Source: Wenzhouxiangella sp. XN201 (GTDB lineage Bacteria; Pseudomonadota; Gammaproteobacteria; Xanthomonadales; Wenzhouxiangellaceae). From it: a stretch of 64,000 nucleotides of DNA. Where the stretch lies: assembly GCF_011008905.1 (NCBI RefSeq), contig NZ_JAAIVI010000017.1, positions 1,651,750 to 1,715,749 of the forward strand, read 5' to 3'. Within the stretch, counting starts at the first letter, position 1. Each line of letters opens with the position of its first letter. The notes below the pieces were generated by a model. The model ran no database searches, was not told the DNA's origin, and saw only the letters and a program-made list of their open reading frames with translations. The position numbers and the translations under genes are program-made. This document shows positions 1 to 64,000 of the stretch, one piece after another.

Positions 1-1445
1 ATGACTTCACGCTGGTCGGACTGTTTACAGGCCTGCTCGAGTCCTTCGAAGTTCACGTCGTCGCCGCCCTGGCCGATTCGGGTAATGCGTCGGTGGTGCT
101 ATTCTCGATGATGATCGGCGGGATGGTCGGCATCATCTCCAAGAACGGCGGACTCCAGGGCGTGGTCGAGCGTATCGTCGGCTTTGCCGATTCGGCCCGA
201 CGGGCCAGCCTGGCGACCGTAGCCATGGGGCTGGCGATCTTCTTCGACGATTACGCCAATACCCTGGTGGTGGGCAACACGATGCGACCCGTGACCGACC
301 GCATGCAGGTCTCGCGCGAAAAGCTCGCCTACCTGGTCGATTCCACCGCTGCGCCCATCGCCTCCGTGGCCCTGGTGACCACCTGGGTCGGCTACGAAGT
401 CGGCCTCATTCGCGATTCCATGGAAGGCATCGCCGGCCTGGATGCGAACGCCTACTTCGTTTTCCTCAATTCGATCGCCTACAGCTTCTATCCGCTTTTT
501 GCCCTCGTCCTGGTCTTCGCCGTGGTGCTCTCGGGCCGTGATTTCGGCCCCATGCACACAGCCGAACGCCGCGCCCGTGTGGAGGGACGAGTGGCGCCGG
601 AGGCAGTGAGCACGGCCCTGGTCGACGACGACATGCAGCAGGTCCAGCCCGCCGAGGGCACCCGCCGACTGGCCCGGAACGCGATCGTGCCGGTCGCGAC
701 CCTGGTCGTCTCGATGGTTGCCGGCCTGTTCCTCAGCGGAGAAGGCGAGACCCTCCAGGCAGTGCTCGAGAGCGCCGATGCCTACAAGGCCCTGCTGTGG
801 GGCTCGCTGCTGGGCGTGGTCTCGGCCGTCATCATGACGATGCTGCATCGCAGCCTGTCCATCCCGGAGCTCATGGGGGCCTGGTTCACCGGCCTTCGCA
901 GCATGTTGTTGGCGGTGGTCATCCTGGTCATGGCCTGGGCCCTGGGCGGCATTACCGAGGAACTGGGCACGGCCGGTTTCCTGTCCGAACTGCTGGGTGA
1001 TCGACTGCACCCGGGCCTGGTACCCACGCTGGTTTTCGTGCTGGCGGCGGCAACTGCTTTCTCGACGGGGTCGAGCTGGGGCACGATGGGCATTCTCCTG
1101 CCGCTGATGCTGCCGCTCACCTGGGCCCTGATGAGCACCAACGGCATGACCGGCGTCGAGCACATGCCGATTCTCTATGCCTCGGTGGCCGCCGTGCTCG
1201 GCGGCGCAGTCTGGGGCGACCACTGCTCTCCGATATCCGACACCACCATCCTGTCGTCGATGGCCAGCCAGTGCGACCACATCGAGCACGTGCGTACCCA
1301 GCTGCCCTACGCCCTGTTCGCCGGCATCATCGCCATCGTGCTTGGAACGCTGCCCGCCGGCTTCGGAGTGCCGTGGTGGCTGTGCCTGCCGGTAGGTGCC
1401 CTGGCTCTGATCGTGGGGATGCGGATGATCGGGAGGACGGTCTGA
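1..1445 (+). CDS. Na+/H+ antiporter, NhaC family (5' end outside window)
   Basis: The reading frame is open from base 3 to the stop at 1443-1445, so the gene starts before the window; about 480 residues are visible, close to the usual 460-530 of the family. It is a polytopic inner-membrane protein with many hydrophobic segments. Family hallmarks are FFDDYANTLVVGN near visible residue 80 and GDHCSPISDTTILSS near residue 405. NhaC proteins exchange external protons for internal sodium. The gene ends 19 bp before dnaE on the same strand. The substrate is inferred from the family only; other ion- or organic-acid-coupled members of the superfamily cannot be excluded. Confidence 0.85.
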   Translation, partial: DFTLVGLFTGLLESFEVHVVAALADSGNASVVLFSMMIGGMVGIISKNGGLQGVVERIVGFADSARRASLATVAMGLAIFFDDYANTLVVGNTMRPVTDRMQVSREKLAYLVDSTAAPIASVALVTTWVGYEVGLIRDSMEGIAGLDANAYFVFLNSIAYSFYPLFALVLVFAVVLSGRDFGPMHTAERRARVEGRVAPEAVSTALVDDDMQQVQPAEGTRRLARNAIVPVATLVVSMVAGLFLSGEGETLQAVLESADAYKALLWGSLLGVVSAVIMTMLHRSLSIPELMGAWFTGLRSMLLAVVILVMAWALGGITEELGTAGFLSELLGDRLHPGLVPTLVFVLAAATAFSTGSSWGTMGILLPLMLPLTWALMSTNGMTGVEHMPILYASVAAVLGGAVWGDHCSPISDTTILSSMASQCDHIEHVRTQLPYALFAGIIAIVLGTLPAGFGVPWWLCLPVGALALIVGMRMIGRTV

Positions 1446-1451
1446 TAACGC

Positions 1452-1457
1452 TATAAT
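1452..1457 (+). promoter_or_regulatory. candidate -10 box (TATAAT) just before dnaE
   Basis: A perfect TATAAT ends 7 nt before the dnaE start codon. No convincing -35 lies 16-18 bp upstream. If it is used, the transcript would start at or within a base or two of the ATG, that is, as a nearly leaderless mRNA. No Shine-Dalgarno sequence is present between the box and the ATG. Confidence 0.35.
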
Positions 1458-1464
1458 CCCCCTC

Positions 1465-4400
1465 ATGCCCGACGAAGTTGCCAACCCGACCGCGCCCCCC
1501 TTCGTCCATCTCCGCCTGCATACCGAATACTCGCTCGAGGACGGCATGGTGCGTATCGGGGCGCTGGTCAATCGGGCGGCCGAGTTGGGCATGCCGGCGG
1601 TGGCGGTCACCGACTGGCACAACCTGTTCGGGCTGGTCAAGTTCTACCGGGCCGCCATCGCCCGGGGCATCAAGCCGATCGTCGGCGCCGACATCCGGGT
1701 GCAGGATGCGACCCATGCCGATCAATTCGGCGTCGTCACCCTGCTGGTGCAGGATCGAAGCGGCTACCTCAATCTCTGCAAGATCCTCTCGCGCAGCTTT
1801 CTGGAAGGCCGTTTCCGCGGGCAGCCGCGTGTGCACCCGGCCTGGCTGCAGGGCCATAGCGAGGGGCTGATCGCCCTGCTCGGCCGTCAATCCGAAATCG
1901 GTGAGGCGCTCGCCAACGGGCGCCGCAACCTGGCTCGCAATCGCCTCGAAACCTGGCTCGGCCTGTTTCCCGACCGGCTCTATCTGGCACTGGAACGGCT
2001 CGGGCACGAGCACGAGAAGGCGATCGAATCCGGCCTGCTCGAACTGGCTACCGACACCAGCGTTCCGGTTGTCGCCAGCAACGACGTGCGCTTTCTCGGA
2101 CGCGAGGACTTTTTCGCCCACGAGGCGCGCGTGTGCATTCACCAGAGCCGCCTGCTCGACGACAAACGCCGGTCGCGCGAATACGTCGACGAACAGTACC
2201 TGAAGAGCAGTGAAGAGATGGCCGCGACTTTCGCCGACCTGCCGGTGGCCCTGGACAATGCGCGTCACCTGGCCATGCGCTGCAATCTCGAGCTCGGCCT
2301 GGACGAATATTTCCTGCCGGCCTTCCCGGTACCCGAAGGCGAGACCGAGGATGATTTTCTCCGGCGCAAGGCCGCCGAGGGTCTGGAGAAACGCCTCGAG
2401 CGCCACGGCCTGGCCGAGGACCTCGATCGGGAAGATTACCTCCGGCGGCTTGAACGCGAACTCGAGGTCATCACCTCGATGGGCTTTTCCGGCTACTTCC
2501 TGATCGTCGCCGACTTTATCGCCTGGGCGCGCAACAACGGTGTGCCGGTCGGTCCGGGCCGCGGTTCCGGCGCCGGCTCCGTCGTCGGCTGGAGTCTGGG
2601 TATTACTGACCTGGATCCAATGCGTTACGAGCTTTTGTTCGAGCGTTTTCTCAACCCGGAGCGGGTGTCCATGCCCGACTTCGATATCGACTTTTGCGTC
2701 GAGGGCCGCGACCGCGTGATCGAGTACGTGGCCGAACGCTACGGCCGCGATCGGGTCTCGCAGATCATCACCTACGGCACCATGGCCGCCAAGGCCGTGG
2801 TGCGTGACTGTGGCCGCGTGCTGGGCTACAACTACGGCTTCGTCGATTCGATTGCCAAACTGATTCCCAACCAGCTCGAGATGACGCTCGACAAGGCGCT
2901 CGAAGAGGAGCCCGAACTCAAGGCGCGCTACGAGAAGGAAGACGACACCCGCTCGGTGCTCGACCTGGCACGCTCACTCGAAGGCCTGGCACGCAACGCC
3001 GGCAAGCACGCCGGTGGACTGGTCATTGCCCCGGGCCCGCTGACCGACTACACCCCGCTCTACACCGAACCGGACGGCCATTCGGTGCTGACCCAGTTCG
3101 ACAAGAACGATGTCGAGTCGATCGGATTGGTCAAGTTCGACTTCCTGGGTCTCAGGAACCTGACCATCATCGACTGGGCCATGAAAGCCGTCAACGCCGC
3201 ACGCGCGGACTCGGGGGAACCCGCGCTGGACCTCGACGACGTGCCACTCGACGACGAACAGGCCTTCGAACTGTTGCGCGCGGCGCACACCACGGCCGTC
3301 TTCCAGCTCGAATCGCCCGGCATGAAGGAGCTGTTGCGAAAACTCAGGCCCGACAGCTTCGACGACATCGTCGCGGCCGTGGCCCTGTACCGTCCCGGAC
3401 CGCTCGATGCCGGCATGGTCGACGAATACATCGACCGCAAGCACGGCAAGGCGCCGGTACGCTATCCGCATCCGAAGGCCGAACCCATTCTCAAACCCAC
3501 CTACGGCGTGATCCTTTACCAGGAGCAGGTCATGCAGATCGCCCAGGACCTGGCCGGCTACAGCCTGGGTGAGGCCGACCTGCTGCGCCGCGCCATGGGC
3601 AAGAAGAAAGTCGAGGAGATGGAGCGCCAGCGCGCCATCTTCGTCAAGGGCGCGGCCGGCAATGATATCGACAAGCATCAGGCCGAGTCGATCTTCAACC
3701 TGATGGAGACTTTTGCCCGTTACGGCTTCAACAAGTCGCACTCGGTCGCCTACGCCCTGGTGGCCTACCACACGGCCTGGCTGAAGGCCCATTACCCGGC
3801 AGAATTCATGGCCGCCGTCCTGTCGGCCGATCTCGACAAGACCGACAAGATCTCCAACCTGATCGAGGACTGCCGGCTGATGGGGCTGGACATCCTGCCG
3901 CCGGACGTCAATCGCTCGGCCTATCGCTTCGAAGTCGATGAGGGGGCCATTCGCTACGGTCTGGGCGCACTCAAGGGCGTGGGCCGCGCCGCAGTGGAAA
4001 ACCTGGTCGAGGTTCGCGAACGGCTGGGGCGCTTCGACTCACCGGCACAATTCTGCCGCGAGGTCGACCTGTCGCGCCTGAACCGGCGCACACTCGAAAC
4101 CCTGATCCGTTCCGGCGCCACCGACAGCCTCCACGCCAACCGCGCGGCGCTGATGCAGGCCCTGCCCGACCTGGTCGCCGAGGCCGAACGCTACCAGAGC
4201 GATCGCGAGGCCGGTCAGGTCAGCCTGTTCGGTGGCGCTTCCTCCGAAGCCCACGCCGATCAGCCGGCTACCGAGCGCGCACTGCCGGACGTGCGTGACT
4301 GGACCAGTCGCCAGCGCCTGCGCGCCGAAAAGGAAACCCTGGGCCTGTACCTGTCCGGACACCCGATGGATGAACTGCGCGAGGAGCTGGCCGATACCAC

Positions 4401-4962
4401 CACTACGACGCTCGACCGCATCGGCCAGTTGCTCGGATCGGATGGTGGTGCCAGCAATGGCGGCAAACGGGGCAAGCCGATGACCCTGGCCGGCCTCATC
4501 GTGGCCATCCGCAAACGCCCCGGCAAGGGTGCCTTCGTGGCCATCGACGACGGCTCGGCCCGGCTGGAAGTGGCCGTGTTCGACCGACTCTACCAGCAGG
4601 TTTCGGATCGCCTGATCGCCGACGAGATCGTGGTCGTTCAGGGGCGAGTGGAAGTCGATCGCTTCCGCGGCGGCTACCGCATGGTGGCCGAGGAGGTGAT
4701 GAGCGTCGACGAAGCCCGCTCGCAGTTCGCACGCCGCGTCGAGATCGAAATCAGTCAGCCGCCGGAATCACTCGAATACGACCTGGCCGCCGCCCTGCAA
4801 CCCTACCGCCAGGGCCGCACGCCGGTGGTGATTCGCTACCGCAATCATTCGGCCCAGGCGGTGCTGCACCTCGGCGCGAACTGGAAAGTGAATCCCTCGA
4901 CCGAACTGCTCGCAGCCATTGACGGCGTACGCGGTATCGGGAAGGTTCGATTGCGCTACTAG
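1465..4962 (+). CDS. dnaE: DNA polymerase III subunit alpha
   Basis: A 1165-residue replicative polymerase (E. coli DnaE is 1160), which extends DNA within the Pol III holoenzyme. The N-terminal PHP domain is clear (FVHLRLHTEYSLEDGM at about residue 12, then TDWHNLFGLVKFY). The polymerase palm carries PDFDIDFC with Asp405 and Asp407, matching the E. coli catalytic pair, and the third aspartate lies in VKFDFLGLR at about 559. The fingers (GVILYQEQVMQIAQ, GFNKSHSVAYA), a helix-hairpin-helix region and a C-terminal OB fold (LAGLIVAIRKRPGKGAFV, about 1010) follow. The ATG at 1465 is the only start that keeps the PHP N-terminus at normal length. It is a full-length, DnaE1-type protein. Confidence 0.98.
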   Translation: MPDEVANPTAPPFVHLRLHTEYSLEDGMVRIGALVNRAAELGMPAVAVTDWHNLFGLVKFYRAAIARGIKPIVGADIRVQDATHADQFGVVTLLVQDRSGYLNLCKILSRSFLEGRFRGQPRVHPAWLQGHSEGLIALLGRQSEIGEALANGRRNLARNRLETWLGLFPDRLYLALERLGHEHEKAIESGLLELATDTSVPVVASNDVRFLGREDFFAHEARVCIHQSRLLDDKRRSREYVDEQYLKSSEEMAATFADLPVALDNARHLAMRCNLELGLDEYFLPAFPVPEGETEDDFLRRKAAEGLEKRLERHGLAEDLDREDYLRRLERELEVITSMGFSGYFLIVADFIAWARNNGVPVGPGRGSGAGSVVGWSLGITDLDPMRYELLFERFLNPERVSMPDFDIDFCVEGRDRVIEYVAERYGRDRVSQIITYGTMAAKAVVRDCGRVLGYNYGFVDSIAKLIPNQLEMTLDKALEEEPELKARYEKEDDTRSVLDLARSLEGLARNAGKHAGGLVIAPGPLTDYTPLYTEPDGHSVLTQFDKNDVESIGLVKFDFLGLRNLTIIDWAMKAVNAARADSGEPALDLDDVPLDDEQAFELLRAAHTTAVFQLESPGMKELLRKLRPDSFDDIVAAVALYRPGPLDAGMVDEYIDRKHGKAPVRYPHPKAEPILKPTYGVILYQEQVMQIAQDLAGYSLGEADLLRRAMGKKKVEEMERQRAIFVKGAAGNDIDKHQAESIFNLMETFARYGFNKSHSVAYALVAYHTAWLKAHYPAEFMAAVLSADLDKTDKISNLIEDCRLMGLDILPPDVNRSAYRFEVDEGAIRYGLGALKGVGRAAVENLVEVRERLGRFDSPAQFCREVDLSRLNRRTLETLIRSGATDSLHANRAALMQALPDLVAEAERYQSDREAGQVSLFGGASSEAHADQPATERALPDVRDWTSRQRLRAEKETLGLYLSGHPMDELREELADTTTTTLDRIGQLLGSDGGASNGGKRGKPMTLAGLIVAIRKRPGKGAFVAIDDGSARLEVAVFDRLYQQVSDRLIADEIVVVQGRVEVDRFRGGYRMVAEEVMSVDEARSQFARRVEIEISQPPESLEYDLAAALQPYRQGRTPVVIRYRNHSAQAVLHLGANWKVNPSTELLAAIDGVRGIGKVRLRY

Positions 4963-4978
4963 GAAGTACCGGGGAGAC

Positions 4979-5857
4979 TCAGAAGCCGGCGGCTCGCGCC
5001 GACCGGTTGACCAGCAGTCGGCCGGTCGTGTAGCAGGCGTTGAGGAAAGCGGCAATGCTTTCCTGCGCTTCACCCGAACGCGCGTGCAGTTCTTCCAGGC
5101 CCAGCGGCGCGCGAATGAGAATGCGCGCCAGGCCCGCGAAACGCTCATTGGCCATGGCCTCGGCCGGCGCCTGGGTGAGCATGAACTGCACCGGACCCAG
5201 AAGATCAGGGTGCAGACGTCCGCGTGACTGACCCAGCCCCGCAAACCACTTCAACTCGCTGAGCCTGCGGCGACCGACGTGGGCGGATCGTTCCGCCAGC
5301 TCACGACTGGAAACCGGACGGCCAGCGCTGGCCGGCAGGGACTCGGCCAGGCGTTCCGGCGCCATATCCGCCATCGATCCCTCGTAGTACCAACTGCCCG
5401 AACCGGGATCGATTACCAGTCTCGGCCAGCCTTCGGCCTGGAGTATCACCGGCTCCCGCCAGGTTCGTCGGCGCAGATGTTCGGCCAGGGTGGCCCGATC
5501 GGGATCGTTGGGCGTCTCCATGCCGAGCCATTTGACCGGTTCGGATTCCAGCACGACTTCGGCCGGCGGTTCCGGGAGAACTTCCTCAAGTACGCTGCGA
5601 CGACGCGCCACCCAGTTTTCGAGCAAGTCCAGGAACTCTCTTGGCCTGAGCGGCTTGCGCAGGACGAACTCGGCTGAAAAATCGGATCGCGCACTCAGCG
5701 CTACGACATCGGCACCGTCGGAAGCCAGTTCATGCCAGCGCGACTCGCCCGCTTCGCAATCAACATCAATGACCGTGACATCGCCGCCGTCCGTTTCTAT
5801 CACCCGCCAGGCGGTGCCACTCGAACCGACTCCAGCCAGGTTCAGTAGCGACCGCAT
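4979..5857 (-). CDS. unknown protein with receiver-like N-terminus
   Basis: The function is not recognised. The longest frame starts at 5980, but the ATG at 5857 is preceded by GGGAG at good spacing, which gives 292 residues. Residues 1-80 resemble a degenerate response-regulator receiver: hydrophobic strands (VTVIDVD, ADVVALSA) and a KP pair in LRKPLRPREFLDLLENW, where receivers carry their conserved lysine-proline. The phospho-acceptor site is not clear. The middle contains an aromatic strand region (LVIDPGSGSWYYEG). The end (LKWFAGLGQSRGRLHPDLL) is helical and could be a winged-helix or protein-docking domain. It converges on dnaE with 16 bp between stops and stands alone. Confidence 0.65.
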   Translation of the reverse strand: MRSLLNLAGVGSSGTAWRVIETDGGDVTVIDVDCEAGESRWHELASDGADVVALSARSDFSAEFVLRKPLRPREFLDLLENWVARRRSVLEEVLPEPPAEVVLESEPVKWLGMETPNDPDRATLAEHLRRRTWREPVILQAEGWPRLVIDPGSGSWYYEGSMADMAPERLAESLPASAGRPVSSRELAERSAHVGRRRLSELKWFAGLGQSRGRLHPDLLGPVQFMLTQAPAEAMANERFAGLARILIRAPLGLEELHARSGEAQESIAAFLNACYTTGRLLVNRSARAAGF

Positions 5858-6056
5858 CACGGTTCGCTCCCTGTGGCCAACTTCGAGCACTGACAAGGTG
5901 AAAAATTGCGGCATGAACGAGCGACTGGTGTGGGCGACGGATATGCTCTTCAGGATACTGCGCCACCCGTATAAACCCAAGGGAAATCAGGGAGAAGTGG
6001 TTCACTGTTTTGGGGGGATAAATGTGAAGTAGCAACCCTTGAATGTGGAGCGTCAG

Positions 6057-6091
6057 GTATCAAGCGTGAAGTGTTAAGTGCTATGTGTGAA
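6057..6091. repeat. degenerate short direct repeat (GTGAAGTG-like units)
   Basis: The spacer downstream of mtiP reads as near-repeats of a 7-9 bp unit (GCGTGAAG, TGTTAAGTG, ATGTGTGAAG). Only one arm is seen; no facing inverted arm was found within about 100 bp. It may be a single-arm relative of the other spacer cassettes in this window. Confidence 0.3.
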
Positions 6092-6806
6092 GGGCATGGA
6101 GTACCTGGCGGACGTTCTGCATCGCATCGGCCAGCACCCGGTGGATGGCAGCCTCCGAGATGGGTTCGTCTTCCAGGCCGGCAGCGGCATTGGCGACCAC
6201 GCACAGGCTGGCGTAGTCCATACCCGCCTCGCGCGCCAGAGCGGCCTCGGGCATCGCCGTCATGCCCACCAGATTGCAGCCATCCCGGCCCAGGCGGCGG
6301 ATCTCGGCGGCCGTTTCCAGCCTCGGCCCCTGGGTAACGGCCATGCAGCCGCCGTCCACGCATGACTGTCCCACGGCGGTCGCAGACTCAAGCAAGGCGC
6401 GGCGCAGCGACTCCGAAAAGGGCTGCGCGAACTCCACATGTTGCAGCGGAGTGATGTCGTCATCGCTGAAGGTATGCCGCCTGCCCCAGGTGTAGTCGAT
6501 GAGCTGATCGGGAACGACCAACGCGCCAGCGGCGTGGTCCGGATCCATGCTGCCCACGGCGTTGATGGCGACGATCTGCGCCACGCCGAGTCGGTGCAGC
6601 GCATCGATGTTGGCGCGATAATTGATCCGGTGCGGAGGAATGCGGTGCGGCCGGCCGTGCCGGGCCAGGAACCAGGCTCCGCCATTGTCGAGATCTATCC
6701 GAGCCAGCGTTGCCGAAGCGGCTCCATAAGGTGATTCAACGCGTCGGTGCTCGAGCACATCGAACAAGTCCAGTGCGCCGGTGCCACCAATAATCGCCAG
6801 GCTCAT
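6081..6806 (-). CDS. mtiP: S-methyl-5'-thioinosine phosphorylase
   Basis: A 241-residue nucleoside phosphorylase of the PNP/MTAP family; it splits methylthioinosine to hypoxanthine and methylthioribose 1-phosphate in the cytoplasm, completing methylthioadenosine salvage. The N-terminus has the phosphate-binding IIGGTG, then FLARHGRPHRIPPHRINYRA (about 50-70) and NAVGSMDP, as in the Pseudomonas enzyme. The ATG at 6806 overlaps the upstream hpt stop as ATGA, so this start is preferred over the longer frame from 6842. Having hpt immediately upstream fits the function, because that enzyme can reuse the hypoxanthine released. An ordinary MTA phosphorylase is the alternative; the DYTWGRRHTF stretch and the neighbours favour the inosine enzyme. 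Confidence 0.85.
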   Translation of the reverse strand: MSLAIIGGTGALDLFDVLEHRRVESPYGAASATLARIDLDNGGAWFLARHGRPHRIPPHRINYRANIDALHRLGVAQIVAINAVGSMDPDHAAGALVVPDQLIDYTWGRRHTFSDDDITPLQHVEFAQPFSESLRRALLESATAVGQSCVDGGCMAVTQGPRLETAAEIRRLGRDGCNLVGMTAMPEAALAREAGMDYASLCVVANAAAGLEDEPISEAAIHRVLADAMQNVRQVLHALHT

Positions 6807-7357
6807 GCCGGCAACGCCCAGATGGCATCCAGTTGCCGCCACAGCCCCTGATAGTCCATGCCGCAGCCGAAAACGTAGCGATCGGGCACTTCCAGGGCAT
6901 GGTCGTCCACCCAGTCCCGATCGAGACCGCGGTCGTGCTGCTTGCGCGCCAGCACGGCCGTGGTGATCCGACCCACACCCTGGGCTCGCAAGCGCTCTAC
7001 CACCGCTTGCATGGTATAGCCCTCGTCGAAAATGTCATCGACGAGCACGACGTGGCCGTCCGGCACCAGATCATCGGGCCAGTGCTGCCAATGGATTGCC
7101 CCGCCGCTTGTAGCCTCCCGATAGCGGGTGGCGTGAACGTAGTCAACGCGCAGGGCGAAACGAAGCCGACGCGTCAATTCAATCGCCGGATACATGCCGC
7201 CCTTCATCAAGGCGATGACCGAAAGTACGCTGTCGGACCCGACCAGGTGCTTGATGCGATCGGCCTGGGCATCGAGTGCCTGCGCCACCGTTTCGGGCGC
7301 GAACAGGCATTCGGCCCCGGCCGGCCAGTTCGGATTGCGGTCCACCGCATCAGGCAT
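6803..7357 (-). CDS. hpt: hypoxanthine(-guanine) phosphoribosyltransferase
   Basis: A type I phosphoribosyltransferase of 184 residues that converts hypoxanthine or guanine plus PRPP to the nucleotide. The PRPP loop is VVLVDDIFDEGYT and the upstream strand-turn is IALMKGGMYPAIEL; Asp and Tyr of the hood region follow in FGCGMDYQGLW. The frame is open to 7420, but the ATG at 7357 overlaps the mscS stop by 8 bp, which is the usual coupling in this run, and it removes a 21-residue unconserved extension. The gene is followed by mtiP with a 4-bp overlap, so the two purine-salvage steps are translationally coupled. Confidence 0.88.
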   Translation of the reverse strand: MPDAVDRNPNWPAGAECLFAPETVAQALDAQADRIKHLVGSDSVLSVIALMKGGMYPAIELTRRLRFALRVDYVHATRYREATSGGAIHWQHWPDDLVPDGHVVLVDDIFDEGYTMQAVVERLRAQGVGRITTAVLARKQHDRGLDRDWVDDHALEVPDRYVFGCGMDYQGLWRQLDAIWALPA

Positions 7358-8660
7358 TGCCTTCTCCACCGTCTCCGCTGTCTCCGCCGACATCGCCACC
7401 GCGGGGTTCACGCTTGTCACGACTGGCGTCGGTCTTGACCTGTTTGCTGGTCTTCTTATCCCGGCGTGCCCGCGATGACGCCGTGCGTGCGTCGCTGGTC
7501 GAACTCGATGCTTCTGGATCGGACCCTTGAAGGGCCGCGGAATCGGCCGGGATCGCTTCCCGCACCTCGTCGGCCAGTTGCTCGGTCATGTCGATCTTGA
7601 GCGTTCGGGTCGGGAAGGCGACTTCGGCCCCGTGCGACTCGATGATCTCACCGATGCTCAGCAGCACGTCCTCGCGCACCTGGTGATACTCGGTCCAGAC
7701 CACCGTCTTGGTGAAGCAATAGATCATGATGTCGAGCGAGCTTGCCCCGAATCGATCGAAGTGCACCATCGTCGTCTGCGTCGTATCGAGCGCATCGTGG
7801 TTCATGATGTACTCGCGGATCGCCTCGACCACCTTCCGAACAACGCTGAAATCGTCGTAGCGCACGCCGATGTGCTCGGCAATGCGGCGATGGGTCATGC
7901 GCGAGGGGTTCTCCAGCGTCACCGTGGTAAACGTGGCATTGGGCACGTACATCGGGCGCTTGTCGAACTTGCGAATGCGGGTAACGCGCCAGTCGATATG
8001 CTCGACCGTACCTTCGATCTCGCGGTCGGGGGAACGCACCCAATCGCCGACCGAAAACGGCCGGTCCATGAAAACCGTAAAGCCGCCGAAGAAGTTGGCC
8101 AGCAGGTCGCGTGCAGCCAGACCCACGGCGATGCCGCCGACACCCCCGGCGGCCAGCAAGCCGGAAATCGGAATATTGAGAATGCTCAATCCCGTCAGGA
8201 TGCCGGTAATCACGAAGGCAATACGGACGATGCGACCCAGCACCGTGGTCGTGGTCAGGTCGACGTATTCGTCGCGCTTGCGCCGCTCCTCGACGAAGGC
8301 CTTCTCGAAACCGCTCGTCAGGCGGTAGAAGAACCAGGTGGCCGCCACCACCAGGCCGAGCTGCTGGATCGCATTGAGCAGCGAAGCATCGAAGGTAATC
8401 ACCTCGGTATGCGGCGCAATCACGCGCGCCGCCATGATCACGCCCTGCCACCAGATCAGCAAGGAGACGGGGCGCTTGCCGGCATAGACCACCGCGTCGT
8501 CCCACAGGTGTGTGCTTTTCTCGGTCAGTCGATCCAGGTGATTGACGAAGATGCGGTAGACCAGCTCCAGCAGCAGCGCCGCCAGGACGATGGCAAAAGC
8601 CTTGATGGCCCAGCCGGGAATGCCGACCATACCGCTGAGATTGTCGATCAAGTCCTGCAT
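7350..8660 (-). CDS. MscS-family mechanosensitive ion channel
   Basis: A 436-residue inner-membrane channel protein. Several N-terminal transmembrane segments lead into the family's pore helix and beta domain: GVGGIAVGLAARDLLANFFGG at about 165-190, then DRPFSVGDWV and the beta segment EGTVEHIDWRVTRIR. The C-terminal 60 residues are charged, low-complexity and probably disordered cytoplasmic tail. MscS proteins open on membrane tension during hypo-osmotic shock. The length and the long N-terminus resemble the YnaI/YbdG type rather than the minimal MscS. It sits 27 bp after nagZ in the same run of genes, which suggests co-transcription without a direct functional link. Confidence 0.9.
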   Translation of the reverse strand: MQDLIDNLSGMVGIPGWAIKAFAIVLAALLLELVYRIFVNHLDRLTEKSTHLWDDAVVYAGKRPVSLLIWWQGVIMAARVIAPHTEVITFDASLLNAIQQLGLVVAATWFFYRLTSGFEKAFVEERRKRDEYVDLTTTTVLGRIVRIAFVITGILTGLSILNIPISGLLAAGGVGGIAVGLAARDLLANFFGGFTVFMDRPFSVGDWVRSPDREIEGTVEHIDWRVTRIRKFDKRPMYVPNATFTTVTLENPSRMTHRRIAEHIGVRYDDFSVVRKVVEAIREYIMNHDALDTTQTTMVHFDRFGASSLDIMIYCFTKTVVWTEYHQVREDVLLSIGEIIESHGAEVAFPTRTLKIDMTEQLADEVREAIPADSAALQGSDPEASSSTSDARTASSRARRDKKTSKQVKTDASRDKREPRGGDVGGDSGDGGEGNA

Positions 8661-8687
8661 TTCTCTCCTTTAGCCAAAAGCCCGCAA

Positions 8688-9704
8688 CTAGCTCAATGCC
8701 CGCAACGAATCCCGCCAGGCCCGAAACTCGGGCACCAGCGCCTGCTCTTCCAGATCGGCCATCGCCCGGCCATAAAGGCGCTCCAGGGTACCGGTCTCGG
8801 GCGAAGTCCAGCCGCTTTCGCTGTCGATCAAACCGCGTGCCGACTCGGGCCGACAGACCAGGACCGCGTCACAGCCGGCAGCCAGCGATCTGGAGACGCG
8901 TTCTGCCAGGCTGCCGGCCGGGCTGGCGCCGGCCATGTCCAGGTCGTCGGAAATGACCACGCCCCGGAATCCCAGGCGTTCCCTCAAGGTCTCGATCACC
9001 CAGGCGCGCGAGTAGCCTGCGGGCTCACAATCGCGTGCCGGGTAACAAACGTGCGCCATCATAACGCTGTCGAGCTCACCGGCCAATTCCGCAAATGGCG
9101 CGAGATCGTCCGCCAGTGCCTCGAGGTCGCGATCATCGACGACCACTTCGTCGTGGGAGTCCGCCTCGACCGACCCGTGACCCGGGAAATGCTTGCCGCA
9201 ACATCGCATGCCCGCATCCTTCATGCCCGCGATGTAGTGGGCGCCCAGGTCGGCAACATCGGCCGGGTCCGATGCCATGCTGCGATCGCCGATCACGCTG
9301 CTGCCGCGATCCAGATCGAGCACCGGTGCAAAGCTGAGATCGAGGCCGTGACCGAGCACTTCGGCGGCCATGACCCGACCGTGACGATAGGCCAGATCGC
9401 GGGCCCTGTCAGGATGCGAGGCGTACCACCGACCCAGCAGGGCCAGCGGCGGAAGCGGCGTGAAACCTTCACGGAAGCGCTGAACCCGCCCGCCTTCCTG
9501 GTCGACCGCCAGCAGCAGGCGCGGTGAACGCAACGCACGAATCTCTTCGCTCAGGGCACGGAGCTGCTCTGGCGATTGATAATTACGCGTGAACAGAATG
9601 ACGCCGCCGACGGCCGGTTGCCTGAGCATCTCGGCCGTCGCTGCATCAAGTGCAGTGCCATCGATACCTACGATCAAAGGCCCCAGGGGCAATTCAACCA
9701 TCAT
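8688..9704 (-). CDS. nagZ: beta-N-acetylhexosaminidase (peptidoglycan recycling)
   Basis: A GH3 enzyme of 338 residues (E. coli NagZ 341). It removes N-acetylglucosamine from anhydro-muropeptides in the cytoplasm during cell-wall recycling. The signature is KHFPGHGSVEADSHDE at about 165-180, carrying the Asp-His catalytic dyad; the nucleophile is the aspartate in VISDDLDMAGA at about 240. AVDQEGGRVQRF (about 65) is also typical. The start codon overlaps the rlmD stop by 4 bp. A nagZ next to a methylthioinosine phosphorylase gene is also found in Pseudomonas. Confidence 0.95.
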   Translation of the reverse strand: MMVELPLGPLIVGIDGTALDAATAEMLRQPAVGGVILFTRNYQSPEQLRALSEEIRALRSPRLLLAVDQEGGRVQRFREGFTPLPPLALLGRWYASHPDRARDLAYRHGRVMAAEVLGHGLDLSFAPVLDLDRGSSVIGDRSMASDPADVADLGAHYIAGMKDAGMRCCGKHFPGHGSVEADSHDEVVVDDRDLEALADDLAPFAELAGELDSVMMAHVCYPARDCEPAGYSRAWVIETLRERLGFRGVVISDDLDMAGASPAGSLAERVSRSLAAGCDAVLVCRPESARGLIDSESGWTSPETGTLERLYGRAMADLEEQALVPEFRAWRDSLRALS

Positions 9705-11026
9705 GCGCGCTCGAACAGGGCGATGGATTCAACGTGGGCGGTGTGCGGGAACATGTCGGCGATGCCAGCGCCCGCGAGTCGGAAGCCGTGATGGCTCACG
9801 AGCTCACCGGCATCCCGCGCCAGGGTGCCGGGATTGCAGGAAACGTAAACGACGCGTTTTGCACCCGAACCGGCGATCATCGGCAGGATTTCGAAGGCGC
9901 CGCTGCGCGGCGGATCGATCAGCACGCTGTCGAAACCGGCCCGATACCAGGGCCGCGCCGAGACATCCTCGGTCAGGTCGGCGACTTCCAGTTCGATATT
10001 GTCGATGCCGTTGCGGCGCGCGTTGGCCTGGGCCGCCTCGATCAGTTCGGACGCACCCTCGATGCCCGTAACCTGCCCGGCGCGCGTGGCCAGCGGCAGC
10101 GTGAAATTGCCCAGGCCGCAGAACAGGTCGAGCACGCGCTCATCGGAAGCCGGGTCCAGCAGATCAACCGCCCGATTGACCAGCGCCCGGTTGATGGCGG
10201 CATTGACCTGGATGAAATGCTGGGGATGAAAGGCCATCTCGAGGTCGAATTCATCCAGGCGATAGGTCAGTTCGTGCTGCTCCGGCCAGAGACGGTGGAC
10301 GGTATCCGGTCCCTTGGGCTGCAGGTAGACCGCAATGCCGTTGTCATCCGACCAGCGCTTTAGCGCCACAAGGTCTTCCGTGGTCAATTCGCGCAGGTGG
10401 CGAATGACGATGGCCGAAGCCTCGTCGCCACTGGCGGTCTCGATCTGCGGTACCGCGTCGGCCACCGACAACTCACCGAGCAGGTCGGAGAGGCTCTGGA
10501 GGCGGTCACTGAAATCCGGGTGCAGCACGCGGCAGTCGCCCACGTCCGCGACAAAACGCCCCTGCGGCTCGCGGAACCCCACCAGCACGCGCCCCTTGCC
10601 CCGCACCAGCCGGGCGCTCAGGCGACTGCGGCGGCGGTAGTACCAGGGCTTGGCCGAAATCGGATCCCACCACTCGCCGGGGCTGACCCCGCCGATGCGT
10701 TCGAGGTTATCGACCAGGCGCTTGTGCTTCCACTCGACCTGGGCAGCGTGATCGAGATGCTGCAGCGCGCATCCTCCGCAACGATCGAACCAGGGACAGT
10801 CGGGCTCGACCCGCTGGGGAGAGCCTTCCAGCACTTCCTCGCAGAGCGCTTCATCGAAGCGCCGGTTGCGCCCGATGATCTTTGCCGAGACTCGCTCGCC
10901 CGGCAGCGCGCCGTGCACGAACACGGCCTTGTCTTCATGCCGCCCAACCCCGCGCCCGTCGTGCGAAAGATCGTCGATCTCTATCGTGATCGGCTCCGTC
11001 GGCAAGCGCCGGCGTCTTCTACCCAT
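9701..11026 (-). CDS. rlmD: 23S rRNA (uracil-1939-C5)-methyltransferase
   Basis: A 441-residue RNA methyltransferase of the TrmA/RlmD family. The order is an N-terminal TRAM domain, an iron-sulfur cluster motif (CPWFDRCGGC with a further Cys in DCRVLHPDF), a SAM-binding fold (VLDLFCGLGNFTLPLA, about 300), and the catalytic YVSCNPGTLARD near 395. The ATG at 11026 is chosen because the upstream 20 codons of the open frame lie inside an inverted-repeat cassette and would encode a low-complexity leader; the chosen start gives MGRRRRRLP, typical of the family. It begins a tightly packed run with nagZ, mscS, hpt and mtiP. Confidence 0.95.
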   Translation of the reverse strand: MGRRRRRLPTEPITIEIDDLSHDGRGVGRHEDKAVFVHGALPGERVSAKIIGRNRRFDEALCEEVLEGSPQRVEPDCPWFDRCGGCALQHLDHAAQVEWKHKRLVDNLERIGGVSPGEWWDPISAKPWYYRRRSRLSARLVRGKGRVLVGFREPQGRFVADVGDCRVLHPDFSDRLQSLSDLLGELSVADAVPQIETASGDEASAIVIRHLRELTTEDLVALKRWSDDNGIAVYLQPKGPDTVHRLWPEQHELTYRLDEFDLEMAFHPQHFIQVNAAINRALVNRAVDLLDPASDERVLDLFCGLGNFTLPLATRAGQVTGIEGASELIEAAQANARRNGIDNIELEVADLTEDVSARPWYRAGFDSVLIDPPRSGAFEILPMIAGSGAKRVVYVSCNPGTLARDAGELVSHHGFRLAGAGIADMFPHTAHVESIALFERA

Positions 11027-11035
11027 GAAAACTCG

Positions 11036-11103
11036 TTGGCTGGTTAGCTGGTTGGCTGGTTGACTTGTTGACGGGTTAACCAGCAAACCAGCTAACCAGC
11101 CAA
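11036..11103. repeat. inverted repeat built of GGTTRGCT-like units
   Basis: Left arm 11036-11064 and right arm 11075-11103 are 29 nt each and pair at 27 positions, with a 10-nt loop. Each arm is three to four near-copies of an 8-nt unit (GCTGGTTG/GCTGGTTA). It lies between ydbL and rlmD. The same unit recurs at 30994-31025, 31155-31174 and 32174-32210. Confidence 0.8.
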
Positions 11104-11116
11104 CAAGCGAACGGTT

Positions 11117-11698
11117 CTATTTTTGCGTCCATTCACCATCGGCGGTCTGGTAATACCAGCCGGGCTTTGCATTGGCGATCCAGCGCCGGGCGAAAGTATC
11201 GCGGATTTCCGGTTCCCACTCGGGGTGGCCGTTGGCAATGGCAATCTCGCGATAGACGGCGTTGCGGTCGGAGTTCTCCTCGCCGACCACACGCTCGAGG
11301 TTACGCCGTTCGGACAGGCCCACGGCCGAGCGGTCGCGGATCTCGACCAGACCATTGTTGGAAAACCCGATGGCACCGGCTTCGTACCAGGTGGTCAGCT
11401 GTTCGCGGTGGCGCTCGCTCATGCGTTGCTTGATGTCCTGGATCTGCGGCGTATCGATATCGATATCGGGGGCCTGTGCGTGCGCCGATGCCACGGGCGA
11501 GAGCGCGTGCCAGCGCGAACTCCGTGCTGCCTGGGAGCCGTTGGAAGGCGCTGCGGGTGCATCCTCGCCCAGCACATCGCGGATGAACCGATCGGCCGCA
11601 CGCTCCGCCGCCGCCTCGGGAAAGTAGACATTGATGGTGACGCAGGCCGCCAGGGTGAATACCGTGGCAAGGGCCGTCAGGGAGACAAAGCGGTTCAT
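11117..11698 (-). CDS. YdbL-type DUF1318 lipoprotein
   Basis: A 193-residue predicted lipoprotein. The signal peptide ends in the lipobox LAAC, after which the mature protein starts CVTINVYFPEAAAERAAD, the usual start of DUF1318 lipoproteins. The C-terminal half (IKQRMSERHREQL, then GEENSDRNAVYREIA) is the DUF1318 domain, and E. coli YdbL is the reference protein. The family belongs to the envelope system around YdbH, a large protein linked to lipid transport. The ATG at 11698 gives a proper signal peptide; the frame is open to 11737. It lies 90 bp upstream of rlmD across an inverted-repeat cassette, so co-transcription is uncertain. Confidence 0.85.
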   Translation of the reverse strand: MNRFVSLTALATVFTLAACVTINVYFPEAAAERAADRFIRDVLGEDAPAAPSNGSQAARSSRWHALSPVASAHAQAPDIDIDTPQIQDIKQRMSERHREQLTTWYEAGAIGFSNNGLVEIRDRSAVGLSERRNLERVVGEENSDRNAVYREIAIANGHPEWEPEIRDTFARRWIANAKPGWYYQTADGEWTQK

Positions 11699-11866
11699 GA
11701 GCTGTACTCCGGCTGGGAATGGCTGACAATCTCTCACGCAGAGCCTGAATTATGCCTGAATCGAATCATTCCGGCGGAACGGCGGCCCAAATGCGGCACG
11801 GCAATCCTGGAACAGACGGTTGTCAAACAGAACACGCGAAAGCGGTGAATATCACGTTTGCCCCGC

Positions 11867-13240
11867 CTACATCTCATCGGCCGCAGCCAGCGCATCGACC
11901 AGCCTGCGGCAGCCGCGGGCAGTGATCTTGACCTTGACGCCCTTGAGGTTGGCTTCGGGCACGAGGGCCCGGTCAAAGCCCTGCCCGGCCGCTTCGCGCA
12001 GGCGCTCTTCGCCGTTGTAGACCGGCCTCAGCTCGCCCGCCAGGCCGACCTCGCCGAAGGCGACCAGGCCCTTCGGTAGTGGCTTTTCGCGCAGCGAGGA
12101 CTTGAGCGCCAGCGCGATAGCCAGGTCGCTGGCGGTCTCGGAGATGCGCATGCCGCCGGCCACGTTGACAAACACGTCCTGATCGCCAATCTGGATGCCG
12201 GCGTGGCGGTTCATCACCGCCAGCAACATGGCCAGGCGATTGGGATCGATGCCTACGGCCACACGCCGCGGGTTGGACAGGCTCGAAGGGGCCACCAGAG
12301 CCTGCACTTCCACCATCAGCGGCCGCGTCCCCTCGCGCGTGACCAGCACACAACTGCCCGGCGCCGGCTCTTCCTGGCCTGACAGGAAGATGGCCGAAGG
12401 GTTGCCGACGGCTTTCAGGCCCTTGTCGGTCATGGCGAACACACCCAGTTCGTTGGCCGCACCGAACCGGTTCTTGACCGCGCGAATCAGGCGATAACGG
12501 CTACCGGAGTCGGACTCGAAGTACAGCACGGCATCAACCATGTGTTCGAGGACACGCGGCCCGGCCAGCGCGCCTTCCTTGGTGACGTGCCCGACCAGCA
12601 CCACGGCACAGCCGGTCTGTTTGGCGAACTGCACCAGCCGGGCAGCACATTCGCGTACCTGGGCGACCGCACCGGGCGCCGACTGCAGCGACTCGGTCCA
12701 GAGGGTCTGGATGGAATCGACCACCATGAAGTCCGGCTTGCGCTCGGCTGCCGTGGCCAGGATCACTTCCAGGCTAGTCTCGGTCAGGCAGTCAAGCCGG
12801 CCGGGGTCAAGCCCGAGTCGACGCGCCCGCATTGCGACCTGCGCGGCCGATTCCTCGCCGGTGACATACAGGCTTCCACGTGCTTCGGACAGGGCATCCT
12901 GCGCCTGCAACAGCAGGGTCGACTTGCCGATGCCCGGATCACCGCCGAGCAGCACGACCGAGCCCGGAACGAGCCCGCCGCCGAGCACGCGATCGAGCTC
13001 GCTCAGACCCGAAGAGAGCCTGTCGCTGGCCGCCTCGGCCCGCACCTCGGCCAGGTTGCTCACCTTCGCCGAGGCCGTACCCGACCAGTTGCCGCGCCCT
13101 TTCGGTCCGCGTGATGCCGCCGTCTCGACGACCCCCTCCTCGAGGGAATTCCACGCCTGGCAGTCCGGGCACTGGCCGGACCACTTGGGAAAACTCGCGC
13201 CGCACTCGCGGCAGGTATAAACTGACTTCGCCTTGGCCAT
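11867..13240 (-). CDS. radA: DNA repair protein RadA
   Basis: A 457-residue RecA-like helicase that drives branch migration in recombination and repair. The N-terminal C4 zinc finger (CRECGASFPKWSGQCPDC) is followed by the Walker A loop GGDPGIGKSTLL (about 100), the RadA-specific KNRFGAANELGVF motif (about 255) and a Lon-like C-terminal domain. Length matches E. coli RadA (460). The ATG at 13240 begins MAKAKSVYTC; the frame is open to 13369 through an AT-rich spacer repeat and that extension is not real. It is divergent from pspF. Confidence 0.97.
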   Translation of the reverse strand: MAKAKSVYTCRECGASFPKWSGQCPDCQAWNSLEEGVVETAASRGPKGRGNWSGTASAKVSNLAEVRAEAASDRLSSGLSELDRVLGGGLVPGSVVLLGGDPGIGKSTLLLQAQDALSEARGSLYVTGEESAAQVAMRARRLGLDPGRLDCLTETSLEVILATAAERKPDFMVVDSIQTLWTESLQSAPGAVAQVRECAARLVQFAKQTGCAVVLVGHVTKEGALAGPRVLEHMVDAVLYFESDSGSRYRLIRAVKNRFGAANELGVFAMTDKGLKAVGNPSAIFLSGQEEPAPGSCVLVTREGTRPLMVEVQALVAPSSLSNPRRVAVGIDPNRLAMLLAVMNRHAGIQIGDQDVFVNVAGGMRISETASDLAIALALKSSLREKPLPKGLVAFGEVGLAGELRPVYNGEERLREAAGQGFDRALVPEANLKGVKVKITARGCRRLVDALAAADEM

Positions 13241-13285
13241 GGCAATATTCTGACAGACATCGGAGCCGAGAGAGTCCGTGCCTAC

Positions 13286-13421
13286 ATTCGAATCAGAAAT
13301 TCGAAATACGAAACTCGAAAATACGAAACAAATTCGAAATCCCAAGCACGAAACAAAACACTTCAGCAAATCGCTGCTTCAGGTGTCTGTTTCGGATTTG
13401 GTGCTTCGGATTTCGGATTTT
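13286..13421. repeat. AT-rich spacer cassette of (T)TCGAAAT/ACGAAAC units
   Basis: The radA-pspF spacer is much more A+T-rich than its neighbours. The left half is seven or more near-copies of a 7-9 nt unit (ATTCGAAAT, ACGAAACT, ACGAAACA). The right half carries the reverse complement (TTTCGGATT, TTCGGATTT). The segment 13335-13354 pairs with 13389-13415 except for a 7-nt extra unit in the right arm. This is the same architecture as the cassettes at 17239, 23158 and 29934, but with a different unit. Confidence 0.75.
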
Positions 13422-13474
13422 GGTGTCATCCTGCAACCCGCGCAAGGGAATCACACCGGCATGCTGACAGCCCG

Positions 13475-14479
13475 ATGAACCGAACTGAGCAGCCAATTAT
13501 CGGTGAATCGCCCGCCTTTCTCGGCGTGCTTGAAGACGTCTCGCGCGCGGCCGAGTTGAACCGGCCGGTGCTGATCGTGGGCGAACGCGGTACCGGCAAG
13601 GAAGTCGTCGCCGAGCGCCTGCACTTTCTTTCTCCACGCTGGGATCAGCCGCTGGTGCGGCTCAACTGCGCGGCCATCAGCGAGCCCCTGCTCGAATCCG
13701 AACTATTCGGCCACGAAGCGGGCGCCTTTACCGATGCGGCCCGGCAACGCACCGGCCGCTTCGAGCAGGCCGATGGCGGCACCCTTTTTCTCGACGAACT
13801 GGCCAGCACCTCCCTGGCCGTGCAGGAAAAGATCCTGCGCGTGATCGAGTACGGCCGGTTCGAGCGCCTGGGTTCGTCCAAGACCATTGAAGTCGACGTG
13901 CGCGTTGTCGGCGCCAGCAACGTCGATCTGCCGACCCTGGCCCGGCAAGGCCGCTTCCGCGCCGACCTGCTCGATCGCCTGGCCTTTGACGTGATCACCC
14001 TGCCGCCCCTGCGCGAGCGGCGCGAGGATATCCTGCCCCTGGCCGAGCATTTCGCCATCCGCATGGCACGTGATATCGGCTGGGAGCTGTTTCCCGGTTT
14101 CAGTCGCGAAGCCGCCGAGGCGCTGCTGACCTGGCACTGGCCGGGCAACGTGCGCGAACTCAAGAACGCCGTCGAGCGAGGCGTCTATCGCCATCCCGAG
14201 CCGGACCAGCCCATCGCCGAGATACAGTTCGACCCGTTCGAGTCACCCTGGCGTCCAGGCGAAACGGGAAGCGACACGCAGGACGGCGAACTCCGGCTGC
14301 CGACTGAACCAATCGACCTGCGCGCCTTTCTCGATGCCACGGAACGCCGGCTGGCACGCCACGCACTGACCGTCAACGGCGGGCACCAGGGCAAGGCGGC
14401 CAGCTGGCTCAAGCTCAGCTACGACCAGTTCCGGGGCGTACTGAGAAAACACGGCCTGAGCGGCAAGAAGTCCGACTAA
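13475..14479 (+). CDS. pspF: sigma-54-dependent activator, PspF-like
   Basis: A 334-residue protein that is an AAA+ activator domain plus a FIS-type helix-turn-helix with no N-terminal sensor domain, as in E. coli PspF (325). Visible motifs are Walker A GERGTGKE (about 32), Walker B GGTLFLDELAS, RADLLDRLAFDV, LPPLRERREDI and WPGNVRELKNAVERG. The DNA-binding helix is in GKAASWLKLSYDQFRG. The sigma-54 contact loop reads GAFTDA instead of the usual GAFTGA. PspF activates the phage-shock genes under membrane stress. No pspA, pspB or pspC is adjacent; upstream is a repeat and radA. The stop overlaps the stop of the convergent gene by 4 bp. Confidence 0.85.
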   Translation: MNRTEQPIIGESPAFLGVLEDVSRAAELNRPVLIVGERGTGKEVVAERLHFLSPRWDQPLVRLNCAAISEPLLESELFGHEAGAFTDAARQRTGRFEQADGGTLFLDELASTSLAVQEKILRVIEYGRFERLGSSKTIEVDVRVVGASNVDLPTLARQGRFRADLLDRLAFDVITLPPLRERREDILPLAEHFAIRMARDIGWELFPGFSREAAEALLTWHWPGNVRELKNAVERGVYRHPEPDQPIAEIQFDPFESPWRPGETGSDTQDGELRLPTEPIDLRAFLDATERRLARHALTVNGGHQGKAASWLKLSYDQFRGVLRKHGLSGKKSD

Positions 14480-16065
14480 GCCGGCCCGGACATCACCCGA
14501 TTTCGCCCACCCCGCTTGGCCCGGTAGAGTGCGTCGTCGGCGCGCTTGAGCAATTCACCGAAACTGTCGACCTCTTCCTCCAGACCGACCAGGCCGATGC
14601 TGACGGTGAGATTCATGCTTCCGTCGGGCAATTCGACCGGGGTCTGCTCGACGCGCCGTCGCAAGGACTCTGCCAGCCGACCCGCCGGGACCGCATCGAT
14701 GTCGCGCAGTACGACGGCAAACTCCTCGCCGCCGGTGCGGCCGATCAGGTCATCTTCGCGCAGGGTTGCTCGGCAGATGCGGGCAAAAACCTTGAGGGCC
14801 TCGTCACCGACCGGGTGTCCCCAGGTGTCGTTGACCGACTTGAAGTGGTCGAGGTCCATGATCATCAGCGCCAGGCCGCTGCCACTGCGTCTCGCCTCCT
14901 GGAACAGGTCGCGCGCCCGCCGCAGAAAACTCCTGCGGGAACTCAGCCCGGTCAGGGAATCGGTCGAGATGAGCCGGCGCAGTTCCTCTTCGGTACGCAG
15001 CGCCCGGATTGCGCCGCCGATCACGCCGGCGGCCACCTGCAGGGCGTCGATCTCGGCCTGCCCCCAGGCGCGCGCCGTCGTGCAGTCGTCGAAGCCGATC
15101 AGGCCCCAGAAACGGCCGTCCATGAAGATCGGCACAACCAGGATGGAGACGATGTCCTGGGCTTCCAGTAATTCACGCTCGGCCTGCGGCAGTTCCTTGA
15201 CCACACCGTGGACGACCTGCCCGGACTCGAGCAGGGGCTGCCAATCCGGTATGGCCTCGTCGTAGGGCATCCCCTGCATGTCGGGGTTGTCGATCTCGGC
15301 CCGGATGCCGGCGCGGCACCACTCGAAGCGCATGTCGGCGACAAGCCGGCCGGTATCATCCTCGGTGCGATTTTCGAAGACGTAGATTCGGTCAGCACTG
15401 ACCGCTTCACCCAGCACACCCAGGGCCCGGACCATCACTTCGTCCTTGTCACGGGCCGTGAAAAGCAGGCGTGCACCCCGGGCCAGGCTGGCCAGGATGA
15501 CCTCACGCGACTTGAGCTCTCGCTCGGCCCGTATCCGGGCGGTGACATCGCGCGAAATCCCCTGGATTGCCGTGACCTCGCCAGCCTCGTCGATCACCAG
15601 GGTCGCCATCACTTCGACCACCACTTCTTCCCCTGCCGCGGTGCGCTGGCGCAGCTCCACCCGGTAAGGCTCGGTCGGATCGAAACGCCCACCCTTGTAG
15701 GCACGAATACGATTCTCGATCAGGCGGCGAACCCACTCGCGTTGCTCGGGCACGACCGATTGTGGAAAGGTCTCGCCCATGGCCTGCTCGACCGAAATTC
15801 CGCGCAGGCGCGCGACGGCCGGGCTGATGTAGGTGTAGGACAGCTCCGGCACTTTCAGCGTCCAGATCACATCGGTGGCATTCTCGGCCAGCAGGCGATA
15901 GCGTGATTCCGACTGGGCCAGGCGCTCGCGGGCATCGCGCGCACTCTCGAGCGCTTCACGCAATCGGCGATGAAATTGCCGGCGTATGATCGCGGCGGCG
16001 ACAACCAGCCCGATCAGTAACCCGATAACGCCGCCCAGTCCCAGTTGCAGCAAACTATCCCTCAT
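14476..16065 (-). CDS. PAS-GAF-GGDEF diguanylate cyclase
   Basis: A 529-residue signalling protein. It starts with one membrane segment (GGVIGLLIGLVVAAAII), then a short coiled coil, a PAS domain (SESRYRLLAENATDVIW, about 45-170, with a PAC tail ending GISRDVTARIRAE), a GAF domain (about 190-350) and a GGDEF domain (DSLTGLSSRRSF). The catalytic motif is GRTGGEEF, an active variant, so c-di-GMP synthesis is expected. The RxxD-type inhibitory site is not obvious. The ATG at 16065 places the membrane segment at the N-terminus; the open frame extends to 16152. It lies convergent to pspF and divergent from tdh. The ligand is unknown. Confidence 0.92.
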   Translation of the reverse strand: MRDSLLQLGLGGVIGLLIGLVVAAAIIRRQFHRRLREALESARDARERLAQSESRYRLLAENATDVIWTLKVPELSYTYISPAVARLRGISVEQAMGETFPQSVVPEQREWVRRLIENRIRAYKGGRFDPTEPYRVELRQRTAAGEEVVVEVMATLVIDEAGEVTAIQGISRDVTARIRAERELKSREVILASLARGARLLFTARDKDEVMVRALGVLGEAVSADRIYVFENRTEDDTGRLVADMRFEWCRAGIRAEIDNPDMQGMPYDEAIPDWQPLLESGQVVHGVVKELPQAERELLEAQDIVSILVVPIFMDGRFWGLIGFDDCTTARAWGQAEIDALQVAAGVIGGAIRALRTEEELRRLISTDSLTGLSSRRSFLRRARDLFQEARRSGSGLALMIMDLDHFKSVNDTWGHPVGDEALKVFARICRATLREDDLIGRTGGEEFAVVLRDIDAVPAGRLAESLRRRVEQTPVELPDGSMNLTVSIGLVGLEEEVDSFGELLKRADDALYRAKRGGRNRVMSGPA

Positions 16066-16134
16066 GCCCCAATAATACGCGGATCGACCGCCCGCACGCG
16101 AACCACCACCGCAAAACCGGAAGTCCCCGTCCCT

Positions 16135-16140
16135 TATAAT
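16135..16140 (+). promoter_or_regulatory. candidate -10 box (TATAAT) upstream of tdh
   Basis: A perfect TATAAT ends 29 nt before the tdh ATG. GGAG at about 9 nt before the ATG is a plausible ribosome-binding site. No good -35 was found, so support is partial. Confidence 0.4.
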
Positions 16141-16169
16141 GGGCGACTTCATTTCACGCGGAGTTTCCC

Positions 16170-17225
16170 ATGACGAGCACGATGCGCGCGCTGGTCAAGC
16201 CCGAGCCTGCTCCCGGTCTGGAACTGCGCGAGGTTCCAGTTCCCTCGCCCGGCCCGAACGACGTTCTGATCAAGCTCGAGAAGACCGCGATCTGCGGCAC
16301 CGACCTGCACATCTATCAGTGGGACGAGTGGTCGCAACGCACCATCCGTCCGCCCCTGATCCTGGGCCACGAGTTCGTCGGCCGCATCGTCGCGCTGGGC
16401 TCAAGCGTGCGCGGCTATGAAGAAGGCCAGCGCGTGTCCGCCGAAGGCCATGTGGTCTGCGGAGTCTGCCGAAATTGCCGCGCCGGCAAGCCGCACCTTT
16501 GCCCGCATACCGAAGGCATCGGCGTCAACCGCGACGGCGGCTTTGCCGAGTACGTCGTGGTGCCGGCCACCAACCTGTGGCCGATACCCGATCAGATTCC
16601 CTCGGAGCTGGCCGCCTTCTTCGACCCCTTCGGCAACGCCGCGCACTGCGCGCTGCAGTTCGATCTGGTCGGCGAAGACGTGCTGATCACGGGTGCCGGT
16701 CCGATCGGCATCATCGCCGCGGGAATCGCCAAGCATGTCGGCGCACGCCATATCGTCGTCAGCGACGTCAACGACTATCGCCTGCAACTCGCGCGCGACA
16801 TGGGCGCCACCCGGACTATCAACGTCACGCAGGAAAACCTGCGCGACATTCGCGAAGAACTCGATATCGACGGCTTCGACATCGGCATGGAAATGTCGGG
16901 CAACCCGCACGCTTTCCGCGACCTGCTGACGCTGATGTACAACGGCGGCAAGGTCGCCCTGCTCGGCCTGCTGCCGAAGGACACCGGCGTCAACTGGGAC
17001 CAGGTCATCTTCAAGGGCCTGGAAGTGCACGGCATCTACGGCCGGCGCATGTACGAAACCTGGTACAAGATGACGCAGATGGTGCTCACTGGCTTTCCGC
17101 TACACAAGGTGCTGACTCACCAGATTGCCATCGACGACTTCGAAACCGGTTTCGAACTGATGGCCTCGGGCCAGTGCGGCAAGGTCGTCTGCGACTGGAC
17201 CGGCAAGGTGGCTGCGGAACGATAG
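16170..17225 (+). CDS. tdh: L-threonine 3-dehydrogenase
   Basis: A zinc-dependent medium-chain dehydrogenase of 351 residues (E. coli Tdh 341) that oxidises threonine to 2-amino-3-ketobutyrate with NAD+. The catalytic zinc site is in [14 protein letters not shown] and GHEFVGR; the structural zinc site is [15 protein letters not shown] at about 103-117. The nucleotide-binding fold is [13 protein letters not shown]. It is followed by kbl, 125 bp downstream, which encodes the next enzyme; an inverted-repeat cassette lies between them. Confidence 0.97.
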
Positions 17226-17238
17226 GCTGAGCTTTTGA

Positions 17239-17322
17239 AACCGCAGATTTCGCAGATTTGCGCAGATTGATTCTTGAGAAAATTGTTCTATAAATCTGCG
17301 TTAATCTGCGTAATCTGCGGTT
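17239..17322. repeat. inverted repeat of CGCAGATT units between tdh and kbl
   Basis: Left arm 17239-17268 holds three copies of CGCAGATT; right arm 17293-17322 holds three copies of AATCTGCG. The 30-nt arms pair at 27 positions and the three mismatches fall exactly in the 1-2 nt joints between units. The loop is 24 nt and A+T-rich. No terminator-like T tract follows. Confidence 0.85.
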
Positions 17323-17350
17323 CCCAAAAACCTCAAGCGAGCTAACAACC

Positions 17351-18544
17351 ATGAGCGACGAAGCGACTCTCAAGAGACTGCGAGACGAACTGGCGCAGAT
17401 CGAAGCCGACGGGCTGTACAAGCGCGAGCGGCAGATCACGACGCCGCAGCGCGTCGAGATCGAGACGCTCGAGGGCGGCAAGGTACTCAACTTCTGCGCC
17501 AACAACTATCTCGGCCTGGCCGACAACGCCGAGATCATCGCGGCGGCCAAGGCGGCACTGGACGATCACGGCTTTGGCCTGGCTTCGGTGCGTTTCATCT
17601 GCGGCACGCAGGATCTGCACAAACAACTGGAGAAGACCATCGCGGACTTCTTCGGCAAGGACGATGCCATTCTGTATGCGGCCTGCTTCGATGCCAACGG
17701 CGGGCTGTTCGAACCGCTGCTGGGGCCGGAGGACGCGCTGATCTCCGATCAGCTCAACCACGCCTCGATCATCGACGGCGTTCGCCTGTGCAAGGCCGAA
17801 CGCCATCGCTACCCCAATTCGGACATGGATGCGCTCGAAGACATCCTGAAAGAGACCCAGGACAAGCGGACCCGCCTGATCGCCACCGACGGCGTGTTCT
17901 CCATGGACGGCTACGTCGCAAAGCTCGACGAGATCACCGCCCTGGCCGAGAAGTACGACGCCCTGGTAATGGTCGATGACTGTCACGCCACCGGCTTCTT
18001 CGGCCCCACCGGCCGCGGCTCGGCCGAACACCACGGCGTGATGGACAAGGTCGATATCTTTACCTCGACCCTGGGCAAGGCCCTGGGTGGCGGCATGGGC
18101 GGCTTTACCGTGGCCAGCCAGCCAGTCGTCGACATGCTCAGGCAGCGCTCGCGGCCCTACCTGTTCTCGAATTCACTCGCGCCGCATTTGGTCGCCGCCA
18201 GCATCAAGGTATTCGAGATGCTGACCGGGTCGAGCGAGTTGCGCGATCGCGTGGCCGAGAACACACGCTTTTTCCGCCAGGCCATGCATGATGCCGGCTT
18301 CGAACTGCTGCCGGGCGAACACCCGATCGTACCGGTGATGCTGCACGACGCGCCGCTGGCGCAGAAAATGGCTGACGAACTGCTCAAGGAGGGGATCTAC
18401 GTGATCGGTTTCTTCTACCCGGTCGTCCCCAAGGGCCAGGCGCGCATTCGCACGCAGATCTCGGCGGCGCACACGCGTGAACATCTCGAGCAGGCCGTCG
18501 AGGCCTTCACCCGCGTCGGCAAACGCCTGGGTGTGATCGGCTAG
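17351..18544 (+). CDS. kbl: glycine C-acetyltransferase (2-amino-3-ketobutyrate CoA ligase)
   Basis: A 397-residue PLP enzyme of the alpha-oxoamine synthase family (E. coli Kbl 398). It splits 2-amino-3-ketobutyrate with CoA into glycine and acetyl-CoA, the second step after Tdh. Motifs are [11 protein letters not shown] (about 47), [30 protein letters not shown] and the PLP-lysine region [14 protein letters not shown] (about 237-250). It is followed after only 5 bp by a small channel gene, which may be translated from the same message. Confidence 0.97.
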
Positions 18545-18549
18545 TCGAC

Positions 18550-19032
18550 GTGAGTGAGATCGGCAGCGCGGAATGGACCGTCGCCCTGACCACGCTCGTG
18601 GTGGTCATGCTGGCAATATTCTTTCACTTCGAAGTCATTGCGGCGCTCAATCGCTGGGGAGCAGGCAAACGCCTGAGTAACCGGGGAGGCAGGCACCATC
18701 ACCACCGCCCCACCCTGCTGCTGGTCATGTTCGCCCTGCTGCTGGCCCACATCGCCGAAATCTGGCTGTTCGGCCTGGCCTACTGGGGCCTTCTGTCGTA
18801 TTCGGAACTCGGCGCCATCGTGGGTTACGACTCGCTGAGTTTTCTCGATTGCGTCTACTTTTCGGCAACCACTTACACCACCGTGGGCTGGGGCGACCTG
18901 TTCGCCGTCGGGCCGGTGCGTTTCCTCGCCGGCACCGAGGCCCTGGTGGGATTCATGCTGATTACCTGGTCGGCGTCGTTTGTCTACCTGATCATGGCCC
19001 GCACCTGGGGTGAAGCAGACAACGGACTTTGA
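18550..19032 (+). CDS. small potassium-channel-like membrane protein
   Basis: A 160-residue protein, GTG start 5 bp after kbl. Three or four hydrophobic segments are visible (about 8-33, 55-80, 125-147). The region between the last two holds a pore loop, FSATTYTTVGWGDLF, whose selectivity filter TVGWGD corresponds to the canonical TVGYGD. It fits the two-transmembrane ion-channel family (Ion_trans_2) with an added N-terminal segment and no regulatory RCK domain. K+ selectivity is inferred from the filter. The stop is 1 bp from the stop of the convergent SDR gene. Confidence 0.8.
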   Translation: MSEIGSAEWTVALTTLVVVMLAIFFHFEVIAALNRWGAGKRLSNRGGRHHHHRPTLLLVMFALLLAHIAEIWLFGLAYWGLLSYSELGAIVGYDSLSFLDCVYFSATTYTTVGWGDLFAVGPVRFLAGTEALVGFMLITWSASFVYLIMARTWGEADNGL

Positions 19033-19033
19033 T

Positions 19034-19846
19034 TCAGGCTCGGTGCCGCATCGCCTTGCGCACACTGCGCATGATCATTCGATGGTACAGCTCGGGGAAC
19101 CAGCGCTTGATCCACCAGAGCCAGCGCGTGTTGCCGTGGGTCAACAGCATGAATCGCCGCTTGCCGACAGCGCCAAACACCGTTTCGGCAACGTCCTCCA
19201 CAGTGACGCCCGAAGTGTCCATCCAACGCTCAACACGCTTGTGGTAGCCGTCGGGCGCGCGCATGGTTTGGGTCAGGTTGGTCCGCACGAACGCCGGACA
19301 CAGAACGGAAACATGCACGCCGGCCGGCGCCAGTTCAGTTCGCAGCATCTCGGACATCGCAATCACCCCGGCCTTGGCCGTGCCGTAGGCGTTGATCTGG
19401 GGAGCGCCAGCCAGGCCCGCAAATGACGACACGTTGACGACATGGCCGTGACCCTGTTCGCGCAGCATCGGCGCGAAGGCCTTGCAGCCCCAGACCACCC
19501 CCATCAGGTCGATATCGATTACCCAGCGCCAGTCTTCGGCCGGCGTGTCCTCGAGCGAACCGCCGACCGCTACCCCGGCGTTATTGACCAGCAAATCGAG
19601 TCGGCCGCGCGTTTCGCGCACATGCTCGACCAGCGCCTGCCATTGTTCTGGCTCGGTTACGTCCAGGGCCACCGCCTCGTTACCCTCACCCAGTGATTCG
19701 GCGACCCGGCGGGCCACATCGATATTGCGGTCGGCAATGATGACCTGCCATCCGCCAGCTGCGAATCGCCGTGCCATGGCCTCGCCCAGCCCCGAAGCTG
19801 CGCCGGTGATCAGCGCGGTATGATGCTTTTGTGTCGATTCGTCCAT
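19034..19846 (-). CDS. SDR-family NAD(P)-dependent oxidoreductase
   Basis: A classical short-chain dehydrogenase of 270 residues. The cofactor motif is TGAASGLG at the N-terminus, followed by the structural LVNNAGVAVGG; the active site is the serine of VNVSSFAG with YGTAK (Tyr-x3-Lys). The C-terminus is longer than the minimal 250 and ends in a basic helix. The ATG at 19846 is preferred; the open frame runs to 19876. The substrate cannot be told from sequence. It is divergent from corA with a 53-bp gap. Confidence 0.88.
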   Translation of the reverse strand: MDESTQKHHTALITGAASGLGEAMARRFAAGGWQVIIADRNIDVARRVAESLGEGNEAVALDVTEPEQWQALVEHVRETRGRLDLLVNNAGVAVGGSLEDTPAEDWRWVIDIDLMGVVWGCKAFAPMLREQGHGHVVNVSSFAGLAGAPQINAYGTAKAGVIAMSEMLRTELAPAGVHVSVLCPAFVRTNLTQTMRAPDGYHKRVERWMDTSGVTVEDVAETVFGAVGKRRFMLLTHGNTRWLWWIKRWFPELYHRMIMRSVRKAMRHRA

Positions 19847-19899
19847 GGCGGCATTCTCGGCGAGGACGTTTACCAAAACAAGTTCAGGGAGATCGTGCC

Positions 19900-21039
19900 A
19901 TGAGCCTCACGGACCAGCTCAACCACCTCCAGGACCTGGGCAAGCGATTCGTGCGTCAGCTCGTCCAGCTGCCGGCCCACCACCTGCTGGGTCTGACCCT
20001 TGCCGGTGCCCGCCGCCCACCCGGCACGGTACCCGGCACCCTGTTCATCGATCCCGACGCCATGCCGACCCGGATGACGGTGGTCTGTTTTCGCGGCAGC
20101 GAAGTCGAAACCCTGCGCAACCCCGATCTGGCAAGCCTGCGCCGCGCACGGACACAGTGTGAACGCATCTGGGTCGATGTCACCGGGTTCGGCAGCGACG
20201 AACTGCTCAAGGCCATCGGCCAGGAATTCGCGCTGCATCCGATGATGCTCGCCGACCTGGTCAACCGCGAGCCGCAGACCAAGACCGACAGCGCCGACGG
20301 CACCCACCTGATCGTCACCCAGGTCCCCCAGCTCGACCCCGAAAGCGGCCAGCCCGGGCTCGACACGCTGGGACTGGCGCTGGGGGACGGCTGGCTGTTG
20401 AGCTTTCGGGCGCGACAGAGCGCGCTGTTTGCACCCATTCACGATCGACTCGGGCGCCCCGAAAGCCGACTGCGCACCGACCCGCTCGACTACCTGGGCT
20501 ATGCCCTGCTCGACGTAGCCATCGACAGTCTGTTTCCGGTGCTGGAAGCCGTTGCCGCACGCATCGACCAGACCGAGGACGAGGTCCTCGACGGCCGCGG
20601 CGAGGATATCCTGCCCGCCATCCACGACCAGCGCCGCGCCCTGATCGCGCTCGGCCGCTTGTGCTGGCGCCAACGCGACCTGCTCTCGCGCCTGCTACGT
20701 GAGGAAACGGTATTTCGCCAGGAACTGCGCATCTACCTGCAGGATGTCCACGATCGGACGATCCAGCTGCAGGACATGGTCGACGCCACCCGTGAGCTGT
20801 CCGCCAGCCTGATCGAGCTGCACATGTCACTCAGCGCTCAGAGCAGCAACAAGGCCATGCAGACCCTGACGGTCATGGCCAGCATTTTCATTCCCCTGAC
20901 CTTCATGGCCGGCATATACGGTATGAACTTCGAGTACATGCCCGAACTGGACTGGGAGTGGGGTTATTTCGGACTGCTGGGACTGATGGGCGTCATCGGC
21001 CTCGGGCTCTATATCTGGTTCCGCCGCCGCTTCCTCTAG
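19900..21039 (+). CDS. corA: CorA-family divalent-cation transporter
   Basis: A 379-residue protein with a long cytoplasmic N-terminal domain and two C-terminal membrane helices. The signature is YGMNFEYMPEL at the end of the first helix, matching the GMN and MPEL hallmarks of CorA. The long stalk helix precedes it (LQDMVDATRELSAS). CorA takes up Mg2+, and some members move Co2+, Ni2+ or Zn2+. The ATG at 19900 follows AGTTCAGGGAG-type ribosome-binding sequence; an in-frame start at 19831 would overlap the divergent SDR gene and is rejected. Confidence 0.9.
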   Translation: MSLTDQLNHLQDLGKRFVRQLVQLPAHHLLGLTLAGARRPPGTVPGTLFIDPDAMPTRMTVVCFRGSEVETLRNPDLASLRRARTQCERIWVDVTGFGSDELLKAIGQEFALHPMMLADLVNREPQTKTDSADGTHLIVTQVPQLDPESGQPGLDTLGLALGDGWLLSFRARQSALFAPIHDRLGRPESRLRTDPLDYLGYALLDVAIDSLFPVLEAVAARIDQTEDEVLDGRGEDILPAIHDQRRALIALGRLCWRQRDLLSRLLREETVFRQELRIYLQDVHDRTIQLQDMVDATRELSASLIELHMSLSAQSSNKAMQTLTVMASIFIPLTFMAGIYGMNFEYMPELDWEWGYFGLLGLMGVIGLGLYIWFRRRFL

Positions 21040-21054
21040 GTGTTGTGTTGCTGC

Positions 21055-21780
21055 CACCGGGGGCCTCGACAAGTCACAGGCGGTTTCGCCAGCCTGCTGC
21101 ACAGGCGCTCGATTGGCTAACGCCACTGGTCGCTGTGCGAACCTCGACAAGTCAAAGGCGTTTCGCCCGGCTTGCTTCGCAAGCTCTTTGGGCGAGGTAC
21201 TTTTGTCGGTTGCAACAAAAGTACCCAAAAGTGCGCTTAAAAGACGCGGTTGGTCCGCAGGACCAGTTGGCCCAAGGGCTTAACGGAGATACCGCTTTTG
21301 CCTTCGCGATGGCTCGGTCGTGAAACATGACGTTTTCGATAGAGTCTGGGCGTAGCCCGCACCCACACAGCACGACCTCGATCGGGGTCGGCTTCGATTG
21401 AGGGTGGTACAGAGTCCAAGGGTAGGACGCCACTCGAAGTCGGAGTGCCAGATGCGGGCCTTAGCAGGCGTCATCGCAAGCCAGCATGTTCCGCAGCCGG
21501 TCCCAAGCAAAGCCCCAGTCACAGTCTGTGAAGCCACTCCGCTTAGATATTTCAGAGACGTAACCGTCATCTTTTAAGCGCATTTTTTGGGTACTTTTTT
21601 GGCGCGACAAAAAAGTACCTCGCCGCAAGTGCGCGCGAAGCGCGCCGGGCGAAACCGCCTTTGACTTGTCGAGGCCCGCCAACCCGGCGGTAGCAACGCA
21701 TAAGCCAGCGGCAGCGAGTTGACGAACCACCCTGCGAAGCAGGCAGGCGCGCCAGCCCCCACTGCGTTACCCTCAACTCC
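21055..21780. mobile_element. MITE-like element with about 100-bp inverted ends
   Basis: This gene-free stretch between corA and the MFS gene has long imperfect terminal inverted repeats: 21142-21243 against 21571-21674, roughly 85% identical by eye. Each end also contains its own perfect small hairpin (GGTACTTTTGT/ACAAAAGTACC at 21196-21225; GGTACTTTTTTG and its complement near 21590-21620). Outside the arms, the segment with CCTCGACAAGTC is partly duplicated on the left (21064 and 21142). The 327-bp core has no convincing gene or transposase. It looks like a non-autonomous mobile or structural repeat element. Confidence 0.65.
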
Positions 21781-21803
21781 AGTTCCGCAGGAACCCGAAA
21801 CAA

Positions 21804-23147
21804 GTGGTCACCCGAAAACGCGCACCAGCGAAGGAAATCTTCGGCTGGGCGATGTTCGACTTCGCCAACCAGGCCTACACGCTGTTGATCATCACGGTGG
21901 TCTTCGGCGACCTGTTTACGCGTGTGATCGTCGGCGATGCGCCCGACTACCGCCTGGGAAACCTGCTGTGGAGCATCGCCCTGGCCATCTCCTACGCCCT
22001 GGTAGTCGTGGCCAATCCAATCTGTGGCGCCATCATGGACCACGGCCGGCGGCGCAAGGCCTTCCTCTTCACCAGCTATCTGCTGACCGTAGCGGCAACC
22101 GCGCTGCTGTGGTTGGTCGAACCGGGCTGGATCACGACCGCGATGATCCTGATCATCGTCTCGAACTTCGCCTACGCCATTGGCGAGGGCTTTATCGCCA
22201 GCTTCCTGCCCGGCCTCGGCCCGCGCAAGGACCTGGGATGGATATCGGGCCTGGGCTGGGCACTGGGCTATGTCGGCGGCCTGGTCTCGACCGCTTTCGC
22301 CCTGCTCTTTCTGGGCGAGGTCAGCCTCGCCAACTACGACAATGTGCGCTGGGTCGGACCCTTCGCCGCCGTGTTCTTTCTCCTGACCGCCATTCCAACC
22401 TTCCTGTGGGTGCGCGATCGGGGCCGGCAAAGGGAACTCGGACCCGGCGACAGCGCGGTCAAGGCCGGCTTTCGGCGCCTGGCCAATACCTTCGCCCACG
22501 TGGCGCACTTCCCCGACCTGCGCTGGCTGCTGATCTCGATCTTCTTCAAGATGGCCGGTATCTACATCATCATCAGCTTCGCCTTTATCTACGGTGCCCA
22601 GGTGATCGGCTGGGACGAGTCGATCCGGATCGCCATGTTCGTCACCGTCCAGGTTACCGCCGCACTCGGCGCAGTCATCTTCGGCCTGCTGCAGCAGCGC
22701 CTGGGTGCCCGGCTGACCTACCTGCTGACGCTGTTCCTGTGGCTGATCGCCATTACCGCCATATGGCAGACACCCACCGTCGCCAGGCTGGCCGGGGAGT
22801 GGTTCGAGCTTAACTGGCAGGCCCAGCACGTTTTCCTGTTCGCCGGCCTGCTCGCGGGACTGAGCCTGGGCTCGTCGCAATCGGCCGGTCGCACCCTGGT
22901 CGGCACGCTCACGCCGCGCGGCAAGGCCGCCGAGTTCTTCGGCTTCTGGGGTACCGCCGGCAAGCTCGCCGCCATCTTCGGCATCCTGGGCCTGGGGCTG
23001 CTCCAGGCCTGGCTGGGTCTGGCCACCGCCATCGTATTCTGTCTGGTGCTATTTGCCGCGGCGATCGTGGCGGCCTGGCCGATCAACGAGGCCAGAGGAC
23101 ATCGCGCAGCAGATACTTGGCAAGAGCGGACTTCGGTTAAGTCGTGA
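21804..23147 (+). CDS. MFS transporter, UMF1/Atg22-like
   Basis: A 447-residue polytopic membrane protein with about 12 hydrophobic segments. It starts IFGWAMFDFANQAYTLLI, the typical N-terminus of the UMF1 group (related to yeast vacuolar Atg22), and has ICGAIMDHGRRRKAFLF between the second and third helices and NFAYAIGEGFIASFLP further on. The GTG start at 21804 gives the conserved N-terminus; no ATG is nearby. The substrate is unknown; fungal Atg22 exports amino acids from vacuoles. It lies directly after the MITE-like element. Confidence 0.85.
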   Translation: MVTRKRAPAKEIFGWAMFDFANQAYTLLIITVVFGDLFTRVIVGDAPDYRLGNLLWSIALAISYALVVVANPICGAIMDHGRRRKAFLFTSYLLTVAATALLWLVEPGWITTAMILIIVSNFAYAIGEGFIASFLPGLGPRKDLGWISGLGWALGYVGGLVSTAFALLFLGEVSLANYDNVRWVGPFAAVFFLLTAIPTFLWVRDRGRQRELGPGDSAVKAGFRRLANTFAHVAHFPDLRWLLISIFFKMAGIYIIISFAFIYGAQVIGWDESIRIAMFVTVQVTAALGAVIFGLLQQRLGARLTYLLTLFLWLIAITAIWQTPTVARLAGEWFELNWQAQHVFLFAGLLAGLSLGSSQSAGRTLVGTLTPRGKAAEFFGFWGTAGKLAAIFGILGLGLLQAWLGLATAIVFCLVLFAAAIVAAWPINEARGHRAADTWQERTSVKS

Positions 23148-23157
23148 TTCATTGGGC

Positions 23158-23306
23158 CTCACGCAGAGACGCAGAGAACGCGGAGTTCGCAGAGAAAAAC
23201 AGATCGAAAGTTGGAAAAGATCAGAACAAGTTGTTTTATCATTCCTCCATCAACCGGTCTTTCTCTTTTTCCCTGCGTCCTCTGCGTCTCTGCGACTCTG
23301 CGTGAG
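23158..23306. repeat. inverted repeat of ACGCAGAG units
   Basis: Left arm 23158-23199 contains four near-copies of ACGCAGAG; right arm 23272-23306 contains four of CTCTGCGT. The outer ends CTCACGCAGAG and CTCTGCGTGAG are exact complements. About 70 A+T-rich bases separate the arms. It fills the spacer between the MFS gene stop and the BtuF-like gene, and produces a spurious upstream extension of the latter's frame. Confidence 0.85.
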
Positions 23307-23339
23307 ACCGTGCCACCCGCAAAGCCCGATCGTAGACCA

Positions 23340-24110
23340 ATGCGTATTATCAGCCACACCTGCTCGAATACCGAGATCGTCTGCACCCTGGGCCGGGTCG
23401 ACTGGCTGGTGGGGGTCGACGATCATTCCGATTACCCGCCCGAGGTGGTCGAGCGCCTGCCGCGGATCGGGCCGGATCTCGACGTGGACGTGGAGAAGAT
23501 CCTCGCCCTCGAGCCGGACCTGGTCATCACCTCGCTGACCGTGCCCGGACACGAACGCTGCCTGGAACGCATGGAAAAAGCCGGGCTGCCCCTGCTGGTC
23601 ACCCGGCCGCACCGCCTGGCGGACGTGGCTGAAGATATCCGGCGTATCGGCGAGGCCATCAATGCCGATTCCGCGGCCGCAGAATGGGCCGGGCGGTTCG
23701 AGCAGGCGCTGAACCGGCAACCCCCGCCCGGCAGTCCGGTCCCCATCCTGGTCGAATGGTGGCCCAAACCCGTGATCGTCCCCGGACGGGATTCCTGGGT
23801 CAACGAAATGCTCGCGCTTGCCGGTGCGGTCAACCCGTGGGCCGACCAGCCGGCCGAAAGCCTGGAAGTGAGTACCGAAATGGTTCGGGACGCCGCTCCC
23901 CAAGCCATCGTCATGAGTTGGTGCGGGGTGGACGAGGCGAAATATCGCCCGCATATCGTGCGCCGCCGTGAAGGCTGGGAGGCGGTTCCTGCGATTGCCC
24001 ATGACCGGATCTTTGCGATCAGTGAAGCGTGGTTGGGGCGGCCGGGGCCGCGGTTGCTCGACGGTATCGAACTTCTGCGCCGTGTCGTTCAGGGTGTGGG
24101 GGCGGGGTGA
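23340..24110 (+). CDS. BtuF-like (Fe3+/cobalamin-type) substrate-binding protein, no signal peptide
   Basis: A 256-residue protein with the class III periplasmic-binding-protein fold: an N-terminal lobe (MRIISHTCSNTEIVCTLG, then RIGPDLDVDVEKILALEPDLVI), a long connecting helix and a C-terminal lobe (IVPGRDSWVNEMLALAG, WCGVDEAKYRP). BtuF-type proteins bind vitamin B12 or ferric siderophores for ABC import. No signal peptide or lipobox precedes the fold, and the frame upstream of the ATG at 23340 lies in a repeat, so it may be cytoplasmic or use another export route. No ABC permease or ATPase gene is adjacent. The stop codon lies within the left arm of a 209-bp inverted-repeat element. Confidence 0.75.
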   Translation: MRIISHTCSNTEIVCTLGRVDWLVGVDDHSDYPPEVVERLPRIGPDLDVDVEKILALEPDLVITSLTVPGHERCLERMEKAGLPLLVTRPHRLADVAEDIRRIGEAINADSAAAEWAGRFEQALNRQPPPGSPVPILVEWWPKPVIVPGRDSWVNEMLALAGAVNPWADQPAESLEVSTEMVRDAAPQAIVMSWCGVDEAKYRPHIVRRREGWEAVPAIAHDRIFAISEAWLGRPGPRLLDGIELLRRVVQGVGAG

Positions 24111-24315
24111 CGAGCGGCGGTGGCAATTCGCGGGAGCGGGGCGAACGCCGCCCGATCAACTGCTAGCCCAGGGGCTTTTTCGTGCCGACCTTATCAGGCA
24201 CCATCGAATTCAAGCGCAGTTGACCTTGGTCAGCGTGGGCCCATGCTGAAAGTGCGGAGGGGTTTGTGCCGGTATCCGCGCCCCGCTCCCGCGAATTGCC
24301 ACCCCCACTCGTCAC
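24107..24315. repeat. 209-bp element with 37-bp terminal inverted repeats (A)
   Basis: Arms 24107-24143 and 24279-24315 pair at 35 of 37 positions (shared core CAATTCGCGGGAGCGGGGCG). The core of about 135 bp has no gene; it holds a small AGCC-CAGG-GGCT hairpin followed by TTTTT at 24164-24180 that could end the upstream transcript. The left arm includes the stop codon of the binding-protein gene. Confidence 0.75.
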
Positions 24316-24393
24316 CTTGGCAGGTTTGGAGTGGCTTCATGGCGGGCTTCGGCCAGCGCATTGCCCATCCAATCAGCCTCCTCCAACATGTCA

Positions 24394-24608
24394 GCACCGG
24401 GTGGTGTCGTGCAAAATGCCGCGGGAAGCACTCGGCGGAAATCTCCCAATTATCCGCGCCTGCCGCTCCAAAAAACCAGGATTGAAAGCAACAGGCCACC
24501 AGCGTGCAGCCTTCATAATCTCGCTGGCACCCAAACGCCCCCACGGCCAGACGAGCCCATAGCGCCGCAAGCGCTTCCCGCGGCATTTTGCACGGCACCA
24601 CCCGGTGC
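24394..24608. repeat. 215-bp element with 36-bp terminal inverted repeats (B)
   Basis: Arms 24394-24429 and 24573-24608 pair at 35 of 36 positions (core GCAAAATGCCGCGGGAAGC). It lies 78 bp after element A and ends 30 bp before the rimO ATG. Size and arm pattern (CGG-GTGG, GCAA, CGCGGGA-GC) resemble element A, suggesting two diverged members of one family. No open frame of note lies inside, and the 78 bp between A and B hold nothing recognisable. Confidence 0.75.
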
Positions 24609-24638
24609 CGCCCCAACAACCGGGTAGAATACGCCGCC

Positions 24639-26000
24639 ATGAACCAACCCGATGCTGAACACCGCCCGAGCGTGGGCCTGGTCTCCCTGGGCTGCCCCAA
24701 GGCCCTGGTCGATTCCGAGGAGATCGTCTCGCGCCTGAAGAGCGAAGGCTACGATATCGCGGCCGACTACCAGCAGGCCGACCTGGTGGTGGTCAACACC
24801 TGCGGCTTCATCGACTCGGCCAAGGCCGAGTCACTGGAGAGCATCGGTGAGGCGCTGGAGGCCAACGGCAAGGTATTGGTCACGGGTTGCATGGGTGCAA
24901 AACCCGAAGACATCACCCGGATTCATCCCAAGGTGCTCGGCGTGACCGGACCACACCAGGCCGAAGCGGTGGTGACCACGGTCAACCAGCACCTGCCGCG
25001 CCCCCACGATCCGCGCTTCGACCTGGTGCCCCCCGGCGGCCTGAAACTCACGCCACAGCACTACGCATATCTAAAGATTTCAGAGGGTTGCAACCACAAG
25101 TGCAGTTTTTGCATTATCCCGTCGATGCGTGGCCGACTGGTCAGCCGGCCCCTGGGAATGATCATGCGCGAGGCCGAGCAACTGGCCGACCGGGGCGTAC
25201 AGGAACTGCTCGTGATCAGCCAGGACACCAGCGCCTATGGCGTCGACCTGAAATACCAGACCGACTACTGGCACGGGCGCGAATACGAAAGCCGAATCTA
25301 CGACCTGTGCGACGCACTGGGCGAGCTCGGCATCTGGGTGCGGCTGCACTACGTCTACCCCTACCCGCACGTCGACAAGCTCATTGGACTGATGAACGCC
25401 GGGCGCATCCTGCCCTACCTCGACATCCCGTTCCAGCATGCCAGCCATCGTGTGCTCAAGGCCATGAAACGCCCGGCCGCGGCCGAAAACACGCTCGAGC
25501 GCGTCCACCGCTGGCGACGGGAATGCCCCGAACTGGTCATCCGCTCGACCTTCATCGTCGGCTTTCCGGGCGAGACCGAAAATGACTTCCAGGAACTGCT
25601 CGACTGGCTCGATGAGGCCCAGCTCGACCGCGTCGGCTGCTTCACCTACTCACCCGTGGCCGGCGCGCGGGCCAACGAACTGCCCGATGCCGTACCCGCC
25701 GAAGTGGCCCAAGAACGCTGGCATCGCTTCATGCAGCATCAGTCCGCCATCAGCGCGCAACGCCTGAGACGGCGCATCGACAGCGTCGAACCGGTGCTGA
25801 TCGACGCGATCGAAGGATCGACCGCCATCGGTCGCAGCTACGGCGACGCGCCCGAGATCGACGGCCAGGTGGTCATCACCAATGCCGGGTCCGTGGGCCC
25901 GGGGGATGCCGTCATGGTCCACATCACGCGCGCCGACCAGCACGACCTGTACGGCGAAATGGTCGATGAGTCGGAACTGAGCCGGCTCAAGGCCATCTAA
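24639..26000 (+). CDS. rimO: ribosomal protein S12 methylthiotransferase
   Basis: A 453-residue radical-SAM enzyme (E. coli RimO 441) that methylthiolates an aspartate of ribosomal protein S12. The N-terminal UPF0004 domain has the three auxiliary-cluster cysteines ([29 protein letters not shown]). The radical SAM cluster is CNHKCSFC at about 150 with CIIPSMRGR, and a C-terminal TRAM domain ends the protein. The ATG at 24639 (MNQPDAE) is chosen because the longer frame from 24588 starts inside inverted-repeat element B. TAGAAT about 10 bp upstream is a possible -10 box. Confidence 0.97.
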
Positions 26001-26044
26001 AGCCCGTGCATCGATTTTTGACAGACCCAATCATGGAGAAAGCA

Positions 26045-26530
26045 GTGAAAAAGACCTTCAGCATACTCAGCGTACTCGTCCTGGCCGTTGCCTGCGGTCA
26101 GAGCGAAGAGCCTGCAGTGGAAGCCGAGACCGAAGCGGCGCAGGAGCAGTCGACCGACAGCGACCGCGAGATTCGGCGCAGCGCCGAGCGCGAGGAGCCC
26201 GCGGAACTGCCGCGGCGCGATCAGGTCGATCCCGAGAAGAAGATTCCCCGCATGGAAGGGGAAGCGGAAGAGGAAGGTTACGGGCTCACGATGGTGGTCG
26301 ACGGTTCCTCGCCGCAGGCCTTCCAGGAAAGCCTCGAGCTGATTGCCATGGACACCACATCCTCGCAGTATCAGCAGCTCGATGCAGCACTGCGTTACCT
26401 TGGCACCTACGACTCGTCTGCCTGGGGCGGGGGCATGTCGGCGCTGTACAAGTCCCTCGACGGCATGACCGGCGAGGAAATTATCCAGCGCGCTCAGGAA
26501 ATGCGGCAGGAACGCCGCAACCGCCAGTAG
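26045..26530 (+). CDS. small acidic lipoprotein of unknown function
   Basis: The function is not recognised. The GTG at 26045 is preceded by GGAGA at 5 nt and gives MKKTFSILSVLVLAVAC, a clean lipoprotein signal with the lipobox AVAC; the in-frame ATG at 26033 is the alternative. The mature part opens with about 70 highly charged, Glu-rich and probably disordered residues, then a folded-looking region containing SPQAFQESLELIAMDTTS and LDAALRYLG, and ends in a charged helix (IIQRAQEMRQERRNRQ). The tail resembles the small lipoproteins annotated as DUF6694-like, but that is a weak match from memory. It begins 44 bp after rimO and may share its transcript. Confidence 0.7.
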   Translation: MKKTFSILSVLVLAVACGQSEEPAVEAETEAAQEQSTDSDREIRRSAEREEPAELPRRDQVDPEKKIPRMEGEAEEEGYGLTMVVDGSSPQAFQESLELIAMDTTSSQYQQLDAALRYLGTYDSSAWGGGMSALYKSLDGMTGEEIIQRAQEMRQERRNRQ

Positions 26531-26540
26531 CCGTTACATA

Positions 26541-26566
26541 CCCCGCCGGCCGCGCGGCCGGCGGGG
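26541..26566. terminator. 26-bp perfect GC palindrome between convergent genes
   Basis: The sequence 26541-26566 is its own exact reverse complement (13-bp arms starting CCCCGCCGGCCG). It sits between the convergent lipoprotein and amidohydrolase stops. Neither side has a clear T tract, so if it terminates transcription the mechanism is not a classical intrinsic one. Confidence 0.5.
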
Positions 26567-26576
26567 TCGTCCGGCA

Positions 26577-29500
26577 TCAGTGATGATGCCAGCCGTGCTG
26601 CCGGCCGAGACTCTCGATGTAGTCCATCGTCTCCGGCATCCAGGCATCGCCACCTTCCTGCTCGAAGAACAACGCATCGCGCTCGACCTGCTCGGGGGCG
26701 ACCTGATTCATCGTGGACGCCTCGTAAAGACGGCCATTGAGCATGGTGTAGACCACGTTCTGGCTCTGCTCGATGTCGGCGAGCACATCGCCGTCAACAA
26801 CGATCAGGTCGGCCAGCTTGCCCGACTCGATTGAACCGATGTCGTTTTCCATGCCGAAGTACTCGGCACCGTCGATGGTCGCGCCGCGCAGGGCTTCCCA
26901 GGGCGAGAAGCCGCCCTGCACCATCGCCCACATCTCCCAGTGCGCGCCCAGGCCTGCTAGCTGGCCGTGTGCGCCGATCACCACCGGAATACCCAGTTCG
27001 TTGAAGTCCTTGGCCTGTTCGGCCACGAAAACGTGGTTGTAGTGCTCATCCGGCGCGGTCGGGCGGCGGATCGAGCGCGGGTAGACGATGAACTTCGGCA
27101 CGAAATTCAGCAGGCGTTCGTTCTTCCAGACCTCATAGCGATCGTAGAAGTATTCCTCGCCCATCAGGCCGCCGTAGGCAACGACGAAGGTGGGTGAATA
27201 GACCACTTCGGTCTGGCTCCAGAGCTGGCGAATGTCGTCATAGGCGGTCTTGATCGACAGGCTGTGTTCCAGGCCGGTATGACCGTCGACGATGTGGTTG
27301 AGGTTCTGCTCCAGTCGCATGCCGCCCTCGGGCACCACCATCACATCGAGATTGCGCCCGGCTTCGAGCACTTGCTGGCGCTGGTCGCGTCGGAGATAGT
27401 TGTAGCTCTTGACCGAGATCGCGCCCAGTTCCTTCTGACGACGGACGTGGAATTCAGCGTCCTCGTAAGAACCGACCTTGGCAGTCGCCCCCGGCGCGAG
27501 CGCGCCGTAGAGAATCCGGCCGGTCGACCAGATGCGGGGCGCCAGCACCTTGCCGGCCCGCTGCAACTCGGCCATCGAAAAGATGGCGGCATTGTCGTTG
27601 GAGGGATCGTGAATCGAGGTCACGCCGAAGGCCAGATTGGCCATCTGCGCCCAGTTCTGCTGCGGCGTGAGCTGGCGCGAGCTCATCGGGCCATGGGCAT
27701 GGGCATCGAGCAGTCCGGGCAGAATGGTCTTTCCGGCAACATTGATGGTCTCGAAGCCCGACGGGATATCGATCTCGTCACGGGCGCCCACCGCGCGGAT
27801 GCGATGGCCTTCGACCAGCACCACGCCGTCTTCGATCACTTCCTGCTCTTCGGCCGCATTGCGCATGGTCACGACGCGCGCACCGACCAGGGCGATGCGC
27901 CCGTCGTGACGATCGGACTCGACCTCGAAGCCCAACTCAAGGCCCTCGGTTTCCGGTTCGGGCAATTCCTCGGGCGCCCCTTCGAGGAAGGCGAAGGCGT
28001 CGCTCAATTCGCGCCGGTAGAGCGTGGCCCCGTGCGACCAGCCGATGGCCGAGCTGTCAGCATCGAAATGCAGGTGGTCGCCGGCCCGCGCCGAGACCTG
28101 GCGGACGGGGAACGCCGTCGCATCGCCGCCCAGGGTGATCTTGCCGCCAGCGGGAAAGAACGGTGCGACGTAGGCGTTGTAGTGCTCGGTAAAGGCGACC
28201 CAGCGCCCATCGGGTGAAACCTGGTACTCGGTGATCCACTTGCCCTGCAGATGTTCGCGCGGATCGTTGCCGTCCAGGTTGACACTGCTGAGCGTCAATC
28301 CATCGCCGCTGCCCTGCGAAAACAGCACGCGCTCGCCGTCGGGCGAGAACTGCGGATTGCTGCCGGTTTCGTGCACCCGCCGCATGCCGCCGTCGTCGGC
28401 GTCGGCGACGTAAAGACCGGTGCGCTCGGACCAGGCTGGCGAAGTCAGGTAGCCGCCGGTTGTGCGCACGAACACCACCTGCTCGCCGTTGGAGGAAAAC
28501 GACGGCTCGATGTAGTGACCCGGCTCGTCGGTCAGGGTGCGGGTACGACCCCGTCCAACCGGAGTGATTCGCACCGTACCCAGGTCCTCGTCATGCCAGG
28601 TGGTGTAGACCACCGAACGGCTATCGGGTGAAAAGCGCGGGTAAAACTCCCAGTGTTCGTCCTGATCGGTCAGGCGGCGCCGGGTATCGCCCTCGAAATC
28701 GTGCAGCCAAAGATAGCCCAGGGCCTGGTAAACCGCATAGCGGCCATCCGGGCTGCGTTGCGTCCAGCGCGCCATGCGCACCGGGAAGGTATCCGGCGAG
28801 ACTTCGACCGAGCGCTTGAGCGCCGGATGAATCTGCTTTTCGGCTACCACACGCACATCGATCTGCTCGTGCGAGCCGTCGTTACCGATACGATGGAACT
28901 TGCCACCGGTCCAGACCACGATCGACTCGCCGTCCGGCGTCCAGGAAAAGCCCGGGAAGTTGCCCATGTCGCCGGAGGTTTCCTGCTTGTCGCGCTCGAG
29001 CTGGGTGAACAGGGTGCGCTCGATACCCGACTCCAGATCCTTGACCATCAGGCGCGAGGTCAGCTCGGTGGGATTGCGGCGCACGAAGGCAAGCTGCTCG
29101 CCGTCAGGCGAGAGTACCGGCCGGATCGCACCGCCGGGTCCGGAGACGACGGTTTCGGTTTCACCGGTTTCGCGGTCCAGGCGTCGAATCGCGAAGATGC
29201 CCTGGTTGGCGTCCTTGTTGTATTCCCAGGTCGAGCCGGGCGTCATGTCCTGGCTGAAGTAGACGTAGCGTCCGTCGTTCGAAAACTCCGGCTCGGCAAT
29301 GTTCTTCTGCGAATCTTCGCCGTGCAGGCGATCGACCAGCACCACGCCCTTGCCGCCGCCGCGGTGGTACATCCAGATCGAACCGGCCGGGATGGACCGC
29401 TGCGAGACATAACCCTTGCGGGCGGCGATGTAGTCGCCGTCCGGCGACCAGGCCGGGTTGTGCAGCAGATGCTCGGTTTCGTCCGTGACCTGCGACAGGT

Positions 29501-29891
29501 TGGAGCCGTCAGCATCCATGATCCAGACGTTCTCGGCGCCGTCACGGTCGGAAATGAAAGCGATCTTTTCCCCGTCCGGGCTGTAGCGCGGCTGGAAATT
29601 CCAGGCCAGGTCGCTGGTCAGCGCGCTCGCTTCGCCGCCGCCGATGGGGACGGTGTAGATGTCGCCGAGCATGTGGAAAACCAGCGTTTCACCGTCGGGA
29701 TGGACGTCGACGTCCGACCAGGTCACCTCGTCGGTATCGATGGTAATCGTCTCCCAGTCGCCCGGCGGTTCGGTCACCGACCAGTCGGCGTAAGGACCTT
29801 CCTCGGCTTCGTCACTGTCCCCGTTTTCCTGCGCCGCAAGCGGCAATGCCAGGGTCAACAGGAGCAGTGTCAGTATCAATTTCTGGAGCAT
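26577..29891 (-). CDS. secreted TolB-like propeller / amidohydrolase
   Basis: A 1104-residue protein. The ATG at 29891 gives a signal peptide (MLQKLILTLLLLTLALPLAA, probable cleavage after LAA), so it is exported. Residues about 50-620 are a beta-propeller of PD40/TolB repeats (FQPRYSPDGEKIAFISDRDG, WSPDGDYIAA, FSPDSRSVVYT). Residues about 670-1080 form a metal-dependent amidohydrolase: LPGLLDAHAHG carries the HxH metal site, VDGHTGLEHSL and VIGAHGQLAGLG follow, and the late barrel end IESGKLADLIVVDGD is typical. Homologous tandem architectures are annotated as amidohydrolase or imidazolonepropionase-like; hydrolysis of a cyclic amide or peptide is inferred, substrate unknown. The frame is open to 29957 but that part lies upstream of the signal. 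Confidence 0.88.
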   Translation of the reverse strand: MLQKLILTLLLLTLALPLAAQENGDSDEAEEGPYADWSVTEPPGDWETITIDTDEVTWSDVDVHPDGETLVFHMLGDIYTVPIGGGEASALTSDLAWNFQPRYSPDGEKIAFISDRDGAENVWIMDADGSNLSQVTDETEHLLHNPAWSPDGDYIAARKGYVSQRSIPAGSIWMYHRGGGKGVVLVDRLHGEDSQKNIAEPEFSNDGRYVYFSQDMTPGSTWEYNKDANQGIFAIRRLDRETGETETVVSGPGGAIRPVLSPDGEQLAFVRRNPTELTSRLMVKDLESGIERTLFTQLERDKQETSGDMGNFPGFSWTPDGESIVVWTGGKFHRIGNDGSHEQIDVRVVAEKQIHPALKRSVEVSPDTFPVRMARWTQRSPDGRYAVYQALGYLWLHDFEGDTRRRLTDQDEHWEFYPRFSPDSRSVVYTTWHDEDLGTVRITPVGRGRTRTLTDEPGHYIEPSFSSNGEQVVFVRTTGGYLTSPAWSERTGLYVADADDGGMRRVHETGSNPQFSPDGERVLFSQGSGDGLTLSSVNLDGNDPREHLQGKWITEYQVSPDGRWVAFTEHYNAYVAPFFPAGGKITLGGDATAFPVRQVSARAGDHLHFDADSSAIGWSHGATLYRRELSDAFAFLEGAPEELPEPETEGLELGFEVESDRHDGRIALVGARVVTMRNAAEEQEVIEDGVVLVEGHRIRAVGARDEIDIPSGFETINVAGKTILPGLLDAHAHGPMSSRQLTPQQNWAQMANLAFGVTSIHDPSNDNAAIFSMAELQRAGKVLAPRIWSTGRILYGALAPGATAKVGSYEDAEFHVRRQKELGAISVKSYNYLRRDQRQQVLEAGRNLDVMVVPEGGMRLEQNLNHIVDGHTGLEHSLSIKTAYDDIRQLWSQTEVVYSPTFVVAYGGLMGEEYFYDRYEVWKNERLLNFVPKFIVYPRSIRRPTAPDEHYNHVFVAEQAKDFNELGIPVVIGAHGQLAGLGAHWEMWAMVQGGFSPWEALRGATIDGAEYFGMENDIGSIESGKLADLIVVDGDVLADIEQSQNVVYTMLNGRLYEASTMNQVAPEQVERDALFFEQEGGDAWMPETMDYIESLGRQHGWHHH

Positions 29892-29933
29892 GTATGGCTT
29901 CCTTGGTTTCAAGAGATCAATCAGAAATAATTC

Positions 29934-30011
29934 AACCACGGAAAGCAGCGAATACACGGAAGAATCGATCTCAAAACATTCTCTTCCGTGCTTTCAGTGT
30001 CTTCTGTGGTT
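29934..30011. repeat. inverted repeat of CACGGAARR units
   Basis: Left arm 29934-29963 and right arm 29982-30011 each hold three 9-nt units (left CCACGGAAAG, CAGCGAATA, CACGGAAGA; right their complements). The arms pair at 23 of 30 positions; the outer unit boundaries AACCAC/GTGGTT match. It lies between the amidohydrolase gene and the end of the 5'-nucleotidase gene. Confidence 0.8.
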
Positions 30012-30014
30012 CCT

Positions 30015-30968
30015 TCATTCCTTTCCTTCGCTTACATCCGATGACGGCTCGTTGGCGACGCCGTGCGGCACGTGGCCGGTGGCCACTTCGCGACTGGCCA
30101 GGGAGCAGTGTACCGTCTGATCGTCGAAGAAGATGTCGGCACCGAAGGAACGCAGGTACGGCGCCTTTTCGCGCCCGCCCAGGAACATCGCCTCGTCGAC
30201 GCGGATGCCCCAGGCGCGCAGGGTCATGATCACACGCTTGTGGGCCGGGGCCGATCGGGCCGTAATCAGCGCCGTGCGAATCGGATTCTCCTCCATCGGA
30301 TAGGCCGACTGGATGCGCTGAATGCCCTCGAGCACCGGCTTGAACGGACCGGCGGCCAGCGGGTTCATGGCAGCGCGCTTTTCGCTGTCGGAGAAGGCCT
30401 CCAGGCCGTGTTCCTTGTAGATCCGCTCGGCCTCGTCGGAAAAGATCACCGCGTCGCCGTCGAACGCCAGGCGGAGCTGACTCGAGCGGTTCTCGCGAAT
30501 CGCCGACGGCAGGATGGTGGCAGCGGCGTAGCCGGCCATCAGCACGCGCCGGACATCGTCGTCGTTGGCCGAAAGAAAAAGCTGGGCGCCGGAGGGCTCG
30601 ATATAGTCGGCCGGACTGGCGCCGTTGGTGAACACCGCGCGCTGGATGTCCAGCCCGTAGTGTTCGATCGAGTTGAAGATGCGGAGACCGGAGTCGGCAC
30701 TGTTGCGCGACATCAGCACCACCTCCACGCCGGGGTGGTCCATGCCGTCGTCGTTGAGCCCCAGCAGCTTTTCGGCCAGGTGAAAGGCCACGCCCTTGCC
30801 CAGAATCTCATTCTCGTGCTCGCGCTGATACGCCATGTAGCGCGCCAGACCCTCCTTCTCGAACACCCGGTGCGAGGCATCAAGGTCGAACAGGGCTCGC
30901 GAAGAGATCCCGATGATCAGGGGGCCGGGCTGGTTGGCTTCGGGCGTCGTGTTCGCGTTCTCGGGCAT
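30015..30968 (-). CDS. 5'-nucleotidase (cytosolic NT5C1 type)
   Basis: A 317-residue protein of the 5-nucleotidase family related to eukaryotic NT5C1, which dephosphorylates nucleoside 5'-monophosphates in the cytoplasm. Visible family features are IGISSRALFDLDASH near the N-terminus, VEVVLMSRNSADSGLRIF, LAFDGDAVIFSDEAE (a DxD HAD-like site) and FFDDQ near the end. The frame is open to 31085, but its first 35 codons run through a repeat. The ATG at 30977 sits inside a TATAAT box, so the next ATG at 30968 is preferred. No ribosome-binding site is visible. Confidence 0.85.
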   Translation of the reverse strand: MPENANTTPEANQPGPLIIGISSRALFDLDASHRVFEKEGLARYMAYQREHENEILGKGVAFHLAEKLLGLNDDGMDHPGVEVVLMSRNSADSGLRIFNSIEHYGLDIQRAVFTNGASPADYIEPSGAQLFLSANDDDVRRVLMAGYAAATILPSAIRENRSSQLRLAFDGDAVIFSDEAERIYKEHGLEAFSDSEKRAAMNPLAAGPFKPVLEGIQRIQSAYPMEENPIRTALITARSAPAHKRVIMTLRAWGIRVDEAMFLGGREKAPYLRSFGADIFFDDQTVHCSLASREVATGHVPHGVANEPSSDVSEGKE

Positions 30969-30975
30969 GGGAGGC

Positions 30976-30981
30976 ATTATA
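30976..30981 (-). promoter_or_regulatory. candidate -10 box (TATAAT) for the 5'-nucleotidase gene
   Basis: A perfect TATAAT on the minus strand ends 7 nt before the preferred ATG at 30968, the same spacing seen at dnaE. No -35 is evident. If used, the message would be leaderless or nearly so. Confidence 0.35.
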
Positions 30982-30993
30982 ACGGGCGGGGTG

Positions 30994-31174
30994 TTTGGTT
31001 GGCTGGTTGGCTGGTTGGCTGGTTGTTCTGTCATCCCGGAAAGCGCGCAGCGCTTATCCGGGATCTCGCAACTGTCAGATTGCAATCAGGCTGGCCGTGC
31101 TGATCCTCTACGTGCGAGATCCCGGCTCAGGGCCGGGATGACAAAGCGGGGCTAAGCAAGCAAACCAGCCAACG
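30994..31174. repeat. outer GGTTGGCT-unit arms enclosing a REP doublet
   Basis: Left arm 30994-31025 is four near-copies of GGCTGGTT; right arm 31155-31174 carries the complement (AAACCAGCCAACG). They enclose the REP-like doublet at 31029-31143, so two repeat families are nested in the spacer between nadK and the 5'-nucleotidase gene. Confidence 0.7.
31029..31143. repeat. REP-like doublet, copy 1
   Basis: A 115-bp palindromic doublet that begins TGTCATCCCGGA and ends with the complement CCGGGATGACA. The left half folds as TCCCGGA-AAGCGC-GCA-GCGCTT-A-TCCGGGA. Its inner end CCGGGATCTCGCA (to 31070) is complementary to TGCGAGATCCCGG at 31113-31125. Copy 2 is on the other side of nadK at 31971-32101. 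Confidence 0.85.
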
Positions 31175-31176
31175 CT

Positions 31177-31935
31177 TTACTGGAAAAACTGCTCGGAGAG
31201 GATGCGCTCTTCCAGCGAATGCTCGGGGTCGAACAGGAGCCGGTGGGTGATATGGCGCTGCTGGCGGACATCGACGTGGGTGACGTGGCGAAACTCGTCG
31301 TAGTCGGCGGTGGCGCTGACCGGGCGGCGTTCGGGTTGCAGCACTTCCAGGCGGACCTCGGCCGTGGCGGGCAGGATCGCGCCTTGCCAGCGGCGCGGGC
31401 GAAAGGGGGAGATGGGCGTGAGCACCACGGCTTCGGTACCCAATGGCAGGATCGGGCCGTGCGCGGAGAGATTGTAGGCGGTCGATCCGGCGGCGGTGGC
31501 CAGCAGCACGCCGTCGGCAACCAGCCGTTCGACGCGTTCGCGGCCGTTGACCAGGATGCGGATATGTGCGGCCTGGTTGGTCTGGCGCAGCAATGCGACT
31601 TCGTTGATGGCCACGGCACGATGTGACTCGCCCTGCTCGTTCGTGGCGACCATCTCGAGCGGATTGAGGACGACTTCACGCGCTCCGGCAATACGCTCGG
31701 GCAGGTCGTCCTCGCCAAAGCGGTTCATCAGGAAACCGACCTCGCCCAGTCGCATGCCAAACACCGGCAGGTTGCGGTCGACGTGCTCGTGCAGGGTATG
31801 CAGCATGAAGCCGTCCCCGCCAAGCACCACCAGCACCTCCGCCTCGTCCAACTCGACATCGCCATAGCGCTCCCGCAGCTTCTTCGCCGCGTCCTGCGAG
31901 GCGGGGTGGGCGCTGGCGAGGATCGAAAACTTCAT
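31177..31935 (-). CDS. nadK: NAD kinase
   Basis: A 252-residue cytoplasmic kinase that phosphorylates NAD+ to NADP+. The catalytic motif is VVLGGDGFMLHTLH (GGDG at about 40), followed by GMRLGEVGFLMNRF and the ATAAGSTAYNLSAHGPI stretch that binds NAD. It is at the short end of the family (about 255 residues), similar to alphaproteobacterial forms rather than to the 292-residue E. coli enzyme. Both flanks are REP-like doublets, so it appears to be transcribed alone. Start is the ATG at 31935. Confidence 0.93.
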   Translation of the reverse strand: MKFSILASAHPASQDAAKKLRERYGDVELDEAEVLVVLGGDGFMLHTLHEHVDRNLPVFGMRLGEVGFLMNRFGEDDLPERIAGAREVVLNPLEMVATNEQGESHRAVAINEVALLRQTNQAAHIRILVNGRERVERLVADGVLLATAAGSTAYNLSAHGPILPLGTEAVVLTPISPFRPRRWQGAILPATAEVRLEVLQPERRPVSATADYDEFRHVTHVDVRQQRHITHRLLFDPEHSLEERILSEQFFQ

Positions 31936-31970
31936 CGGAGTCGTTTAGCCGTTTCGTCTATTGGTCGCTT

Positions 31971-32101
31971 TGTCATCCCGGAAACCGCGAAGCGGTTATC
32001 CGGGATCTCGCACCTGACCGATAGCATGGCATATCTCAGGCCGTCCCGAAACTTTGCGTGCGGGGTCCCGGATAATCGCGTTCGCGATTTCCGGGACGAC
32101 A
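31971..32101. repeat. REP-like doublet, copy 2
   Basis: This is the second copy of the doublet at 31029. It starts TGTCATCCCGGAAACCGC, contains the hairpin CCGGA-AACCGC-GAA-GCGGTT-A-TCCGG, passes through GGGATCTCGCA, and ends TTTCCGGGACGACA. The right half has its own hairpin (AATCGCG-TT-CGCGATT). Orientation and spacing of halves match copy 1. Confidence 0.85.
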
Positions 32102-32173
32102 AGGTGTTAGCCAGCCGCTGGGTAACCACCACTCACTCCGCGGCGAAGCCGCCCCGCCGAGGGATCCGCGCCG

Positions 32174-32210
32174 AACTAGCTAACCAGCGAACAAGCCAAC
32201 CAGCAAACGT
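32174..32210. repeat. AACCAGC-unit array next to the NAD-GDH stop
   Basis: Four near-copies of an 8-nt unit (CTAACCAG, CGAACAAG, CCAACCAG, CAAACG). This is the complement of the GGTTGGCT arms seen at 11036 and 30994. It abuts the stop codon of the downstream gene. A facing arm is only faint (about 31941-31968). The intervening 32102-32173 shows nothing recognisable. Confidence 0.6.
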
Positions 32211-35200
32211 TTACTCGGAAGTCGCATGCAGCAACTGGCCGAGTCCATTGACCGCCACCTGCAGCGTCGGGTAGTCGCGCGATGCCGTGTTGCGCATCTC
32301 CTCGAGCATCAGGCTGATGCGCTCGACCGCCTCGTGGTGACTCGCCATCCAGGTCTTGACCGGCTCCTTTTCCCCGGCAGTCTCGCGCAGGATACGGCGG
32401 GTCAGGTCGCGGTGGTGGCGGTAGAGATCGTCGCGCAGGTGGCCGCGGGCATGGGCGTGCCACTGTCGTTCGACCGACAGATCCTCGATCTGCGCACGCA
32501 GCCACTTCAGGCAAAGGAAATCGAACAGGCGGAAGTACACGCGGGCAACTTCCTCGACTTCCATGTCCTGCATGCGCGCCTCGTCGACGATATCCAGCGC
32601 CGAGTAGACGAAGCGCAGACCAGCCACTTCGCGTGCCACGTCCTCGGTGAACCCGGCCTCGACCAGCTCGGCCTGGCGCGAATCCAGCGCTTCCTTGAGC
32701 TCACCGTGCAGCATGTCGGGCAACACTTCGAGGTAGCGGCGAATACCCGGCGCGAATCGCTCGACCTTGCTGGAAATGTCGATGGCGTAACCTCCAGGCA
32801 GCGTAATCAGCCGGCGCGTGACCTGGCGGAGCAGATTCCACATTTCCAGCTGTGCCTCGAGCTGCAGCCGCGCCGGCACCTGGTTGTCGAGCGACTCGAT
32901 CTTCTGCCAGAAATCGCGTGCGGCAAAGATTTCTCGCGCCACCGTATAGGCCTTGGCCACCATGGCTGAATTGGCGCCGGTATCCTCGCGGATACGCATC
33001 ACGAAAGGCGCGCCCATGCGGTTGACGATGCTGTTGGTGACCCGGGTGGCGATGATCTCGCGCCACAGGCGGTGGTCCGGCATCAATTCGCCGAAGCGCT
33101 CGCGAAGCGGCGTCGGAAAATAGTCCTTGAGCTCGGCCGAGAGGTAGGGGTCCTCGGGCACGTCGGAGTCGAGCAGATCCTGGTAAAGCGTGATCTTGCT
33201 GTAGGACAAGAGCAGCGACAGCTCCGGCCGGGTCAGGCCCTGGCCACGGGCGACGCGTTCGCGCAGTTCCTCGTCATCGGGCAAATGCTCGAGATCGCGA
33301 TCGATGATGTCCTGGTGCTCGAGTACGGCGATGAAATGCGCCTCGGCCCCCAGGCGGTCGCTGGTGATCGACTCCATCATGCTCAGTGCCTGGTTCTGCA
33401 GGTAGTTCGATCTCAGCACCAGGTCGCTGACCTCGTCGGTCATCTCCGCCAGCAGTTCATTGCGTTCGTCCAGCTCGATCAGATCGCGCTCGACCGCCTC
33501 GTTGAGCAGGATCTTGATGTTGACCTCGTGGTCGGAACAGTCAACGCCGGCGGAGTTGTCGATGAAATCGGTGTTGATACGACCGTCGACCATGGCGTAC
33601 TCGATGCGTCCAAGCTGGGTCAGGCCCAGGTTACCGCCCTCACCGACCACACGCGCGCCGATCTCACGGCCATTGATGCGCACCAGGTTGTTGGCCAGGT
33701 CGCCGACGTCGGAATGCGCCTCGCGCTCGCCCTTGACGTAAGTACCGATACCGCCGTTCCACAGCAGGTCGGCCGGTGCCTTGAGCATGGCCTTGATCAG
33801 ATCATGCGGCGCCAGCGCCGTCTCCTCGATTCCCAGCCACTCGCGCACCTCCTCGGAGAGCTCGATCGACTTGGCCTGACGCGAGAACACGCCGCCGCCT
33901 TTCGAAATCAGCTTTTCGTCGTAGTCGGCCCAGGTCGAGCGCGGCAGTTCGAACAGGCGCTTGCGTTCCTCGAAGCTCTTCGCCGCGTCCGGCTCCGGGT
34001 CGAGGAAGATATGCATGTGGTTGAAGGCGGCCTTGAGCCGGATGTGTTCGGACAGCAGCATGCCGTTGCCGAACACATCGCCGGCCATGTCGCCGATGCC
34101 GACCACGGTGAAGTCCTCGTTCTGGGTATCCAGGCCCAGTTCGCGGAAATGGCGTTTGACCGACTCCCAGGCGCCCTTGGCGGTAATGCCCATCTTCTTG
34201 TGGTCGTAGCCGTTGGAACCGCCCGAGGCAAAGGCATCGCCCAGCCAGAAGCCGTGCTCGGCCGAGATCGCATTGGCGATATCGGAAAAGGTCGCTGTAC
34301 CCTTGTCGGCGGCCACCACCAGGTAGGGATCGTCGTCGTCGTGGCGCACCACCTCGCGCGGTGGCAACAGCTCATCGCCGTTGAGGTTGTCGGTGATGTC
34401 GAGCAGGCCGTTGATGAAGCTTCGGTAGCAGTACACCACTTCGGCCATGACGGCGTCACGGTCATCGCCCTCGGGCAGCTGCTTGGCGACGAAACCGCCC
34501 TTGGCGCCGACCGGCACGATCATGGTGTTCTTCACGCTCTGGGCGCGCATCAGGCCGAGCACCTCGGTGCGGAAATCCTCACGCCGATCGGACCAGCGCA
34601 GGCCGCCGCGGGCCACCGGACCGCCGCGCAGGTGGATCCCTTCAACCCGTGGCGAGTACACCCAGATCTCGCGCCAGGGGCGCGGCTGCGGCAACTCCGG
34701 CACGATCGAGGAGTCCAGTTTGAAGCTGGCATATTCATGCCACTCGCCCCGCGCGTCGCGCTGGTAGACGTTGGTTCGCAGCATTGAGCGAATCAGATCG
34801 TAGAAGGCCCGCAGGATGCGATCCTGGTCGGCGGAACTGACACTGTCGACCGCACGCAGGATGGCCTTGCGGACGACCATGGCGCCGCGATCGGGCTGGT
34901 CGGCGCCACGGGCCTTGCAGACGTTGCCCAGGTATTCATGGAGCACCTCGTCGTCGTATGTCTCTGCAAGCTCCTCGCAGACTTCCCGCAGGCGCTTGCT
35001 GGCAGCCGCGTGCTGCTGCTTGCCGCCGGTCTCGCGCGACGGATCGAAGCGCAACTCGAAATATTCAACCAGCAGCCGGGCGACCAGCGGCCAGGTGGCC
35101 AGGGTCTGCTCCATGTAGTTCTGCGAGAACGGCATGCCCGTCTGCAACAGGTACTTGGAGCAGGCGCGCAGCAGGTTGACCTGGCGCCAATCCAGACCGG

Positions 35201-37157
35201 CGAGCATGACCAGGCGGTTGAAGCCATCGTTCTCGCAGCGTCGGCGCCAGATCTGCTCGAACGCTTCCTGGAACTTGTCGCGCACCCGGTCGAGCTGGAT
35301 GTCGCGATCCCCCGGTGGACGCATGTCGAAGTCCTGGATCCACACCCGATGTCCGTCGGAGACGGTCAGCTCATAAGGCCGCTCGGAGACGATGCGCATG
35401 CCCAGGTTCTCGAGCATGGGCAGGACGTCGGACAGCGGCAACGGATCGCCGTGCTTGAAGACCTTGAAGCGCAGCAGGCCGTCGCCGCGCTTGCGCGGCT
35501 TGTACAGGCTCATGCGCAGGTCGTCGAGATCGCGCAGCTTCGAGACCTTGACCACGTCGTAACCAGCCACATGCGGCGAAACGTCATCGACGTAGGACAC
35601 CGGAAACGCCTTGCCGAAACGCCGTGCCAGCTCGAGACCATGTTCCTCGCCGTGATCGCGGATCAGGATATCGGTCAGGTCGTCTTCCCAGGAACGGATC
35701 GCCTGCTTGATCCTGTTTTCGATCGCTTCGATGTCGAAGTCGACGGTGGCGTCGCCCTTCGGACGTACCACCAGATGCACGCGGGCGAGCTTGGACTCGC
35801 CCACCTGCACGGCGAAGTCCAGGCGCTCGCCCTTGAGCGCGCGCTTGAGAATCGACTGGATCTTTTCGCGGTTTTCGGTGTTGAAGCGATCGCGCGGAAT
35901 GAACACCAGGCAGGAGAAGAAGCGGCCAAAGCGTTCGCGCCGGATGAACAGCCGGGTCTGACTGCGCTCCTGCAGGTCGAGAATGCCCATGGCCATTTCC
36001 AGCAACTCCTCGCTGGAGGCCTGGAAAAGCTCGTCGCGCGGCAGGGTTTCGAGGATGTGCATCAGGGCCTTGCCGGCGTGGCTGCCAGACTGTAGTCCGG
36101 ACATTTCGACCACATCCGCGACCTTGCGTCGCACCAGCGGCGTGTCCTGGCAGCGGCGGATGTAGGCGCCCGACGTGAACATCCCGATCAGGCGCTTTTC
36201 ACCAGTGACCGTGCCGTCTTCATCAAAATACAGAACCGAAATGTAGTCCATGTAGCCACCGCGGTGCACGCTGGAGGTGGCATTGGTCTTGGTGATGATG
36301 ATCGGGTCGTCGGGACTCGGGTTCTCACTGCCGCGACCCAGCTCCTCGAGCGGCCGCACCGGTGTATCGCGATGTGACGGGTGCATGATGCCCAGGCCGC
36401 TGTCGGCAATCGCCCGCAGCACCCAGCCCCCCGTGCCTTTCTCGATCACGTACTCGCGATAGCCCAGGAAAGTGAAGTGGTCATCGGCCAGCCACTCGAA
36501 GAAATCACGGGCTTCCTGGCGGGCTTCGTCGGACAGGTAAGCGTGAGACTTCGGCAGTTCGGCGGCAATCTCGCGCGAGCGCGCCAGCATCGGCTTCCAG
36601 TCGGCCACGGCCCGGCGCACATCGGCCAGCGCGGAGAGAATTCGCGTCTCGATCTTCGCCAGCATTTCCGGATAGTTCTGGCGGTCGACCTGCAGGTGCA
36701 TCATCGACTCGGCCTGGCCGGTATCGGTATCGCCGTCGTCGATCAGTCGCAGCAGATGCCCGCCCTGATCGCGCACCACGCGCATCACCGGGTGGATGAT
36801 CAGGTGCGCCGAAATGCCCAGCTCGGACAGGGCCAGGACCACCGAGTCGACCAGGAAAGGCATGTCGACATTGACGATCTCGATGACGGTGTGGGTCGAC
36901 TCCCAGCCGTGCCGCTCGACGTTCGGGTTGTAGACCCGGAAGCGGATTTCGTCACCGACGCGCTGGCGGGCAAAATCCAGAAAACCACCGGCCAGGGCGG
37001 CCAGGTCATCGGTCGACATCTCGGCCAGCTCGGCCGTCGGCATCCGGCGGAAGAAGCGACGCGCGAATTCGGCATCGTGTTCACCGCCGTCGCGACGACC
37101 GATCTGCGTGGTCACTTCTTCAAGAATCGCCTGCTTCTGTTCGCTGCTGTAGCTCAT
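32211..37157 (-). CDS. NAD-specific glutamate dehydrogenase, large (180-kDa) type
   Basis: A 1648-residue member of the Bac_GDH family that deaminates glutamate to 2-oxoglutarate with NAD+ in the cytoplasm. Residues 1-700 are the N-terminal ACT-like regulatory part; the dehydrogenase core is central: GGPVARGGLRWSDRREDFRTE, VKNTMIVPVGAKGGFV (catalytic lysine region), FWLGDAFASGGSNGYDHK, VVGIGDMAGDVFGNGML, and GVDCSDHEVNIKILLN. A long helical C-terminal domain follows. The length agrees with the Pseudomonas GdhB type (about 1620). The ATG at 37157 is preferred to a TTG three codons earlier. It stands alone, 60 bp downstream of an acyl-CoA dehydrogenase gene on the same strand. Confidence 0.95.
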   Translation of the reverse strand: MSYSSEQKQAILEEVTTQIGRRDGGEHDAEFARRFFRRMPTAELAEMSTDDLAALAGGFLDFARQRVGDEIRFRVYNPNVERHGWESTHTVIEIVNVDMPFLVDSVVLALSELGISAHLIIHPVMRVVRDQGGHLLRLIDDGDTDTGQAESMMHLQVDRQNYPEMLAKIETRILSALADVRRAVADWKPMLARSREIAAELPKSHAYLSDEARQEARDFFEWLADDHFTFLGYREYVIEKGTGGWVLRAIADSGLGIMHPSHRDTPVRPLEELGRGSENPSPDDPIIITKTNATSSVHRGGYMDYISVLYFDEDGTVTGEKRLIGMFTSGAYIRRCQDTPLVRRKVADVVEMSGLQSGSHAGKALMHILETLPRDELFQASSEELLEMAMGILDLQERSQTRLFIRRERFGRFFSCLVFIPRDRFNTENREKIQSILKRALKGERLDFAVQVGESKLARVHLVVRPKGDATVDFDIEAIENRIKQAIRSWEDDLTDILIRDHGEEHGLELARRFGKAFPVSYVDDVSPHVAGYDVVKVSKLRDLDDLRMSLYKPRKRGDGLLRFKVFKHGDPLPLSDVLPMLENLGMRIVSERPYELTVSDGHRVWIQDFDMRPPGDRDIQLDRVRDKFQEAFEQIWRRRCENDGFNRLVMLAGLDWRQVNLLRACSKYLLQTGMPFSQNYMEQTLATWPLVARLLVEYFELRFDPSRETGGKQQHAAASKRLREVCEELAETYDDEVLHEYLGNVCKARGADQPDRGAMVVRKAILRAVDSVSSADQDRILRAFYDLIRSMLRTNVYQRDARGEWHEYASFKLDSSIVPELPQPRPWREIWVYSPRVEGIHLRGGPVARGGLRWSDRREDFRTEVLGLMRAQSVKNTMIVPVGAKGGFVAKQLPEGDDRDAVMAEVVYCYRSFINGLLDITDNLNGDELLPPREVVRHDDDDPYLVVAADKGTATFSDIANAISAEHGFWLGDAFASGGSNGYDHKKMGITAKGAWESVKRHFRELGLDTQNEDFTVVGIGDMAGDVFGNGMLLSEHIRLKAAFNHMHIFLDPEPDAAKSFEERKRLFELPRSTWADYDEKLISKGGGVFSRQAKSIELSEEVREWLGIEETALAPHDLIKAMLKAPADLLWNGGIGTYVKGEREAHSDVGDLANNLVRINGREIGARVVGEGGNLGLTQLGRIEYAMVDGRINTDFIDNSAGVDCSDHEVNIKILLNEAVERDLIELDERNELLAEMTDEVSDLVLRSNYLQNQALSMMESITSDRLGAEAHFIAVLEHQDIIDRDLEHLPDDEELRERVARGQGLTRPELSLLLSYSKITLYQDLLDSDVPEDPYLSAELKDYFPTPLRERFGELMPDHRLWREIIATRVTNSIVNRMGAPFVMRIREDTGANSAMVAKAYTVAREIFAARDFWQKIESLDNQVPARLQLEAQLEMWNLLRQVTRRLITLPGGYAIDISSKVERFAPGIRRYLEVLPDMLHGELKEALDSRQAELVEAGFTEDVAREVAGLRFVYSALDIVDEARMQDMEVEEVARVYFRLFDFLCLKWLRAQIEDLSVERQWHAHARGHLRDDLYRHHRDLTRRILRETAGEKEPVKTWMASHHEAVERISLMLEEMRNTASRDYPTLQVAVNGLGQLLHATSE

Positions 37158-37225
37158 CCGAACCAATCCATCGTTAACGATTCACCGTCTACTACCCCCG
37201 GGAAAGCGCGCCTTGCCGAGCCAGC

Positions 37226-38389
<1,164 letters not shown>

Positions 38390-38574
38390 TGGGAATCATT
38401 TCCTGACAAGTGAATTCAGGCACCGGATTATACTCTCCCCGACCGTCAAAGGCAGGCAAACGGCCCGGCCCAGGCCCCGATCGGACCCGCCAAATGGGCC
38501 CAAGGAAAATCTTGAGCGCCCCCGCAGCTCGATGCCCCGAATGCGAACTGCTTCACGAAGCGTGAAAATCGCCC

Positions 38575-38602
38575 TTGACAGTGCCTGAGCGCCCCGTACA
38601 AT
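38575..38602 (+). promoter_or_regulatory. sigma-70 promoter of the sRNA gene
   Basis: A perfect TTGACA at 38575-38580 is followed after 16 bp by TACAAT at 38597-38602. Transcription is expected to start near 38609, directly before the first hairpin of the RNA. Confidence 0.8.
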
Positions 38603-38608
38603 CTTAGT

Positions 38609-38722
38609 TTCCGGACCGGGGTTCCCCCCTTCCCCATCCGGATCGTGGCCCAGGTTCCCCCCTTGCCTGGGCCACACCTAACACGGCGGCCGGAGCTCCC
38701 GCACTCCGGCCGCCTTCTTTTT
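38609..38722 (+). ncRNA. C-rich-loop small RNA, sX13-like
   Basis: A predicted 114-nt RNA with a strong promoter, no open frame and an intrinsic terminator. Hairpin 1 (38610-38642) pairs TCCGGA and GGGG with CCCC and TCCGGA; hairpin 2 (38645-38675) has a perfect 10-bp stem GTGGCCCAGG. Both expose the same loop TTCCCCCCTT. Hairpin 3 is the terminator, with a further C-rich loop (CTCCCGCA). Loops of this kind can pair with G-rich ribosome-binding sites. Xanthomonas sX13 is, from memory, of nearly the same length with C-rich loops; homology is inference and covariance is not tested. Confidence 0.75.
38685..38722 (+). terminator. intrinsic terminator of the sRNA
   Basis: A perfect 11-bp stem, GGCGGCCGGAG (38685-38695) with CTCCGGCCGCC (38704-38714), 8-nt loop, then TTCTTTTT. 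Confidence 0.9.
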
Positions 38723-38735
38723 GGCCAGACAAAAC

Positions 38736-38765
38736 TTGGAAAACCCCGGCGGCTTGCACTATAAT
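38736..38765 (+). promoter_or_regulatory. promoter of tRNA-Leu
   Basis: TTGGAA at 38736-38741, an 18-bp spacer and a perfect TATAAT at 38760-38765. Initiation is expected near 38772, about 9 nt before the mature tRNA. Confidence 0.7.
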
Positions 38766-38780
38766 GCCGCGCTCCCACCA

Positions 38781-38867
38781 GCCCAGGTGGCGGAATTGGT
38801 AGACGCGCTAGCTTCAGGTGCTAGTATCCGAAAGGATGTGGGAGTTCGAGTCTCCCCCTGGGCACCA
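38781..38867 (+). tRNA. tRNA-Leu (anticodon CAG)
   Basis: An 87-nt class II tRNA including the encoded CCA. The acceptor arms GCCCAGG and CCTGGGC pair fully, with discriminator A. The D-loop contains AATTGGTAGA; the anticodon arm is CTAGC-TTCAGGT-GCTAG, giving CAG, which reads CUG codons. The long variable arm is TATCCGAAAGGATG, and the T-arm is present (GGGAGTTCGAGTCTCCC). No defect is seen. Confidence 0.97.
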
Positions 38868-38978
38868 TTAGATCCCCCACGACCCTCAGCCAGGTGCACC
38901 TGAAGCGACTTGAACAAATCGCGCAGCAGGTGCGGCTTTGTGCGCAGCACAAAAAAGCGCCTGCGGAGCACCGCAACC

Positions 38979-39157
38979 GCTAGTATCCGAAAGGATGTGG
39001 GGCCTTGGAGCACCTTCCAGGCGCCCAGAGCATCTCCCCACAGAGAACCCCCGAGATACGGATCTGATTCCGATCACGGAGTCAGTACGGCTTCGCGCAA
39101 AGCGCGGAGAAGTGCTGACGGAGTTCCGACCCAGCTCGAGTCTCCCCCTGGGCACCA
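38979..39157 (+). pseudogene. split fragments of a second tRNA-Leu
   Basis: Bases 38979-39001 repeat 23 nt of the tRNA (GCTAGTATCCGAAAGGATGT and the next three bases, from 38820). Bases 39136-39157 repeat its last 22 nt (TCGAGTCTCCCCCTGGGC and ACCA). The two pieces are in the right order but are separated by 134 bp of unrelated sequence, and the 5' half is missing. This is either a broken tandem tRNA-Leu copy or the remains of an insertion at the tRNA 3' end, whose last 22 bp form direct repeats 290 bp apart. The whole 38868-39249 spacer has no gene. Confidence 0.75.
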
Positions 39158-39249
39158 CCCCCCAATCCAGTCGCCCCGGACATCGCAGATTGCGCAACAC
39201 GCCAAACCTGAGTCACAATCCCCGCCTCCCCCCATCAGGACTCACCTGA

Positions 39250-40851
39250 GTGAAACGCTTGTTGATCTGCGCGGTGATCGCTTCATCCGCCACCGCTTTA
39301 CCGGCGCAGGCCGCCTGGGAAGGCTTCGACCAGGTGCAGCCGATCAACAGCGGCCTGTCGGCCCCGTTTCAGCTCGACGCCAGCTATGTCACACCGTGGC
39401 ATGTTGGCGGCGCGTCCGCCGGGGATGTCGACGACGACGGCCTGGTCGATGTCATTTTGCTGCGTGGGGACAACCCGCCGCGCCTTTTCATTAACCAGGG
39501 CGACGGCAAGTTCGTGGACCGCACCACGGCTGCGGGACTGGTCGGGATCGACGGTATCCCCAACGGTGCCGTGCTGGCCGATGTCGACGGCGACGGCACG
39601 CTCGACCTGCTGCTCGGTGGAATCCGGGAGGGCACCGGCCCGGAACAGGAAACCACCCCCATACGCCTGTTTCTCAACGACGGCCAGGGCATGTTCACCG
39701 ACGCCACCGCCGCCAGCCAGCTCACCTCGTCCATGGATGCCCACTCCATGGCCCTGGCCGATATCGACAGCGACGGCCATCTCGACCTGGCCGTGGCCTA
39801 CTGGCAGGCCGGCGGCGAAGGTGGCACGGCCGCGGGCCATCTTTGGCGCAATCTCGGCAATGGGCAGTTCGAGGACGTCAGCATCCAGGCCGGCGTCGGC
39901 CCCTTCAATGTCGACAAGACATTCCACTTCACACCCAATTTCACCGATATCGACGGCGACGGCGATCCCGACCTGCTGATAGCCGCCGACTTCGAGAATT
40001 CGCGCGTTTTCAAGAACAACGGCGACGGCACGTTCTCCGACACCACGGATTCCAACGTGATCACCGACGAAAACGGCATGGGCGCGACCGTCGGCGATTT
40101 TGACAACGACGGTCATATGGACTGGTTCGTCACCAGCATCTGGGACGATGAGATCAGCCCTCACTACGGCACCACCGGCAACCGCCTCTACCGCGGTCTC
40201 GGTGATGGCAGCTTCGAAGACGTCACCGACACGGCCGGTGTGCGCGAGGGCGACTGGGGCTGGGGTACCTGTGCTGCGGATTTTGACAACGACGGCTGGC
40301 TGGACCTGTTCATGGTCAATGGCTACCAGGGCCACAATCCGAAGTTCGCCGACAACCCGGCCCGGCTGTACATGAACAACGGTGACGGCAGCTTCACCGA
40401 AAAAGCCGTCGCGATGGGCATTGATTCAGGAGGCCAGGGCCGCGCCGTGGTCTGCTTCGACTCGAACAACAACGGCCAGATCGACGTGATCGTGCAGCGA
40501 AACAGCCCCCTCGGCGGCGGTAGCGTCGAGCCCGAGTTCTATCGGAATCAGGGCCACCCCGACCACCACTGGCTGCGGGTCCGGCTGCGCGACATCGGAC
40601 CCAACCGACTCGCGGTGGGCGCGCGCCTGGAGTTGACTGCGGGTGGCGCGACCCAGGTGCGCGAGATTCGCGCCGGTAATAACTACCTTTCCGGCGAACC
40701 GATCGAGGCTCATTTCGGCCTGGGCAACGCCGCTACTGCCGACCTGACCATTCGCTGGCCCGACGGCACCGAAACAAGCCAATCCGGGATCGAGGCCAAT
40801 CAGATCCTCACCCTGGACCGGGCCATCATCTTCAGCAACCGATTTGAATGA
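39250..40851 (+). CDS. secreted VCBS/FG-GAP repeat protein with ASPIC domain (CRTAC1-like)
   Basis: A 533-residue exported protein starting at GTG 39250 with a signal peptide (MKRLLICAVIASSATALPAQA). It contains about seven calcium-binding VCBS/FG-GAP units of the form DxDxDGxxD (DVDDDGLVDVILL, DVDGDGTLDLLLGG, DIDGDGDPDLLIA, DFDNDGWLDLFMV), expected to fold as a beta-propeller. The C-terminal 90 residues are an ASPIC/UnbV domain (NNYLSGEPIEAHFGLG, IRWPDGTE). It ends IIFSNRFE, a short motif similar to the end of the next protein. It is followed 7 bp later by the haloperoxidase gene, so the two are co-transcribed. Function unknown; adhesion or matrix binding is typical of the fold. Confidence 0.85.
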   Translation: MKRLLICAVIASSATALPAQAAWEGFDQVQPINSGLSAPFQLDASYVTPWHVGGASAGDVDDDGLVDVILLRGDNPPRLFINQGDGKFVDRTTAAGLVGIDGIPNGAVLADVDGDGTLDLLLGGIREGTGPEQETTPIRLFLNDGQGMFTDATAASQLTSSMDAHSMALADIDSDGHLDLAVAYWQAGGEGGTAAGHLWRNLGNGQFEDVSIQAGVGPFNVDKTFHFTPNFTDIDGDGDPDLLIAADFENSRVFKNNGDGTFSDTTDSNVITDENGMGATVGDFDNDGHMDWFVTSIWDDEISPHYGTTGNRLYRGLGDGSFEDVTDTAGVREGDWGWGTCAADFDNDGWLDLFMVNGYQGHNPKFADNPARLYMNNGDGSFTEKAVAMGIDSGGQGRAVVCFDSNNNGQIDVIVQRNSPLGGGSVEPEFYRNQGHPDHHWLRVRLRDIGPNRLAVGARLELTAGGATQVREIRAGNNYLSGEPIEAHFGLGNAATADLTIRWPDGTETSQSGIEANQILTLDRAIIFSNRFE

Positions 40852-40858
40852 GGACCTA

Positions 40859-42769
40859 ATGCGGACATTGACTGCGGTTTTGTTGGCCGGGCTGCTCATT
40901 GCAGCCCAGCCTGCCCAGGCCGGGGATTTTTCCGGCCACTCAGTCGCCCGACAGTGGAACGAGGCCCTGCTCGACGCGATTCGCAACGATTTTGCCCGCC
41001 CGGTCGTCCATGCGCGCAACCTCTACCACGCCTCGGTCGCCATGTGGGATGCCTGGGCAGCTTTCGATTCGCGGGCCGATGGCGTCCTGCACCTGGAGTC
41101 CATGAGCGCGGGCTCTATCGAGGAGGCACGCAACGAAGCCATCAGCCATGCCGTTCACAAGCTACTGCAGCACCGCTTTGCCCTCTCGCCCGGTAACGAC
41201 ACCGTGGATCCGGACGATCCCGAAAAGACCAGCAACAAACTCGAGGCCCTGATGGTCTCGCTCGGATACGATCCGGATTTCAACGACCCACATGAGGATT
41301 CTCCGCGCGGACTGGGCATCCGCATCGCCGATACCTTGATCGACTACGGCCTCGACGACGGCGCCAATGAATCCAATGCCTACAGCAACCGCTTCTACCA
41401 GCCGATCAACGATCCGCTCAACCTAGATGAGCCTGGAAACGCGGCCATGATCGACCCCAACCGCTGGCAGCCGCTGCAGCGCTCCGAAGGTTTTGTCGAC
41501 CAGAGCGGCAACCAGGTCGGCGACGCACAGAACTTCCTGGGTGCCGAGTGGGGGCAGGTGCTGCCCTTTGCCCTGGACGAGTCGAACCTCGACATTCATC
41601 CGGCCGGCTCGGGCAATGAATACTGGGTCTACCACGACCCCGGTCCGCCGCCGATGCTAACCAACGACCCGGGCGCGGACTCCACCGTCGAATACAAGGC
41701 CAACTTCGTCGGCGTGATTGAGTTCTCGAGCATGCTTGACCCGAGCGACGGCGAGGAAATGGACATCAGCCCGGCCAGCATGGGAAACAGCACGCTCGGC
41801 ACCAACGACGGAACCGGATATTCCACCAACCCCTACACCGGCGCGCCCTATGAACCGCAGCCTGTACTCCGCGGTGACTACTACCGCGCCATCGCCGAGT
41901 TCTGGGCCGACGGACCCGCCTCGGAAACACCGCCCGGCCACTGGTTCACACTGCTCAACTCAGTCAATGACGACCCGTTGCTCGAACGACGTATCGGCGG
42001 CGAGGGCGACCTGGTCGACCCCCTGGAATGGGACGTCAAGGCCTACCTGGCCCTGGGCGGCGCCATGCACGATGCCGCCGTCAGTTCCTGGGGCATCAAG
42101 GGCTATCATGACGCCGTGCGGCCGATCGCGGCGATTCGCTACATGGCCAGCAGGGGCCAATCCACCGACCTGGCCGACCCTTCATATGACCCGGAGGGCT
42201 TGCCGCTAGTACCCGGCCTGATCGAACTGATTACAGCCGACAGCGTGAATAACCATCACGCTCACCTCGCCGACCATATCGGCGAAATCGCCATCCGCGC
42301 CTGGCGCGGCCACGGCCACGACCCGGAAACCGAGACCGCCGGAGTCGGCTGGATCCGCGCCCAAGCCTGGTGGCCGTACCAGCAGCCGGATTTTGTCACG
42401 CCACCGTTTGCCGGCTATGTATCCGGGCACAGTACCTTCAGCCGGGCCGCAGCACAGGTGCTCACCCGCCTGACCGGCGACGAATTCTTTCCGGGAGGCC
42501 TGGGCGAGTACTGCGTGGCGCAGGACAGCTTCCTGAGCTTTGAACTCGGCCCCAGCCAGGACATGTGCCTGCAGTGGGCCCGCTACTACGACGCCGCCGA
42601 CGAGAGCGGCCGATCACGCATCTACGGCGGCATCCACCCCGAATTCGACGACCTACCGGGTCGCGTCATCGGCCAGACCGTCGGGAATGATGCCTGGAAT
42701 CTGGCTCGCCGTTATTTTAGGGGAGATATCCACCTACTGTTCCGGGACTCATTCGAAGTGAGAGAGTGA
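40859..42769 (+). CDS. secreted vanadium-dependent haloperoxidase / PAP2-type phosphatase
   Basis: A 636-residue exported protein (signal MRTLTAVLLAGLLIAAQPAQA). GAGGA precedes the ATG at 40859. The full vanadate/phosphate site of the superfamily is present in order: KGYHDAVRP (K-x6-RP, about 414), YVSGHSTFSRA (SGH, about 522) and SRIYGGIHPEFD (SR-x5-H-x3-D, about 585). Such enzymes oxidise halides with hydrogen peroxide or act as acid phosphatases; sequence alone does not settle which. The protein ends HLLFRDSFEVRE, echoing the IFSNRFE end of its upstream partner. It probably acts outside the inner membrane. Confidence 0.88.
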   Translation: MRTLTAVLLAGLLIAAQPAQAGDFSGHSVARQWNEALLDAIRNDFARPVVHARNLYHASVAMWDAWAAFDSRADGVLHLESMSAGSIEEARNEAISHAVHKLLQHRFALSPGNDTVDPDDPEKTSNKLEALMVSLGYDPDFNDPHEDSPRGLGIRIADTLIDYGLDDGANESNAYSNRFYQPINDPLNLDEPGNAAMIDPNRWQPLQRSEGFVDQSGNQVGDAQNFLGAEWGQVLPFALDESNLDIHPAGSGNEYWVYHDPGPPPMLTNDPGADSTVEYKANFVGVIEFSSMLDPSDGEEMDISPASMGNSTLGTNDGTGYSTNPYTGAPYEPQPVLRGDYYRAIAEFWADGPASETPPGHWFTLLNSVNDDPLLERRIGGEGDLVDPLEWDVKAYLALGGAMHDAAVSSWGIKGYHDAVRPIAAIRYMASRGQSTDLADPSYDPEGLPLVPGLIELITADSVNNHHAHLADHIGEIAIRAWRGHGHDPETETAGVGWIRAQAWWPYQQPDFVTPPFAGYVSGHSTFSRAAAQVLTRLTGDEFFPGGLGEYCVAQDSFLSFELGPSQDMCLQWARYYDAADESGRSRIYGGIHPEFDDLPGRVIGQTVGNDAWNLARRYFRGDIHLLFRDSFEVRE

Positions 42770-42800
42770 ATCAAGCCCTTCCGGCAATCCAGAACAAGGC

Positions 42801-42836
42801 AAGAAAAAAGGTGCTGGAGGTCGGGCCTCCAGCACC
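42801..42836 (-). terminator. intrinsic terminator for the S74 gene (minus strand)
   Basis: An 11-bp perfect stem, GGTGCTGGAGG (42810-42820) with CCTCCAGCACC (42826-42836), loop of 5. On the minus strand it is followed by TTTTTTCTT. It sits 73 bp downstream of the S74 gene and could also slow plus-strand readthrough from the haloperoxidase gene. Confidence 0.85.
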
Positions 42837-42909
42837 TTTCACAACCTCGCAAGCAGGTTTGATGCAGCCGCAGGAAAGGTACTCCTGAATACTTCAGGTC
42901 ACTCCCTGG

Positions 42910-44637
42910 TCAATTCATACTGGCTTGAGAGACCAAGGCGTCCACTGCCTTTTCGAGAAGTTCCACCTTGGCGGACAACGCATCGACTTCCGTCTGCTTA
43001 TCATCCAGCTCTTGCTTGAGCGCCTTGATCGCGGCAAACGAAATGCCTGTTGTATCAATCATGTTCAACGTCTTGCCATCGCTCAGGCCAAATGCAGCCT
43101 GAAATTCTTCGGCCATAGCACCTATGTGACGCGTGCCTTTTGGTTCCTTCCGGTAGCGCCACTCGGAAATTTCGAGCGACACTAGCTTCTGCAGAATCTC
43201 CTCAGCTTTCACCGGCTTGAAGTCGGTCTTCGTGGCTCGAGCCGAAGTAAGCAGTACGCCGTTTGCGGTAACGTCACCAGCAAACTCCGCGCTGCCATCA
43301 GCAAATAATTGCATTTCAACCTGTCCGGAGCCCACTTTGTTGAGCTGGAATCTCTCGTCGACGTTCTGCGTTCCGGCCACGGAAAATGTCCAGTTTACGT
43401 TGCCTTGTGAGGCATCTTGCAGGTGCATCGCGGGAACTCCATGGTTAACCAAGCTAAGCAATCTCTGATTGCCCACACCTGTATCTTCGATAAGCAATTG
43501 AGCTGTGTTGTCCGTCCTCTTAATATGGAGCGGTTGATTTGGTGATGAATTTCCAATCCCGACATTACCGCTGGCGGCGATGTCGATGGAACTGGTCGGC
43601 GCACCCGGCCGAATACGAAACGGCAGGCGGCTGCCGCCGGTCACATCACGAACAAAAAAGTTGGCTTCGTTTCCGGCGATATCCCAGGTCTGGGCGCTGA
43701 ATCCGCCCGAGCTGTTCTGTTCAAGTCGAATGCCCGGTGTATTGTTTGTGTTGACATGAAGATCGAGTACCGGCGTGCTGGTGCGCAAACCGACCCGGCC
43801 CGTACTCGCCACAAAGAGTGAGTGTGCCGGGGCGCCGGCTGAAACGGTGAACAGGCGAGTGCCGGCTTCGCTGGAACCGCTCGCGCCCTGATCGATGATG
43901 CCAAGGTAATTGGCACCGCCGTTGGCGCTGTCATTGGCGCGGATCTGCCAGTTATTGTTCGGAAAGCTGCTGCTCGAACTCGTGTCATTGAATTGAAGGC
44001 GAACATTGTTCTCCTTCATTCGGATAGTATCGAATCCGAAGGTCTCGCCGTTTACGCAGTCGATACCGACACACTCGCTGCCCTGGACAACAAGGTCGTC
44101 GACAATGACTTGGTCACGGCTTCCACCGCCATCGGCGTCGTCAGTCTGCAGGCTGAAGCTCCCGCTGTCCTTGCCGGATGACTCGTGCTGTGCGACCGGC
44201 TCGTCGATATCGGGAGAGACAAAACTGCCGTCCGCGATGGCAAAGGTGCCGCTGTGCGGGCTGTCGAGCATGGTGACTGATCCAGCTGGAAAATGGAGCG
44301 CTTCGTGGTCGCCTCGAACCATATTCAGGCCTGTGCCAGTGATCCGCAGTTCATACTGGTAGACGCCATCAGAAAGCGACCTCCCAGGCAGTCTGGAGGG
44401 AGTAAACTCGACAACTGAGCCTGCGGAGAAGCTCTCGCGGTAGTAAAAGCCCTCGGGCCCACTGACAATCAAGTCGACGTCGAAGTCGAAGGCCTTGTCG
44501 GCGCCGGGCTCAATCAGCACGGTGTCGGAATAGACATGGGTCTGGAACAACTCGTCCGGCTGGGCCGAAAAGCCCACTGCAGATACGGCCAGTGCCAGGA
44601 TTCCCACCAATAACGATCGGGGGATGCAAACATTCAT
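42910..44637 (-). CDS. secreted peptidase-S74 (intramolecular chaperone) protein, copy 1
   Basis: A 575-residue exported protein (hydrophobic signal SLLVGILALAVSAVGFSA). Residues about 25-130 form a beta-rich domain with DGVYQYELRITG; the middle holds repeats like GRVGLRTSTPVLDLHVN and GNVGIGNSSPNQPLHI, known from fibre-like proteins. The C-terminal 110 residues are a peptidase S74 domain: Ser465 and Lys470 in SARATKTDF keep the Ser-x4-Lys spacing of the self-cleaving dyad, then EWRYRKEP, RHIGAMAEEF and a coiled coil. S74 domains trimerise fibres and cut themselves off. No phage genes are near, and a paralogue lies at 53721. The extracellular role is unknown. Confidence 0.82.
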   Translation of the reverse strand: MNVCIPRSLLVGILALAVSAVGFSAQPDELFQTHVYSDTVLIEPGADKAFDFDVDLIVSGPEGFYYRESFSAGSVVEFTPSRLPGRSLSDGVYQYELRITGTGLNMVRGDHEALHFPAGSVTMLDSPHSGTFAIADGSFVSPDIDEPVAQHESSGKDSGSFSLQTDDADGGGSRDQVIVDDLVVQGSECVGIDCVNGETFGFDTIRMKENNVRLQFNDTSSSSSFPNNNWQIRANDSANGGANYLGIIDQGASGSSEAGTRLFTVSAGAPAHSLFVASTGRVGLRTSTPVLDLHVNTNNTPGIRLEQNSSGGFSAQTWDIAGNEANFFVRDVTGGSRLPFRIRPGAPTSSIDIAASGNVGIGNSSPNQPLHIKRTDNTAQLLIEDTGVGNQRLLSLVNHGVPAMHLQDASQGNVNWTFSVAGTQNVDERFQLNKVGSGQVEMQLFADGSAEFAGDVTANGVLLTSARATKTDFKPVKAEEILQKLVSLEISEWRYRKEPKGTRHIGAMAEEFQAAFGLSDGKTLNMIDTTGISFAAIKALKQELDDKQTEVDALSAKVELLEKAVDALVSQASMN

Positions 44638-44758
44638 GTTCTTTACCTCAGGTTTTTGCTGGAAATACCGGACTTCACGACCGGAATGTGCGGGCCGGAA
44701 ACGCCCCTATTTGGGTCCAACATTAGCACCAATTCGCACAGGGGGAAAGATCACCAAG

Positions 44759-45823
44759 CTAACGTTTCTTGAGGTACCGCATCAACCGCCACGCTCGAAT
44801 CGAACAAAGATATTGACCGATAAACACCGGGATCAGCCCCAGAAACAGCCACCACTCCGGCCACCCCTGACGCCAACCGGCCATGCCAATCAGGCCGAAG
44901 ATGGTCATCACCAGAATTAGCACCCAGACCGTAACCATGACAGAAAAACCCGACCGCAGTAATACGTGGTGCAGATGCTCACGGTCAGCAGAGAAGGGGC
45001 TGCGACCCTTCATGATGCGGCGGATATAGAGAGTTAGCACGTCGAGTACCGGCAGAACCAAGATCCAGGCAATCGAGACCGGGTAGATCGACACATCCTC
45101 AACCTGGCTAAGATACACCGCCAGCCAGGCAAGTGCGAAGCCCAGCATCATGCTACCCGAATCCCCCATGAAAGCCGTAGCACAAGGCCGGCCTGGCACG
45201 CGCAGGTTGTAGCAGAGAAAACCGATCACAGCGGCCATCAAAACGCCGGCAACCCCGACAAACGCCCGCGAGGCGCCGCCAAGAATCCCGGCCGTCAACA
45301 GCATGGCCAGGGCCACAGCCACCAGCCCGCCGGCCAGACCGTCGGTACCGTCGGCCATGTTGATGGCATTGATCAGCAGCACCGTACAAAGCACGGTAAA
45401 AGGAATGGCCCACTCGCCCATCTCGATCGGTTTAACGCCAACCAGGTCACCGAGCGTGTGAATCTGGACCTCGCCCCAGGAAACCATCAGTATCGCCACC
45501 AGCACCTGGGCCGAGAGCTTGGCACTGGCACTCATGTCGATCAGGTCGTCGATCACGCCAACCATCAGCAGGATACCCATACCGACGATCAGGCTGGCGT
45601 AGGGCCGCAGGCTGGCTTCGATCATCAGCATGGCAACCGCAAAGCCCAGGAACATGGCCAGTCCGCCGATCAACGGCACTTCGCGGTCGTGGTTTTTGCG
45701 CCCGCCCGGCCGATCAACCAGGTTTACTGCATGCGCCGGACGCCGGAGTACCGGCACCGCCACTACCGCGAATAAAAAAGCAGCCAGAATGGCCGCCATG
45801 GAGCTGTAGGTCAGTGCCCCCAT
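44759..45823 (-). CDS. WecA/MraY-type undecaprenyl-phosphate sugar-1-phosphate transferase
   Basis: A 354-residue inner-membrane protein with about ten helices. It should transfer a sugar 1-phosphate (GlcNAc-1-P in WecA) to undecaprenyl phosphate, starting a lipid-linked glycan. Signature sites are VGVIDDLIDM (DD, about 90), INAINMADGTDGLAGG (about 150) and MGDSGSMMLGFAL (about 205), plus the cytoplasmic REHLHH motif of WecA-like members. The start is directly adjacent to the stop of the upstream gene (TAGATG), so it is translationally coupled to the polysaccharide operon that begins with cysD. Confidence 0.92.
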   Translation of the reverse strand: MGALTYSSMAAILAAFLFAVVAVPVLRRPAHAVNLVDRPGGRKNHDREVPLIGGLAMFLGFAVAMLMIEASLRPYASLIVGMGILLMVGVIDDLIDMSASAKLSAQVLVAILMVSWGEVQIHTLGDLVGVKPIEMGEWAIPFTVLCTVLLINAINMADGTDGLAGGLVAVALAMLLTAGILGGASRAFVGVAGVLMAAVIGFLCYNLRVPGRPCATAFMGDSGSMMLGFALAWLAVYLSQVEDVSIYPVSIAWILVLPVLDVLTLYIRRIMKGRSPFSADREHLHHVLLRSGFSVMVTVWVLILVMTIFGLIGMAGWRQGWPEWWLFLGLIPVFIGQYLCSIRAWRLMRYLKKR

Positions 45824-47458
45824 CTAAAGCATCTCCCACGCAGATTTCCCCCCTGATTCCAGAATGCGCCTCGCCAAAAAATACGGCGGATCGCCATCCG
45901 GGCTCAATTCTACCAGATCATCTCCCCAAGCCATCGGTAAAAACCTAATGGCGTACACAGACACACCCCGCGCGCTGCGCTCGCGCAGGCGTATTCGGTA
46001 CTCGGCACCCTCATCTGCGCGAAAGGCCAACGAAAACGTCCGCGTGATGTCTTCGCCCAAATAGACCTCACGCCAAGCCCAACGTTTGCTGTTGCCCATG
46101 CCGCGCCGGAAGACTTCCAGCCGCACCCAGCCGGCTTGGTGCCCGCCGGTGAGATCAAACTCGACCTGCCAGATACCCTCGTCCAGGTCATCGAGCCAGG
46201 GCACTTCCACCATCCTGGGTCGCTTTCCTTCCTTAAGGCGCAGAGTCGAACCTCGACAATCAATTTGCGAGGCCGGACAGTCGGCCAGTTCGACATGCCG
46301 GCCGGCCACCGACTTGAGCGGAAGCTCGCGCGGCTCGTCCGGTTCGCTGGAACCGTCAACTGAAACGGGTTGCTCGTGGAGCGCAGCGTGTAAATCAAGA
46401 GTGACCATCACATCGTGAGGCCTGAGCCGACGGAGCCAGACCGTACGCAGTCCCAAACGTCCTACCACCGGTTGCGGCACGGCGGCATAACGGGCGCGGA
46501 AATACTCAAAAAGGCTTCCAGCAAAAATCACTACCGGTTGACTGTCGTCATCGAGCACGTCACGTAGATCGCTGACAAAACTCGCGACCTCGGCATCCAG
46601 GTCATTAATCGACTTATCTTCGGCCGGAATCCCAGAATACCTCGATACGGCATCGACGTGCCGCAACCACAATGACACCTGCCAACTGGCATCCAGCGAC
46701 AACCACCCGATTAGAACTCCCAGGCCGGCCAGCATTCTTGTGCGGCGGCCGGGCAAGCTCGCTGGATCGACCAACAACAACGTCAGCAACACGAACAATC
46801 CGAGCCAACACACAACAGCCACCACAGGTGACACCCGCAGGGGCACGTAATCCGGACGAGTGTGATTGATGCTGCGTTGGGTCCAGCCGCCCAGGTCGAC
46901 CAGGCTGGTCCAGAGCAGCCCCTGCAACTCGGTGAAATCGGGCCTGGCGCGATGCAGTTTGACTTGCTCGACCACGGTGGAAGGCCCGAGACCACCGCGC
47001 ACGCGCAGGGTTACGAAATTGATCGAATCATCAGACAGGAACAGATCGCCGGCATCCAGCCGCCCTTCAAGCTTCTCGTCCAAGCGCAACGGGGCTTCAC
47101 GCAGGCCGGCCAGATTCGCCGAACGCGAAACGCCAGCTTGCAGCTCATGATAAGTGCCCAACTTCGCAAAGTGCACGACAATAGCATCGAGCCAGTCAGC
47201 ATCAATCGCGTCCGGCAACGCGCCGGCAACCAAAACATATCCCATGGGGCCCGGCGCCTGCAATTGCAGGCCGGATTCCCAAACCACGCCCTCACCCGCC
47301 ACCACCTGCCAACTCTCGGATGGAACCACGTAGGTCGAGAGCACATGGCGATAATTATCGCCCAACATGATCCAAGTATTGAACGCGCCCCAAAGCAGCC
47401 CGGCAGCCAGTAGGCCTACCGCCACAAACCCGGGCACGCGTCGCGGCCGCCGAATCAT
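45824..47458 (-). CDS. unknown membrane-anchored protein of the polysaccharide operon
   Basis: The function is not recognised. The 544-residue protein begins with one membrane helix (FVAVGLLAAGLLWGAFNTWI), a soluble part of about 180 residues, then two more helices (about 205-260) and a large soluble C-terminal half ending in a beta-rich region (WVRLEVFRRGMGN, EYRIRLRERSA). The soluble parts are likely periplasmic. The ATG at 47458 overlaps the stop of the preceding gene as ATGA; the frame is open to 47683. Its position between a GT-C-like protein and a WecA-like enzyme suggests a role in glycan assembly, by context only. Confidence 0.7.
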   Translation of the reverse strand: MIRRPRRVPGFVAVGLLAAGLLWGAFNTWIMLGDNYRHVLSTYVVPSESWQVVAGEGVVWESGLQLQAPGPMGYVLVAGALPDAIDADWLDAIVVHFAKLGTYHELQAGVSRSANLAGLREAPLRLDEKLEGRLDAGDLFLSDDSINFVTLRVRGGLGPSTVVEQVKLHRARPDFTELQGLLWTSLVDLGGWTQRSINHTRPDYVPLRVSPVVAVVCWLGLFVLLTLLLVDPASLPGRRTRMLAGLGVLIGWLSLDASWQVSLWLRHVDAVSRYSGIPAEDKSINDLDAEVASFVSDLRDVLDDDSQPVVIFAGSLFEYFRARYAAVPQPVVGRLGLRTVWLRRLRPHDVMVTLDLHAALHEQPVSVDGSSEPDEPRELPLKSVAGRHVELADCPASQIDCRGSTLRLKEGKRPRMVEVPWLDDLDEGIWQVEFDLTGGHQAGWVRLEVFRRGMGNSKRWAWREVYLGEDITRTFSLAFRADEGAEYRIRLRERSARGVSVYAIRFLPMAWGDDLVELSPDGDPPYFLARRILESGGKSAWEML

Positions 47459-48891
47459 ATCCGGAGCTCCTGAATAAGTCCCCCCTGCCAGCGCAGAACC
47501 ACCAAACCACCAAGAAGTCCAATCGCTGGCACCAAGTGCAACAGCAGGCGGTTGACGCTGGTGCCGTCGAGAACTGCATTGCCCAGTGTCGAAAAGGAAA
47601 AGAACCCAAGCAACAGCGTTAGTCCGCCCCAGGTCACGATGGCCATCATGGCGAAAACGCGTGCACGCAATGCATACCAGCAACTAGCCAGCACAAGACC
47701 CGGCACCAGGAACCAGAACAAGTGCCAGTTGGGATAGACGAACAGATGCCGCAGCAGTGCCGGCCACATCACGATCTCACGCCAAGCATCGACGTTGATC
47801 TTCGCAGGCCAAACAAACCCGTCATTTCCAAAGCCAAGCCGACCCAAGGTGCTGACACGAATCGGGTCACCGTAAACCCACAAGAATGTACAGAAACCGA
47901 GAAAGCCCAGCACAGCTAGCAGAAGTATCCAGCGAAAACGCACCCACCCGGCAACTAGGCCCAGGGCCAGCACAGGCGTCCACAAAAAACTTGTTTCCTT
48001 GATCATCAGCATGCCGGCAACGGCAACGCCTGTCACTAACAGCCATCGCGGCCCGAATGCATGAGCCAGCACGCCACCGCTGGTCGCGAGCAGCAGATAC
48101 AATCCAATCCAGATATCACCGTACCCGGCCAGCACGGCTTGGGTGTTCAGAACGGGAAGAGTCAGCACGGCTGCTACGGCACCAATGGCCACGAGCAGGC
48201 TTCCGCCCACCATCCTGAGGGTCCCAAATATAACCAGGCCTGTACCGGCCATCGCCAGCGGCCATGCAAGGTTCATTAGAGCATCGTCGTAGTGACCGAG
48301 TGCCTGCAATGACCAGAGTTGAATCAGGCCAATACCAGGAGGATTCCAACTCCTGCCAGCAGTCCAAGTCGGCCCCTCGACCTGGAACCATCTCATCCCA
48401 GTCGCAAACTGCTCAAAATTTGACTGGAAGTACCAGACTTTGGCCTGCATGCCATAAGCAGACCACGCATCCCAGGGAAATAACGGCCGGTAAACAACCT
48501 CGAGCACAATGCCTGCCCAACGAAGCACCAGCCAAGCCAGCACGAGACAGATCAGCCATCGACTACCACGTGACAGCTCGCGTCTAGAGTCTGCTACCCA
48601 GCAGGTAGTCAGCACTTTCGTCCATCGACTCCGTCGCACCCAGGCAAGCGTAGCAAACACGGCTACCAAGCCAAGCTGTATCGCTACGTTTGACCCAAAA
48701 TTCAGTCCAGAACCCCATTTCCCGAGTACCAGGTAGCCGCCGATGATGCTGACTAGGCCCAGCGGAAGCGCCAACCCGGCCACAAGCGGCCAGTAACCTG
48801 GTTGCCGGATCTGCGAGAGAACCATAACGAAAAGGGCTCCCGTCAGAAACGGGAGCCCCAATGCTAGAACGATTCTTGCCGCGTCCGCCAA
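47455..48891 (-). CDS. GT-C-like polytopic membrane glycosyltransferase (putative)
   Basis: A 478-residue protein with about 12 hydrophobic segments. The first large loop has RPLFPWDAWSAYGMQAK at about 135-150, an acidic-aromatic motif of the kind found in the catalytic loop of GT-C enzymes (ArnT/PMT type), and EGPTWTAGRSWNPPG follows. GT-C enzymes use lipid-linked sugars at the outer face of the inner membrane. The match is at fold level only. It lies 20 bp after cysNC and overlaps the next gene by 4 bp, so it belongs to the cysD operon. Confidence 0.7.
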   Translation of the reverse strand: MADAARIVLALGLPFLTGALFVMVLSQIRQPGYWPLVAGLALPLGLVSIIGGYLVLGKWGSGLNFGSNVAIQLGLVAVFATLAWVRRSRWTKVLTTCWVADSRRELSRGSRWLICLVLAWLVLRWAGIVLEVVYRPLFPWDAWSAYGMQAKVWYFQSNFEQFATGMRWFQVEGPTWTAGRSWNPPGIGLIQLWSLQALGHYDDALMNLAWPLAMAGTGLVIFGTLRMVGGSLLVAIGAVAAVLTLPVLNTQAVLAGYGDIWIGLYLLLATSGGVLAHAFGPRWLLVTGVAVAGMLMIKETSFLWTPVLALGLVAGWVRFRWILLLAVLGFLGFCTFLWVYGDPIRVSTLGRLGFGNDGFVWPAKINVDAWREIVMWPALLRHLFVYPNWHLFWFLVPGLVLASCWYALRARVFAMMAIVTWGGLTLLLGFFSFSTLGNAVLDGTSVNRLLLHLVPAIGLLGGLVVLRWQGGLIQELRI

Positions 48892-48911
48892 CAGCCTAGA
48901 TCCTCACGAAC

Positions 48912-50837
48912 TCAATGCAGGATACTCTTTCGCTTCAGGTATTCCAACACCACATCGACGCCCTCTTCAACTGACAATTCCTCAGTGTCAATTACGATCT
49001 CGGGATGCTCAGGCGGCTCGTAAGGCGAGTCGATACCGGTGAAATGCTTGATCGCACCGGCACGGGCCTTGGCATACAATCCCTTCGGATCTCGTCTCTC
49101 GCAGGTTTCCAGACTGGCACTGACGTAGACCTCGATAAACTCGCCCGGCTCCATCAGTTCGCGCACCAGTGCGCGATCGGACCGAAACGGTGAAATGAAT
49201 GCCGTGATCACCACCAACCCGGCATCTGCCATCAGTCGCGCCACCTCGCCGATACGGCGAACGTTCTCAACACGATCTTCATCGGTAAAGCCCAGGTCCC
49301 GATTAAGTCCATGACGCACGTTGTCACCGTCGAGCAGATAGCTGTGATGCCCGCGCAGGAACAAGGCCTGCTCAAGGGCATTGGCCACCGAGGATTTGCC
49401 AGCACCTGACAGCCCGGTAAACCACAGCACCGCCGGACGCTGTGCCTTCTGCCCGGCACGCTGGGTCTTTGTGATCTTGTGCTCATGCCAGACCACATCG
49501 CGTGATTTGTCGGCCAACGTATCGGTCACCGGTCGCACGATCATAGCCGCACCGACGGTCAGATTGCTGATGCGGTCGACCACCACAAAGGCGCCGGTAT
49601 GGCGGTTATGCCGATAGCTGTCGAAAGCTGCCGGGGCGCTCAATCGCCAGCGAACTAGCCCGATCTCGTTGAGGTTGAGCTGATCGACATGCTGACTTTC
49701 GAGCGTGTTCACATCAATGCGATGTTCGATGACCTCGGGAATCGCCGAGACAGATTTCGGTCCCAGCTTGATATCGTACTGCCGCCCTGGCAGGAGCGGC
49801 GCATCGGACATCCACACCACACGAGCATCCAGGGCCTCGGCCACCCGCGAGCGCTCGTCGGGATGCACCAGGAGGTCGCCACGACCGATATCGATCTCGT
49901 CTTGAAGGGTCAGTGTGACTGCCTGCCCGAACTCAGCGCGATCGATGTCGCCGTCAAAAGTCACAATGCGTTCGACCTGGCTTTGCCGGCCCGAAGGCAT
50001 GACCATGATGGGATCGCCGACAGCAACCGACCCGCCGGCGATTGTTCCAGCGAAGCCGCGGAAATCAGAGCTGTGGCGATTGACATACTGCACGGGCAGG
50101 CGGAAATCCCTCGCAGCCTCGTGAGAGCGTTCTCCCGAGCATGACCCCACGCCACCCCCCGGTACACGCTCCAATAATTCCAGCAATGTCGGACCTTCAA
50201 ACCATCCGAGGCTCTCTCCTCGCAAGGTCACATTGTCCCCGCCTAACGCTGCCACCGGCAGGCAATCCACCGACTCGAAATCCAGCTTGTTAGCAAATTC
50301 CCGGTAACCTGCCTCAATTTCCTCGAAGCGGCGCTGATCGAAGTCGACCAGATCCATCTTGTTGACCGCCACGATCACCCGCTTGATGCCCAATAACGAG
50401 ACGATAAATGAGTGCCGCCTGGTCTGCGTTTGAACACCCTTGCGCGCGTCGATCAGGATCACCGCAAGATCCGCAGTCGAAGCCCCAGTTGTCATATTGC
50501 GTGTGTACTGCTCATGCCCGGGCGTGTCTGCAATAATGAACTTGCGACGAGCAGTGGCGAAATACCGATATGCCACATCGATTGTGATCCCCTGCTCCCG
50601 CTCCGACTGCAATCCGTCAACAAGCAAGGCGAGATCAGCCTCATCGCCAGTCGTACCCCACTTCTTGGAATCCCGGGCAACTGCAGAAAGCTGATCTTCA
50701 TAAACCTGCTTCGAATCAAATAGCAACCGCCCGATCAACGTCGACTTGCCGTCGTCAACGGAACCACAGGTAATGAAGCGCAGAAGATCTTTGTCGGAGT
50801 CTTCTGCAAGGATTTTCTTAATATCTGTAACTGCCAT
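48912..50837 (-). CDS. cysNC: bifunctional sulfate adenylyltransferase subunit 1 / APS kinase
   Basis: A 641-residue fusion. The N-terminal 430 residues are CysN, an EF-Tu-like GTPase (GSVDDGKSTLIGRLLFD, DTPGHEQYTRNM, NKMDLVDF) that drives ATP sulfurylase with CysD. The C-terminal 200 residues are APS kinase (FTGLSGAGKSSVANAL Walker A; GLNRDLGFTDEDRVENVRR). Together with CysD the product is PAPS, the universal sulfate donor. The ATG overlaps the cysD stop by one base (TGATG). The next genes downstream encode membrane glycan enzymes rather than PAPS or sulfite reductase, which points to sulfation. Confidence 0.96.
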   Translation of the reverse strand: MAVTDIKKILAEDSDKDLLRFITCGSVDDGKSTLIGRLLFDSKQVYEDQLSAVARDSKKWGTTGDEADLALLVDGLQSEREQGITIDVAYRYFATARRKFIIADTPGHEQYTRNMTTGASTADLAVILIDARKGVQTQTRRHSFIVSLLGIKRVIVAVNKMDLVDFDQRRFEEIEAGYREFANKLDFESVDCLPVAALGGDNVTLRGESLGWFEGPTLLELLERVPGGGVGSCSGERSHEAARDFRLPVQYVNRHSSDFRGFAGTIAGGSVAVGDPIMVMPSGRQSQVERIVTFDGDIDRAEFGQAVTLTLQDEIDIGRGDLLVHPDERSRVAEALDARVVWMSDAPLLPGRQYDIKLGPKSVSAIPEVIEHRIDVNTLESQHVDQLNLNEIGLVRWRLSAPAAFDSYRHNRHTGAFVVVDRISNLTVGAAMIVRPVTDTLADKSRDVVWHEHKITKTQRAGQKAQRPAVLWFTGLSGAGKSSVANALEQALFLRGHHSYLLDGDNVRHGLNRDLGFTDEDRVENVRRIGEVARLMADAGLVVITAFISPFRSDRALVRELMEPGEFIEVYVSASLETCERRDPKGLYAKARAGAIKHFTGIDSPYEPPEHPEIVIDTEELSVEEGVDVVLEYLKRKSILH

Positions 50838-51739
50838 CAGAAATAACCCTGAATCTTCTTTTCTTCCATCGACGCCCCGGAATCCTTGTCAATCGCCCTT
50901 CCCTGCCGCTCGGACTGACGCACCGAAATCGTTTCGGAGATGACGTCTAGTAGCGTCGTGGCATTCGATTCCACTGCCCCAGTCAGCGGCCAGCAACCCA
51001 GAGTACGGAATCTGACCATGCGCATTTCCGGCTTCTCGCCAGCCTCGAACGGCATCCGTGTATCGTCGTCGACCATCATTAGCATGCCATCGCGCTCCAC
51101 GACCGGACGCTCGGCAGCAAAATACAGCGGAACCATGGGGATATCCTCAGCATAGATATACTGCCAGATATCCAGCTCGGTCCAGTTCGACAGAGGAAAC
51201 ACACGGATCGACTCGCCCTTATGAACCCGGCCGTTGTAGATATTCCACAGTTCCGGTCGTTGGCTCTTCGGATCCCAGCGATGATTGCGATCGCGGAACG
51301 AAAACACACGCTCCTTGGCCCGCGAACGTTCCTCGTCCCGCCGCGCTCCGCCAAAAGCGGCATCGAACCCGTACTTGTTGAGCGCTTGTTTGAGCGCCTG
51401 GGTCTTCATGATATCGGTGTGCACCTTCGAACCGTGGGTAAACGGTCCGACACCCTGCTCGACTCCTTCCTGGTTAATATGAACCAGAAGCTCCATACCG
51501 ACTTCTTTCGCGATCTGATCGCGGAATTCGTACATCTCCCGAAACTTCCAGGTCGTATCCACATGCAATAGTGGAAACGGCGGCGGCGAAGGCCAGAATG
51601 CCTTACGCGCCAGATGCAGCATCACCGAAGAATCCTTGCCGATGGAATAGAGCATCACCGGGTTGGAAAACTCCGCCGCCACCTCGCGAATGATGTGGAT
51701 GGATTCGGCCTCAAGTGCCTTCAAATGCTTATTGATCAT
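50837..51739 (-). CDS. cysD: sulfate adenylyltransferase subunit 2
   Basis: A 300-residue ATP-sulfurylase subunit that forms APS from sulfate and ATP in complex with CysN. The PP-loop is [20 protein letters not shown] (about 25-45), with [20 protein letters not shown] and [15 protein letters not shown] further on. The ATG at 51739 ([13 protein letters not shown]) is the family start; the open frame to 51859 would add 40 unconserved residues. It is the first gene of a minus-strand operon that continues into cysNC and three glycan-related genes, and is divergent from the M23 lipoprotein gene. Confidence 0.95.
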
Positions 51740-51880
51740 AACCTCGTCAATACCGTCAATATACCGATGCAGGAGCGACCTGCTGGGCCTCCATGGCAGA
51801 ATCTCTGGGGAACTTCCGTTGTTACAATGCGCTGATGTTAACCCAGACACCGCAGCCAATTACCGAAAAATTGACCGAAA

Positions 51881-53476
51881 ATGGATGGATTTAAATTGAA
51901 ATCTCTACTTCTCATTCTGTCCGCGGCCTGCTTCGCCTTGGTGACGGCCTGCTCGCCTGCCCCCGAGCCTGATCGGGATTCGCAATTTGCCAAGGATTGG
52001 CCAACGGATCTTGTGGTTCCGATCGAGGGGGCCACGTTCTCTCTGGTCGACAGAGACCTCCCCGGCGGCTCAGTGGAATACCGAGAAAGCCCCCACCAAG
52101 GCTTCGATTTTTCCAACGGCTATTCCGGCCGCCCCCTGTCACAAAACGAAGCAGCCGTTGCCGTCGCAGCCGGCGAGATCATTCGTATCGATCAAGAATA
52201 TGCAGAGCCGGAACCCGATGTGCTCGCCTTCTGGGCCTCCATCGTCGATGCGCCTGGCCATGCCGGATCCTACGCACTCGACCGGGTACATGGTCGCCAG
52301 GTCTGGATTCGGCACGAGAAGGGTTATGTCTCCCGCTACGCCCACCTGTCCCGAGTCAATCCCGAGCTCGCGCCGGGCGACACCGTCGAGCAGGGCCAGC
52401 CGCTTGGCCTGATGGGAAATTCAGGCCTGTTGCCGAGCGAGGAGCAGCCGGACCCACCCCCGCGCCTTCACTTTGAGCTCTGGTCGCCAGACGGCTCAAC
52501 CTACTTCGGGCGGGGCTTGTCACCGCTAAAGATCCATCAGCAGGTTGCCGCCTCGTTCGGTGTCACGGCCCTGCCCCGTTTTGCCCGAACCGTCGTCGAG
52601 CATGTCAATGATGGTGGAGAACCACCGGAAACCTATCCGCCAAGAGAATTTCCGGAAACGGAATTTTCTGTCGATCCGCCACAAAGCGTACAGGCCGGAA
52701 AAGCATTTGTCGCACCTATCACTTGGGAAGGTGAACACTTCGAGGCTGGAGATTTCTTTGCCCAGCTTGAAGGCCAGCCGCTGGGCATCCTTGATGCACC
52801 TGACGGGGCCTGGATAATTGGCGGAATGCCATGGGACTCAGGCGGACAGGAATTCAATCTCACTATCGGGGCCATCAACGAGTACGGTCAAACGCTTGCC
52901 GGCGGGCGGTCGGTGCAATCGATGCCGCCGGAGGATCCCCCGCTACCAGCGGAGGTAGCGCCCGAAATCTTTGCACTATATTCCCAGGAGAACCTGCGAA
53001 CTGAAGCAGAACGCATTCTGCCCGTAATTCTGAATTCATTGTCTTCGACCGAGCCCCAGTGGAATCGCCCGTTCCGCCCGCCTCTGGAAGGCGATGTGGT
53101 CGGCGAGTACGGCCAACGGATTTTTCATGGGGTGCTTCGTCCCGACCATCCGCGCCCGGGACTCTGGATTCGCCCCGACGCTGCTCAGGAAGTGCTGGCA
53201 AGCAATGCCGGCACTGTCGCCATGGCCGATGATCTGCCGACTCGGGGAAAGACCGTGGCAATTGCACATGGTGGTGGCATAGTTACCGTCTATGCCCAGC
53301 TCGATGAGATTGACGTTGCCGATGGCGATCAGATTAACAGGGGCCAGAAGTTGGGACGAATTACTCGGGGTGTCGCCGGGGATATGGGTGCCCTGCGATG
53401 GGAGCTGCACGTCGGCGGAATCCCGGTGGACCCGGCGCCCTGGCTGGGCCAGATCCTGCCCCGGTCAGACGCCTGA
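51881..53476 (+). CDS. lipoprotein with two M23 (LytM) domains
   Basis: A 531-residue envelope protein with lipobox LVTAC near residue 24. M23 domain 1 (about 40-215) keeps metal ligands in HQGFDF (His72, Asp76) and LHFEL (His197), plus YAHLSRV, but the HxH motif reads RLH. A linker with Ig-like strands follows (about 240-350). M23 domain 2 (about 400-525) is degenerate: PGLWI replaces the HxGxD site, VYAQL lacks the usual histidine, and the last motif reads ELH. Intact M23 proteins cut peptidoglycan peptides; degenerate ones (EnvC, NlpD) regulate amidases. The start is uncertain: a TTG at 51896 with GGATGGA upstream is an alternative. Confidence 0.85.
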   Translation: MDGFKLKSLLLILSAACFALVTACSPAPEPDRDSQFAKDWPTDLVVPIEGATFSLVDRDLPGGSVEYRESPHQGFDFSNGYSGRPLSQNEAAVAVAAGEIIRIDQEYAEPEPDVLAFWASIVDAPGHAGSYALDRVHGRQVWIRHEKGYVSRYAHLSRVNPELAPGDTVEQGQPLGLMGNSGLLPSEEQPDPPPRLHFELWSPDGSTYFGRGLSPLKIHQQVAASFGVTALPRFARTVVEHVNDGGEPPETYPPREFPETEFSVDPPQSVQAGKAFVAPITWEGEHFEAGDFFAQLEGQPLGILDAPDGAWIIGGMPWDSGGQEFNLTIGAINEYGQTLAGGRSVQSMPPEDPPLPAEVAPEIFALYSQENLRTEAERILPVILNSLSSTEPQWNRPFRPPLEGDVVGEYGQRIFHGVLRPDHPRPGLWIRPDAAQEVLASNAGTVAMADDLPTRGKTVAIAHGGGIVTVYAQLDEIDVADGDQINRGQKLGRITRGVAGDMGALRWELHVGGIPVDPAPWLGQILPRSDA

Positions 53477-53720
53477 GCCAAGCCAATGGCGCCAAGCTTG
53501 CGAAACTTTTTCAGGATCCGATGGCATGAATCATGTCTGATTCCCGTATGAGTAGAGTGAACCGATGCACAGTCGCACGTCCAGCGCATGCAGGCTGCGG
53601 CTGAGTTGCTCGGTGAGACGCGATGGCCGGGTGCATTAACTTTTTTTTAACGCCCGACTACTTAAATTCAGATTCGCGTTCCACAAACGCTTCACCGGTA
53701 ACTACTTAGGGAGTATTACC

Positions 53721-55493
53721 ATGCGAAATACGAAACTTGTAATATCGACTCTCGCAGCGCTGGCGGTCTCCGCGGCCATATTCGGCCCGGGCACCCCGAA
53801 TTCCGCTGAGGCGCAGGATTTATCCATCAGTTCCGACACGGAAGTGTACGTTGGCCCTGAATTTATCGACATTCAGACGGCAAATACTTTCAATTCAGCG
53901 GAACTTCGAATCGCCGGCCCGAAAGGGTACGCTTTGACGCTGAATGTGCCGAAAAGCGGTTCATTCGTGACCGCCGATTTGCTTCTTGAAGCAAAATCCC
54001 CACATTTCCAGCATTCTGCAGATGGACAGGCGTCGGCACAATTGCTCGAAAAGCTGCCAGATGGCATCTATACCTACGAACTGATTACGTTCTCCGGCGA
54101 TGGCGTCCAGCAACGCGTGACGGGGCAATTTCATGTTGATGGTGGCACCGCTATTGAAAAACGTTCCCTGGATGGGGCTGATCTTGAAACCGACGAAGGT
54201 CTGAGCCAAAACGCGCAACCCGGGATAATCCAACGCGTAGCTGGAAACTTACTCGACTTCTTGGTGCCGAGCGCTCACGCGGACACTTTTGCGGAAGTTG
54301 CGACTAATGAACTTTGCGTAAACGACGGTTGTACGGAGCCGGAAAGCTTCCCGGTTATTGACAGTTGGATCGCAAAATCCAAAATGAAGCGAACCGCTCC
54401 CAGCCGGCTCCTCTTTGAAGTTGATGACCCAGATTGGCATGATTGGGCTATAGTTCCGAATGCTGGTATCTCCACAGACCCTCAGAACTATTTTGCTATA
54501 AAGAATGTTTCTCTGGGCAACGACCCATTCAGAATTGACGGTAACGCGCCAGAAGACAGCCTCCGGATTCTTGACTCAGGCAATGTCGGCCTTGGGCTTG
54601 CCGCTCCACAGGCAAGGCTCCATATTCGCAATTCCGGCTCATCCTTTTTCCCGACTCCCAATACCTTGCTTTTCACAACCTCTTTCTTCAATGCTATTTC
54701 GGGAACCACTACTACTCGCGACTTCAGAGTTCAGCACTTCACCACCGGACTGTTCTTCTACAACGACAATGGAAGAGCTGGCGGCTTTGCCTATAATGCA
54801 CCTGTGAACTCGCTTGAAGTTACGGCGAATGGCGTGGGGATGGGGACTAACAACCCCACTCATAAACTACATGTCACTGGAGACGATGCCGGTACAGGCA
54901 ATAGTCAGAACGTACAAGTTTTGGTTCAGAACACCAGCGGCACAGCTGCTCCCAGAAACCTGTTCCGCCTAATCAACAATGGCAACGTTGGTTTTCAGTT
55001 CATTAATACTGAAGCAGCGAATTGGACATTTGCCGCACGTTCGGAAGGGGATTTCATGTTCAATCGTGTCGGATCTGGTCAGGTTGAATTTCGTGTAACT
55101 GATGGCGGCGATGTTTACACATCAGGATCTGTGAATCCCTCATCAAGTCGTGCGCTCAAACAGGATATCGCTGACTTGAACGGCCAAGAGTTGCTCACAA
55201 AGTTGGATGAATTGCCAGTTCACGAGTGGAGCTATATCAAGGATCCAGACAGTCGTCATATTGGCCCGATGGCTGAAGATTTTTACGACGTCTTTGGGCT
55301 TGGAACGAGCAACAAGCACATTTCCACCACCGATATGGCAGGTATTGCCCTTGGAGCCGTCAAGGCACTGAAGCAAGAAAATGAAGCCCTGCGAAAGGAA
55401 ATCTCTGAACTGGGAGCGCTTCAAGAGCGCATAGCCTCCCTGGAATCAGTTCTCATGCCCGACGCCAATACCGCAATAACGAAATCTGAGTAA
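53721..55493 (+). CDS. secreted peptidase-S74 (intramolecular chaperone) protein, copy 2
   Basis: A 590-residue exported paralogue of the protein at 42910, preceded by AGGGAG 8 nt before the ATG. The signal is followed by a beta-rich domain with the same DGIYTYELITFSGDG landmark, a middle part with GNVGLGLAAPQARLHI and GVGMGTNNPTHKLHV fibre-type repeats, and a C-terminal S74 domain: SSSRALKQDI holds Ser475 and Lys480 of the self-cleavage dyad, then RHIGPMAEDF and a coiled coil. VGSGQVE and EGDFMFN before the S74 domain also match copy 1. Codon choice is noticeably more A+T-rich than in genes of the left half. Confidence 0.82.
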   Translation: MRNTKLVISTLAALAVSAAIFGPGTPNSAEAQDLSISSDTEVYVGPEFIDIQTANTFNSAELRIAGPKGYALTLNVPKSGSFVTADLLLEAKSPHFQHSADGQASAQLLEKLPDGIYTYELITFSGDGVQQRVTGQFHVDGGTAIEKRSLDGADLETDEGLSQNAQPGIIQRVAGNLLDFLVPSAHADTFAEVATNELCVNDGCTEPESFPVIDSWIAKSKMKRTAPSRLLFEVDDPDWHDWAIVPNAGISTDPQNYFAIKNVSLGNDPFRIDGNAPEDSLRILDSGNVGLGLAAPQARLHIRNSGSSFFPTPNTLLFTTSFFNAISGTTTTRDFRVQHFTTGLFFYNDNGRAGGFAYNAPVNSLEVTANGVGMGTNNPTHKLHVTGDDAGTGNSQNVQVLVQNTSGTAAPRNLFRLINNGNVGFQFINTEAANWTFAARSEGDFMFNRVGSGQVEFRVTDGGDVYTSGSVNPSSSRALKQDIADLNGQELLTKLDELPVHEWSYIKDPDSRHIGPMAEDFYDVFGLGTSNKHISTTDMAGIALGAVKALKQENEALRKEISELGALQERIASLESVLMPDANTAITKSE

Positions 55494-55520
55494 CTTAGAA
55501 ATCCCCTCAACTCAAACCAC

Positions 55521-55552
55521 TTGGCTGCCCGCGCATCTGCGCGGGCAGCCAA
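55521..55552. terminator. long GC hairpin between convergent genes
   Basis: Arms of 15 bp (TTGGCTGCCCGCGCA, 55521-55535, and its complement 55538-55552) are separated by only 2 nt, so the effective loop is 4-6 nt. A short TTTAAG follows on the plus strand; it is a plausible terminator for the S74 gene, though the T tract is weak. The rest of 55553-55735 shows nothing recognisable. Confidence 0.6.
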
Positions 55553-55735
55553 TTTAAGGGCGCGAAGAACAAATTTGTTTTTGCATGCTCGGATAAATGG
55601 CCGCTTCCCCACCCAAGCAACGCGAACTCGTAGTAAAGGTGGGCACCCACCTCGAACCATTGACCACCAACGAGTTGCTTTCTCGCAGTAGTTATCTGAA
55701 TCCACGCACTACCGCTCACCGCTCCGATTCTTCGG

Positions 55736-56455
55736 TCACCAAACTTGGTGCTTGGAATCTGAAGATTTCACACTCATTCTCAGCATCCTCTGCGCGTCCT
55801 GGGAACGCTTTCCAGAAATGTGCCCAAGACTTTTGAGAGAGCCGATATCCTCAACATCCAGCCCGTGCGATCTGCACGCATTCCGGTAGAACGATAGAGG
55901 GCGAGTCACGACTGGAAATCCCTGCCACTCGCCATCATCGGCATCACCAACATTTACATTAGCAAAAAACACCCCATTCTCTTGAAGATGACGCGCGGCA
56001 AACGCAAGCGACGCCTCCAAAATCTCATCTGTCATGTGGATCAATACGGAAAAGGACCAAATATAATCAAATTTCTTTCCTAACTCTGCCGTAACGGGGT
56101 CTGTTACCAGCAGGAGTTGAGGTTTTTTACCCTGCAAGCCACTCTGCGAAAGCTCTGAACGGGCTTCCTCTAGCACCTCCTCGCGTACATCGATACCGTA
56201 ATATCGACCTTTTTCAAGAAAGTCAATCAAGGGGATACCGCCCCTGAGCGTCCCACAACCCATGTCTAGAAAAAAATGCTTTGGCTTGATTCCGCTGCTT
56301 TGTAGAAAATCGAGCTGGAAAGCTCGCTTCATGCGCCAGAGTTCGGGATTTCCAACCAGAGCATGGCGGCGTTCCATTTCGCCGCTTAGCAGCAGCTTCA
56401 CCTGACGTAGAGCCCGCCCGGAAGTGTATCGAAACTTCTTTAATAGATTAGTCAT
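55736..56455 (-). CDS. class I SAM-dependent methyltransferase
   Basis: A 239-residue Rossmann-fold methyltransferase. Motif I is FFLDMGCGTLRGGIPL, followed by GRYYGIDVREEVLEEA (motif II acidic residue) and FDYIWSFSVLIHM. The ATG at 56455 is preferred; the open frame to 56566 would overlap the upstream polymerase gene. It is the last gene of the second polysaccharide operon, 46 bp after the O-antigen-ligase-like gene. The target is unknown; sugar O-methylation is inferred from the neighbours. Confidence 0.8.
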   Translation of the reverse strand: MTNLLKKFRYTSGRALRQVKLLLSGEMERRHALVGNPELWRMKRAFQLDFLQSSGIKPKHFFLDMGCGTLRGGIPLIDFLEKGRYYGIDVREEVLEEARSELSQSGLQGKKPQLLLVTDPVTAELGKKFDYIWSFSVLIHMTDEILEASLAFAARHLQENGVFFANVNVGDADDGEWQGFPVVTRPLSFYRNACRSHGLDVEDIGSLKSLGHISGKRSQDAQRMLRMSVKSSDSKHQVW

Positions 56456-56501
56456 AAATATCAATCGCCATTCAAAGGCGCTGTCCAAAGGCAGTGAGAT
56501 C

Positions 56502-57839
56502 TCACTTAGGATGGGCAAGGGCGACCCCAAGTTTACCCTCACGATCCAGCGCCGCAAAAAATGCAAGTGAAAATATCATACCGTAATACGAACTGTTGAA
56601 GAACGGCCGCATGCCGAACATAAGCACCGCAATGCAGAGCATCAGCAGAAAAACTCGATTGCCGTACCCACTAAACCGAAAGACTGAGCGCTGTGCGCTG
56701 GCTCCAGCTTGCATCAATAACACCAAGGAGCTCAGGAAAAGAACCATGCCCAACACACCGAACTCCCCCATTATGGACCCAACGTTCGAATCTTGGACTC
56801 GTCCTTCGATGACCGCTGGCAAACTATCGATCTCGAGTTTCTGATACACGTCGCTCTCGTGAGCCAATGCCGAGCCGAATGTCGCACTTCCAGTTCCAAT
56901 CGGAAAATTAGTTGCAGCCAATCTTGCTCCGTAGTAGGCCATTACCCAGCGCGTATAGCGACTCTCTTCAACCGGCGTCTCAATCAAGTAATCAACGGTT
57001 GATTCTGTCTTTTGAAACAGCAGCTGGGAAGAACCGGTAACTGAAAGCAGGATTGTGCCCATCAAAGTAATGAATACGAGCTTTCGAATGGGCGCGCGAG
57101 AGAATACAGCACCAAAAATCAAGATCATCATAGCGGTCCTTGACCCAGTCAAGGCGACGCCAGAAACAAGCAAGATAACCCAAAAATACCATGTCAGGCT
57201 TTTTACTTTCTTTTCTGGAAAGAACCAGACAACACAGCTGAGAGCAAGCAATACACCCAGCGCGTTCGGGTTTCTCTGTACGCCGTCGAACCGATCGAAT
57301 AGATACCGGCCCGCTCCGACGTCACTGAAAGGCGATCCGAAAATTGCCTCAAACGTTCCGGGGAATATGATTTGTAGCAACAGTCCGAGCAGCGATCCAA
57401 ACGTAGCCAACTCGAGGCTCAGCCGCGCAATACCCCGATAGCGACGTTCAATTAAAAATACTGCAACAAATGCAAAAAAAAGCTGCACGTGAAGAAGTGA
57501 CTGAACACCAATCTCATAAATGTTTCGATTGACCCCAAACGCAGCCGACACCCAGAACAGATAGACAAAGAGCGCAGGCGGCAGAAGCATCACCGCCGAA
57601 AGCCTTCGGGAAGCGCACTGTATCCAAAGGGCGACGCAGAATAGAATTACAAGCAGAACTTCGTCCAAGTTTGAAGCACTGCGCCCTGGCAGTACCGTCT
57701 CGAACAACTCCTGAAACACCAGTGCCAGTACTGCAGTCACAATCATCAGGCGCGCCGGCGAAACCGTCAACACTCCCGACAGCCCTTGAGGCCGCTGGGA
57801 TACGAACCCCACACAATCGCCAGACCGCACCTCACCCAT
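56502..57839 (-). CDS. O-antigen ligase / polymerase (Wzy/WaaL family)
   Basis: A 445-residue inner-membrane protein with about 11-12 helices and the large periplasmic loop of the family (about 265-345). GVQRNPNALGVLLALS and ALTGSRTAMMILIFGA are typical conserved stretches, and FPIGTGSATFGSA marks the periplasmic loop. These proteins join undecaprenyl-linked glycans end to end or to an acceptor. The start overlaps the upstream glycosyltransferase gene by 8 bp. Polymerase and ligase roles cannot be separated by sequence here. Confidence 0.85.
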   Translation of the reverse strand: MGEVRSGDCVGFVSQRPQGLSGVLTVSPARLMIVTAVLALVFQELFETVLPGRSASNLDEVLLVILFCVALWIQCASRRLSAVMLLPPALFVYLFWVSAAFGVNRNIYEIGVQSLLHVQLFFAFVAVFLIERRYRGIARLSLELATFGSLLGLLLQIIFPGTFEAIFGSPFSDVGAGRYLFDRFDGVQRNPNALGVLLALSCVVWFFPEKKVKSLTWYFWVILLVSGVALTGSRTAMMILIFGAVFSRAPIRKLVFITLMGTILLSVTGSSQLLFQKTESTVDYLIETPVEESRYTRWVMAYYGARLAATNFPIGTGSATFGSALAHESDVYQKLEIDSLPAVIEGRVQDSNVGSIMGEFGVLGMVLFLSSLVLLMQAGASAQRSVFRFSGYGNRVFLLMLCIAVLMFGMRPFFNSSYYGMIFSLAFFAALDREGKLGVALAHPK

Positions 57840-58926
57840 AGTTCACCTGCTGCAACACATCGAAATACGCAGCACCAATGCGTCGCCACGTATAGCGCTT
57901 CTTTGCGATTTTTAACATGGCGCGACCATTGGATTCCAGCGCGGCAAAATCAGTGGATTGTTGTAGCAGACTAGATAACTCGTTGGCATCACGGAAGTAG
58001 TACGCGCAGGATTCCGTTGTGGAAATGTTAAATTCGCACCGATAAGCAAAAATTGGTACACCGAAGTGCATCATCTCTACAAGCGCTGGATTCGTGCCAC
58101 CGGCGGAATGCCCATGTATGTAGACCCAGGCTCGATCGCGAATCGCACGCACTCGAGAAGCATCATAGACAGGGTCCAGAAATCGCAAGTTAGGAGTTGC
58201 ATCAAACTTCGACCGAAGATACCGACCGTATTCACTGTCCGACCAGTTCCCTACTGCCACAAGCGACTGATTCGAGTGCCGCGAAAAGGCCTCAAGCACA
58301 ACGTGCAGATTATTTTCCGGCTCAACACGACACAACGACAGGGCGTAGCGCGGCGGCAGCGCAAGATCGCTTACGTCGGCTGGCGATTCAGCAACCGCAT
58401 GGTCGCCACCATATTCGATCATATGTGGATCAACGCCGTATTGCCTTCGAAGGTACTGCGCAATGACTTCGTTGTCGGCAATAGTGCCGTGGGAAAAGCG
58501 AACGCAAGACCACTCCGAGAGGCGCAGGAAGGCTTGTGTGAACTTGCCCCACTTCTCGCGTTGCCACTCAATCCCGTCAATGTTGGTCACGATCCGGGTT
58601 CTTGAAATCAAGCGCAAGAGCGGCAGGATCAGCGCGCCCGAAACCCCCAACAGCAGCACTACGTCTTCTCGCCGGCGAACAGCATCGAGCAAAGACAACA
58701 CATCGTAGAGAATGCTCGAAATTCCGTTGGCGCTGAGGGGAAAATAGCGCAACTTTGCTTCAAGAAAACTCGAAGCCCCCCGATCGCTTCCGACACTACT
58801 GCAATAAACTGATACCTCTTCTTTTCGGCCAGCCACTCTATGGTGGCGTACTAAGTTTTCAGCCAGCGTTTCGAAACCACCATAGCGTGCCGGAACTCCA
58901 ACAGTGCCTGCAATAGCAACCCTCAT
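57832..58926 (-). CDS. glycosyltransferase with DUF1972 (GT4-like)
   Basis: A 364-residue cytoplasmic glycosyltransferase. The N-terminus MRVAIAGTVGVPARYGGFET is the DUF1972 signature seen in rhamnosyl- and related transferases of polysaccharide clusters; the C-terminal Rossmann domain has the donor-binding stretch YIHGHSAGGTNPALVEMMHFG (from about residue 265). It probably adds a sugar to the lipid-linked repeat unit. It overlaps the preceding sulfotransferase gene by 4 bp and the following Wzy/WaaL gene by 8 bp. Confidence 0.87.
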   Translation of the reverse strand: MRVAIAGTVGVPARYGGFETLAENLVRHHRVAGRKEEVSVYCSSVGSDRGASSFLEAKLRYFPLSANGISSILYDVLSLLDAVRRREDVVLLLGVSGALILPLLRLISRTRIVTNIDGIEWQREKWGKFTQAFLRLSEWSCVRFSHGTIADNEVIAQYLRRQYGVDPHMIEYGGDHAVAESPADVSDLALPPRYALSLCRVEPENNLHVVLEAFSRHSNQSLVAVGNWSDSEYGRYLRSKFDATPNLRFLDPVYDASRVRAIRDRAWVYIHGHSAGGTNPALVEMMHFGVPIFAYRCEFNISTTESCAYYFRDANELSSLLQQSTDFAALESNGRAMLKIAKKRYTWRRIGAAYFDVLQQVNYG

Positions 58927-59924
58927 GACAGGAGACCGTCGATATCAGTTTGAGTTTTGTTCACCGCGTGACGAAGAAATGCCGGCAAATCGACCTGAGG
59001 TTTGGAACTTTTCGGCGTTAAAATTGATTCCGCATACTCGACAAACCGCTGCTCCGGATCAAGAGAACAGAAATCAGTAATACGCAACAGCTCTGACCTA
59101 GGGGAACGGCAAAGCTTTTCATAGGAAACGTGAAGCACCCTCTCTGGCATTTGAGATAAGTGGGTCAGGCCCTCACGCATTGTCACCAACCACTCGACAG
59201 CAGCACGCTCACAATGGTTGCTTGATGTCAACAGCGACTGCCGATGCTCACGTAGGTCGTCGTGCTCCGGGACGAGCTGTTCGACAAGAAGGCGCCACTT
59301 CCGCCCATCACGGCCCCACCAATCATCCCGGGTCGACGAGGTCTCTACAGCGTGATCTCTTGACCATTGGTCAATCGATGAAAGCGTGTCGTCGGCGCGA
59401 CGTGAGATGAAGATAAAGCGAGCGTCTGGAAACAAAGCTTTGAGGAAGGGGACGCGAAAAATCATCTCCGGATACTTCTCCACGATCCGGCTGGAAAAGC
59501 TCAACGCCGAATACCAGCCATAGAGCCTGTGCACCCGACCCAATATCAGTTCGTCCGCATCACTTGAGTCAAACCGATATCGCGCGATGTCGGTGTGATA
59601 GCTCCCTACAAGGTCCTCATCAGATAGAAGTGACGCCCAGATAGCTTTGGGCTCGTTCAGAAAACCAACCGAGTGATGCATCGCCAAAACAAGACCCAGA
59701 ACTGTGGTACCTGACCGTCCCGTTCCCGTTATAAATATCGGCCGGTCAACACGTCCTGGCACCGGCAATCGCTTCATAACGGCCAGGTTGGAGAAGACAA
59801 ATGGATTGATCCAACGGCCGCGAGTAGTCACAGGCCTACCTTCAAAAAACAGGTAGGCGCAAAGGCGGGGCCAAACCTTCCAAGGCCTTGTCGAAATGAA
59901 CTGACGGTCCAGTTGAGCTACCAT
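58923..59924 (-). CDS. sulfotransferase-family protein 1
   Basis: A 333-residue protein with the PAPS-dependent sulfotransferase fold. The 5'-phosphosulfate loop is IFITGTGRSGTTVLG (about 62-76) and the 3'-phosphate site is RFIFISRRADDTLSS (about 165). The N-terminal 50 residues are basic and aromatic and may touch the membrane. It should transfer sulfate from PAPS to a hydroxyl or amine of a carbohydrate; the acceptor is unknown. It is translationally coupled to the glycosyltransferase gene downstream. Confidence 0.83.
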   Translation of the reverse strand: MVAQLDRQFISTRPWKVWPRLCAYLFFEGRPVTTRGRWINPFVFSNLAVMKRLPVPGRVDRPIFITGTGRSGTTVLGLVLAMHHSVGFLNEPKAIWASLLSDEDLVGSYHTDIARYRFDSSDADELILGRVHRLYGWYSALSFSSRIVEKYPEMIFRVPFLKALFPDARFIFISRRADDTLSSIDQWSRDHAVETSSTRDDWWGRDGRKWRLLVEQLVPEHDDLREHRQSLLTSSNHCERAAVEWLVTMREGLTHLSQMPERVLHVSYEKLCRSPRSELLRITDFCSLDPEQRFVEYAESILTPKSSKPQVDLPAFLRHAVNKTQTDIDGLLS

Positions 59925-59973
59925 TCCCAGCTCGCGCTCAGAAAATGTAAGAGAAATCCGGAGCGTGCCGATT

Positions 59974-60855
59974 TCATTCCGTAGCCTGCGGCTTCACTGC
60001 CGTGACGACGTCCTGGGAAAAGCGCCCGGTGGCCTTTATTCCATCCTCTTTTCGGAGACCGCTCAGTACCGGGGAATCGAGGCGATTCAAGCCAGCGTTC
60101 GACAAGGCTTCATCAAAGAATTTCATGAAATAGCCGACACAGATCTCGGGAAGTTCCTTTTCAGTGGATCGAAAGGGCCCCCTGCCATAGGAAAACGTTT
60201 GCCCATTGAAACAACAATCATGATCCATAAGAAATGTTGTGAATACAACTCGCCCCCCCGGCTTGAGCAATCGAGCGATTTCGACTAAGTAATGGGATAC
60301 ATCATCTGGCATCATATGTGTGAATACCGACACTAGGAAGACCACATCGTAGGAATTGTCATCGCGAGGAAAACGATATTCATTCGCAACACATGCGCCC
60401 TGTGGATTGTATTCGGCGTTACGAACATCAATGAATTGAAAGCGACAGCCGTGGTGCAAAAGCGTGCGGTTGCGTGCGGCCGACTCAATTGATACACGAT
60501 CTATGTCCAACCCTTCGTAGGTAAAATAATCCAGCTGACGAGCTATGGCGAATGCATTGCGACCGCACCCGCATCCTATCTCCAGCACTTTATCTCCGGA
60601 CTTAAGCCATCCGCGATCGCGCAACTCGGATACAAATGAGTCGCCCATTTTTCTAAATTTGACGCCCCCGAACTGACCACGCAGGCCATTGGAGCGCGCC
60701 CGGACAGACATGCGTGGAAAGGAACTCATATTGCGTGCGCAACGAACCAGATAGTCGATTGGATCGCTGAGTTTAAGCGCCACGGAAACCAGAGGATGTT
60801 TCCAGGTCACCCCAGAAATTAAGGCTTGTCGCAGTCGGCTTAGATATTCACTCAT
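59974..60855 (-). CDS. class I SAM-dependent methyltransferase
   Basis: A 293-residue methyltransferase. Motif I is KVLEIGCGCGRNAFAIA (about 85-100), with YEGLDIDRVSIESA next and YDVVFLVSVFTHM at the motif IV position. LLKPGGRVVFTTFL completes the fold. The first 65 residues are basic and not part of the core. It lies between two sulfotransferase genes, 43 bp after one and 49 bp before the other, so modification of the same glycan is likely by context. Confidence 0.82.
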   Translation of the reverse strand: MSEYLSRLRQALISGVTWKHPLVSVALKLSDPIDYLVRCARNMSSFPRMSVRARSNGLRGQFGGVKFRKMGDSFVSELRDRGWLKSGDKVLEIGCGCGRNAFAIARQLDYFTYEGLDIDRVSIESAARNRTLLHHGCRFQFIDVRNAEYNPQGACVANEYRFPRDDNSYDVVFLVSVFTHMMPDDVSHYLVEIARLLKPGGRVVFTTFLMDHDCCFNGQTFSYGRGPFRSTEKELPEICVGYFMKFFDEALSNAGLNRLDSPVLSGLRKEDGIKATGRFSQDVVTAVKPQATE

Positions 60856-60898
60856 GCCAATGATTTCCGTTTAATAATCAATGTAGGGTTCATGCACG

Positions 60899-61900
60899 TC
60901 AACCGAACCGGCGTCTGAAGAATTCAACAGGATTTGCAAGTCGCCCGAGGTTGAGAAGAACGGCTACGAACAACTTGGGCGGCAGCGTAAGGAGCGACCA
61001 GGCAAGCCCGATAGGATTCGGGCGCGCCTTCGCCGGCTCATAGCCTCTGGAAATCATGCTCGGAGCAGCCACCTTCTCACAGAGAAATTTTTCAGCGCTA
61101 GCTAGTCCGCCTCGCCTCCACGCGCCCACTCGGGCCACATTCATACCTCGCAATTGCTCGTCGTCACGCGCCTGGGATGATCCGCGCCACTCGACATCCA
61201 TCATCTCAGGATCATGAGAAATTCCCAAGAATTTGCAAATCTCAGAAAGTGCTTGCTCAGGCTCCCTCACGATTGACTCGTAACCAACTTCGAAAAATCT
61301 ACCATGCTGTCTTAAAGTATCTGCCTTGTGGATCACCGAGACCCACAATCGAGCTGTCAACCAGGGATGATAATTCGCCCACGAGCGCAGAGTCCAGATT
61401 AAGGGAAAACCGCCGGCGGACATCCCCGAACGACGCCAGCGATTCTTTTGAGACAGCAATACATCACGAGGATCACGATGAACATGGATGATCCGGCAGT
61501 CCGGATAGGCTTCGAGAAGGAGATCGGCAACGAAGATGTATCGTGGCGTATGCTCGCAGGGGACCCGCTTGCCTGCCATGCGGGCCTCGCGGGTCATGAG
61601 CGATCGATACAAGGCGATGGGATCACCGAGCTCATCGTCCTTTATCGCGGACTCGACTTCTTCCCGATACTTGCCCGGTTGAACCTCGGTGAAAACCCCC
61701 TCGCGGGCTGCAGTCAGCAGCTTCTCTCCGCTTTCGAGTAAACGCCCATGGCTCCATGAGGGGCGTGAAGAAATCTCAGCGGCCGTAACAAGACGCTCGA
61801 AGAAATGGATTTCATCTACGGTGTGCACGTCGGCACTCCGCCCCAGAATCCGCCCCAGCATCGTTGTTCCACTACGACTGTTTCCGACAACGAAGATCAT
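60899..61900 (-). CDS. sulfotransferase-family protein 2
   Basis: A 333-residue protein. The PAPS loop is at the very N-terminus, MIFVVGNSRSGTTMLG, and the 3'-phosphate motif is CRIIHVHRDPRDVLLS (about 135-150). The C-terminal 50 residues contain a hydrophobic stretch (LAWSLLTLPPKLFVAVLL) that may anchor it to the membrane. It starts 17 bp after the third sulfotransferase gene. Confidence 0.87.
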   Translation of the reverse strand: MIFVVGNSRSGTTMLGRILGRSADVHTVDEIHFFERLVTAAEISSRPSWSHGRLLESGEKLLTAAREGVFTEVQPGKYREEVESAIKDDELGDPIALYRSLMTREARMAGKRVPCEHTPRYIFVADLLLEAYPDCRIIHVHRDPRDVLLSQKNRWRRSGMSAGGFPLIWTLRSWANYHPWLTARLWVSVIHKADTLRQHGRFFEVGYESIVREPEQALSEICKFLGISHDPEMMDVEWRGSSQARDDEQLRGMNVARVGAWRRGGLASAEKFLCEKVAAPSMISRGYEPAKARPNPIGLAWSLLTLPPKLFVAVLLNLGRLANPVEFFRRRFG

Positions 61901-61917
61901 ACAAGCTCAATCCTTGG

Positions 61918-62787
61918 TTAGGATTCGACCCACCGACGAATCAACGCCACCGTTTGGTCGCCGACTTGAATCTGAAAAGGACCCTCTTTCACAAACAAGT
62001 GTTTGCGAATATTACGACTCATGGGCCTAAGCCATGCGCGCATTTTCGATCTTTTTCGCAGACGGTGACTTATGTGCAATCGCAGCCTGTCGAACAAACG
62101 GACAACTCCCGGACTCCGGGCGACACGCGTCTTATTGCTTGTCGCGAAATTCTCTACGGACAGGCTTTCAGGATCGATGCCTGAGAAGCGGCAAACCTCA
62201 GCAACGACGCCAAGCGGATCGGACTTGAGCCGGTCAAAGGGAAGTTCGAGGAGACGGAGTCCGAATGCTGTGCGAAATGCCTTGAGGTACGATTCGCGGC
62301 ATTGGTCTAGAGTGCGATAGGGAACGGGCGTTTCCGGATTAATCGAGGATCTGGACTGGAAGAGAACGTAATCGTCGAAAGAAAGATTCTTGGGCAACAA
62401 ACCCCGTTGTCGAAAATACTCATACGCCGAAATCATCCTTGACACCGGGTCACGGCGAATGATAACAACTCGGCACTCCGGCAGAAGCTGGGGAAGCACC
62501 AGCGGCAACCGATTGTACAAGTAGTCCGGCGTCGCTTCGAGAAGGACGTTTCGATCGGTATCTCGAAACAACTCTAGATACGAGTCGAGGTTGGTACCAT
62601 TGTAGGTGGAAGGTCGAGCAAGCGGATAGTCTCGGTCAAGGAAGAACCTTGTTTCCTTGACCACGGAGGCACCAATATCCGGATGAAAAGAAAGCCAGCG
62701 ATAGAGCGAGGTCGTACCGGCCTTAGGCTCACCCGCAATTACGAGAAAGCGGCGGTCAGTCACACTGGATGCACCTTTGGAGATCAT
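61918..62787 (-). CDS. sulfotransferase-family protein 3
   Basis: A 289-residue protein of the heparan-sulfate/Sulfotransfer_1 style. The PAPS loop is FLVIAGEPKAGTTSLYRWL followed by FHPDIG, with VKETRFFLD next, and the 3'-phosphate site is CRVVIIRRDPVSRMISAYEY (about 115-130). The ATG at 62787 (MISKGASS) is preferred to the start of the open frame at 62802. It differs from the other two sulfotransferases in family type, so the three probably act on different positions or acceptors. Confidence 0.87.
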   Translation of the reverse strand: MISKGASSVTDRRFLVIAGEPKAGTTSLYRWLSFHPDIGASVVKETRFFLDRDYPLARPSTYNGTNLDSYLELFRDTDRNVLLEATPDYLYNRLPLVLPQLLPECRVVIIRRDPVSRMISAYEYFRQRGLLPKNLSFDDYVLFQSRSSINPETPVPYRTLDQCRESYLKAFRTAFGLRLLELPFDRLKSDPLGVVAEVCRFSGIDPESLSVENFATSNKTRVARSPGVVRLFDRLRLHISHRLRKRSKMRAWLRPMSRNIRKHLFVKEGPFQIQVGDQTVALIRRWVES

Positions 62788-62811
62788 AGTGCCTGACCGC
62801 ACGAAACGAGA

Positions 62812-64000
62812 TTAGCTCTCACGATCGTTCCGCTCAATAGCCTGCCCGTAAACCCCCATCAGTTTTGCAAGATGACTGCTGGAACTGAATCGATCAAGCA
62901 CATCTGAACGTGCGGCTTGGGCCAGCACCGACAGATCGGAACGCTCCAACCGCTCGATAGCCGCAGTCAGAGACTCGATACTTCCCGCAGTGAATACAAA
63001 GCCATCGATACCGTCACGAATCAGCCCGGGAATAGCCCCCATGTCGGATCCGATAACCGGCGTACCCGAAGCCTTGGCCTCGAGCACGGTCAGGCCGAAA
63101 GGCTCGTACCATTCGGATGGCACGACCACGGCACGTGCCTTCGAAACCAAATCATGTAGCTTCTCGCCCTCAAGAAACCCCAAATGCTCGATGTACTTCG
63201 ATCGACCCGCGAATGCGGCAAGCTCGCCCTGCCAGCTACCCGTCCCGGCAAGAATGAGCCGTCGACCGGATTGGTGTGCTGCCTCCACCAGCGTCGGCAC
63301 GCCCTTGAGAGCTTCAATTCTTCCAAAATAGAGAAGGTAGTCACCTTTCTCATTGGAGGCACAGGGACGGAATGCATCCACATCGACGAAGTTGTTGATG
63401 ACCATCAGCTTCTCTTCCGGAAGGCCTGCACGCAGCATCACTTTGCGTTGGAACTCGCTTATACAGATAAATCGATCGATGTGCCGAACGTCCCCCTGAA
63501 GGCGGGACGCCCAGAACTCGGCTAGCATCAGCATCGAGCGAGAAAGCGAATCGTCTTTACATCTGTGCTTAACAAGATTCCACGTCGAGCCATTGACACA
63601 AAGATCACACGGGTGACCGCCTCGTACCATTGTGTAAATCGGACAGGCCAATTTGTATTCATGAAGCGTCTGAACGATTGGTATACGGCGACGACGAAGT
63701 TCGCCAAGGATCGAAGAAGTGAGCTGACCATAATAGATGTGTAGATGAGCGACGTCGACAGCGGCGAGGTCGGAGAGCATTGCGGACAAGCCCCGACGGG
63801 CGGCACGGTTGTGAAGAAATCGAGGGGTGGATAACACACCGGCCTTCCGCGTGTCCAGCGTGGTCGGAAAGTAGCAATTTTCTGGATTGCGTTGTTGCCC
63901 ACGGGCAATTGTGGCGAATGGTGTTACCCGATGACCCGCGTGTTTCAGCAGTTGCGATGTCTCAAAGAAAACGACATCCGAGCCTCCACGCACATGATCG
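62812..64000 (-). CDS. glycosyltransferase family 4 (5' end outside window)
   Basis: The frame is open through the right edge of the window (codons for Asp-His precede a GTG at 63993), so the true start lies beyond 64000; about 396 residues are visible. The N-terminal domain has RGGSDVVFFETSQLLK and HLHIYYGQLTSSIL, then CPIYTMVRGGHPCDLC; the C-terminal GT4 domain has LLYFGRIEALKGVPTLVEA and the donor site PSEWYEPFGLTVLEAKASG (about 290-310). It is a retaining, NDP-sugar-dependent enzyme of the cytoplasmic face and the first visible gene of the second polysaccharide operon, 24 bp before sulfotransferase 3. Confidence 0.92.
   Translation of the reverse strand, partial: DHVRGGSDVVFFETSQLLKHAGHRVTPFATIARGQQRNPENCYFPTTLDTRKAGVLSTPRFLHNRAARRGLSAMLSDLAAVDVAHLHIYYGQLTSSILGELRRRRIPIVQTLHEYKLACPIYTMVRGGHPCDLCVNGSTWNLVKHRCKDDSLSRSMLMLAEFWASRLQGDVRHIDRFICISEFQRKVMLRAGLPEEKLMVINNFVDVDAFRPCASNEKGDYLLYFGRIEALKGVPTLVEAAHQSGRRLILAGTGSWQGELAAFAGRSKYIEHLGFLEGEKLHDLVSKARAVVVPSEWYEPFGLTVLEAKASGTPVIGSDMGAIPGLIRDGIDGFVFTAGSIESLTAAIERLERSDLSVLAQAARSDVLDRFSSSSHLAKLMGVYGQAIERNDRES

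Follow-up and report, generated by a model that had tools for sequence, protein, structure and literature searches.

The sX13 RNA of Xanthomonas (Rfam family RF02232, Xanthomonadaceae) forms three hairpins with C-rich loops, is encoded at polA, and represses mRNAs via contacts between these loops and G-rich motifs (PMC3771888). It is short and structured, the C-rich sequences occupy the apical loops, and the proposed pairing involves G-rich motifs near start codons. Hairpins with C-rich loops that resemble the anti-Shine–Dalgarno sequence occur also in ar14 of α-proteobacteria (RF02344, with three CUCC-type loops in the consensus) and in other RNAs with anti-Shine–Dalgarno loops. Regulatory RNAs can, in addition, derive from tRNA transcripts. 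In E. coli, processing of a tRNA-Leu transcript releases a spacer from its 3′ side, the leuZ 3′ ETS, which acts as a sponge of small RNAs, as summarized in PMC8166272 (citing Lalaouna 2015).

We analyzed a 64,000-nt stretch of DNA of Wenzhouxiangella sp. XN201 (hereafter the window, to which coordinates refer unless a contig or locus is given). It contains a predicted RNA that has in common with sX13 a short structured form and C-rich apical loops that may pair with G-rich motifs near start codons, and with ar14 the anti-Shine–Dalgarno-like character of these loops. Unlike both, it has two C-loop hairpins instead of three and, unlike sX13, it lies next to a tRNA-Leu(CAG) gene and not at polA. 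Like the leuZ 3′ ETS, as that source describes it, it would derive from a tRNA-Leu transcript; however, the element is a 5′ leader with C-loops and, in the window's genus, it stands alone. A search of Rfam with the RNA returns no fitting family (at thresholds up to E = 10, ar14 does not appear), and we found no report of a small RNA from Wenzhouxiangella in the open-licence literature.

The small RNA gene

The predicted elements of the gene are as follows.

38575–38602, plus strand: sigma-70 promoter of the small RNA, TTGACA-16-TACAAT (11 of 12 consensus positions)
38609–38722, plus strand: standalone small RNA transcript, 114 nt, start and end predicted (from promoter, fold, terminator, and conservation in the genus)
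38610–38642, plus strand: hairpin 1, 10 pairs and an internal loop (compensatory pairs; 95.6% of cells paired)
38645–38675, plus strand: hairpin 2, 11 pairs (100% of cells paired; changes on both sides in 4 pairs)
38685–38722, plus strand: intrinsic terminator of the small RNA, an 11-bp stem (38685–38714) followed by TTCTTTTT (present in standalone relatives, absent in leader-type ones)

The initial annotation had proposed, for positions 38575–38722, a compact small RNA with a consensus promoter, two strong hairpins with identical C-rich loops, and an intrinsic terminator. The sequence and positions agree with those given there, and each of these elements is recovered. The loop TTCCCCCCTT is present twice, at 38622–38631 in hairpin 1 and at 38655–38664 in hairpin 2, where a possible U-G pair would reduce it to 9 nt. 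In the 3.13-Mb genome, GGTTCCCCCCTT occurs exactly two times, both inside the small RNA. The terminator loop is CTCCCGCA in the window's copy and is not kept in relatives. The 114-nt RNA folds with −66 kcal/mol (z = −7.6), and none of 200 shuffled sequences is equally stable. Promoter-like sites number 4 in 5 kb, versus 0.9 in shuffled sequences, and in all readable relatives the −35 TTGAC(A) and the −10 box of the small RNA promoter are kept while the spacer between them diverges. Short open frames overlap the small RNA, but they are unnecessary to account for the pattern of conservation.

Conservation and covariation of the two hairpins

With BLASTN, the RNA finds matches in 20 of 41 genomes, all within the window's genus. 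In the alignment of the two-hairpin core (70 nt; 22 copies, 18 of them distinct), 97.9% of the pair cells hold standard pairs, and compensatory changes affect 8 of the 21 pairs, a result reached by none of 500 shuffles. Sliding the pairing partners along the alignment abolishes the covariation signal. A covariance model of the core matches 37 of the 43 Wenzhouxiangellaceae genomes, covering six of the family's seven genera; among 398 genomes of the order, it retrieves one more. W. sediminis XDB06 is one of the organisms that carry the RNA. Five genomes of the same genus and one genome of genus g21 of the family are without a match, several of them fragmented; many of the relatives are represented by metagenome assemblies that are fragmented. 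When genera, or two families, are compared, the stems are wholly different, while both loops remain near (U)UCCCCC(C)UU.

Because the comparison yields both BLASTN matches and compensatory pairing, a structured RNA gene is present beyond what chance would give. On this comparative sequence evidence, the gene is real; it encodes a bacterial small RNA with two C-rich loops that had not been described before, and its transcription is predicted from its signals.

Two arrangements in front of tRNA-Leu(CAG)

Downstream from the small RNA follow, on the same strand:

38736–38765, plus strand: separate promoter of the tRNA gene, TTGGAA-18-TATAAT (10 of 12 positions; a promoter with 10–11 of 12 is found here in 23 of 23 standalone loci)
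38781–38867, plus strand: tRNA-Leu(CAG) gene (ARAGORN, Rfam tRNA model, motif count)

The link to this tRNA gene is absent from the initial annotation. The tRNA-Leu(CAG) motif occurs once in the genome and at most once per relative tested, so the tRNA is apparently single-copy, a count that a divergent second copy would escape. At all loci with readable context, tRNA-Leu(CAG) follows downstream from the RNA, with the exception of one genome of genus g17 (G047, locus L110). There, the tRNA motif is found about 1 kb downstream from the two-hairpin element, with no clear terminator, and the locus is either a third arrangement or a rearrangement.

At the other loci, two states are observed. In the window's genus and in its sister genus g16, the last C-loop is 108–170 nt before the tRNA, and all 23 loci checked have, in the interval, a terminator with a U-run and a promoter close to consensus (TTGACA-like, spacer of 17 or 18 nt, TATAAT). 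The last C-loop is only 11–27 nt before the tRNA in three other genera of the same family (g18, g19, and g20) and in a second family of Xanthomonadales, f8, where at least six genera show this state (g8, g26, g34, g36, g40, and g52). Such a gap is too short for a promoter, so the hairpins must belong to the tRNA transcript, as a pre-tRNA leader. In the leaders of g36 and of genome G134, no U-run follows hairpin 2 and transcription must therefore run on into the tRNA; in those of g18–g20, a U-run is present after hairpin 2, and leaky termination is possible there. The window's copy, with its own terminator and a separate tRNA promoter, is not a 5′ leader; the leader state is that of g18–g20 and f8.

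A pattern search for the leader arrangement retrieves 27 of 398 genomes of the order, with no control matches. Beyond Xanthomonadales, in 369 genomes sampled from the class, no C-loop is found close before tRNA-Leu(CAG), although the first tRNA pattern was blind to families with a differing tRNA-Leu (for example f2 and f12), where the negatives are weak. With a relaxed tRNA pattern, two extra genomes of f12 appear; the start of the tRNA and the upstream sequence differ, and these are probably chance matches that we do not retain.

Two minor features of the neighborhood may be mentioned. A tRNA-Leu (TAG) gene is often located 100–400 nt after the leader-type tRNA, on the same strand (L106–L109, L097, L100–L104); in several standalone genomes it is near, on the opposite strand, whereas in L015 the strand is the same. 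In the window, parts of tRNA-Leu(CAG) recur as displaced direct copies at 38979–39001 (23 nt, 100%) and at 39133–39157 (25 nt, 96%, the 3′ end included); an element that had integrated at this tRNA may have left them behind.

A probable passage from leader to separate gene

On the other side of the RNA lies a protein gene:

37226–38389, minus strand: acyl-CoA dehydrogenase-like gene, divergent neighbor (tblastn about 80%–92% identity in relatives; family name by inspection only)

This gene flanks the RNA in the standalone genera and also in the leader genus g20, and the locus is thus orthologous in the two states. In the tree of the flanking gene, one branch separates leader from standalone copies (support 100/97) and one change between the states suffices, with rows L012, L013, and L020 called standalone by genus, as their contigs end before the tRNA. 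Since f8, g18, and g19 are also in the leader state, parsimony would place the leader as the ancestral state, from which the standalone gene derives. It thus seems, from the distribution of the two arrangements, that a tRNA leader became a gene of its own in the lineage of the window's genome. At first, the two-hairpin element would have stood at the 5′ end of the tRNA-Leu(CAG) precursor, as its leader; later, in the common ancestor of g16 and the window's genus, the element would have gained a terminator and the tRNA a promoter. In the leader form, the element would be freed by RNase P cleavage at the 5′ end of the tRNA or, in those leaders that have a U-run after hairpin 2, by partial termination at this hairpin.

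The ancestry of new small RNA genes is usually not visible. Here, present-day genomes retain both states at an orthologous locus, the change falls on a single branch of the tree, and the birth of a standalone small RNA from a tRNA leader is open to direct study.

The C-loops and ribosome-binding sites

The sequence AAGGGGG is a variant of the Shine–Dalgarno sequence, and the loops of the RNA are complementary to it, in agreement with the initial suggestion that C-rich loops can pair with G-rich Shine–Dalgarno sites. The two rigid stems would each display an unpaired UUCCCCCCUU loop as a mimic of the anti-Shine–Dalgarno sequence, and pairing of these loops with ribosome-binding sites of the AAGGGG type would block translation. 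Because the stems change completely between genera and the loops are constant, the loops are probably the working part of the RNA. By analogy with sX13, pairing with AAGGGGG-type sites is the best-supported mechanism. The persistence of loops and covarying stems after separation from the tRNA argues, in turn, for action in trans. We consider it reasonably likely that the RNA is a trans-acting small RNA of Wenzhouxiangellaceae with loops mimicking the anti-Shine–Dalgarno sequence, first a tRNA leader and later a transcription unit of its own.

The search for targets used AAGGGGG, the 7-nt complement of the loops, in front of ATG; the shorter GGGG is too common in a GC-rich genome. Over 30 genomes of the genus, AAGGGGG before ATG occurs 382 times, versus 160 for the reversed control (about 2.4-fold), an excess that ordinary Shine–Dalgarno use could explain. 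In the genome of the window, two open reading frames of at least 250 aa stand behind AAGGGGG (264 and 311 aa, uncharacterized, 3 kb apart). A comparison of five genomes yields no target common to them by homology. Near these two genes, outside the window, there is a Gabija defense pair (GajA and GajB; L157:10714–14300; PADLOC E below 1e-180).

A more tentative proposal, to which we give somewhat less than even weight, concerns the leader of the apparently single-copy tRNA-Leu(CAG) in several genera of Xanthomonadales. It may be a regulatory RNA freed by tRNA maturation, which would couple synthesis of the CUG-decoding tRNA one to one with repression of G-rich ribosome-binding sites; in Wenzhouxiangella, terminator and promoter would have uncoupled the two. 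We found no precedent for a regulatory bacterial tRNA 5′ leader among the open-licence papers listed. Should the leader form also act in trans, bacteria would have a regulatory pre-tRNA leader on the 5′ side, beside the leuZ 3′ ETS.

Alternative readings of the hairpins

Alternatively, the hairpins could have a role in cis: placed in the leader, they would adjust how tRNA-Leu(CAG) is transcribed or processed, through pausing, attenuation, or guidance of RNase E or P, and the standalone copy would be a relic. The leader position in two families in front of an apparently single-copy tRNA agrees with such a role, and the U-runs after hairpin 2 in g18–g20 resemble a leaky terminator before the tRNA. 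However, a relic should decay, whereas throughout the window's genus the loops are kept and the stems covary despite the terminator and the new tRNA promoter; besides, attenuation requires stems but not constant C-rich loops. We regard a role in cis as unlikely.

Less likely still, the C-rich loops could be a motif that binds a protein or sponges a small RNA rather than one that pairs with mRNAs. The spacer of E. coli leuZ, as presented in PMC8166272 (citing Lalaouna 2015), is an instance of a small RNA sponge made from a tRNA transcript, and the AAGGGGG search in five genomes found no conserved mRNA target. No G-rich small RNA partner was identified, though, and two identical loops complementary to AAGGGG simply fit pairing with ribosome-binding sites, as in the trans-acting reading that we prefer.

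The sX13-type RNA at polA

The initial annotation had also likened the RNA to sX13, with homology as a possibility. The likeness holds for size and C-rich loops but not for hairpin number, locus, or model score. In the covariance search that had been suggested as a check, the sX13 model scores 12.2 bits on the RNA (E = 4.4), against a gathering score of 50, and has no match in any of 30 genomes of the genus; this is background, yet the RNA is nonetheless conserved in relatives. The polA gene is located at C17 228863–229993 and the small RNA at 1690359, so the two are not adjacent. Directly downstream from polA in the same genome, at about 230.06–230.17 kb (L047:2732–2847), there is a separate sX13-type RNA with the three C-loop hairpins required for sX13. 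The background score, the two loops, the tRNA-Leu(CAG) locus, and this separate RNA rule out an identity with sX13, and a true homolog of it that has been relocated is highly improbable, notwithstanding the similar size, the C-rich loops, and the strong terminator.

The model of the small RNA does match the polA-linked RNAs, but weakly (24 bits at best, with E = 0.0024 in 31 kb), a result that would agree with sX13 homology but that shared architecture alone predicts; it is compatible with distant kinship or with convergence. The three-hairpin RNA downstream from polA is present at the 13 other polA loci of the genus that were examined. It scores 28.8 bits with the sX13 model and 40.7 bits with that of ar14, both below the Rfam cut-offs, and extends the sX13 type beyond Xanthomonadaceae.
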